A DNA stretch of 35,175 nt from positions 1-35,175 of the forward strand of contig JAHFDY010000025.1 in NCBI GenBank assembly GCA_023248735.1. Direction: 5' to 3'. Both the position numbers and the translations under genes were made by a program. The stretch's first letter is position 1; each line of letters opens with the position of its first letter. This DNA is from Myxococcales bacterium. GTDB lineage: Bacteria > Myxococcota_A > Polyangia > Polyangiales > Polyangiaceae. Of the stretch, positions 1 to 35,175 are shown piece after piece. The notes beneath the pieces are model-generated. The model was not told where the DNA came from. It saw only the letters and a program-made list of their open reading frames with translations, and ran no database searches.

Positions 1-1395
1 GTGGTTCGTCGGCTCGTCGAGAACCAGAACATTCGGACGTTCAACCATGATGCGACAAAAGACGAGGCGCGCCGCCTCACCGCCGGAGAGCGAGCCCACT
101 TTTTTTTCGACATCCGCGCCCGAGAAGAGGACACGACCCAACTGTCCTCGCACGTAACTGGTGCCCTCCTGCGGGACAGTGTCCCATATCACCTGAAGCG
201 GAGTCTTCGCTGGATCGGCGAGCACTTCTCGATGGTCTTGCGCAAAGTAGCCAACCTTTGCTTCGTGGCCCCACTTGACCTTGCCGGCGTCAGCTTCGAG
301 ACCGCCGGTGGCGATCTTCAGAAGCGTCGATTTGCCGAGACCATTCGGGCCGATGATGGCAACTCTCTCTCCGCGTCGGACGAGCACTGAAACGTCCTGC
401 AGGACTCGCTTCGCGCCGTAGGACTTAGAGACGCGGGTAACCTCGAGGACTTCGCGTCCGCTTTGGCGCGCGAGCGTAAATTGAAACTGTGGTGCCCGTC
501 GCGACGTAACGTCAAGTTCCTTTACCTCGATCTTTTCGATCTGTTTGAGGCGGCTTTGCGCCTGAGTCGCCTTCGTTGCCTTTGCGCCAAATCGCTCCAC
601 CCATGCTCGCTTCTCGGCGATAATTGCCTCGGCTCGCGCGATCTCCGCTTCCTTGCGTTCTCTTATTGCAGCCTTTGTGGTTACGAATGACGTGTAGTTG
701 CCGGGGTACGCGGTGATCGTTTCGTAGTCGACGTCGAGAATCTGCGTTGCAACATTGTCGAGAAACCGCTGATCGTGCGAAATGATGAGCGCGCACCCTT
801 GATAGCCGGCGAGGAATTTCTCGAGCCACCTGATCGAGAGAATGTCGAGGTGATTGGTGGGCTCGTCGAGCAACAATATGTCTGGGCCACCGAGAAGGAC
901 TTGTGCGAGCAGCACGCGAAGTTTGAACCCGCCCGACAGCGTCGACAGGGGTTCTCTGTGTGACACGACGGGAATGCCGAGGCCTTCGAGAATGCCGCTC
1001 GCACGCGCCTCGAGCGTGTAGCCATCGTGCACGCCGATGCGGTCCTCGAGGTCGGCGAGACGTGCAGCGTCGGGTGAAGCGCTCTCCGTTTCCAGGCGAA
1101 TATCGGTGAGCGCACTCGTCACGATTAGATCGCCGGCCATCGCGATGTCGATGATCAGTTCTTCATCGCGGAGGAAACGATCTTGCCGCAAGACGCCCAT
1201 GCGCGCGTCCTTCGGGAAAACGAGGGTGCCTTCTGTAGCCGCCTCGTCACCGGCAAGTATTTTGACGAACGTGGTCTTGCCGGAGCCGTTTGCGCCGACG
1301 AGGCCGTAGCGAGAACCTGGAACGAGCTTGAGCGACACCTCTTCGAAGAGGGCGCGAGCGCCGTAGGACATGCCGAGGTTCGTGATGCCGATCAT
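1..1395 (-). CDS. ABC-F family ATPase, YbiT-like (3' end outside window)
   Basis: Soluble ABC-F protein with two ATPase domains and no membrane segments; the family binds the ribosomal E site and relieves stalled or antibiotic-blocked translation. Visible over 465 residues: Walker A GANGSGKT (about 34-41), signature LSGGF (153-157), Walker B with DEPTNHLD (177-184), then a linker arm beginning YPGNY (230) that is rich in Lys/Arg/Glu. The second domain has GPNGLGKST (349-357), signature LSGGE (436-440) and DEPTNH at the window edge. The FGAKATKATQAQSRLKQIEKI linker and GYFAQDH motif resemble YbiT rather than Uup or EttA. ATG at 1395 is the only possible start, because an in-frame TGA lies about 70 bp upstream with no other start between. 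About 65 residues are probably missing at the C-terminus. Family call is very secure; the subfamily is inference. Confidence 0.94.
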   Translation of the reverse strand, partial: MIGITNLGMSYGARALFEEVSLKLVPGSRYGLVGANGSGKTTFVKILAGDEAATEGTLVFPKDARMGVLRQDRFLRDEELIIDIAMAGDLIVTSALTDIRLETESASPDAARLADLEDRIGVHDGYTLEARASGILEGLGIPVVSHREPLSTLSGGFKLRVLLAQVLLGGPDILLLDEPTNHLDILSIRWLEKFLAGYQGCALIISHDQRFLDNVATQILDVDYETITAYPGNYTSFVTTKAAIRERKEAEIARAEAIIAEKRAWVERFGAKATKATQAQSRLKQIEKIEVKELDVTSRRAPQFQFTLARQSGREVLEVTRVSKSYGAKRVLQDVSVLVRRGERVAIIGPNGLGKSTLLKIATGGLEADAGKVKWGHEAKVGYFAQDHREVLADPAKTPLQVIWDTVPQEGTSYVRGQLGRVLFSGADVEKKVGSLSGGEAARLVFCRIMVERPNVLVLDEPTNH

Positions 1396-1510
1396 TTCCG
1401 ATGCCTGCGGTGTAATCGTGACGGTGGCCGCGATCCACTTCTGTGATTCGGGCCGTTGCGCGGATCAACGCGCTAACTCGCTTCCCGGCGGCGGCACAGA
1501 CAAGATCCCC

Positions 1511-1525
1511 CTCGGGCTTCCCGAG
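1511..1525 (-). promoter_or_regulatory. Short hairpin in the ABC-F leader
   Basis: CTCGGG and CCCGAG form a perfect 6-bp stem with a 3-nt loop, about 115 nt upstream of the ABC-F start codon on the minus strand. Some ABC-F genes are controlled by leader attenuation, so this could be regulatory. No run of U follows and no alternative pairing was established, so the functional reading is speculative. Confidence 0.25.
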
Positions 1526-1556
1526 TTGAGAACAAGACACCGCTGTAGAAAGAGCC

Positions 1557-1562
1557 ATTTTA
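1557..1562 (-). promoter_or_regulatory. Possible -10 element (TAAAAT) for the ABC-F gene
   Basis: On the minus strand TAAAAT matches the sigma-70 -10 consensus at five of six positions and would start a transcript near 1550, giving a leader of about 155 nt that includes the 1511-1525 hairpin. No recognisable -35 box sits 16-18 bp upstream, so this is only a weak candidate. Confidence 0.22.
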
Positions 1563-1822
1563 TTGCGAGTCAGGTTTTACGACGCACCCGTAAATTTGGT
1601 GTTGGCTTCACCACGCCCCGTCGATAGTCCCGCCCGTCCACTCGTCCCGTCATCTTCGTCAATCTTATTTATCAAAGCAAGCGCGCGCACTATTTGGTTC
1701 GCAAGGGTCGTACCACGCTCCCACCCCGGGAAACCCTGTGCCTCACACCCGCAGTCACTGTCCGCGTCAACAAGCAACCGTCACCGGACAAACAGCGTCT
1801 CGGGGGAACGGCAAGCCCGAGC

Positions 1823-2035
1823 TCACGTGAGTCGGCGCACAACCACGGGCTGCGTAGCGCTCGCGGCAACGACACGCTTTGCCGCGCCGTGGTCCCGATA
1901 CACGGCCATCTTCTGTTCGACGATTTTTCCCGAAATGCAGACGCGATCCCCTTGACGGATACTGAGCACGGAAATGCGATCGCCGCCAAAGAATGTCGGC
2001 AAGGCGGCTTCGACAGACGCATAGCTTGACGACCG
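1823..2035 (-). pseudogene. Possible C-terminal domain remnant
   Basis: A minus-strand frame ending with TGA at 1823 reads as a plausible small beta-rich domain for its last ~65 residues. It has alternating hydrophobics, a GDRVCISGKIVE segment, YRDHGAAK and a PVVVRRL tail. This pattern recalls the C-terminal domain of GIDE/E3-like membrane proteins, but the resemblance is by eye only. No good start exists: upstream codons in this frame overlap the 88-aa gene, which reads in another frame and ends at 2037. In-frame candidates are ATG 2149, GTG near 2101 or a TTG inside the domain. It may be a decayed gene end, or a frameshifted extension of the 88-aa gene. Alternatively it is a chance open frame. 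Confidence 0.33.
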
Positions 2036-2036
2036 C

Positions 2037-2303
2037 TTAGTTCCAAACCCGGCTCGCTGACCGCAGCGTCGCCTCGTCGCCCTCGAGTACCGGCGATCCA
2101 CCGTCCGCGAGCGCTCGATTCTCTTCCGCTTTACGCGTGTATTCATCACGCATCTTGCCAGGATTCTCCCGCTCGGCAGCGCGGTCCCATTGATGCGCGG
2201 CGTCTCGATAGGCCCGTGCGCGCGCGATATCGTCGCCTGCGTCGCTTGCCTTTTGCTCAGCCGCTTGCGCCTTTGGAACGTGTGGATTTCGACCGAAGCT
2301 CAT
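2037..2303 (-). CDS. Hypothetical 88-aa hydrophilic protein
   Basis: I do not recognise this protein. It is short, highly charged, and rich in Ala, Glu, Arg and Asp (for example DDIARARAYRDAAHQWDRAA), with a predicted helical character, no signal peptide and no membrane segment. The start is well supported: GGAGG lies at 2310-2314, six bases before ATG 2303, the strongest Shine-Dalgarno seen in the window. It begins 45 bp after the stop of the 353-aa PilT-like gene and is on the same strand, so it is probably co-transcribed with the two ATPase genes and could be an accessory of them (inference). Its stop falls where a different frame starts to look protein-like (see the remnant at 1823-2035), so a frameshift near its 3' end cannot be excluded. 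Confidence 0.72.
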   Translation of the reverse strand: MSFGRNPHVPKAQAAEQKASDAGDDIARARAYRDAAHQWDRAAERENPGKMRDEYTRKAEENRALADGGSPVLEGDEATLRSASRVWN

Positions 2304-2348
2304 TGGAAACCTCCGTGCCTGTAGCTAGCGCAAATTGACTCGGGCAGG

Positions 2349-3410
2349 CTAGCCAATCGCTCTCACGCGCTTCTCAAACGTATCCTTGTCGCTTGCCTTT
2401 TCCAGCCCCACCTCAAAAGTGATCAATTTCTGTGACACAAGCCGTTCGAGCGCCATGTCCATCGTTTGCATCCCAACGCCTTGGCTCGCCTGCATCAAGC
2501 TTGGAATCTGAAACGTCTTGTTGTCGCGTATCATCGCCGCAAGCCCACTCGTTGCGACAAGCACCTCTTGCGCGGCGACCCTTCCCTGGCCGTCAGCTCG
2601 CTTCATGAGCTGCTGTGCGACGACTCCGATGAGGCTCTCAGCGAGCATCCCTCGCACCTGCGGCTGCTCTTCTGCATTGAACGCGTTGACGACGCGATCG
2701 ATTGTCGCTGGCGCGCTGTTCGTATGAACGGTCGCAAACACCAGGACACCGAAACTTGCGAGTTGAAGCGCGAGCTTCATCGTCTCGTTGTTGCGCAGCT
2801 CGCCGATCAAAATCACGTCGGGATCCTCGCGACCCGCACTTCGAATCGCGCTCGCAAAGCTACCCGCGTCCGGTCCGACTTCGCGATGCGTCACTTGTCC
2901 CTTGAGCGGCTTGTGCACGAACTCGACGGGGTCCTCAATTGTCAAAATGTGACATGCGCGGGTCTGATTAATATGACGAATCATCGCGGCGAGCGTCGTA
3001 CTCTTCCCCGAGCCTGTAGGGCCAGTCACGAGCACAAGCCCATTCCGACGTTCAGCAAGTTTACGAACGATGGCCGGACAGCCGAGCTGTTCGAGCGTGA
3101 GAATCTCCGTCGGAATTGTTCGAAACACCGCCGCGAGACCGCTCGACTTGCGAAAGTAGTTCGCGCGGAATCGAGCTTTCTCCCCATACGAGTATGCAAA
3201 GTCGAGATCGTTCTCACGAAGCACTTGGTCGCGCTGTTCGTTCGTCACGATCTCAAACAAGAGACGAGCCATCTCGTCTTCAGTCACAGCCGCCTCGCGC
3301 AAGGGCATCAGGTCACCCTTGACACGAGCGATCGGTGGATACCCAACCCCAAGGTGGAGATCACTTCCCCTGAGGCGGAGAAGGTCGTCGAACAGCGCGA
3401 AGATCTTCAT
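2349..3410 (-). CDS. PilT/PilU-like type IV pilus ATPase (353 aa)
   Basis: Cytoplasmic hexameric ATPase of the secretion/retraction superfamily. PilT powers pilus retraction at the inner-membrane base. The N-terminal PAS-like domain (about 1-100) contains the SDLHL motif. The ATPase core has Walker A GPTGSGKS (130-137), the Asp-box TIEDPVEFVH (157-166), Walker B with GELR (Glu204), and the His-box HTNSA beginning at His229. The C-terminal helical part has AAMIRDNKTFQIPSL in the place of the PilT AIRNLIRE region. The usual Asp after GEMR/GELR is Asn207 here (NNET). Length is typical of PilT (345-380 aa). Its ATG is embedded in the stop of the 599-aa paralogue (ATGA), with GGAGG just upstream, so the two are translationally coupled. 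Whether it retracts pili or serves another machine cannot be told: no pilin gene is in the window. Confidence 0.95.
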   Translation of the reverse strand: MKIFALFDDLLRLRGSDLHLGVGYPPIARVKGDLMPLREAAVTEDEMARLLFEIVTNEQRDQVLRENDLDFAYSYGEKARFRANYFRKSSGLAAVFRTIPTEILTLEQLGCPAIVRKLAERRNGLVLVTGPTGSGKSTTLAAMIRHINQTRACHILTIEDPVEFVHKPLKGQVTHREVGPDAGSFASAIRSAGREDPDVILIGELRNNETMKLALQLASFGVLVFATVHTNSAPATIDRVVNAFNAEEQPQVRGMLAESLIGVVAQQLMKRADGQGRVAAQEVLVATSGLAAMIRDNKTFQIPSLMQASQGVGMQTMDMALERLVSQKLITFEVGLEKASDKDTFEKRVRAIG

Positions 3411-5206
3411 GGTGTCCTCCCGCGCTGACCAATTTTTGACAGAAGGTCATCGGGCGACTCAGCAACGAGCAAAGCTCCCTCGATAGAGATCGATCCACGT
3501 ATGATCAATTCGGTAAGCGAATCGTCGAGCCGCACGATCCCAAAGGCCTTGCCCCGCTGCTGCAAGCTCGGAATTTGAAATGTCTTGTTCTCGCGAATCA
3601 GGCTCGCAAGTGCAAACGAGCCCGGCAGCATTTCGACGGCGGCAATCAGACCCTCTCCCTCTCGTGCCGGAAGAAGCCGTTGAGAGACAACCAATCGAAG
3701 TGCGGAGGCAAGCGTGAGCCGAACTTGTGCTTGCTCACCCGTGGGAAACAAATCGATCAAGCGATCAATCGTCTTTGCCGCGCTCGGTGTGTTCATCGTG
3801 CCCAAAACGAGGTGTCCGGTCTCCGCGGCGGCAAGCGCCATCCGCACCGTCTCGGCGTCGCGCAGTTCGCCAACAACGATGACGTCCGGGTCCTCTCGAA
3901 GGGACGCCTTAAGGGCAGTTTGAAACGACTTCGTGTGCGTTCCCACCTCGCGCTGGCTCAACATCGCCTTTTTCCGCGGGTGAATGTACTCGATTGGATC
4001 TTCGACCGTAATGACGTGATGCGTAGTTTCACAGTTCAGTAAGTTGACGAGCGCGGCAACGGTAGACGTTTTTCCATGGCCGGTTGGTCCAGTCGCAACG
4101 ATCAGGCCCTGATGGTGAGTGATTGCTTGAGCGATTTCATTTGGTAAACCAAGTGAACGAAGGGTCGGCACCTCTGTTGCAATGAGGCGGAACGTCGCCT
4201 TGATTCCACCGCGATGCCGCACCACATTCACGCGAAACCGTCCTTCGGTCTCGGTCTCAAGAGCGAAATCGCACGTTCCATCGCGCTCGAACGGCTCTCG
4301 GCATCGAGCGGGTACCAGCGGCATCACAAGCGCGGAAACCACTTCGGGGGTGAGGATCGGCCCGTGAGGCGTGAGCTCTTGCGACAGTCGAGCGAGTAGC
4401 GGGCGGCCCGCAACGACGTGCAAATCGCTCGCGCGATGTTTGCGTGCGAACGCGAGCGCTTGCACCAATGCGCTGGGTAGCACGCGGGGCGACAATGACG
4501 GCGCAAGCATCGGCGACGCTGCCGGTACGCGGGACTCCAGGTCGCGAAGCTCGCGTTCGACCGGCGGCGCGGCCGATCGCGGTGACTCCTTGCTTTCGAG
4601 GTTCCGCGACATTGGCGGCGCTTGCCGTGCAGCCACCCGATCGAGTTCAACGTCGGCGCGAGCAGCCAGCACAGCGTCGGGAATCCGCAGCGGCATCGTA
4701 TGCTCAAGCGGATCATCATCGAGTTCGAGTAATCCGCCGGGGTCGGATCTGAACGCTGGCGGTGCGTCCGACTCAAAGGGTTCGTGTATCTGATCGCGCG
4801 AGCCATCAACAATGGCGGCCATCAGCGCATCTGATGGCGGTCCTCGATCGCGATCCATTGAGGTCGCCCGCGGCTTCTCTTCGGCTCGCGTCAGAAGTAC
4901 TCGCGCCTGTACGCGCTCGCCTCGAACAACCGCGCCCACCAGAAGTGAGCCAACTCCATCCACCCGTGCGCGCCACTTCGTCGGCTTGTCGGTGAGAGTC
5001 TCGACGTAACGACTTCCACCCAGCGACATGAGCACCCCGTAGACTTCGTCCCGCGTAAGCGATCGATCGTCGACGGGCTCATATGCGTTCGCGATCTTAA
5101 CGCACGGCAGGCGCCCACTCGCAAATGCAAATTCGGACACCTCCTTCTTCAGAAGATGCGCCAGCAGATCGGTAATGCGCTTGACGACTTCGGGAGGGGC
5201 GAGCAC
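3407..5206 (-). CDS. Long PilT-like ATPase with duplicated N-terminal domain (599 aa)
   Basis: PilT-family ATPase nearly 250 residues longer than usual. Residues about 245-599 form a full PilT unit: ASDLHV (259-264), Walker A GPTGHGKT (373-380), Asp-box TVEDPIEYIH (400-409), Walker B GELRDAET with Glu447, and IRENKTFQIPSL (538-549). The His-box reads MNTPSAAKTIDR, so the conserved His is Asn472. Residues 1-105 look like a worn copy of the same PilT N-domain (SEFAF in place of SDLHL), joined by a Pro/Asp/Glu/Ser-rich linker (about 110-245). The start is GTG at 5206 with GGAT upstream. It overlaps the following 353-aa paralogue by ATGA. The shared KTFQIPSL motif suggests the two arose by duplication. 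They probably form a mixed or paired motor (inference). Confidence 0.93.
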   Translation of the reverse strand: MLAPPEVVKRITDLLAHLLKKEVSEFAFASGRLPCVKIANAYEPVDDRSLTRDEVYGVLMSLGGSRYVETLTDKPTKWRARVDGVGSLLVGAVVRGERVQARVLLTRAEEKPRATSMDRDRGPPSDALMAAIVDGSRDQIHEPFESDAPPAFRSDPGGLLELDDDPLEHTMPLRIPDAVLAARADVELDRVAARQAPPMSRNLESKESPRSAAPPVERELRDLESRVPAASPMLAPSLSPRVLPSALVQALAFARKHRASDLHVVAGRPLLARLSQELTPHGPILTPEVVSALVMPLVPARCREPFERDGTCDFALETETEGRFRVNVVRHRGGIKATFRLIATEVPTLRSLGLPNEIAQAITHHQGLIVATGPTGHGKTSTVAALVNLLNCETTHHVITVEDPIEYIHPRKKAMLSQREVGTHTKSFQTALKASLREDPDVIVVGELRDAETVRMALAAAETGHLVLGTMNTPSAAKTIDRLIDLFPTGEQAQVRLTLASALRLVVSQRLLPAREGEGLIAAVEMLPGSFALASLIRENKTFQIPSLQQRGKAFGIVRLDDSLTELIIRGSISIEGALLVAESPDDLLSKIGQRGRTP

Positions 5207-5268
5207 GTATCCCTAGAATACGGGTTGTGTGCGATAAGATTGAAGATCCGCCACGTGCCTCGGCGAAA

Positions 5269-9640
<4,372 letters not shown>

Positions 9641-9820
9641 CGCTACTTCTGTTTCACGATCACGACGCGACTACAAGGCCGGTGCTCGCTCCGCACAAGT
9701 CAAAGGAGGACGAGGGTTTTGGCGCGAATTCATCCATTTCGGCCCGCAAAAGCTCTGCGCAGCGACAGCGCTCGAATACTGATACCCTCCACAGTCGTGT
9801 CAGGTGGCGGAAGTTCCAGT

Positions 9821-12103
9821 GTGAAGCGTGGCGTCCGCTCGCCCAAAGGTGAACTGCCACCATCCGGCACGTCACGCGACCCGCTCCTGCGTCTCGCAGC
9901 CAGCAAGCGTGGCCTCGGCCTCGAACTTGCGCGGACCGCTCAGGTCGGACCCGTGCTGGTCCGCGATCTCTCCATTTGGCTCGATGCCATTACGTTTCCC
10001 ACTGACATTTCCGGCGGAGTTGATCGCTTTCGCCATCGCCGCGGAACGCTCGATTCGCTCACGATCGAAGTGTCGAGGGACCGACTCGCCGACTGGGCGA
10101 AGGTGCAACTTGCAGGGCTGTGGACCGCCCGCGCTCCCGAAGTCCATGTGTTCGTTCGTAAGCAGGGCCTAAGCGTTCTCGTGCGCCAGGCAGCGGAAAC
10201 ATCGGGCGAAAGCGATCGCTTGCTTGCATTCGACGTCGCGCATCATCTCTCGGGATCGTCGATCGAACTTGCTCCGCTTCGCGCACGGTCAAGTGACTTG
10301 ACTGTGCCGCCAACGGTTCAAGCGGCTCGCGTTCTCGCCACGGTCTTAGGAAGCCTGGCCGCTCGCCAGGGTTATCGTTTCACGATTCGTAACATCGTTC
10401 GCACTATTTGCTTGAATGTGCTGCCCGAAGGCGGCGCACGTGTTCCGCGCTGCGATGAAGTCGAGCTCGAGCACGGATACCAAGAGGGTGACATTTTCGT
10501 CGTGCGTGCCGCCCGTGACCTCGTTGCGATCGATCCTGGCGACATTGGCGCACTTGAAGTTTCGCGGCTCTCAAGCAAGGGCGACCATGCTGCCTTCGGC
10601 GGTCACACCGATGAGGCGCGTGAGCACTATCTCGAAGCACTCGAGCACGCGCCGCAGCACCCGGAACTCGTCAGGCGCGTGGCAGAAATCGACGCGGCCT
10701 TCGCTGCACGCACCGAAGGCGCACGCGCGATGCTCACTACTTCCGCGCTTGGCAACGACGCGGCAGGGCTCCTTCTCGCTGGACAGCTCAGCGCGCGTTC
10801 GGGCGACGTGGGTGGTGCGCTCGCATCATTCGGACGTGCCGCCGATGGTGAAATAATACCATCGATGATCGCTTATGCCCTAGGCGAGTCGGCTCGCCTG
10901 ACGCGCGATCCATTTGAGGCTGCGTCCCAACTTGCGCGAGCGGTTGCGCTCGCGCCAGCGTCAACGTCTCTTCGTTGGCAGAACTTCAAGCTGCTCCTTC
11001 GCACGGCACGACTCGACGAAGCGCGAAGAGAGGCCGAGCAACTCGAAGCTCTCACGCGCGGGCCGAATGCGCGAGCCTCCCTCTGGCGGACAGTATCGAT
11101 GGCGTTTCAAGCGGAAGGCCACCTTTCGTCCGCACGCGAGATGCTGGAGCGCGCCCTTCGCTACCGTCCCGACGATCCCTCGACGCTCCTTGACGTGGGC
11201 GCGGCGTTGCTTGATCAGAGCGACGCGCGTGCCTTGCCGCTTCTGCGGCGCGCTTCAGAAGTTGGCACCAAAGACCGCGGCATTATGGCGCGGATCGAAC
11301 TTCTCTTTGCACGCGCGATGGCATCGCTCGCGAACGACGTTCCGGCAGCGCTGTCTCGCCTTCGCGATGCCCCGTCGGGAACGGCCCATGAGCCTGAGAT
11401 ACGGATCTGGGAGGCGCGCTTCCGTCACCAGGTGGGCGATCCGCAGGGAGCGACGGTGGCGTACGCAGCCATGCGCGACGTCATCCTTGCGCGAGCGACA
11501 GCAGCGCCGCGCGAAGCCGCAGATTGGCTCCTTGAAGCGGCGCGTTTTGAGCGCGACGTCCGCGGTGATCTCTACGCTGCGCGCCAACACCTTTTGGTCG
11601 GCGCCCGGGCGAGCAAGGACGATCCCGCGATTGCCCGTCTGCTTCAGGAAGTAAGTGGCGCGGTCGCACTTGCGTCGCGGGAAGCAACGCTTTCCGAGGC
11701 GGCGTTGCATCCGCAAACGATAGTTCCACCGGTTGACATTCTGCCGACGGTCGACGTGCAAGCTGCGGTCGAAGCGCCGCGATCCCTCATCGCGAGCGTC
11801 ACGATCGAGGACGAGGACGTTGCCGCTGCACGCGTCGAGCAGCTCACCGAACAGCTGCGTGCCGATCCGACGCGCGATGAAGTTGTCCTTGAGTTGGCGG
11901 GTCTGCTTCGTGCCCTTGCCCGCAGTCACGAGCTCCTTGCGGTGCTTCTTGCGCGTGTCGAGGATGCACCTTCAGACAAGCGCGATGGCATTGTTCGCGG
12001 CACGTGCGCGCTGCTCGAGGAGCTGGAGGCGGAAGCCGCGAGCGCAGGCAGAGAGCTCGATGCGTCGTTGTTTCGTGATGCACGTGGGATTATTTCATCG
12101 TAG
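9821..12103 (+). CDS. Large TPR-repeat protein with unrecognised N-terminal domain (760 aa)
   Basis: Residues about 1-250 form an N-terminal domain I do not recognise, containing stretches such as VLVRDLSIWLDAITFPT and TLDSLTIEVSRDRLADWAKV. From about residue 265 the protein is built of helical TPR-like repeats, for example DEAREHYLEALEHAPQHPEL and SSAREMLERALRYRPDDPS. These repeats usually mediate protein-protein contact. No signal peptide or membrane segment was seen. The frame is open upstream to 9395 but that part lies antisense to the helicase and is Arg-rich, so I place the start at GTG 9821, which has GGCGGAAG upstream. GTG 9796 is an alternative. It is divergent from the helicase gene with 180 bp between, which may hold both promoters, though none is clear. 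Confidence 0.82.
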   Translation: MKRGVRSPKGELPPSGTSRDPLLRLAASKRGLGLELARTAQVGPVLVRDLSIWLDAITFPTDISGGVDRFRHRRGTLDSLTIEVSRDRLADWAKVQLAGLWTARAPEVHVFVRKQGLSVLVRQAAETSGESDRLLAFDVAHHLSGSSIELAPLRARSSDLTVPPTVQAARVLATVLGSLAARQGYRFTIRNIVRTICLNVLPEGGARVPRCDEVELEHGYQEGDIFVVRAARDLVAIDPGDIGALEVSRLSSKGDHAAFGGHTDEAREHYLEALEHAPQHPELVRRVAEIDAAFAARTEGARAMLTTSALGNDAAGLLLAGQLSARSGDVGGALASFGRAADGEIIPSMIAYALGESARLTRDPFEAASQLARAVALAPASTSLRWQNFKLLLRTARLDEARREAEQLEALTRGPNARASLWRTVSMAFQAEGHLSSAREMLERALRYRPDDPSTLLDVGAALLDQSDARALPLLRRASEVGTKDRGIMARIELLFARAMASLANDVPAALSRLRDAPSGTAHEPEIRIWEARFRHQVGDPQGATVAYAAMRDVILARATAAPREAADWLLEAARFERDVRGDLYAARQHLLVGARASKDDPAIARLLQEVSGAVALASREATLSEAALHPQTIVPPVDILPTVDVQAAVEAPRSLIASVTIEDEDVAAARVEQLTEQLRADPTRDEVVLELAGLLRALARSHELLAVLLARVEDAPSDKRDGIVRGTCALLEELEAEAASAGRELDASLFRDARGIISS

Positions 12104-12123
12104 CCAGGCAGGCAACCAAAGAA

Positions 12124-12139
12124 CGCGCGTTGGTGCGCG
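12124..12139. terminator. Weak hairpin between convergent genes
   Basis: CGCGC and GCGCG flank a 6-nt loop in the 42-bp space between the convergent TPR gene (stop 12103) and TerB-like gene (stop 12146). It could end transcription from both sides, but the stem is only 5 bp and there is no T-run. Confidence 0.28.
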
Positions 12140-12145
12140 GATAAT

Positions 12146-12700
12146 TCACGATTCCGCTTCCGGGATACACTCGCGCACTTCCGCAATAACCTCGTCTACG
12201 GCCGCGACTCCAAGTCCCATTCCGTCCGCGAATCGATCAAGCAGCGCACGCTCTTCAACGCTCACGTCATGGCTCGCAAGCGCGACCACTGCGGCGATCC
12301 GCAATAGCTCACGCGCAAAGTCTGGGCGCACGACTGAATCGATCACAAGCTGCACGCGTCGCTCGAAACCATCGCGCTCTAGGTCTGTCTCAAAGTCCTC
12401 CACGAGGGTCGCCACTTGACCGCGCGGAAGCGAACCGTCGCTCAAGTTGTGCAACACCTGCTCGAGTGCGCGACGCTCGGTTTCATCGAAGTGACCGTCG
12501 GCGTGCGCTACCAAAATCGCGGCGCCCACCATCGCTTCGAACAGCGCAACGAGATGCGGATCGAAACCCGTCGGAATCGTCGACTCATCGTCGGGACGCG
12601 CACCGTAGGTGGCCGCGGCGAGCGCCCAAACTGAGCGCCTCGCGCTCCCGTTTGACTTCTGCATCAAGGTCTTGAGTTGGGCCAAGCGCGATTCTGACAT
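12146..12700 (-). CDS. TerB-like (tellurite resistance TerB family) protein
   Basis: All-helical TerB-type domain over roughly residues 50-178 of 184. The family hallmark acidic segments are present: VAHADGHFDETERR (65-77) and HDVSVEERALLDRFADGMGL (144-163), which correspond to the two pseudo-symmetric, metal-coordinating loops of TerB. TerB proteins are membrane-associated or cytoplasmic parts of stress-response assemblies; a direct tellurite role is not implied. ATG 12700 is chosen because the upstream codons (the frame is open to 12859) are antisense to the end of the preceding gene and Arg/His-rich. GTG 12715 is an alternative start. It lies 46 bp after the carboxypeptidase-regulatory lipoprotein and is probably the last gene of that operon. 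Confidence 0.85.
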   Translation of the reverse strand: MSESRLAQLKTLMQKSNGSARRSVWALAAATYGARPDDESTIPTGFDPHLVALFEAMVGAAILVAHADGHFDETERRALEQVLHNLSDGSLPRGQVATLVEDFETDLERDGFERRVQLVIDSVVRPDFARELLRIAAVVALASHDVSVEERALLDRFADGMGLGVAAVDEVIAEVRECIPEAES

Positions 12701-12746
12701 TGGAAGGGCGCTCACCTTACACGAATGCCAACGCACAGCGTGGTTT

Positions 12747-14642
12747 TCATTGCAGTGCACCCGCGTCCGTAGGGTGCGCTGCGCTCGTAAGCGCAGGCTT
12801 GGGTGCCGTGTCGATGTACGTCCGCGTTGCCTTCCCAGAGTGCGGTGCACCGGCACCAAGCAGCTCCACTACGCCATTGGTATCCGACAGGCCTCTTCCG
12901 ATCTCGATCGGTACCAGAGCACCATCTGCGGGAGCATAAACGCGCACCCACGCCCAGGGGATCGGGTTACCCGCTGGATCCCTGAGAGCCATCGAAAAGT
13001 GTATCGGCGCGGGCACAGCGATCTCGATGCCTTCACGCGTGTGATCGGTTCCTGAAATCAGAACGTCCGCACGCACGACCCAGGGCAACCCTGAACCATT
13101 CGCCGGTCGCACAACAAGATCGTACGTGCCCGCATCCGCAATCAGCTCAAATGTCCCTTCGCTTGACGTTGTTGCCCTTGCGGCTCTCTGCGTGACGAGT
13201 GGCGGCGCGTGGTTGATATCGCGATTGGCCGCAGCTGGTAGTAATTCGACCTCCGCACCCGCGAGCGCACGACCGTCAGCAACCCGCGCCAGTCCACGCA
13301 CCGAAAGGCCAGGGCCAACGACGAAACTCTTCCCTGCCTGCACGTCATTGACGAGATCGACCAGCATCGTGGTCTCCGTCATCGCAAGCACTGGGGATCG
13401 AGGAACGAGTGTGAGCGCGTACTCGCCTCGGGGCAGCGTCGTCGCGAAGAGCCCGTCGCGATCCGTCGAAAGCGTGGTGCTCCACGTCAAGCTCTGTGAG
13501 AACTCAAGCTCGGGATCCGAAATGTAGACGCGCGCACTTCGGATGACCACGTCAGCGACGACGGGCGAACCGTCGTGTAAGATGCGACCACTGACGCGAG
13601 CTGGCTTCGGGATCGCGGGATACTCCACGCGATCGAATGGTTGCCCCGCCTGCTTGAAGACCACCAAAGTCGGGAGCTCGGGGTTACTCGGCGTCACCAC
13701 AAGTTCCGCGTGCGAAAGTGCGTCCTTGTCCGCCGGCAGTCGGTGCGTGAAAAACCGAACGGGCAGCTGCTGCCCGCGCAGCTCGGCGCGCGATGAAATG
13801 CGACGTCCCGTCGTTGCCTCTCGAAGGTACGCAGACCATCCGTCGAGGCTGCCTTCGTCTCGCGAGATTGCGAACTCCGGGACGGACATATCACCACCGA
13901 TGCTCGGTGTCAGATCCACATCATCCACCGTCACGCGTTCAAACAGCGACCCACCTTGCTCAACTGCAACGGCACGGTCAGCCCCACGGGTGTCCGGAGG
14001 AAAAATGTCGAAGGCAGCCTCCGGCATCAGCGATCGCCCATAAAATCCGGGAGTGAGCGTCGCGACAAAACCAGCGCTCTCCCCATCAAACGGCCCCGGA
14101 CCCGCGAGCGCCTTCGCGAATGTAACTTTATCAGCGACAATCGGAGGCGCGCCGATCCCCAGCGCCGCGGCGTCCACAAGACGACCATCTCGCAGTTTCA
14201 CGAGTGGAAAGTAGGTCGCCGACACGGGGAGCGAGGTTGCCTGTAGACCATTGCCAAGATCGGTCTTGAGAATGCCGCCGATGAGTGCGTTCGTTGGAAC
14301 GTACTGTCCCTCCGCACGCAACGTGAGCGGCAGCGGCATGCAAGGCACCGCGAGCGCACAAGGCACGCTTCCGAGTCTCACCGCGCGTTCGCTCAGCAAA
14401 AATGTGGCGCCTGGCGCGAAGTATGACGTACGCGGCAAGCTCACTGCGTAGATGAGGTCGTCGATTGTGGCGGTCACACGACAGGCGCCGTCATCACACG
14501 CTGCTTGCGCGTAACGGCTGTCATAGGACGCGTAGAGCGCACAAGCGGATTCGTCACACTGGTTTTTCGGTTGCACGAGCTTTGGAAATGCCTCGAGAGG
14601 TCCGCACGCGGCGAACGCCGCGAGTACCACCATACGTCTCAT
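12747..14642 (-). CDS. Lipoprotein with carboxypeptidase-regulatory-like segments (631 aa)
   Basis: Probably an exported lipoprotein: MRRMVVLAAFAAC is a short signal peptide with a lipobox-like end and lipidation Cys13. A further Cys cluster (CDESAC, then ACDDGAC) follows soon after. The body is long and beta-rich. At least three segments look like carboxypeptidase-regulatory/transthyretin-like beta-sandwiches, with the patterns VSGRILHDGSPVVADVVI, TDRDGLFATTLPRGEYALTL and TSSEGTFELIADAGTYDLVV. Such modules usually act as structural or binding domains on the cell surface. No enzyme motif is seen. It starts three bases after the stop of the 202-aa lipoprotein gene, so the two are surely co-translated and possibly partners. 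The specific function is unknown. Confidence 0.85.
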   Translation of the reverse strand: MRRMVVLAAFAACGPLEAFPKLVQPKNQCDESACALYASYDSRYAQAACDDGACRVTATIDDLIYAVSLPRTSYFAPGATFLLSERAVRLGSVPCALAVPCMPLPLTLRAEGQYVPTNALIGGILKTDLGNGLQATSLPVSATYFPLVKLRDGRLVDAAALGIGAPPIVADKVTFAKALAGPGPFDGESAGFVATLTPGFYGRSLMPEAAFDIFPPDTRGADRAVAVEQGGSLFERVTVDDVDLTPSIGGDMSVPEFAISRDEGSLDGWSAYLREATTGRRISSRAELRGQQLPVRFFTHRLPADKDALSHAELVVTPSNPELPTLVVFKQAGQPFDRVEYPAIPKPARVSGRILHDGSPVVADVVIRSARVYISDPELEFSQSLTWSTTLSTDRDGLFATTLPRGEYALTLVPRSPVLAMTETTMLVDLVNDVQAGKSFVVGPGLSVRGLARVADGRALAGAEVELLPAAANRDINHAPPLVTQRAARATTSSEGTFELIADAGTYDLVVRPANGSGLPWVVRADVLISGTDHTREGIEIAVPAPIHFSMALRDPAGNPIPWAWVRVYAPADGALVPIEIGRGLSDTNGVVELLGAGAPHSGKATRTYIDTAPKPALTSAAHPTDAGALQ

Positions 14643-14645
14643 CGC

Positions 14646-15254
14646 TTACTGACCCACAGCATCGTGAGGTCCGTCGACCAACACGTCGTTCGGAGCGTCC
14701 ACCACACTCGAAGCGTCGAAACGACCGGCGTCATACGTAGGACAGCCGTCGATTGACCCGGATGGATTGTAAAACCAACTAATGGCGTCGCCTCCGGGAG
14801 CGTTTGGTGTGTGTGGCGACGTGCTGTTGAATGAACCCGCAACCAAGAATTCGATCGTGTGACACTTCGTTTGCGTCGAGATGTCGGCGAGCGAAAACGA
14901 TACTGCACGCACGCCACCGTCGATGGTTCCCGGCTCGGGCACTACGGTCCCACCAGCGACCGGCAGTGGATTCGTAACCGGGTCAAAGTCGACAAATGCG
15001 TTCCATGCGAACGTCGCATTCTGATCAACGAGCTCAACAGGTACGATGAAAGTCGGGAGCGGCGGCATCACGACGCGGTCCGTTGTTGGGAATACAGAGC
15101 CCTTCACAATACTTGGGCGCGTCGCTGGGTACCGCGGAAGATCGGCCGGCGGGTCAGCAATGATGCACGAAAGGGTGACCGCCGATCCCAGCAGCAGCGC
15201 GGCGCTTCGATGCACTGTCAGCGACGATCCTTTGCTGGTTGCCGCGAGACGCAT
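14646..15254 (-). CDS. Hypothetical lipoprotein (about 202 aa)
   Basis: Unrecognised exported protein. The signal peptide (RSAALLLGSAVTLSC) ends in a good lipobox with Cys30. The mature part starts Pro-rich (DPPADLPRYPATRP) and is likely beta-structured, with two further Cys (TKCHTI and DGCPTYD) that could form a disulfide. The C-terminus is Asp-rich (VDAPNDVLVDGPHDAVGQ). The start is uncertain: ATG 15254 is used here, while GTG 15215 would give a compact signal peptide starting next to HRSAALLL and has an AAGGA, though 12 nt away. Upstream codons to 15341 run into sppA and are unlikely to be used. It is three bases ahead of the large lipoprotein gene and 67 bp after sppA. Confidence 0.76.
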   Translation of the reverse strand: MRLAATSKGSSLTVHRSAALLLGSAVTLSCIIADPPADLPRYPATRPSIVKGSVFPTTDRVVMPPLPTFIVPVELVDQNATFAWNAFVDFDPVTNPLPVAGGTVVPEPGTIDGGVRAVSFSLADISTQTKCHTIEFLVAGSFNSTSPHTPNAPGGDAISWFYNPSGSIDGCPTYDAGRFDASSVVDAPNDVLVDGPHDAVGQ

Positions 15255-15321
15255 CGCGCACAGTTTCGCACACTCTCGGCCGCGCACAAAAGGCCTTCCT
15301 GCAATGGCCCGTCTGGCGGTG

Positions 15322-17106
15322 TTATTGGACCGACAAGCCAAAAGGTAACACGCAAAGCACCTTTTCTCCGCGAAGCAACGGCATTGCCACTGCTCCCAAT
15401 TGCGTAAGCGCAGGCGTGCGATTCAGAATCGGAGCCGCAAGCGGCCCGACGCTCTCGAGGGGGCTCGCCTGCTCAAACGGGCCATCGTCGTCACCACCCA
15501 GTGCGCTCCACAGTCCACCTTCTTCGCCGAGCATCGTGACACGACCGTCCGCGGTCCCTCCGGCGAGCTCAACGGCCCGTGCGATTGCGTCACGAACGCC
15601 ACCAATTTTGTCGACGAGCTTGCGCCGTTGCGCCTCGTCTCCGCTAAAGATGCGCCCCTCAGCGGATTGCTCCAGTTCCGGACGAGTGATCTTTCCCGCG
15701 CGCCCTTCAATAATGCGACGCAAGAAGAGTTCGTAGATCGACGTCATCCCTTCAAGAACACGAGCGCGCGTTGGCTCGTCCCATGCGTCCAGCAGCGAGA
15801 GGTAGGCCGCGCGACTCGCCGCGCGCGCATCGCCGATCTTCGCCGGAAATGTAACAGCGTGGACGCCAACATCGTCAAGCGTCTTGCCAATACTCAATTT
15901 GCCACCCACAACGCCGATTGAGCCGACGATACTGGTGGGCTGCGCAAAAATCTCATCACCCGCGGAGGCGAGGTAGTACCCACCGCTTGCCGCCATCTCA
16001 CCGACGCTCACGATCAGCTTCTTCTTGGCTCGCAACTTCATGAGGCCGTGCCAAAGGAGGTCACTCGAGAGAGCACTTCCCCCAGGCGAGTCGATACGAA
16101 GGACTACTGCCTTAATCGAGACGTCGCGTTCCGCACGTTCGATGAGCCGCGACAAGCGCCTCTCGCCAATGCCCGATCCAGCACCACGATCGCTTGCCGC
16201 AATGGCGCCCGTTGCACGAATCACAGCGACGGGTGCACTGTCGCCGGCACCCGCAATCGCGCGAAGCACCTCCGCAAGACCCTCGCCCTCCTTCTGTGAC
16301 GAACCGCCGACGACATCCATCGCACGCACCGCACCACACGCTTCCTTGGCTTTGTTGCGTGCCTCGTCGTCATATAAAATGGTGTCGACGAGTCCAGCTT
16401 TGCTTGCGCGTTCAGGATAGAACGGCCCGTCCTCGATGACCGCGTCCTCGAGCTTCGGCCTCCCCTCACGAATCCGAGCGAGCCAGTGTTTGCGCAGCCC
16501 GGCAAGCGTCGACTCGAGCGACTCCTTCGCTTGCGGGCTCGGACCATCGCGCGTGATCGACTCTTCGGCACCCTTATACTGACCCACCTGAAGGATGTCG
16601 ATGTGCACCTTGAGAGAGTCGAGCAACTTCCGAAAGTAGACGACTTGCGCGGCAATACCGATGTTCTCGACTTCGCCCGCAGGCGATATTGCAATCGAGC
16701 TGCAGGCGCGCGCCGCAAGCATCAAAGTCGAATTCGTGTAGCCCTCCGCGTGACAAAAAATCTTCTTGCCGGCATCGCGCAGCTTGATGAGTGTCGAAGC
16801 AAGCTCGTCGGCCTTCGACAGTCCGATGGGCGCTGCGCCGAGCGAAACGTAAATTCCCTTGACTTCATCCTTCTTGGCGAGCCGCTCGATCGTTCTCACC
16901 GTCTCGAGAAATTTCGGTTTGTGCGAAGGAAGACCGAGCATATTCCCCTGGGGTTCTTCGGGCAGCCCTTGGCTGAGATCAATCACCGCAAGCGCTGGTC
17001 CCTTCCGCGGCTCCTCCGGCGTTGCTGTCGACCCTCCCTTCTCGCGACCCCCGCAAGCGGTGCCTGCCACGATAATCGTAACAGCCAGAGAGACATTTCG
17101 CATCAT
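15322..17106 (-). CDS. sppA: Signal peptide peptidase SppA, 67K-type, lipoprotein-like
   Basis: Serine protease that clears cleaved signal peptides and perhaps other membrane-associated peptides. It is the double-length (two ClpP-like repeat) form, 594 aa, like E. coli SppA. The catalytic pair is split between the halves as expected: Lys178 in VGQYKGAEE in the N-half, and Ser374 in GEMAASGGYYLAS in the C-half. RIDSPGGS (337-344) forms the oxyanion region. The N-terminus MRNVSLAVTIIVAGTAC looks like a lipoprotein signal (Cys18) rather than the usual membrane anchor, although the lipobox is weak (GTAC). ATG 17106 overlaps the upstream stop as ATGA; a second ATG follows at 17103. Translation is therefore coupled to the zinc-ribbon/TPR gene. 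Confidence 0.95.
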   Translation of the reverse strand: MMRNVSLAVTIIVAGTACGGREKGGSTATPEEPRKGPALAVIDLSQGLPEEPQGNMLGLPSHKPKFLETVRTIERLAKKDEVKGIYVSLGAAPIGLSKADELASTLIKLRDAGKKIFCHAEGYTNSTLMLAARACSSIAISPAGEVENIGIAAQVVYFRKLLDSLKVHIDILQVGQYKGAEESITRDGPSPQAKESLESTLAGLRKHWLARIREGRPKLEDAVIEDGPFYPERASKAGLVDTILYDDEARNKAKEACGAVRAMDVVGGSSQKEGEGLAEVLRAIAGAGDSAPVAVIRATGAIAASDRGAGSGIGERRLSRLIERAERDVSIKAVVLRIDSPGGSALSSDLLWHGLMKLRAKKKLIVSVGEMAASGGYYLASAGDEIFAQPTSIVGSIGVVGGKLSIGKTLDDVGVHAVTFPAKIGDARAASRAAYLSLLDAWDEPTRARVLEGMTSIYELFLRRIIEGRAGKITRPELEQSAEGRIFSGDEAQRRKLVDKIGGVRDAIARAVELAGGTADGRVTMLGEEGGLWSALGGDDDGPFEQASPLESVGPLAAPILNRTPALTQLGAVAMPLLRGEKVLCVLPFGLSVQ

Positions 17107-19205
17107 GGTTGCTCCGGATCGGGTGGGGGCGGTGGGGGCTTTGGCGGAGGCGCCGGCGGCACGGCGGGAGGTGCCGTCGTGGCCTTCGGCTCCGGCTCCG
17201 CGGGAGCGATCGGTTCGTCGGGCGTTTTGACGGACGTAGCAGGCGCACCGCCCGCTTCGGCGGGCAGTGCAGTTGTCCCTTTGACTCGCTTCGCGATGTG
17301 GGCTGGGTACGCGCTTTCTGGGAAGCGATCGACGATCTCTCGATAGATGCGCATCGCCTCGCCCTGCTGGCCGCTCGCCCAGTACGTGTCGCCAAGCGAG
17401 ATCATCGCAGGCAAGTACGAACCATTCGCTGCCAGGGCTCGCTTGTAGTCGCCGATTGCGCCCGAGGCGTCCCCCGTGGCTCGCTTCACATTGCCGAGGC
17501 CCGTAAGCGCCTCGGGATCCCCCGGGTTCTTCGCGACGAGCGCCTCATAAATGGACCGCGCCTGACCGAAGTCACGTTTGGCCATTGCGTGAGAAGCCTC
17601 GCGGCTCGATCCCTCCACCACTGCGGACCCATCGAAGGCCGCGACTTGCGACGCATCGACGGGTGACGCATCCGCCTTCGCCATTGGTCCAGCATCTTTA
17701 CTATCTAGCGCGCGCCGCAAGAGATCAATTGCGGGGTGCTTTGCACGGATCGTTGAAAGGCGATCGAGCTCATTGCGTGCATCGGCGGGCCGACCAAGCG
17801 AGATTAGCACGCTCACGAGAAGGGCTCGGGCCCGACCAAGTTCGCTCTCGCCGGTTGCGGCCGCCGTTAGCCGATCCACGACCGAAGGCGGTAGTGCGCC
17901 GCCCTGCGCAATGTCGAGCGCCGCAAGGCTGTACGCCGTGTCGTTGTCCCGCAAAGGAGCTTTCTCAACGAGAGCGCGGGCCGCCGTGAGTTCGCCCAAG
18001 ATCCGGAGTGCGTCGATGCGCGCGCGAACGACGTCAGGGTCCTGCGGCGCCATGGCAAACGCCTTAAGAGTTGCCTGCCCCGCCTGCCGCGCGAAGTCGT
18101 CGGATTTGCGCGAGGGATCGAGACGACCAATGAGCCATTGTTCATCCGCAATGGCCGTCAGAACCCTCGCACGCAAAGTTGTGATCGCTTGAGCGTTCGG
18201 ACTTTGCGTTGCATCAACCTTCGCCCGCGCTTCCTCAAGGCGGCCCGACCGAAGCAATTTTTCGATCACCTCGGCTTCGGCCGGAGGTGAAGCGACCGGT
18301 GTTTCGATCTCCGTAGCCGCCGTGTGCGCACGCAACGCAAGTGCGCCTACTACTCCTGCGCCGAGCAACAAAACGCCGGCAATCACCCAACCTCCCATGC
18401 GCGGACGTGAGCCACCCAGGTCGTCGATCGCACTTGGTCGGTCGGTGTACAAACTCGGATGCGCGGGTGGCGGCATGGGCGACGAGAACCGATGTTGGTG
18501 ATCAAATTCAACGTTCGGTGCCGGCGTCGAATTCATCGGTGTTTGCGCCGCCACATCGTCAACTCTCTGAATCAATTCACGCGGAACGGCGGGTGGTGCG
18601 ACGTTCGGCGCTAGTGGTGTACCGATCCCAATCGTTCGCATTGGCACAAGTGGCTTGTGCACCACCGGCGGAGGAACCGAAGGCGTTCGGACCTGTGTCG
18701 CGGCTATCTTGGGGGCCGCTGAAGGCGACGGTGGAACGGTGGCCGCTCGACTGGTTCCGACTGCCGGAGGCGGAGGAATTGTCGGCACCTTTGGTCTCGG
18801 TTGAGCGACGGCCACGACTGCGGGAGGGACCGCAGAAGACACGCGGGCCGCAGGGGGCGTCGGAGGAATCGTTGGTACCTGCCGCGGCGGGGGTGAGGAG
18901 GCGATCGCAAAGAACGTTGCTAGCTCCGCAATCTCGCCGAGAACACGCTCACGACCGTCGCGCACCAAACGATCGCGACGCGTAACCTGTCCCTGTCGAA
19001 TCGCCTGATGCAGCTCTCGAAGTGACGCAAACTCAACGGCGGGTAGTGTCTCGCGAAGCACGTGCCATCGATCCGAAGTTGCGCTGCTCGGCTGCAAGCG
19101 AAATTGATGGCCACACTGCGTGCAACGCACCTTCGTACCGCGCGCACTCACGAGCGCATCGTCGAATTCGTAACGGGTGTTGCAGCGTTCGCACTGGACG
19201 TCCAC
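17103..19205 (-). CDS. Zinc-ribbon / GYF-like / TM / TPR protein (700 aa)
   Basis: Composite protein of a type common in myxobacteria. It starts with an MJ0042-like zinc ribbon (Cys5, Cys8, Cys28, Cys31). A segment at about 46-100 (DRWHVLRE to LATFF) is reminiscent of a GYF_2/DUF4339 domain. A long Pro/Ala-rich stretch follows (about 104-265), then one membrane helix (GGWVIAGVLLLGAGVVGALAL, about 271-291). After that come TPR-like helices, clearest in the EARSIYEAL-type region near 560-640 (DPEALTGLGNVKRATGDASG). The C-terminus is Pro-rich and includes six consecutive Pro. The layout implies a cytoplasmic ribbon domain and extracytoplasmic TPRs, so it may bridge the membrane; the partner is not known. 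GTG 19205 is preceded by AAGGGAT. Its stop overlaps the sppA start. Confidence 0.88.
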   Translation of the reverse strand: MDVQCERCNTRYEFDDALVSARGTKVRCTQCGHQFRLQPSSATSDRWHVLRETLPAVEFASLRELHQAIRQGQVTRRDRLVRDGRERVLGEIAELATFFAIASSPPPRQVPTIPPTPPAARVSSAVPPAVVAVAQPRPKVPTIPPPPAVGTSRAATVPPSPSAAPKIAATQVRTPSVPPPVVHKPLVPMRTIGIGTPLAPNVAPPAVPRELIQRVDDVAAQTPMNSTPAPNVEFDHQHRFSSPMPPPAHPSLYTDRPSAIDDLGGSRPRMGGWVIAGVLLLGAGVVGALALRAHTAATEIETPVASPPAEAEVIEKLLRSGRLEEARAKVDATQSPNAQAITTLRARVLTAIADEQWLIGRLDPSRKSDDFARQAGQATLKAFAMAPQDPDVVRARIDALRILGELTAARALVEKAPLRDNDTAYSLAALDIAQGGALPPSVVDRLTAAATGESELGRARALLVSVLISLGRPADARNELDRLSTIRAKHPAIDLLRRALDSKDAGPMAKADASPVDASQVAAFDGSAVVEGSSREASHAMAKRDFGQARSIYEALVAKNPGDPEALTGLGNVKRATGDASGAIGDYKRALAANGSYLPAMISLGDTYWASGQQGEAMRIYREIVDRFPESAYPAHIAKRVKGTTALPAEAGGAPATSVKTPDEPIAPAEPEPKATTAPPAVPPAPPPKPPPPPPDPEQP

Positions 19206-19254
19206 GTCGATCCCTTACACTACACGTTTGTGCGGGGGCGGCGAACTTGACGCA

Positions 19255-20040
19255 TCATTGCCTACGCCGCGCCGTCACACACGCCAGTTCGACCGTAAGA
19301 CCGAATGGTCGATCGCTCCAATAGCGATCAATAGCGTCGCGGAGGTATCGAAATGCTGGGTCAGCCTGCGTAATGCCAGCGGATCCTGCAACAGTTGGTA
19401 GGATATATTGTAACCACGCCGGATCAGAAAAAAGCGCGTTCGCGTCGACGAACGAAAGCTCAAATTTGTGTCTCGTCGCCTCCACATAAGTGAAACCGAT
19501 CGAGGGCCACACTTGCTCGAGGTGTTCGGGCACGTTGCGTTCGATCGCGTGCCCAGAGAGGCTGGTCGTGAGGGCGGGACGATCGAGCTTGAGCGCACAC
19601 TCGCGGAGCAAATCGAAGAGCTCCACGAAGGACTGTCCAGACGGACTGCACACGATCAACTGCCCTCGCGGCGCCAACAACCGCGCAGATTCGCGCAGTA
19701 CATTTTGCCAATGCGCAACGGGTGGATGAACAGCAATCGCGTGCGAAAAAGACGCTTGCGGCAACGAGGACGGAAAGCCCTCGATGACGAGCGGCTGAAA
19801 CATCGACCCTTCGGAGATGCGCGCAGCCGCGACGGCGAGGGCGTCGCGCGAAGGGTCGAGCCCATAGAGGTGCGTATCGGGGAAGCGATTGAACAACGCG
19901 GGTGCGAGGTACCCGTCACCACAAAAGAGCTGCGCGACTTGCGGAGCGTCACCGGCGACCATCGCCGCCAAAGCATGTCCGACGAAGGGCTCGAGATAGG
20001 CCCACGCGGCGACGCTATCGAAGCCCGCAAGAAAGGTCAT
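19255..20040 (-). CDS. Class I SAM-dependent methyltransferase-like protein
   Basis: Rossmann-type methyltransferase fold of 261 aa. Motif I is VAQLFCGDGYLAPA (about 35-48), corresponding to the glycine-rich SAM loop. It is followed by LYGLDPSRDAL (58-68) with the acidic residue that normally holds the SAM ribose, and by HAIAVHPPVAHWQNVLRESARLLAPRGQLIV (about 105-135), matching the motif IV to post-motif region of type-11 methyltransferases. The substrate is unknown. Motif I has Cys-Gly-Asp-Gly rather than the usual G-x-G-x-G, so activity is likely but unproven. The start overlaps the HEAT gene stop as ATGA (20037-20040), and a 49-bp gap precedes the zinc-ribbon gene, consistent with a single operon. 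Confidence 0.85.
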   Translation of the reverse strand: MTFLAGFDSVAAWAYLEPFVGHALAAMVAGDAPQVAQLFCGDGYLAPALFNRFPDTHLYGLDPSRDALAVAAARISEGSMFQPLVIEGFPSSLPQASFSHAIAVHPPVAHWQNVLRESARLLAPRGQLIVCSPSGQSFVELFDLLRECALKLDRPALTTSLSGHAIERNVPEHLEQVWPSIGFTYVEATRHKFELSFVDANALFSDPAWLQYILPTVAGSAGITQADPAFRYLRDAIDRYWSDRPFGLTVELACVTARRRQ

Positions 20041-20696
20041 TCTCGTTGCGCGCGTGCTGCGGAAAGGAGCTCACTTGCCTCAGCTGCGAGCTCGCCGATT
20101 GTCACCTGGCCGGTCGACTCTTCTTCTTCATCGTCGAGTTGCACTGTGCGACCATCGCTCAGCAACTTGTCGATCTCTGGAAGCAGCGCGGGATCGCCTG
20201 CTGCCGCCGCCGCTGCAACCGCCGCCGCAACCGCTTCGGGATCCGAGTGACGAAGAAACTTGCCAAGCAACTTGACGACCCCGGGCTCCGGCACTTCAGC
20301 GAGAAGGTACGGAAGCTCAGCAAGCGCTGGATTGCCTGGTGGAAGACGTTCCAGCGCGCGCTCCACCCCAAGCGCAACATCCTTGAAGCGCGAATAGACG
20401 AGCTCCTCGAGCACTTCGCCCGCAGAAAATCTGGCTTCGGGCTCCTCGCTGCCCAGAATTGAAATCAATGTGTCGACGATCTTCGCTCCGCCTTCGAACT
20501 GCCCGAGCGCCTCTGCGATGCACGACAAGACGATCGCTTCGTCTTCGCCCCCTGTCCCTAGCGCCATCGTGGAACGCTTCGCGAGCTGTTCGACGACGAG
20601 CGCCTCAGGGTGATCGGCCAACTTCGACTGCGCGTCGCGCACTTGGCGTTCCGCGCTAAACAATTGATCAATCAGCCCAGAAATCGCTGCAGTCAT
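20037..20696 (-). CDS. HEAT-repeat-like protein (219 aa)
   Basis: Alpha-solenoid protein without signal or membrane segment. Repeats of the type AKIVDTLISILGSEEPEARFSAGEVLEELV and GVVKLLGKFLRHSDPEAVAAAVAAA resemble HEAT/PBS-type helical hairpins, which bind other proteins. An Ala-rich run (VAAAVAAAAAAGDP) is encoded by a GCN-repeat stretch near 20195-20235. The C-terminal tail is acidic (LDDEEEES). ATG 20696 is preferred to an upstream ATG at 20732, which would add 12 residues. It is the first gene of the minus-strand run and overlaps the methyltransferase by ATGA. No clear Shine-Dalgarno is seen; a hairpin occupies 20709-20722 just upstream. Confidence 0.82.
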   Translation of the reverse strand: MTAAISGLIDQLFSAERQVRDAQSKLADHPEALVVEQLAKRSTMALGTGGEDEAIVLSCIAEALGQFEGGAKIVDTLISILGSEEPEARFSAGEVLEELVYSRFKDVALGVERALERLPPGNPALAELPYLLAEVPEPGVVKLLGKFLRHSDPEAVAAAVAAAAAAGDPALLPEIDKLLSDGRTVQLDDEEEESTGQVTIGELAAEASELLSAARAQRE

Positions 20697-20708
20697 GCCT
20701 GCGGCAAT

Positions 20709-20722
20709 AGGCCTTGCGGCCT
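20709..20722 (-). promoter_or_regulatory. Hairpin with GCAA (GNRA) tetraloop before the HEAT gene
   Basis: On the minus strand AGGCC-GCAA-GGCCT is a 5-bp perfect stem closed by a GNRA-type tetraloop, ending 12 nt before ATG 20696. It sits close to the ribosome-binding position of the first gene of a seven-gene run, so it could affect translation initiation. Its use is inference. Confidence 0.33.
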
Positions 20723-20739
20723 CAGCGCGCAATCGTAAA

Positions 20740-20771
20740 GGGGCTTCTCGGTGCGGGGATGTAGAAGCCCC
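20740..20771. repeat. 9-bp perfect inverted repeat in divergent intergenic region
   Basis: GGGGCTTCT (20740-20748) and AGAAGCCCC (20763-20771) are exact inverted copies with a 14-nt spacer, midway between the divergent HEAT and M23 genes. As DNA it could be an operator. As minus-strand RNA it makes a strong stem followed by TTTACG, reminiscent of an attenuator. No gene upstream on the minus strand needs a terminator here. Confidence 0.5.
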
Positions 20772-20818
20772 GACGGAATGGACACCAGCGTCCGTTTGCT
20801 GTCATCTCAACCGGGAAA

Positions 20819-21619
20819 ATGCGACTCGAAGCGATTGCCCTTGTTGCACTCGGTACGATGACGGTCGGCGCCGCCGCTCGCTCGAACGCCACACGCAAGT
20901 CAGCTCAACCTGCGCAGGTAGGCGGGAGCCAATGCCCCGAAGGGTGGCTACCCGACGGCGACGTCTGCGTGCCTTTGCCGAGCGAGGGCGAAGACGGGCC
21001 TGAGCTTCAGGACGTCGCGAACGCCCACCGCGATCGACACGGAAACTGGGTGAGGTACGATCAGATCCCACGCTTGCCGGAGCGCCCAGCCGACTACGAT
21101 CTTTATCGGTACCCGATTCCACCAGGCATGCCAGGTGGCCACGCCGTCATCAGCGGATACGATCTCGACCAGCCCAACGAACGGCAACGGCGCGGCCCAA
21201 CCCTGAGCCACGTGGGCCACGGCGGAGTCGACTTACCTCAGAAGAAAGGCACGCCCATCTTGATGGCTCCGCTTGAGCACCAGGAGGGTGATGCCGAGAT
21301 TCTCTTCGTGGGCGACCTTTTTGGGCGAACCGTCATCACGCTCCACACCCTTCGCGAGGCGGGGCAAATTCGCGAATACATTCTACTATTTGGGCATCTT
21401 GACGCACCCGCACCAGGCATCGCCAAGGGCGGGCATCTCGGCGCCGGAGACCTCGTCGGAAGCGTCGGCGACACGGGCTCGCCGGAGCTGGTGCATCTCC
21501 ACCTCGAAGCGCGAAGGGTCCGAGCCGGAGTGAAGATCCGCGAGGAGCCCGGCCACAAGCTGGTTGCCAACGAATGCACCGTCGTGTGCGATCCTCGCAA
21601 CGTCCTGCCACTTAAATAA
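20819..21619 (+). CDS. Exported M23 (LytM) metallopeptidase
   Basis: Probable peptidoglycan endopeptidase or LytM-fold regulator in the periplasm. A signal peptide is present (MRLEAIALVALGTMTVGAAA), followed by a small Cys pair motif CPEGWLPDGDVC (39-50). The LytM domain occupies roughly 105-235. It has the Zn-binding HxxxD (His134, Asp138 in HGGVDLP), the HxH motif (His226, His228 in HLHLE) and FGHLD with His193, so the metal site looks intact and an active enzyme is likely. Length is 266 aa. ATG 20819 has a modest GGGAAA upstream. It is divergent from the HEAT operon by 122 bp, and 67 bp ahead of the kinase gene. Together with LdcA (28081-28983) it forms a cell-wall theme in this part of the window. 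Confidence 0.92.
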   Translation: MRLEAIALVALGTMTVGAAARSNATRKSAQPAQVGGSQCPEGWLPDGDVCVPLPSEGEDGPELQDVANAHRDRHGNWVRYDQIPRLPERPADYDLYRYPIPPGMPGGHAVISGYDLDQPNERQRRGPTLSHVGHGGVDLPQKKGTPILMAPLEHQEGDAEILFVGDLFGRTVITLHTLREAGQIREYILLFGHLDAPAPGIAKGGHLGAGDLVGSVGDTGSPELVHLHLEARRVRAGVKIREEPGHKLVANECTVVCDPRNVLPLK

Positions 21620-21686
21620 GCTTACCTCGGCTGGTTACCGCGCTTCAGCCTTGCATCCGTAAGCTCCGCGATCCATTGATACCGCC

Positions 21687-23144
21687 GTGTCGGTTTCCTC
21701 CCCACCCTCAACACGGGCGCCACTGGGCGACCCGACAAGTCCGAGCGAAACTCGGCTGAAGGGGGCGGTCCCATCTGGAATGCCACGCGCTGCCAGCGAC
21801 CCGATGATTGGGCGAACGATTGCGGGCCGCTACCACGTGCGCGACTGTCTTGGGGCGGGGTCGATGGGAACGGTTTATCGCGCTCGGCAGCTGCCGATGG
21901 GTCGCGAGGTAGCGTTCAAGATTCTACACCACGATCACGCGGTGAATGCAGAAAGCAAGGCGCGGTTCCTTCGTGAAGCCCAAGCGACCAGCTCCCTCTT
22001 CTCTGAGCACACGGTCACAGTTTACGACTTCGGGGAGGCCGATTCAGGCGAGCTTTTCCTCGCGATGGAAGCGCTCGATGGCGAATCACTTGGAGCGCGC
22101 CTCAAGCGCGTTGGTGCGTTTCGCCCGAACGAAGCCGTGTCCGTTGCGCTTCAGGTGCTGAACTCTCTCGCCGAGGCGCATCAAAAGGGCATCATCCACC
22201 GCGACCTGAAGCCGGACAACTTGTTCTTCTCGCGCACACGCGACGGCTCAAATCGTGAGATCGTCAAGGTTCTTGACTTCGGTATCGCGAAGGTCTTGCA
22301 CGACGAGCAACAACGCCTCAGCCCGATTGAAACGGCCGCGGGCACCGTCTTTGGCACACCGAGGTACATGTCGCCGGAGCAGGCTCAAGGCCGTCGGCTC
22401 GATACGCGGAGCGACCTCTATTCGCTTGGGGTCATGCTCTATCACATGCTCGTGGGGCACCCACCCTACACCGACGACGACGCCATTCTTGTGATGGCGC
22501 ACCACATCAAGACGATCCCCGCCTCACCATCTTCGTTGGGCATTTCGCTAAGCGAGCCCCTCGAGCGCGTGCTGATGCAAGCACTAGAAAAGCGTCCGTG
22601 CGACCGTCCGGCGACGGCTGCTGCCTTTGCATCGCTGCTGATCGAGGCGGCAAACGATCCGAACGCTCCCCTTTCTGGCCCGTCTGGCGCGCGCCAGTCC
22701 CACCCAAGCTTTCCGCCGGTTTCGGCGCCGAGTGCGCCTGCTCTCGCTGGCTCAAATCCACTCTGGTTTGAGGGGGCCAAGCGATCGATTGGTTTCGTGG
22801 CGGCCATCGTCGTACTCGCGGCCGGAACCATTGCGGCGGGCGCGACGGTTCTCATGCCGCCAAGAACACAGGCGATTCAGTTCGTTTCGTCGGCGCTCGT
22901 CGCACTGCCACGCGTACCAACCGCTTCGGTGATCAACGTTCCCGACGAGACGCAGGCCGGAAATCGAGCGGTGCCTACGGAAACGCCACGGGAGCCAGCC
23001 GTGATCGTGGCAGCCCGCAAACCTGACCTCAGATCCAAGCCACCCAGCAAATCGGGCGCCCAAACGCTCCCCGTGCAGGCCCTTGTGAACCCGCCGGCGA
23101 AGCCGAGTAGCCCAAAGAAACCGACGTATGAGCGTTTCGAATAG
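21687..23144 (+). CDS. Hanks-type Ser/Thr protein kinase with single TM helix
   Basis: Membrane-anchored serine/threonine kinase of 485 aa. The kinase domain spans about 48-320. Visible are the glycine loop GAGSMG (56-61), Lys78 in VAFKIL, HRDLKPDN (171-178), DFG (197-199) and the activation-segment end GTPRYMSPEQ (223-232), so all catalytic residues are present. A Pro/Ser linker follows (about 325-358), then one TM helix (about 369-390) and a Pro-rich C-terminal tail with no PASTA or other known sensor repeats. GTG 21687 is the start used; MPRAASDP at 21780 is an alternative. It is 41 bp ahead of the 1624-aa TPR gene in the same direction, so the TPR protein is a candidate partner or substrate (inference). 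Confidence 0.95.
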   Translation: MSVSSPPSTRAPLGDPTSPSETRLKGAVPSGMPRAASDPMIGRTIAGRYHVRDCLGAGSMGTVYRARQLPMGREVAFKILHHDHAVNAESKARFLREAQATSSLFSEHTVTVYDFGEADSGELFLAMEALDGESLGARLKRVGAFRPNEAVSVALQVLNSLAEAHQKGIIHRDLKPDNLFFSRTRDGSNREIVKVLDFGIAKVLHDEQQRLSPIETAAGTVFGTPRYMSPEQAQGRRLDTRSDLYSLGVMLYHMLVGHPPYTDDDAILVMAHHIKTIPASPSSLGISLSEPLERVLMQALEKRPCDRPATAAAFASLLIEAANDPNAPLSGPSGARQSHPSFPPVSAPSAPALAGSNPLWFEGAKRSIGFVAAIVVLAAGTIAAGATVLMPPRTQAIQFVSSALVALPRVPTASVINVPDETQAGNRAVPTETPREPAVIVAARKPDLRSKPPSKSGAQTLPVQALVNPPAKPSSPKKPTYERFE

Positions 23145-23185
23145 CAAATCTCGCGTTGATTTTTGCGGCGTTCGAGGGCTAGCGT

Positions 23186-26100
23186 GTGCCGCATATGGAG
23201 TCGAGCGAGATGGATTCACTCGCTGATCGTCTGGTTCGCAACCCCCACGATGAGCAAGCGCTGGCCAACGCCCACGCGCGCGGTGCGAGCGACCCAGTCG
23301 CTTATGCCAACTTGCTTGAACGTGTAGCAGAGCGAACGCAAGACTCAGCGGTCGCCTGTCACTGGTTGAGCGAGGCCGCGAACGTGTGGTCCACATCGCT
23401 CTCCGATCCGAGACGCGCTGCGACGCTGCTCATGCACGCTGTGGAGCGCGATCCTACGCACCCGCTCGCTGCATCGAGACTTGCACAACTCTATCGAGAG
23501 CGTGGTGACGACAAGGCGCTTGTGGCTCTCCTTGAACACCGAGCGCGTGCGTATGTGTCGTTGCTTCCTCAACATCCGCACTTCCGCAACGAACTCGCGC
23601 GCATGCACGAGGATCTCGGCGAGCTGTGGGCAGACAAGTTGGGCAATCAACGGAAGGCACTCGAGAACTTCCGACGAGCCATCGAAGTCGACTCGTCAAG
23701 CCGCTTGGCGATCTACCGCGCGCGCGAGCTCTGCAAGGATCTTGGTCAGTTTGCGGAAGCTCTGCCGCTCTATGAAGCTGAGCTGTGGCTTGAGACCAAC
23801 CTTGCGAGAAAAGCGATCCTACTGCGTGACGAATCCGGAGTACGTCGTCGACTAGGCGACGTACCTGGAAGTTTGCGCGCGCTCGAACAGGCGCGTGATA
23901 TCGATCCCGATGATGATGCGCTGAAGCAAGAATTTTCGTCGCTCGTGCTCGAAACGCTCGAGTCCGGGCAAGCCGTTCCCGACGCCACACGCGTGCGCGC
24001 GACGACGCTTCTGATAGAACTCGCCGAAACATACGCTGGAGATCACGGTCTTGCGTACGCAGGGGGCGCACTCGATCTCGAGCCCGGCAACGATCGCGCG
24101 TTCCAACTCTTTGTTCACCATGCCGATGTTGGGGGTGTCACCGCCAACGTCGCCGAACGATCGCGCGCCTATCTGCAGGTCAATCCGAACGGTCCACTAG
24201 CGGAAACTGCACGCGCAAGGGCGGGCATAGCGACACCTGCGCGCGAAGCCGCTCGCACAGAAATTCGCGAACCCGCTTTCGAGGACGGCGAGCGGCCGCG
24301 CGTCAATGCCAACGCTCTTCAGGGCGCACTTCGTCAAGCAAGTGAACTTATACGCGCTGAACGGCGCGACGACGCACTCAACCTCTATCTCTCCGTTCTC
24401 GACACGGACGGCGCGCATCCCGAAGCACTCGTGTGGGTGGAAGACGAACTACGTTCACGTCGCGACTACCCACGCTTGCGCGACGTGATCACCCGCGCCG
24501 TGCGTGCAATGCAAGGGCCGGAGACCCTCGAATTGCGGAAGGAGCGGCTGCGCGAGGTATCAAGCCTTTGCGAACTTTCGCTCCGCGACATGAACGGCGC
24601 GGTTTCGGCGCTCAAGCAACTACTGTCCCTCGATCGCCGCGATGCCGTTGCACGTGCGAACCTCGTTCGCCTGCTTGAGCGTGCCAATCGCTTCGACGAT
24701 CTCGCGAACCTGTACGAGCAAGAAGCGCTCGCCGAAAGCGACATCACTCGGAAAATCGAACTCGAACGCCTTGTGTACGACCTGCACAAGAACAAGCGGA
24801 ATGACGCGCTCGGTGCAGCCGAAGCACTTGAGCGCATCGCGCGGATTCTGCCCGACAATCTTGCGCACAGTACGGAAGCCATCGACGCACTCCTCATGGC
24901 AAGCCTTTGGGATCGCGCGCTCGATCTCATAGCCTCCGCGACCTCCCTCGCGAACTCGAACGAAGATAAAGCGCGCCTTGAAGACGCGCGCGCTGCGGCT
25001 CTCGAGGGACGTGGCGATGCGTCCGGAGCCGGCGAGGCACATTTCGCCGCGGGCACTCTCGAGCCGAGCACGACGCGCCTTGAGCGCGCCGAGAGCACGT
25101 TCATCGCATCCGAGTTATGGGTACGCGCCGCGCAGTCTGCTGTTGCACTGGCAACTCTCGACCGTGATGCAGCCGCGAGCCACCACTACCGCGCAGCGGA
25201 ACATTGGACGCGAGCGAGCAAACTCGACGAGGCAATTGCTCTGCTTGAGCCGATCGTTGCTAGCGATGAGAGACATGAGGCCGCGGCGAAATTGCTCGCG
25301 GTCGGCTATGAATCGCGCGAGCGTTTCGGCGACCTCGCCACGATGCTGCGCACGCAAGCGCAAATTCGCGGCGGAGACGCCGCGCTGAAGTTACTCAAGA
25401 AGGTTGCCAATACCGAAGAGCGGCACCTATCCGTCGACCTCGCGCGGTCCACTTGGCGCGAGCTTCTCACGCAGCACCCAGCTGACCGAGAGGCGCTTGC
25501 GTGGCTCGCTGACGACACGGAGAACAACGGTGAGCACGCTGAAGCGTCGCGTCTCGTGGGTGCGTTGCGCGAGACCCTCGATGGCGGCGAACGCGATCAG
25601 GCCGTGTTGCTCCTCGTGCGCCAGGGCAACTTGCTCGAGCGTGCGGGCGACGTTGCAGCCGCCCGTAACATTATCAACCAACTTGTCGACCTGTCCGGTG
25701 CAACAGAGGAGTGGCTCGCCAAGCTTGCTCAACTGAGCACAAAGCTAGAGGACCACGACGGCGTCGCGAAAGCGCTTAGCGCCACGATCGAGCACGGCTA
25801 CGGAGGACGCGAAACGCGGCAGTTCCTGAGCGAAACGCTCGAGAAACTCGGAGACTACGCGGGCGCGCTTCAAGCGCTCGGTGATGCTCACGAATTCGAA
25901 GACGGATGGATCTTACGCGCGACGGGGCTCGCGCGTGCCGCGCAGGATGACGCCACCCTTGCGATCCTTCTACAGCGCCAGCTCGACTCAAGCGAGGCAA
26001 TCCTTGAACTCGCCGCTACGCTATCGCGGCTAAACCTTACCGACGACGCATTCGCTCTTCTAGGCAATGCGGGTGCCAGTGGCGACAGTGCGATTCGCAG

Positions 26101-28060
26101 CGCGTACTCCGAGCTGGGTGACCGCCTTGGTTGGAGCGGCATCGTAGGAAATCAGATCGTCGCTTGGTGGCGCACGTCACCTGACTCACAGGATCGCTTC
26201 GATCAACTTTCCTCCGCGGTTGAGCGATGGCTCAAGATGTCCCGGACCGCAGACGCTCTTGCGCTCGGCACTCATTTGCTCTCGTCGCGATACTCCACGC
26301 GCGTGCTCGCCGACAAGGTAGAAGAACTCGCCGAACAAGCGCATGACTACGACACTCTCGGTGTCGCGCACGACTGGAAGCTCGCTCAAACCGAAAGCAG
26401 CGAGCGACCCGCCGAATACGTAAGGCAAGCCGAAGTGCGGAGCGCGCTTGGCGGTGGCGAGGAAGCACTTTCGCACGGAGAGTTGGGCCTGACGCACCAA
26501 CCTTGGGCTATCGCGAAGCCTCTCATCGACCGACTAGGCAAGCTTCCCGGCGCCTCGTTCACATTGCTGATGCAGCGCCAACTTGAACGCAGTCAACCGA
26601 GCGAGCGCTTGGTTGTTGCCGTTGAGTGGGCGGCACGCACTTATGCGAGCGGCGATCATCCTCAAGCCAAGAGGATCGTCGATGACGCCGTGCTCAACGC
26701 AATTCCGCAGGCAAGACTCGAGCTCGCGATCGCTCAGGCGCTCGAGAGCCCCTACTCCGCTGACACTCAAAATGCGGTGGCTCGGCTCGTTCTGACGCGA
26801 TTCGTGCGAGTCGCGAGTGAAGATGCGTCCGACCGCGACATGTCAAGAGCATTGACTACCGCAGCGTCGCTGGCATTCTCGAAACTTGGGGACCTCGAGC
26901 AATCGTCGATTCTGATTTCACGCGCCATCGCGCTTGATCCAACGGACGAAGCGATCGGCGTTCTTGACGCCGTAACGCCTTCCAATGGCGACGCTGCGGT
27001 GCTGGCTAAGCGCGCAGCAGAAGAGGCTGAGGATGTGCGCGCGCGTCAGAAGCTACTCTTGGTCGCCTACGATCGATTTCTTGCGGCGAGCCTGAGAGAC
27101 GAGGCTAGCGAGATTCTTGAGGCGCGCTATCATCTTGCCCCGCACGACACCACGGTGGAGCAGGACCTTTGCGAGGATCTCGAGCGCCGAGGAGAGGGTG
27201 CGCGTCTGATCGCGTTGCTCGAGCGGCAACTCATGCGTCAACGCGAAGGTGAGGTTCGCAACAATCTGGCGAGGCGCGTCGCCCAATTGCGGTCCACTAC
27301 CACCGAGTTGCAGGACGCCATCGAGGCATGGCGTCGCGTCAACCGTTACCTTCCCGGCGACGAAGAAGCGGCGCGCGAGATCGAGCGTCTACGCAACGCC
27401 TTACAGGCTGCGCGCGAAATCGAAGCGGCCAAAGACTCCGGAGCGGACGCGGCCATAGCCGCACGCGTGGCTTCGGTGCAGAGCTTGGCGACGACGATCG
27501 AGGATGCTGACGACGCGCTCGTGCTTGAAGCGTCCGACGACGATCTTCTCGAAGAAGTCGTTGACCAAGACTCCCCGCCGAGCGCAACCATCATGATGGA
27601 AACCGTCCCGCGAAGCATGTTCGATCCAGGCGCGCCCGCGGCTTCGAGCCCGCCGCCGCGCTCATTCCACACGCCAGTCCCTCCTACACGTGAGCTTCAG
27701 CCGTCGCTCGAGCTCCTTCGGAAGGCAACTGACAGCTTGGCTCCCTCCGACCCTCAGGCGACTCTGCGAGCGGTTCTCCCCACGCGTCCGGCGCCGGCCG
27801 ATGATAGCGTCGACCTGATCGATGCGGACGAAGCCTACGACGAGGAGGTCACGCCCGAGGGTTCGCAACTCGACGACCTCGACCTCACGCGCAATGTCTC
27901 GTCTGAGGCGCTCCTGGTCGCAGCCGGCGAGAGTGCACCTGCGCTTGATCTCGACGAAGATGAACTCGTGATGGTGGACGACGTATCCGACGTGGGAGCA
28001 CGCGTGCTCGAAGAGGTGCGCCCACGGTCGAGCGTGCCACCGCCTCTTCCGCGAACGTAA
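23186..28060 (+). CDS. Giant TPR-repeat protein (1624 aa)
   Basis: Largest gene of the window. It consists mostly of repeated helical hairpins typical of TPR proteins, for example NQRKALENFRRAIEVDSS (about 148-165) and DLGQFAEALPLYEAEL, continuing to about residue 1420. The rest (about 1430-1624) is acidic, Pro/Ser/Thr-rich and apparently disordered (DDALVLEASDDDLLEEVV, SPPPRSF, SVPPPLPRT), a typical region for binding or phosphorylation. No signal peptide or TM helix is seen, so it is probably cytoplasmic. GTG 23186 has GAGGG seven bases upstream; ATG 23195 and ATG 23210 are alternatives. It follows the Ser/Thr kinase with 41 bp between. The function is unknown, and a scaffold role is likely from the fold. 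Confidence 0.85.
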   Translation: MPHMESSEMDSLADRLVRNPHDEQALANAHARGASDPVAYANLLERVAERTQDSAVACHWLSEAANVWSTSLSDPRRAATLLMHAVERDPTHPLAASRLAQLYRERGDDKALVALLEHRARAYVSLLPQHPHFRNELARMHEDLGELWADKLGNQRKALENFRRAIEVDSSSRLAIYRARELCKDLGQFAEALPLYEAELWLETNLARKAILLRDESGVRRRLGDVPGSLRALEQARDIDPDDDALKQEFSSLVLETLESGQAVPDATRVRATTLLIELAETYAGDHGLAYAGGALDLEPGNDRAFQLFVHHADVGGVTANVAERSRAYLQVNPNGPLAETARARAGIATPAREAARTEIREPAFEDGERPRVNANALQGALRQASELIRAERRDDALNLYLSVLDTDGAHPEALVWVEDELRSRRDYPRLRDVITRAVRAMQGPETLELRKERLREVSSLCELSLRDMNGAVSALKQLLSLDRRDAVARANLVRLLERANRFDDLANLYEQEALAESDITRKIELERLVYDLHKNKRNDALGAAEALERIARILPDNLAHSTEAIDALLMASLWDRALDLIASATSLANSNEDKARLEDARAAALEGRGDASGAGEAHFAAGTLEPSTTRLERAESTFIASELWVRAAQSAVALATLDRDAAASHHYRAAEHWTRASKLDEAIALLEPIVASDERHEAAAKLLAVGYESRERFGDLATMLRTQAQIRGGDAALKLLKKVANTEERHLSVDLARSTWRELLTQHPADREALAWLADDTENNGEHAEASRLVGALRETLDGGERDQAVLLLVRQGNLLERAGDVAAARNIINQLVDLSGATEEWLAKLAQLSTKLEDHDGVAKALSATIEHGYGGRETRQFLSETLEKLGDYAGALQALGDAHEFEDGWILRATGLARAAQDDATLAILLQRQLDSSEAILELAATLSRLNLTDDAFALLGNAGASGDSAIRSAYSELGDRLGWSGIVGNQIVAWWRTSPDSQDRFDQLSSAVERWLKMSRTADALALGTHLLSSRYSTRVLADKVEELAEQAHDYDTLGVAHDWKLAQTESSERPAEYVRQAEVRSALGGGEEALSHGELGLTHQPWAIAKPLIDRLGKLPGASFTLLMQRQLERSQPSERLVVAVEWAARTYASGDHPQAKRIVDDAVLNAIPQARLELAIAQALESPYSADTQNAVARLVLTRFVRVASEDASDRDMSRALTTAASLAFSKLGDLEQSSILISRAIALDPTDEAIGVLDAVTPSNGDAAVLAKRAAEEAEDVRARQKLLLVAYDRFLAASLRDEASEILEARYHLAPHDTTVEQDLCEDLERRGEGARLIALLERQLMRQREGEVRNNLARRVAQLRSTTTELQDAIEAWRRVNRYLPGDEEAAREIERLRNALQAAREIEAAKDSGADAAIAARVASVQSLATTIEDADDALVLEASDDDLLEEVVDQDSPPSATIMMETVPRSMFDPGAPAASSPPPRSFHTPVPPTRELQPSLELLRKATDSLAPSDPQATLRAVLPTRPAPADDSVDLIDADEAYDEEVTPEGSQLDDLDLTRNVSSEALLVAAGESAPALDLDEDELVMVDDVSDVGARVLEEVRPRSSVPPPLPRT

Positions 28061-28080
28061 CGTCAACATTATTTACGTTC
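28053..28080. terminator. Inverted repeat between convergent TPR and ldcA genes
   Basis: GAACGTAA (28053-28060) and TTACGTTC (28073-28080) are exact inverted copies with a 12-nt loop. The left arm includes the TPR stop codon and the right arm adjoins the ldcA stop (28081). The position between convergent genes fits a bidirectional terminator, but no T-run follows on either side. Confidence 0.5.
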
Positions 28081-28983
28081 CTACGCACGCGGAAAGTACA
28101 TCGTTCCGTTCACAATGTTCGCGACGCTGCCGAGAATCAGTGGCTCGTTCCTTTCCCCGTGCCCGAATGGCGCGCCGGAGTAGACCGGGCAACTAACCCG
28201 AGTCGCGAAGTCGCCAATCACTTCCGAGACCGTGACGCCGTCTGGCCCCGCCTCACAATGTGCGAATTCGCCAAACACGATTCCTGCGCTGCAGGCAAAC
28301 ATGCCCGCCTCGAGCAACGCGTGGAGCATGCGGTCAACTTGATAGGGCTTCTCGGTCACGTCCTCGAGAACGAGGATCGCGCCGTTGCAATTTGTCAACT
28401 TTCCTGACGCTGCCTGCGCGTAGATGAGCGCGAGGTTTCCGCCAACCAAACGGCCAGTTGCATCACCGGTGCGAACGCTAGTCAGGCTCTCCCAAGGCGC
28501 AAGCAGACGCCCCTCGAGTGCACGCATCAGCCGCAATCTATCGCAAGCCCGCGCGCCTCCAAGGCCCGTCACGTTCGGAGCGTGCAGACTTGCGACGCCT
28601 CGCGCGTGCGCCTCAAGATGAAGCGCCGTCACATCACTGAAGCCAACGAGCCAGGACGGCGCCTTTGCCCACTCGCCCCACGGCAATGACGAAACGATGC
28701 GTGTTGCACCGTAACCCCCTCGACCCGCAATAATCGCACGAATACCCGGATCACGCATCCGCGCGGATAAGGAGGCCAGGCGTTCCGCATCGTCGCCCGC
28801 AAAGTACCCTTTTCGCGCGAACACCTCCGCTGCCAGTTCCACGCGATAGCGCTCTCGAAGCCACGCAACGCCCGACAAAAAGCGACCACGAGGCAACGCG
28901 CCAGAGGGCGCGACGATCGCCACCCGATCCCCCGGTCGGAGTCTCGGGGGAAAGACAACCTCGCCACACGTCGACGCTTGCAT
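28081..28983 (-). CDS. ldcA: LD-carboxypeptidase (peptidase S66)
   Basis: Cytoplasmic serine peptidase that removes the terminal D-Ala from tetrapeptides during murein recycling. It has the S66 fold: VAIVAPSGALPRG (21-33), the nucleophile Ser116 in VGFSDVT, LEDVTEKPY (206-214) supplying the Glu, and His275 in GAPFGHGERN, so the Ser-Glu-His triad is complete. RGGYGATRIV (88-97) is also typical. Length is 300 aa and no signal peptide is present, as usual for this enzyme. The ATG is at 28983. It is convergent with the giant TPR gene and divergent from the acyltransferase gene (108 bp apart). With the exported M23 peptidase nearby it points to peptidoglycan metabolism, though the two are not in one operon. 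Confidence 0.95.
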   Translation of the reverse strand: MQASTCGEVVFPPRLRPGDRVAIVAPSGALPRGRFLSGVAWLRERYRVELAAEVFARKGYFAGDDAERLASLSARMRDPGIRAIIAGRGGYGATRIVSSLPWGEWAKAPSWLVGFSDVTALHLEAHARGVASLHAPNVTGLGGARACDRLRLMRALEGRLLAPWESLTSVRTGDATGRLVGGNLALIYAQAASGKLTNCNGAILVLEDVTEKPYQVDRMLHALLEAGMFACSAGIVFGEFAHCEAGPDGVTVSEVIGDFATRVSCPVYSGAPFGHGERNEPLILGSVANIVNGTMYFPRA

Positions 28984-29056
28984 CGCAGCGGATCATCGCC
29001 CGTGTGAAGGCGGAGGACAAACTGATCGCTATGCCTAGGCGGCTGCACAGAAAGCG

Positions 29057-29085
29057 TTGGGTCGTGCGCCCGGGAATGCGATACT
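29057..29085 (+). promoter_or_regulatory. Weak sigma-70-like promoter candidate before the acyltransferase
   Basis: TTGGGT (29057-29062) and GATACT (29080-29085) lie exactly 17 bp apart, matching the consensus at 3/6 and 4/6 positions. A transcript would begin at about 29091-29093, almost on the GTG start codon at 29092, and no Shine-Dalgarno is visible before that codon. This suggests a leaderless mRNA, but the match is modest. Confidence 0.28.
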
Positions 29086-29091
29086 CGCGCT

Positions 29092-30027
29092 GTGTCCACT
29101 ACACCTCGCTTCACGAGTGCCCTCACACGCGCAAGCCGTCTTGCGAAGGCGGCTCCATTCTTCGCGAACCGTGCGTCGAAGGCCGCCGAACTTGTGGTCG
29201 ACGAGACACTCGAGCGGCTTCTTGGTGAAAGTTACGCAGAGCGCGTGGCACGAATGCCACTCCATCTTGGCGAGACCGGTGTCGACCCCTTCGGCCTTGA
29301 TCCGCAGTTCGCAAAGTATGCGCTCTTGTGGGTGGCGTGGATGCACCGCAAGTACTTTCGATCGGAAGTGTTCGGCATGGAGAACGTGCCGAAGGGACGC
29401 ATGTTGCTCATCTCCAACCATTCCGGCCAGATTCCCATCGACGGCATGATGATCGGCGCGTCGATGTTCATGGACGCCGAGCCACCGCGCATCGTTCGGG
29501 CCATGGTCGAAAAATGGGCAAGCACCTTACCGTTCGTCTCGCTCTTCTTTTCGCGCGTTGGTCAGGTGACCGGCGTACCTGAGAACGCCCGCCGGCTCCT
29601 TGAACAGGGCGAGGCGCTACTCGTATTTCCCGAAGGATCGCGCGGCATCTCGAAGCCTTTTGATCAACGTTACCAATTGACCGACTTCGGACTCGGCTTC
29701 ATGCGGCTGGCGATCGAGACCAAGACGCCCATCGTCCCCGTCGCCATTGTCGGTGCTGAGGAGCAGTTTATCAGCATCGCAAACGTCGAGCGCCTCGCGA
29801 AACTGTTGCGCATACCTGCGTTTCCCATCATTCCGCAGTGGTTTGTTCCTGGTGGTCAATTCCCTTTACCTACTCGGTATCGGATTTATTTCGGCAAACC
29901 TCTCACCTTCACTGGCGACGCAGACGACGAAGATGGAGCCATCGAGGAGCATGTTCAGTCCGTAAAGCAGACAATTCAATCGATGCTCAATCGCGGCACC
30001 AAAGAACGCAAACACATCTTCTGGTAA
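29092..30027 (+). CDS. PlsC-like phospholipid/glycerol acyltransferase
   Basis: Membrane-peripheral lysophospholipid-type acyltransferase of the PlsC superfamily, 311 aa. Motif I is NHSGQIPIDG (109-118), in which His110 and Asp117 are separated by six residues rather than the canonical four. The FPEGSRG motif (179-185) and the final PIVPVAIVGAEE (213-224) are also present. An N-terminal helical stretch has the hydrophobic run YALLWVAWM (76-84). The substrate is unknown; a lysophosphatidate or other acyl acceptor is possible. The start is GTG 29092, with no recognisable ribosome-binding site. It is the first gene of a tight three-gene set, with five bases to the SDR gene. Confidence 0.88.
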   Translation: MSTTPRFTSALTRASRLAKAAPFFANRASKAAELVVDETLERLLGESYAERVARMPLHLGETGVDPFGLDPQFAKYALLWVAWMHRKYFRSEVFGMENVPKGRMLLISNHSGQIPIDGMMIGASMFMDAEPPRIVRAMVEKWASTLPFVSLFFSRVGQVTGVPENARRLLEQGEALLVFPEGSRGISKPFDQRYQLTDFGLGFMRLAIETKTPIVPVAIVGAEEQFISIANVERLAKLLRIPAFPIIPQWFVPGGQFPLPTRYRIYFGKPLTFTGDADDEDGAIEEHVQSVKQTIQSMLNRGTKERKHIFW

Positions 30028-30032
30028 ACGAA

Positions 30033-31004
30033 ATGCAACCAAGCGTAAGACCCCCGCGCTCAATCCCACCAAGTGACGGCCGCAAAACCGTACTCGTTAC
30101 CGGCGTATGTGGTCGCCTCGGCAAGCGGCTTGTTCGTTCCTTGCATCGCAGCGTCCACGTGGTCGGAGTCGACCGACGCCCTTTCGGCGACAAGCCAAAA
30201 GATGTCGTGCACGAGCAGCTCGACATGCGACGCAAGAAGCTCAAGGACGTCTTTCGTAACTTCAAAATCGACGCCGTTGTCCACCTTGGCATCATGCACG
30301 ATCCACGTGCCTCAGCCGCTGATCACCACTCCTGGAACGTCGCGGGATTCAGTAAGCTCCTTGACTATGTGTCACAATTCTCTGTGCCGAAGCTCGTCGT
30401 CCTTTCGAGCGCCAACGCGTACGGGCCGCAGCCGGGCAACGCGCAGTTCCTGACGGAGGATGCGCCGCTTCTTGGCGGGCAGAACTTCAGTGACATTCGC
30501 GACCTTATCGAGGTCGACATGCTCGCTCAGAGTTTCTTCTGGAAGGTGCCTTCGACCGAAACCGTCGTGCTTCGCCCAGTGCACATCGTTGGTACCGTCC
30601 GCAATGCGGCATCGAACTTTCTTAGGCTCTCGACGATTCCGATGGTGATGGGCTTTGACCCCATGGTCCAGGTCATTCACGAAGATGACGTCGTACAGTC
30701 GATCGTGCGCGCGCTCGAACCCGACAAGCGTGGCGTGTTCAACCTTGCAGGCACGGAGCCGCTTCCTCTTTCTCGCCTTGTCGGTCTCACCGGCAAACCC
30801 ACGGTCTCGATTCCACACGCGGTCGCCGCCCCGGTGCTCAAGCAAATGTGGCGTTTTCGGCTTACGACGTTTCCGGCGCCAGAGCTCGATCACATCCGAT
30901 TCGTATGCATGGTCGACGATCGACGATCGCGCGATGAGCTTCGTTTTCAGCCCAAGTACGAAGCGAAGGACTGTGTGGCCTCTCTTTCAAGCGGCAAGTG
31001 GTAA
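30033..31004 (+). CDS. Extended SDR / NAD-epimerase family protein, catalytic dyad missing
   Basis: Rossmann-fold protein of 323 aa. The NAD(P)-binding loop is TGVCGRLG (23-30), followed by Asp47 in GVDRRP and DAVVHLG (80-86), then LSSANAYGP (124-132) and VVLRPVHIVG (178-187), all characteristic of NDP-sugar epimerase/dehydratase relatives. The expected YxxxK catalytic pair, normally in the segment aligned with NFSDIRDLIEVD (151-162), is Asp154 and Leu158 instead, so conventional redox catalysis is unlikely. The longer open frame reaching 29838 lies over the acyltransferase. ATG 30033 is chosen because it gives the typical N-terminus and starts five bases after that gene. It may bind NAD(P) as a regulatory or scaffold subunit (inference). 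Confidence 0.88.
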   Translation: MQPSVRPPRSIPPSDGRKTVLVTGVCGRLGKRLVRSLHRSVHVVGVDRRPFGDKPKDVVHEQLDMRRKKLKDVFRNFKIDAVVHLGIMHDPRASAADHHSWNVAGFSKLLDYVSQFSVPKLVVLSSANAYGPQPGNAQFLTEDAPLLGGQNFSDIRDLIEVDMLAQSFFWKVPSTETVVLRPVHIVGTVRNAASNFLRLSTIPMVMGFDPMVQVIHEDDVVQSIVRALEPDKRGVFNLAGTEPLPLSRLVGLTGKPTVSIPHAVAAPVLKQMWRFRLTTFPAPELDHIRFVCMVDDRRSRDELRFQPKYEAKDCVASLSSGKW

Positions 31005-31006
31005 CC

Positions 31007-32374
31007 ATGGATCTCTACGGTTCGATTTTTAGGCGCGTACTTAACCCCCTGTGGGAGACGCACCTGCGCAAGCGACCAACCCTCGGCCGTCTCGCGGAAC
31101 TCGAACGAACCGAGTGGCTCTCGATCGACGAGCTCCGCGCGATTCAATGGGGATCATTCGTCAGCATTCTTGACCATTCGTACCGCCACGTTCCATTTTA
31201 TCGCGCTCGCATGAAGCTCGCTGGAATCGCGCCTGGTGATCTGAAGTCGCCGGACGACGTGATGCGTATTCCGATTGTGCGACGCGCCGAAGCCTCCGAG
31301 AACCCAGACACTCGTGTGAGCGAGGTGGGACCGAAGCCTGTTATTCGAAAAGGGACCAGTGGCTCGACGGGAAAACCTCTCACGTTTGGCTACGAATGGG
31401 ACAGCGAGTTTTGGCGCCAAGCGGTTCGTCTTCGAGGGTACGGCTGGGCGGGCTATCAACCGGGAAGCCGTTCGCTCCACTTCTGGGGTGCGCCGGTGCA
31501 CCCCAGACCACCTTTGCGTACGCGGCTCAAGATAGACGTCGACCATCGCGTGAGGCGCGAAGTCGTTCTGCCGTCCACTCTGCGGGGAGACGCCGACCTG
31601 ATGCGCGTTGTGGACGCCATCATCAAGCATCGGCCCGAGAACATTATCTGTTACTCGCAAGCGGGTGGCGATCTTGCGAGATTCATCAATGCGCGAGGCC
31701 TCCGAAAGTGGCACGACATCCCTGTCATTTGCGGCGCGGAGAAGCTCTATTCGCACGATCGGGCAGCGATGATCGAAGCCTTCGGACGTGGCATCTTCGA
31801 AACATACGGGTCACGCGAAGTCATGCTCATGGCGAGCGAGTGCGGCGCGCACGACGGTCTGCATGTCCAGATGGAGAACATTCTGCTCGAAGTCATCGTG
31901 GAGGAAAACGGTGTGGTTCGCTCGGCCTCGCCGGGAGAGTCCGGCGAGCTGGTGATTACCGATTTGCATAACTACGCAATGCCTTTCATTCGATACGTCA
32001 ATGGCGACGTCGGTACATGGAAAAGCGATGGCCGATGTGGCTGCGGACGCGCGCTTGTACGCCTCGCGTCAGTCGAAGGTCGCGTCACTGAAACGCTGCG
32101 TGACGCCGATGGGCGTGCGATCGGCGGCCTTGTGTACAACGCAATGTTCGCCTCGCTGGCGGACACCGTGCGCGAGTTTCAGATCGTACAAGCCCGCGAT
32201 CGCAGCATCACTCTGCGCGTGATCCCAACCGCTCGGTTCTCAAAGAGCACGGAGACGTCGATTCGAAAGACGCACGAAGCGCACTTCGGGAAGCTCCCAC
32301 TTCGCATCGAGAAAGTTCTCGAGATTCCGCTGACGAGCGCCGGCAAGCGCCAGCCAGTTATCGTCGAGAAGTAG
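31007..32374 (+). CDS. PaaK/CapK-like adenylate-forming enzyme
   Basis: Member of the ANL superfamily related to phenylacetate-CoA ligase and the CapK subgroup, about 455 aa. The AMP/ATP-binding motif is GTSGSTGKP (116-124). FETYGSREV (264-272) is the A5 region. Later landmarks are the acidic DVGTW (334-338), GRVTET (358-363) and a C-terminal Lys in SAGKRQP (444-450), so the main ATP-binding signatures are present. It probably activates a carboxylic acid as acyl-AMP, then passes it to CoA or another acceptor. A Cys pair in DGRCGCGRAL (341-350) resembles the CxxxGR/Cys motifs of this group. ATG 31007 is two bases after the SDR stop; GTG 30998 is an alternative. It is the last gene of the cassette and its tail overlaps the GNAT gene. 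Confidence 0.9.
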   Translation: MDLYGSIFRRVLNPLWETHLRKRPTLGRLAELERTEWLSIDELRAIQWGSFVSILDHSYRHVPFYRARMKLAGIAPGDLKSPDDVMRIPIVRRAEASENPDTRVSEVGPKPVIRKGTSGSTGKPLTFGYEWDSEFWRQAVRLRGYGWAGYQPGSRSLHFWGAPVHPRPPLRTRLKIDVDHRVRREVVLPSTLRGDADLMRVVDAIIKHRPENIICYSQAGGDLARFINARGLRKWHDIPVICGAEKLYSHDRAAMIEAFGRGIFETYGSREVMLMASECGAHDGLHVQMENILLEVIVEENGVVRSASPGESGELVITDLHNYAMPFIRYVNGDVGTWKSDGRCGCGRALVRLASVEGRVTETLRDADGRAIGGLVYNAMFASLADTVREFQIVQARDRSITLRVIPTARFSKSTETSIRKTHEAHFGKLPLRIEKVLEIPLTSAGKRQPVIVEK

Positions 32375-33560
32375 GCTCTCCTTCGCGCTCGGCCGCTTCA
32401 GCTGCGTCTGGCGAGCTGCCCTCACGACGCGAGCGCACCCAGGCCGCGAGCTTTGACGCAGTATCACGAAAGGTGATCACGGCTCTCGACGATGCGTGTG
32501 GTGCGATCGCGCGAATCGACACGAGGGGCCGATGCGCGAGCGCGAGTTGCTTTTTGTAAAACGAATCCCCATTGAGGAAATCGTACTCGCGGTAGCCCAT
32601 GGCGATCGCGCGCTGGATCGCGAGCGCATGCACGGCGATGCCCGGTCGCACAGACTTGGGGACATCAAGCTTGCGACCACTTTGGTAGAAGTGAATCTTC
32701 CGGTCGTGGAGAATGTTGTAGATCGCAGCAATCGGAGTGCCCTTCACTTCGAGCCACATAAGCTCCAACTTGGCATCGACTCCGGCGAAGTACTTTCGCA
32801 TCACATCCGCGTGAAATGCACTGAAGCGATAGCTCTCGAAGAGGCTGCGTTCGGACGACCAACGCTCGCCGTGAAGCGCTCGGAGAATGAAGAAACCCTG
32901 CTTTAGCTCCTCTTTCGACGTCGCGATCCTGAGCGTGTAGCCACCGGGGCCAGCCCATTTATCGAGTTCTCGCATGCTCCGACGAACGAAGTAACGGCGC
33001 TGTCCATCCAGCGCGTTCAGGTATTCGTCCCAGGTCTTAGGCAGCGACAAATACGGGCACGAGCCGGCAGGAAAGGTCTCGACGGCGCAGCGCTCAATTT
33101 CGAGTGCTTGCACAAGCAAATCGACCATCGGGTCTTCGCCGCTCATGCGAAGCAAGTGCAGATCATCCCAACGGCCCACGCGTCCACTCACAAGAGCGCT
33201 TGCCAGCATGGATGCAACGTCAGCTTCGCGTCCAAGCTCGCACACGATTCCCAGATAGTCGGAACAAATTTCCTCGTGCTCATCTTCGCCGGAACCGAAA
33301 AATTCCAACCGACGAAGCGGAACGAACTTGTCGAAGACAGGGCGCCACAACAAGGGAGCAATCGCCACAAGGCGACCTCGCTCGCGAAATGTAACCGCGC
33401 GAAGTTCGCGAGCGGCACCGGACCCAAACACTCTCCACCACGCGAGCATCCACGTTGGAGTCTGCACGACCTCCTGCCGACTGCTTACAAAGAGCTCCCG
33501 CCATTCGGCCGCCAGCGCTTCGAGCTCCACGGCTGACTCCAAAACGCGAACCTCAAGCAT
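32358..33560 (-). CDS. CelD/FemAB-like GNAT-fold N-acyltransferase
   Basis: 400-aa protein resembling the BioF2-like acetyltransferase_6 (CelD/FemAB) group, often found in polysaccharide or cell-surface modification loci. The central WDDLHLLRM (131-139) and the later segment LELMWLEVKGTPIAAIYNILHDRKIHFYQSGR (about 265-296), with FYQSG and YDFLNGDSFYKKQL (326-339), are typical of the C-terminal GNAT half. Substrate and acceptor are unknown. No signal peptide or membrane helix is seen. ATG 33560 has an AGGTG close upstream. The longer open frame reaching 33932 is antisense to the next gene and is rejected. It is convergent with the PaaK-like gene, overlapping by 17 bp at their 3' ends, and divergent from the BNR-repeat gene (107 bp). 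Confidence 0.87.
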   Translation of the reverse strand: MLEVRVLESAVELEALAAEWRELFVSSRQEVVQTPTWMLAWWRVFGSGAARELRAVTFRERGRLVAIAPLLWRPVFDKFVPLRRLEFFGSGEDEHEEICSDYLGIVCELGREADVASMLASALVSGRVGRWDDLHLLRMSGEDPMVDLLVQALEIERCAVETFPAGSCPYLSLPKTWDEYLNALDGQRRYFVRRSMRELDKWAGPGGYTLRIATSKEELKQGFFILRALHGERWSSERSLFESYRFSAFHADVMRKYFAGVDAKLELMWLEVKGTPIAAIYNILHDRKIHFYQSGRKLDVPKSVRPGIAVHALAIQRAIAMGYREYDFLNGDSFYKKQLALAHRPLVSIRAIAPHASSRAVITFRDTASKLAAWVRSRREGSSPDAAEAAEREGEPTSRR

Positions 33561-33667
33561 GCACACCTGTTGCGCAGCGATCGAAATAGCGCAGCGTTGT
33601 GGGTCGAGCGCGCATCGAAACTTGATGGTATGCGATGTCACGGGCGAGCTGAAGTATCGTTTGCTTC

Positions 33668-35175
33668 GTGGCCTACCCTGCACCGAAGTACTTCCGCCGC
33701 GGACTCCTCGCGCTCGTCGCCGCGGGCGGTGGCTTGCTCCTGATGAAACGGCGTCCACGACTGAGCGAGACACCACCCGTTGCCCCGCGATTTGAGGCAA
33801 AATCTCAGGGATGGCGGCTCCTCGGACCCGGTGGTGGTGGGGCCCTCTTTTCGCCGATCGCTCGAAAGGATTACATTTTCGTAACCTGCGACATGGGGCC
33901 CGCATTTGCCTCCCAGGACGGTGGTTTGACATGGCGCTTTGTGGATCTTGATGCGCCGGTTACTCAACGCGAATCCGCTCCAGTAGGACTGCTCGCGCTC
34001 GGTCTCGGCCTGTGGGAAAGCAATGCGTCACTCTCTGAGTGGCAATTACTCTTCCCGTCCGGCGACCGAACGCGCATCGGCCTTCACGACGACCACGCAG
34101 ACCCAGAGTTTATCAACGCGCCACACCCCATTGCGTTCGCGCAAGGACCACGCGGTTCCCTTTCCGTCATCGCCAAGTCCGACGAAGAGGTCAAGCTCTT
34201 CACGCGAGAGATAGGAAGCGACGATTGGGTCACAGAAAGAGTGCTGCGCTACCAGCCAACGGCACTGGTCAGTGTTGGTGAGATCCTATTTGCGATTGAT
34301 CCGGCGCGCGGCATCGTCAATCTGGGTGATGATCAAGTAACTTTACGCTCAAGGGGGACAACCCAACTCATCTCCAACGGATCGTCTACGTTCGCAATTA
34401 CCAACGAGGCCGAGGACGATCCGCTTGCAGGAGCAACTGAGCTTTGGCGGTCCCTCGACGGCGGTCGCACATTCGTCCGGTGTACAAGTGCGTTGAAGGC
34501 CGCCATTGGTAGCGCGCGCGTCGTAAGCATTGGTCTGCCGCCCAATCGTTCGGGGTACCTGCTCGCATCGTTCAAAACTGACGCGCGGTTCGGGATCGTC
34601 GCGAGCGAGGACGGCGGAACGTCATTCTCGGTGCTTGTTGCCGACAGCGATGGTGATCGCGCGCACAACGTGCGAGACCCGTGGATCGCCAACCATTTCG
34701 AACCGTCTTGGGCAGACGCGCCGCTAGGACTCGCGGCAAGCGACGAACGTGTGCGTGTTGCAACTGACTACGGGCGCGTGCTCGTTTCGCACGACGACGG
34801 CCGCTCATGGTTGGGAACGTATGCCACGAGAACGAGCGATCACACCGTCTCCACAACGGGGATCAACACCACCACGGCGTATGGCGTGCACACGGATCCC
34901 TTCGACCTCCGTCGGGTCATTCTGTCATCGGCGGACATCGGGGGATTCGTCAGCGAGGACGCGGGCGCAAGTTGGGAACCCTGCGAAGGCGTCCCGCGAC
35001 CGTGGCGCAACACCATGTATTGGGCGGAATTCGACCCGCAAGTTCGTGGGCGCGTGCTCGCAGCGGTAAGCAACACACACGACCTTCCGCGACCAAAAAT
35101 GTGGAGACGTCAATCTCCTTTATCATTCCTTGGCGGCATCGTTCTGTCGGAGGATGGCGGAAAAACATGGCTGCA
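33668..35175 (+). CDS. Exported BNR/Asp-box beta-propeller protein (3' end outside window)
   Basis: At least 502 residues. The N-terminus is a signal-anchor (RRGLLALVAAGGGLLLMKRR, about 10-29), so it is likely exported or membrane-tethered. Six Asp-box motifs of the type SxDxGxxW/F are visible: ASQDGGLTW (81-89), RSLDGGRTF (261-269), ASEDGGTSF (312-320), VSHDDGRSW (373-381), VSEDAGASW (428-436) and LSEDGGKTW (493-501). These mark beta-propeller blades as in sialidases, sortilin/VPS10 and GH74-type enzymes. The opening GGALFSP and CDMGPAF segments and the later SSADIGGF recall GH74/xyloglucanase-like proteins, but catalytic residues were not confirmed. GTG 33668 is the only start, since TGA lies in frame 18 bases before it. 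It is divergent from the GNAT gene. Confidence 0.88.
   Translation, partial: MAYPAPKYFRRGLLALVAAGGGLLLMKRRPRLSETPPVAPRFEAKSQGWRLLGPGGGGALFSPIARKDYIFVTCDMGPAFASQDGGLTWRFVDLDAPVTQRESAPVGLLALGLGLWESNASLSEWQLLFPSGDRTRIGLHDDHADPEFINAPHPIAFAQGPRGSLSVIAKSDEEVKLFTREIGSDDWVTERVLRYQPTALVSVGEILFAIDPARGIVNLGDDQVTLRSRGTTQLISNGSSTFAITNEAEDDPLAGATELWRSLDGGRTFVRCTSALKAAIGSARVVSIGLPPNRSGYLLASFKTDARFGIVASEDGGTSFSVLVADSDGDRAHNVRDPWIANHFEPSWADAPLGLAASDERVRVATDYGRVLVSHDDGRSWLGTYATRTSDHTVSTTGINTTTAYGVHTDPFDLRRVILSSADIGGFVSEDAGASWEPCEGVPRPWRNTMYWAEFDPQVRGRVLAAVSNTHDLPRPKMWRRQSPLSFLGGIVLSEDGGKTWL

Follow-up and report, generated by a model that had tools for sequence, protein, structure and literature searches.

Two genes for PilT-like ATPases overlap on the minus strand of the window, by which we mean the whole stretch of 35,175 nucleotides that was analysed. 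The first gene, P1 (positions 3407..5206), encodes 599 aa; it starts with a GTG at 5206, with GGGA upstream, and its stop ends at 3407. The second, P2 (2349..3410), encodes 353 aa. The two share four bases (ATGA, 3407–3410), the ATG of P2 has GGAGG upstream, and the overlap of P1 and P2 is also found at six further loci (L099, L100, L105, L107, L112 and L115). A preliminary description of this DNA dealt with P1 alone, without its strand, and overlooked the neighbouring P2. Both proteins pass the cut-off of the PilT/PilU model TIGR01420 (319.1 bits), P1 in a single stretch at residues 247–587 with 379.7 bits and P2 with 419.8 bits, and P1 scores under the equivalog cut-offs of PilB (128.6 versus 675.65) and GspE (123.9 versus 630.25). 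PilT proteins usually have one N-terminal domain (NTD) and a length of about 345–380 aa, a layout that P2 fits and outside which P1 falls with two NTDs and 599 aa.

From the N to the C terminus, P1 consists of what is predicted to be an extra, diverged PilT N-terminal (PAS-like) domain lacking the RFR arginine pair (residues 1–110, positions 4877..5206, minus strand as for all features given here), a disordered linker (residues 111–240, 4487..4876), the true PilT NTD, which retains SDLHV and RFR (residues 241–350, 4157..4486), and the PilT core with the C-terminal part (residues 351–599, 3410..4156). The Walker A motif of P1, GPTGHGKT (K379, 4067..4090), has His where Ser is usual. The Walker A Lys, the Asp-box Glu, the catalytic Glu and both RFR arginines of the NTD are present in P1 and P2 alike. 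The HIS box of P1 (3791..3820) has T463 and H465, with N472 replacing the gamma-phosphate His, and that of P2 (2724..2753) has F220 and V222 where Thr and the first His would stand, with the gamma-phosphate His present as H229, so that neither protein carries the full PilT feature of Thr plus both His.

Residues 1–240 of P1 are touched by no listed family (Pfam, E ≤ 10; NCBIfam, E ≤ 1). Aligned as single sequences, the two NTD copies of P1 score 29, which 498 of 2,000 shuffles reach and which is chance level; the score of the extra NTD against the P2 NTD is reached by 3 of 2,000 shuffles. Because direct copy-to-copy alignment did not rise above shuffles, profiles and fold were used instead. 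A profile built from 19 orthologous extra domains matched the PilT NTD profile in hhalign along its whole length (97.6%, E = 1.5e-11, 110 columns), P1's own second NTD at 91.3% and the P2 NTD at 64.1%, with at most 0.34% to six PilT core pieces and at most 0.33% for 40 column shuffles against each of the three NTD profiles. The profiles, being of differing depth, leave P1, P2 and another PilT all as candidate sources of the extra domain. For residues 1–112, AlphaFold2 (two-sequence input) gave a best model with a pLDDT of 82.5, two of the five models reaching about 82 and three about 40. The top Foldseek matches of this model were PilT2, DotB, PilT and PilU. In VIA-align it superposed on residues 2–106 of PilT4 (Z 13.8, rmsd 2.4, 103 residues) and also on the NTDs of PilB and GspE. 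In the full-length P1 model both NTD copies are ordered H-E-E-E-H-H-E-E-E, and residues 109–239 have a pLDDT below 50.

By profile and predicted fold, residues 1–110 of P1 are a second PilT NTD. The preliminary description had placed such a domain at residues 1–105, and it is borne out in this way and not by single-sequence alignment; the structure prediction and superposition that it called for yielded the PilT NTD fold. Of the motif change that it reported, SDLHL to SEFAF, the second half stands (SEFAF, residues 24–28 of the first copy), whereas the true copy reads SDLHV. The Pro/Ser/Asp/Glu-rich linker that it saw after the first copy is the disordered Pro/Ser/acidic tether at 111–240. Across 46 P1 proteins this linker measures about 15–542 aa (median 117) as estimated from HMM coordinates; these 46 are the P1 in which the extra NTD lies in the frame of the core, out of 50 (L193 and L197 excluded), a proportion biased by the fact that nearly all loci were fetched via that domain.

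The extra copy had been called eroded, a term that its conservation contradicts, since purifying selection acts on it. Compared with three relatives, beginning with the closest, dN/dS is 0.06, 0.17 and 0.28 for the extra NTD, 0.11, 0.61 and 0.59 for the linker, 0.05, not computable and 0.34 for the true NTD, and 0.04, 0.07 and 0.09 for the P1 core (0.01–0.09 for P1 and P2 cores together), all of these being rough values, given that synonymous sites are near saturation. The domain has invariant residues of its own in the 19 sequences (L18, G63, G64, W78 and G86). It also keeps HMM scores in the usual range in L198 (135.1 bits) and L213 (128.7 bits), two paralogues that lack some of the ATPase residues and whose cores score 253 and 196 versus 383–420 in 30 of 33 rows. 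A conserved module without a catalytic part is therefore the best reading of the extra NTD. Both RFR arginines are retained in none of the 19 domains and one of them in four, and because of this loss the regulatory or partner-docking role already suggested for the domain fits as a putative function.

The HIS box was surveyed in 59 sources (the window, L019, L099–L115 and L177–L216), which gave 53 pairs, 52 of them distinct, with partners sorted by gene order; six sources gave no pair, two ending before the core (L103 and L211) and four having no second usable core (L111, L181, L186 and L190). In 46 of the 53 pairs each partner has a complete ATPase triad (Walker A Lys, Asp-box Glu and catalytic Glu). 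In 43 of these 46 (42 of 45 distinct ones, with L019 and L197, a single contig, counted once) the HIS box is split reciprocally: P1 keeps Thr and the first His and not the gamma-phosphate (last) His, and P2 does the opposite. The triad-intact exceptions are L202, L209 and L193, the last of which is probably another PilT tandem. Triad residues are lost in seven of the 53 pairs, from one partner only in five and from both in two.

A residue-by-residue comparison, in which P1 and P2 were sorted by the Thr column (so that it is silent on Thr itself) and 14 degenerate, truncated or unclear loci were dropped, places the losses narrowly. Conservative swaps apart, P1 lacks a single canonical residue, the last His, with nearly all others kept, and the losses of P2 are confined to reference positions 170–236. 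In a comparison set of 109 PilT proteins (108 from L020–L098 and the canonical PilT of the source genome), Thr is kept in 104, the first His in 102 and the last His in 108, and the five Thr losses are the five second genes of related tandems. The P-loop His of P1 (GHGK) was considered as a general substitute for the lost HIS-box His and rejected, given that the HIS-box His is also missing from P1 proteins whose P-loop reads GAGK or GQGK.

Tandem PilT genes in other phyla place these losses in a wider setting. Among 111 PilT ORFs at 80 loci, 30 of them second genes of tandems, Thr is lost in five, all of them tandem second genes (5/30, stemming from perhaps three lineages), and the 81 others all keep it. 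A full HIS box is present in 29 of the 30 first genes and in 25 of the 30 second genes. Apart from P1, a single gene lacks the last His, namely the first gene of L020, a tandem in which Thr is missing from the second gene; L019, which is P1 itself and also lacks the last His, was scored as a single gene since its P2 is broken in the assembly. The tandems L021, L027 and L050 (Thermoanaerobaculia, Holophagales) are sisters of P1 and P2, and L020 (a Proteobacteria MAG) and L023 (Auribacter) fall near the P2 side of the tree, at weakly supported positions. The second genes of all five lack Thr and the first His, as does P2. Unlike P1, the first genes of L021, L023, L027 and L050 keep the last His, whereas that of L020 does not. 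These few lineages suggest that the second gene lost its Thr before the first gene lost its His. In L021, L027 and L050 the first gene has an N-terminal extension, which the NTD models did not match (best E 0.33), and an N1/MshEN domain guessed by eye in L027 and L050 was dropped, with no Pfam family above cut-off.

Counting the source genome, 18 of 59 close genomes have the extra domain; profile searches place it in 96 of the 289 class genomes (E ≤ 1e-3, many matches being weak or partial) and in 32 of 377 phylum genomes (E ≤ 1e-5), 29 of the same class and 3 of another. Hence the layout recurs in the class and is no assembly artefact, a concern that the preliminary description had raised. 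Of 20 weaker matches taken with their surroundings, 17 have the extra NTD, a PilT core downstream of it and an adjoining second PilT core. The exceptions are L193 and the loci L186 and L190, which have an extra NTD and a full HIS box, with no second PilT core in the stretch examined. The second PilT core of L181 is broken into two frames, and in L200, L206 and L208 the extra domain lies in a different frame from the core, through a frameshift, an error or a split gene. DNA patterns, which miss variants and thus give lower bounds, found the P1 P-loop in at least 54 of 289 class genomes and the P2 HIS box in at least 35 of 377 phylum genomes; all 35 are among the 104 of the same class, and the pattern had no match in the 273 others. 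For these groups we use the labels Polyangia, Myxococcota and Acidobacteriota, which are presumed class and phylum assignments.

In a FastTree phylogeny of 212 sequences (L193, L195, L197, L198, L213 and short rows excluded; several deeper nodes weak), P1 forms one clade and P2 another, with support of 1.0 each, and the sister sequences of both clades (support 0.89 and 0.95) belong to one set of three tandem loci. The distinct motor subtype that had been proposed for P1 agrees with its single clade and its recurrence in the class. Judged by its sequences, the subtype comprises two genes that divide the HIS box between them, a point absent from the preliminary description. The source genome has a separate canonical PilT tandem (L117) with full HIS boxes; with P1 and P2 in clades of their own, we reject the idea that the pair is simply PilT and PilU.

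In excerpts of PMC6858323, the Thr and His of PilT touch between chains when the interface is closed (C-alpha distance about 5.7 Å) and are coupled in evolution, the Thr of the adjacent unit is proposed as proton acceptor, and the H229A change in Pseudomonas aeruginosa PilT abolishes twitching; excerpts of PMC5424180 and PMC13142100 are further sources on this site. According to the excerpt of PMC12607626, PilT H229A is partly functional, so loss of the last His need not silence P1. P1 and P2 present a natural reciprocal loss of two residues that are in contact across a subunit interface.

Our main reading, to which we give a probability of roughly 0.5, is that P1 and P2 may be two subunits of one PilT-type motor with shared active sites, the extra NTD being a tethered docking module. 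The two would co-assemble in one ring, most simply alternating, and each P2 site (K136, catalytic E204 and H229) would be completed in trans by the Thr of a neighbouring P1 (T463). The P1 sites, lacking the last His and facing a P2 without Thr, would bind ATP with little or no turnover, which would leave three active and three silent interfaces. The extra NTD, without its arginine pair, would lie outside the catalytic ring as an adaptor on a tether, by which the ring docks onto a partner, for example the pilus platform, a further ring or a regulator. In its strictest form the proposal is an obligate heterohexamer with a divided inter-subunit site, alternating catalytic and silent interfaces and an NTD docking arm on the non-catalytic subunit, in which loss of Thr from the second gene came first and freed the last His of the first gene; this remains tentative, and we hold it to fall somewhat short of even odds. 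Were this so, the pair would form a pilus-type motor built of two unlike subunits.

For a mixed ring we counted the reciprocal HIS-box split with its narrowly placed losses, the Thr–His contact described for PilT, the confinement of Thr losses to tandem second genes, the paired clades with sisters at shared loci, L186 and L190, which carry the extra NTD with no adjacent P2 and keep full HIS boxes, and the two pairs in which both ATPase triads are broken. Against it we counted the five of 53 pairs with a triad broken in only one partner, the exceptions L193, L202 and L209, and the last His retained by the first genes of the three sister tandems. Also counted against it are PilT and PilU, tandem genes too, which excerpts of PMC6821130 and PMC6762196 report as separate homohexamers, the partial function of PilT H229A, and a neighbourhood of the pair in which we recognised no pilus gene. 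The question of mixed PilT–PilU hexamers has been asked before, and excerpts of PMC6821130, PMC12607626 and PMC6762196 answer it with no for the systems tested. Both this question and the proposed Thr–His proton relay could be tested by single-residue exchange between P1 and P2.

The main rival to the mixed ring draws on that same precedent: P1 and P2 would be separate homohexamers stacked on one platform, as PilT and PilU perhaps are (excerpt of PMC12607626), with the extra NTD bridging the rings. A PilT K36–PilU D366 salt bridge cited in an excerpt of PMC13142100, in which K36 belongs to the NTD by its number, would suit such a contact, and the canonical tandem L117 is also present in the source genome. 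However, every such homohexamer would lack one half of the Thr–His contact at all six interfaces, and full HIS boxes are the rule in tandem first and second genes alike; we regard stacked rings as doubtful. Less likely again, and in our view improbable, is an internal switch in which the extra NTD competes with a true NTD for the next subunit's core and keeps the ring inactive until release. It is predicted to share its fold with the domain that ordinarily packs against the core of an adjacent subunit, and the missing arginine pair and long tether would agree with this, but L198 and L213, having lost ATPase residues, would need no switch and nonetheless keep the domain's score.

Least probable of all is that the pair, weakly active or dead as ATPases, serves as scaffold or regulator of the canonical PilT, which lies near a presumed PilB-like gene (L116), with the HIS-box changes as relaxed decay: the seven pairs that have lost triad residues would fit, but in the great majority neither partner lacks a triad residue, the HIS-box losses are specific and reciprocal, and the core dN/dS values are low. 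For the degenerate pairs a scaffold role is possible.

Returning to the two-subunit motor, as far as the sequence tells P1/P2 would work like PilT and yet be a distinct two-gene variant. Like PilT and PilU, the two proteins pass the family cut-off, carry Walker A, Asp box, catalytic Glu and RFR arginines and are encoded in the tandem order of pilT–pilU; unlike them, they divide the HIS box over two genes, and P1 adds an NTD and a linker. P1 resembles PilB and GspE in having an extra N-terminal domain ahead of an NTD-core motor. The N1 domain of PilB and GspE is another fold, whereas the domain added in P1 is a second NTD of the motor's own type, and Pfam (E ≤ 10) finds no N1 domain in P1. In F1-ATPase (alpha3beta3), catalytic and non-catalytic sites alternate and are completed in trans, which is like the proposed plan of three active and three silent interfaces, although the architecture is different and the alternation in P1/P2 is a proposal.

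Among the matches listed in the openly licensed literature we recognised no paper on the pair. A Pfam scan of the other main ORFs of the window (≥150 aa; 20 of 21, all but ORF 33668–35173) names no pilus family, and no pil gene was recognised among the families common to at least five of 19 loci; family membership alone points to a putative pilus role for P1 and P2. With family names taken from the Pfam scan of the window ORFs, the upstream neighbours are a helicase and an enolase in 9 of 19 loci, and a DUF362 gene accompanies the pair in 5 of 19.

A duplicated PilT N-terminal domain (NTD) also occurs in a layout that differs in its surroundings from the tandem of P1 (3407-5206, minus strand), the 599-residue PilT-like ATPase with an extra NTD at residues 1-110, and its 353-residue partner P2. 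In two of the compared loci, a PilT with an extra NTD-like domain, a linker and canonical ATPase motifs is encoded (L186, 3151-4731; L190, 2359-4281), and no second PilT core was found beside either gene within the locus stretches examined. This layout is a further architecture with the NTD duplicated, besides the P1 type. Outside the class of the window, the extra-NTD profile gave weak matches in three genomes from another class of the same phylum (G427, G480 and G537); these matches sit in frames 725-1028 residues long.

Among the tandem pairs, ATPase residues are broken in one or both partners at L198, L200, L201, L206 and L213, with the frames still open, and the extra NTD and the core lie in different frames at L200, L206 and L208.

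The first genes of two tandems related to P1-P2 (L027, 2405-4024; L050) carry a different N-terminal extension, of the kind LFGRIALHYKL...LGEIL..GVLT followed by a Pro/Ala-rich linker; a Pfam search of these extensions gave nothing above family cut-offs and the NTD models tried did not match them. Inspection by eye showed a short tail (approximately LFxRAGxLFGKKG), preceded by a Pro-rich stretch, at the C-terminus of the P1 proteins of L101, L102, L106, L108, L109, L112, L113 and L114. By the same inspection the tail is not obvious in the genus of the window.

Immediately downstream of P2 lies a short ORF (2037-2303, minus strand) without a counterpart among the neighbour families common to at least five loci. 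Elsewhere in the same genome, an additional PilT-like protein (L118, 4649-5881) has an unusual P-loop, GAAGNGKST.
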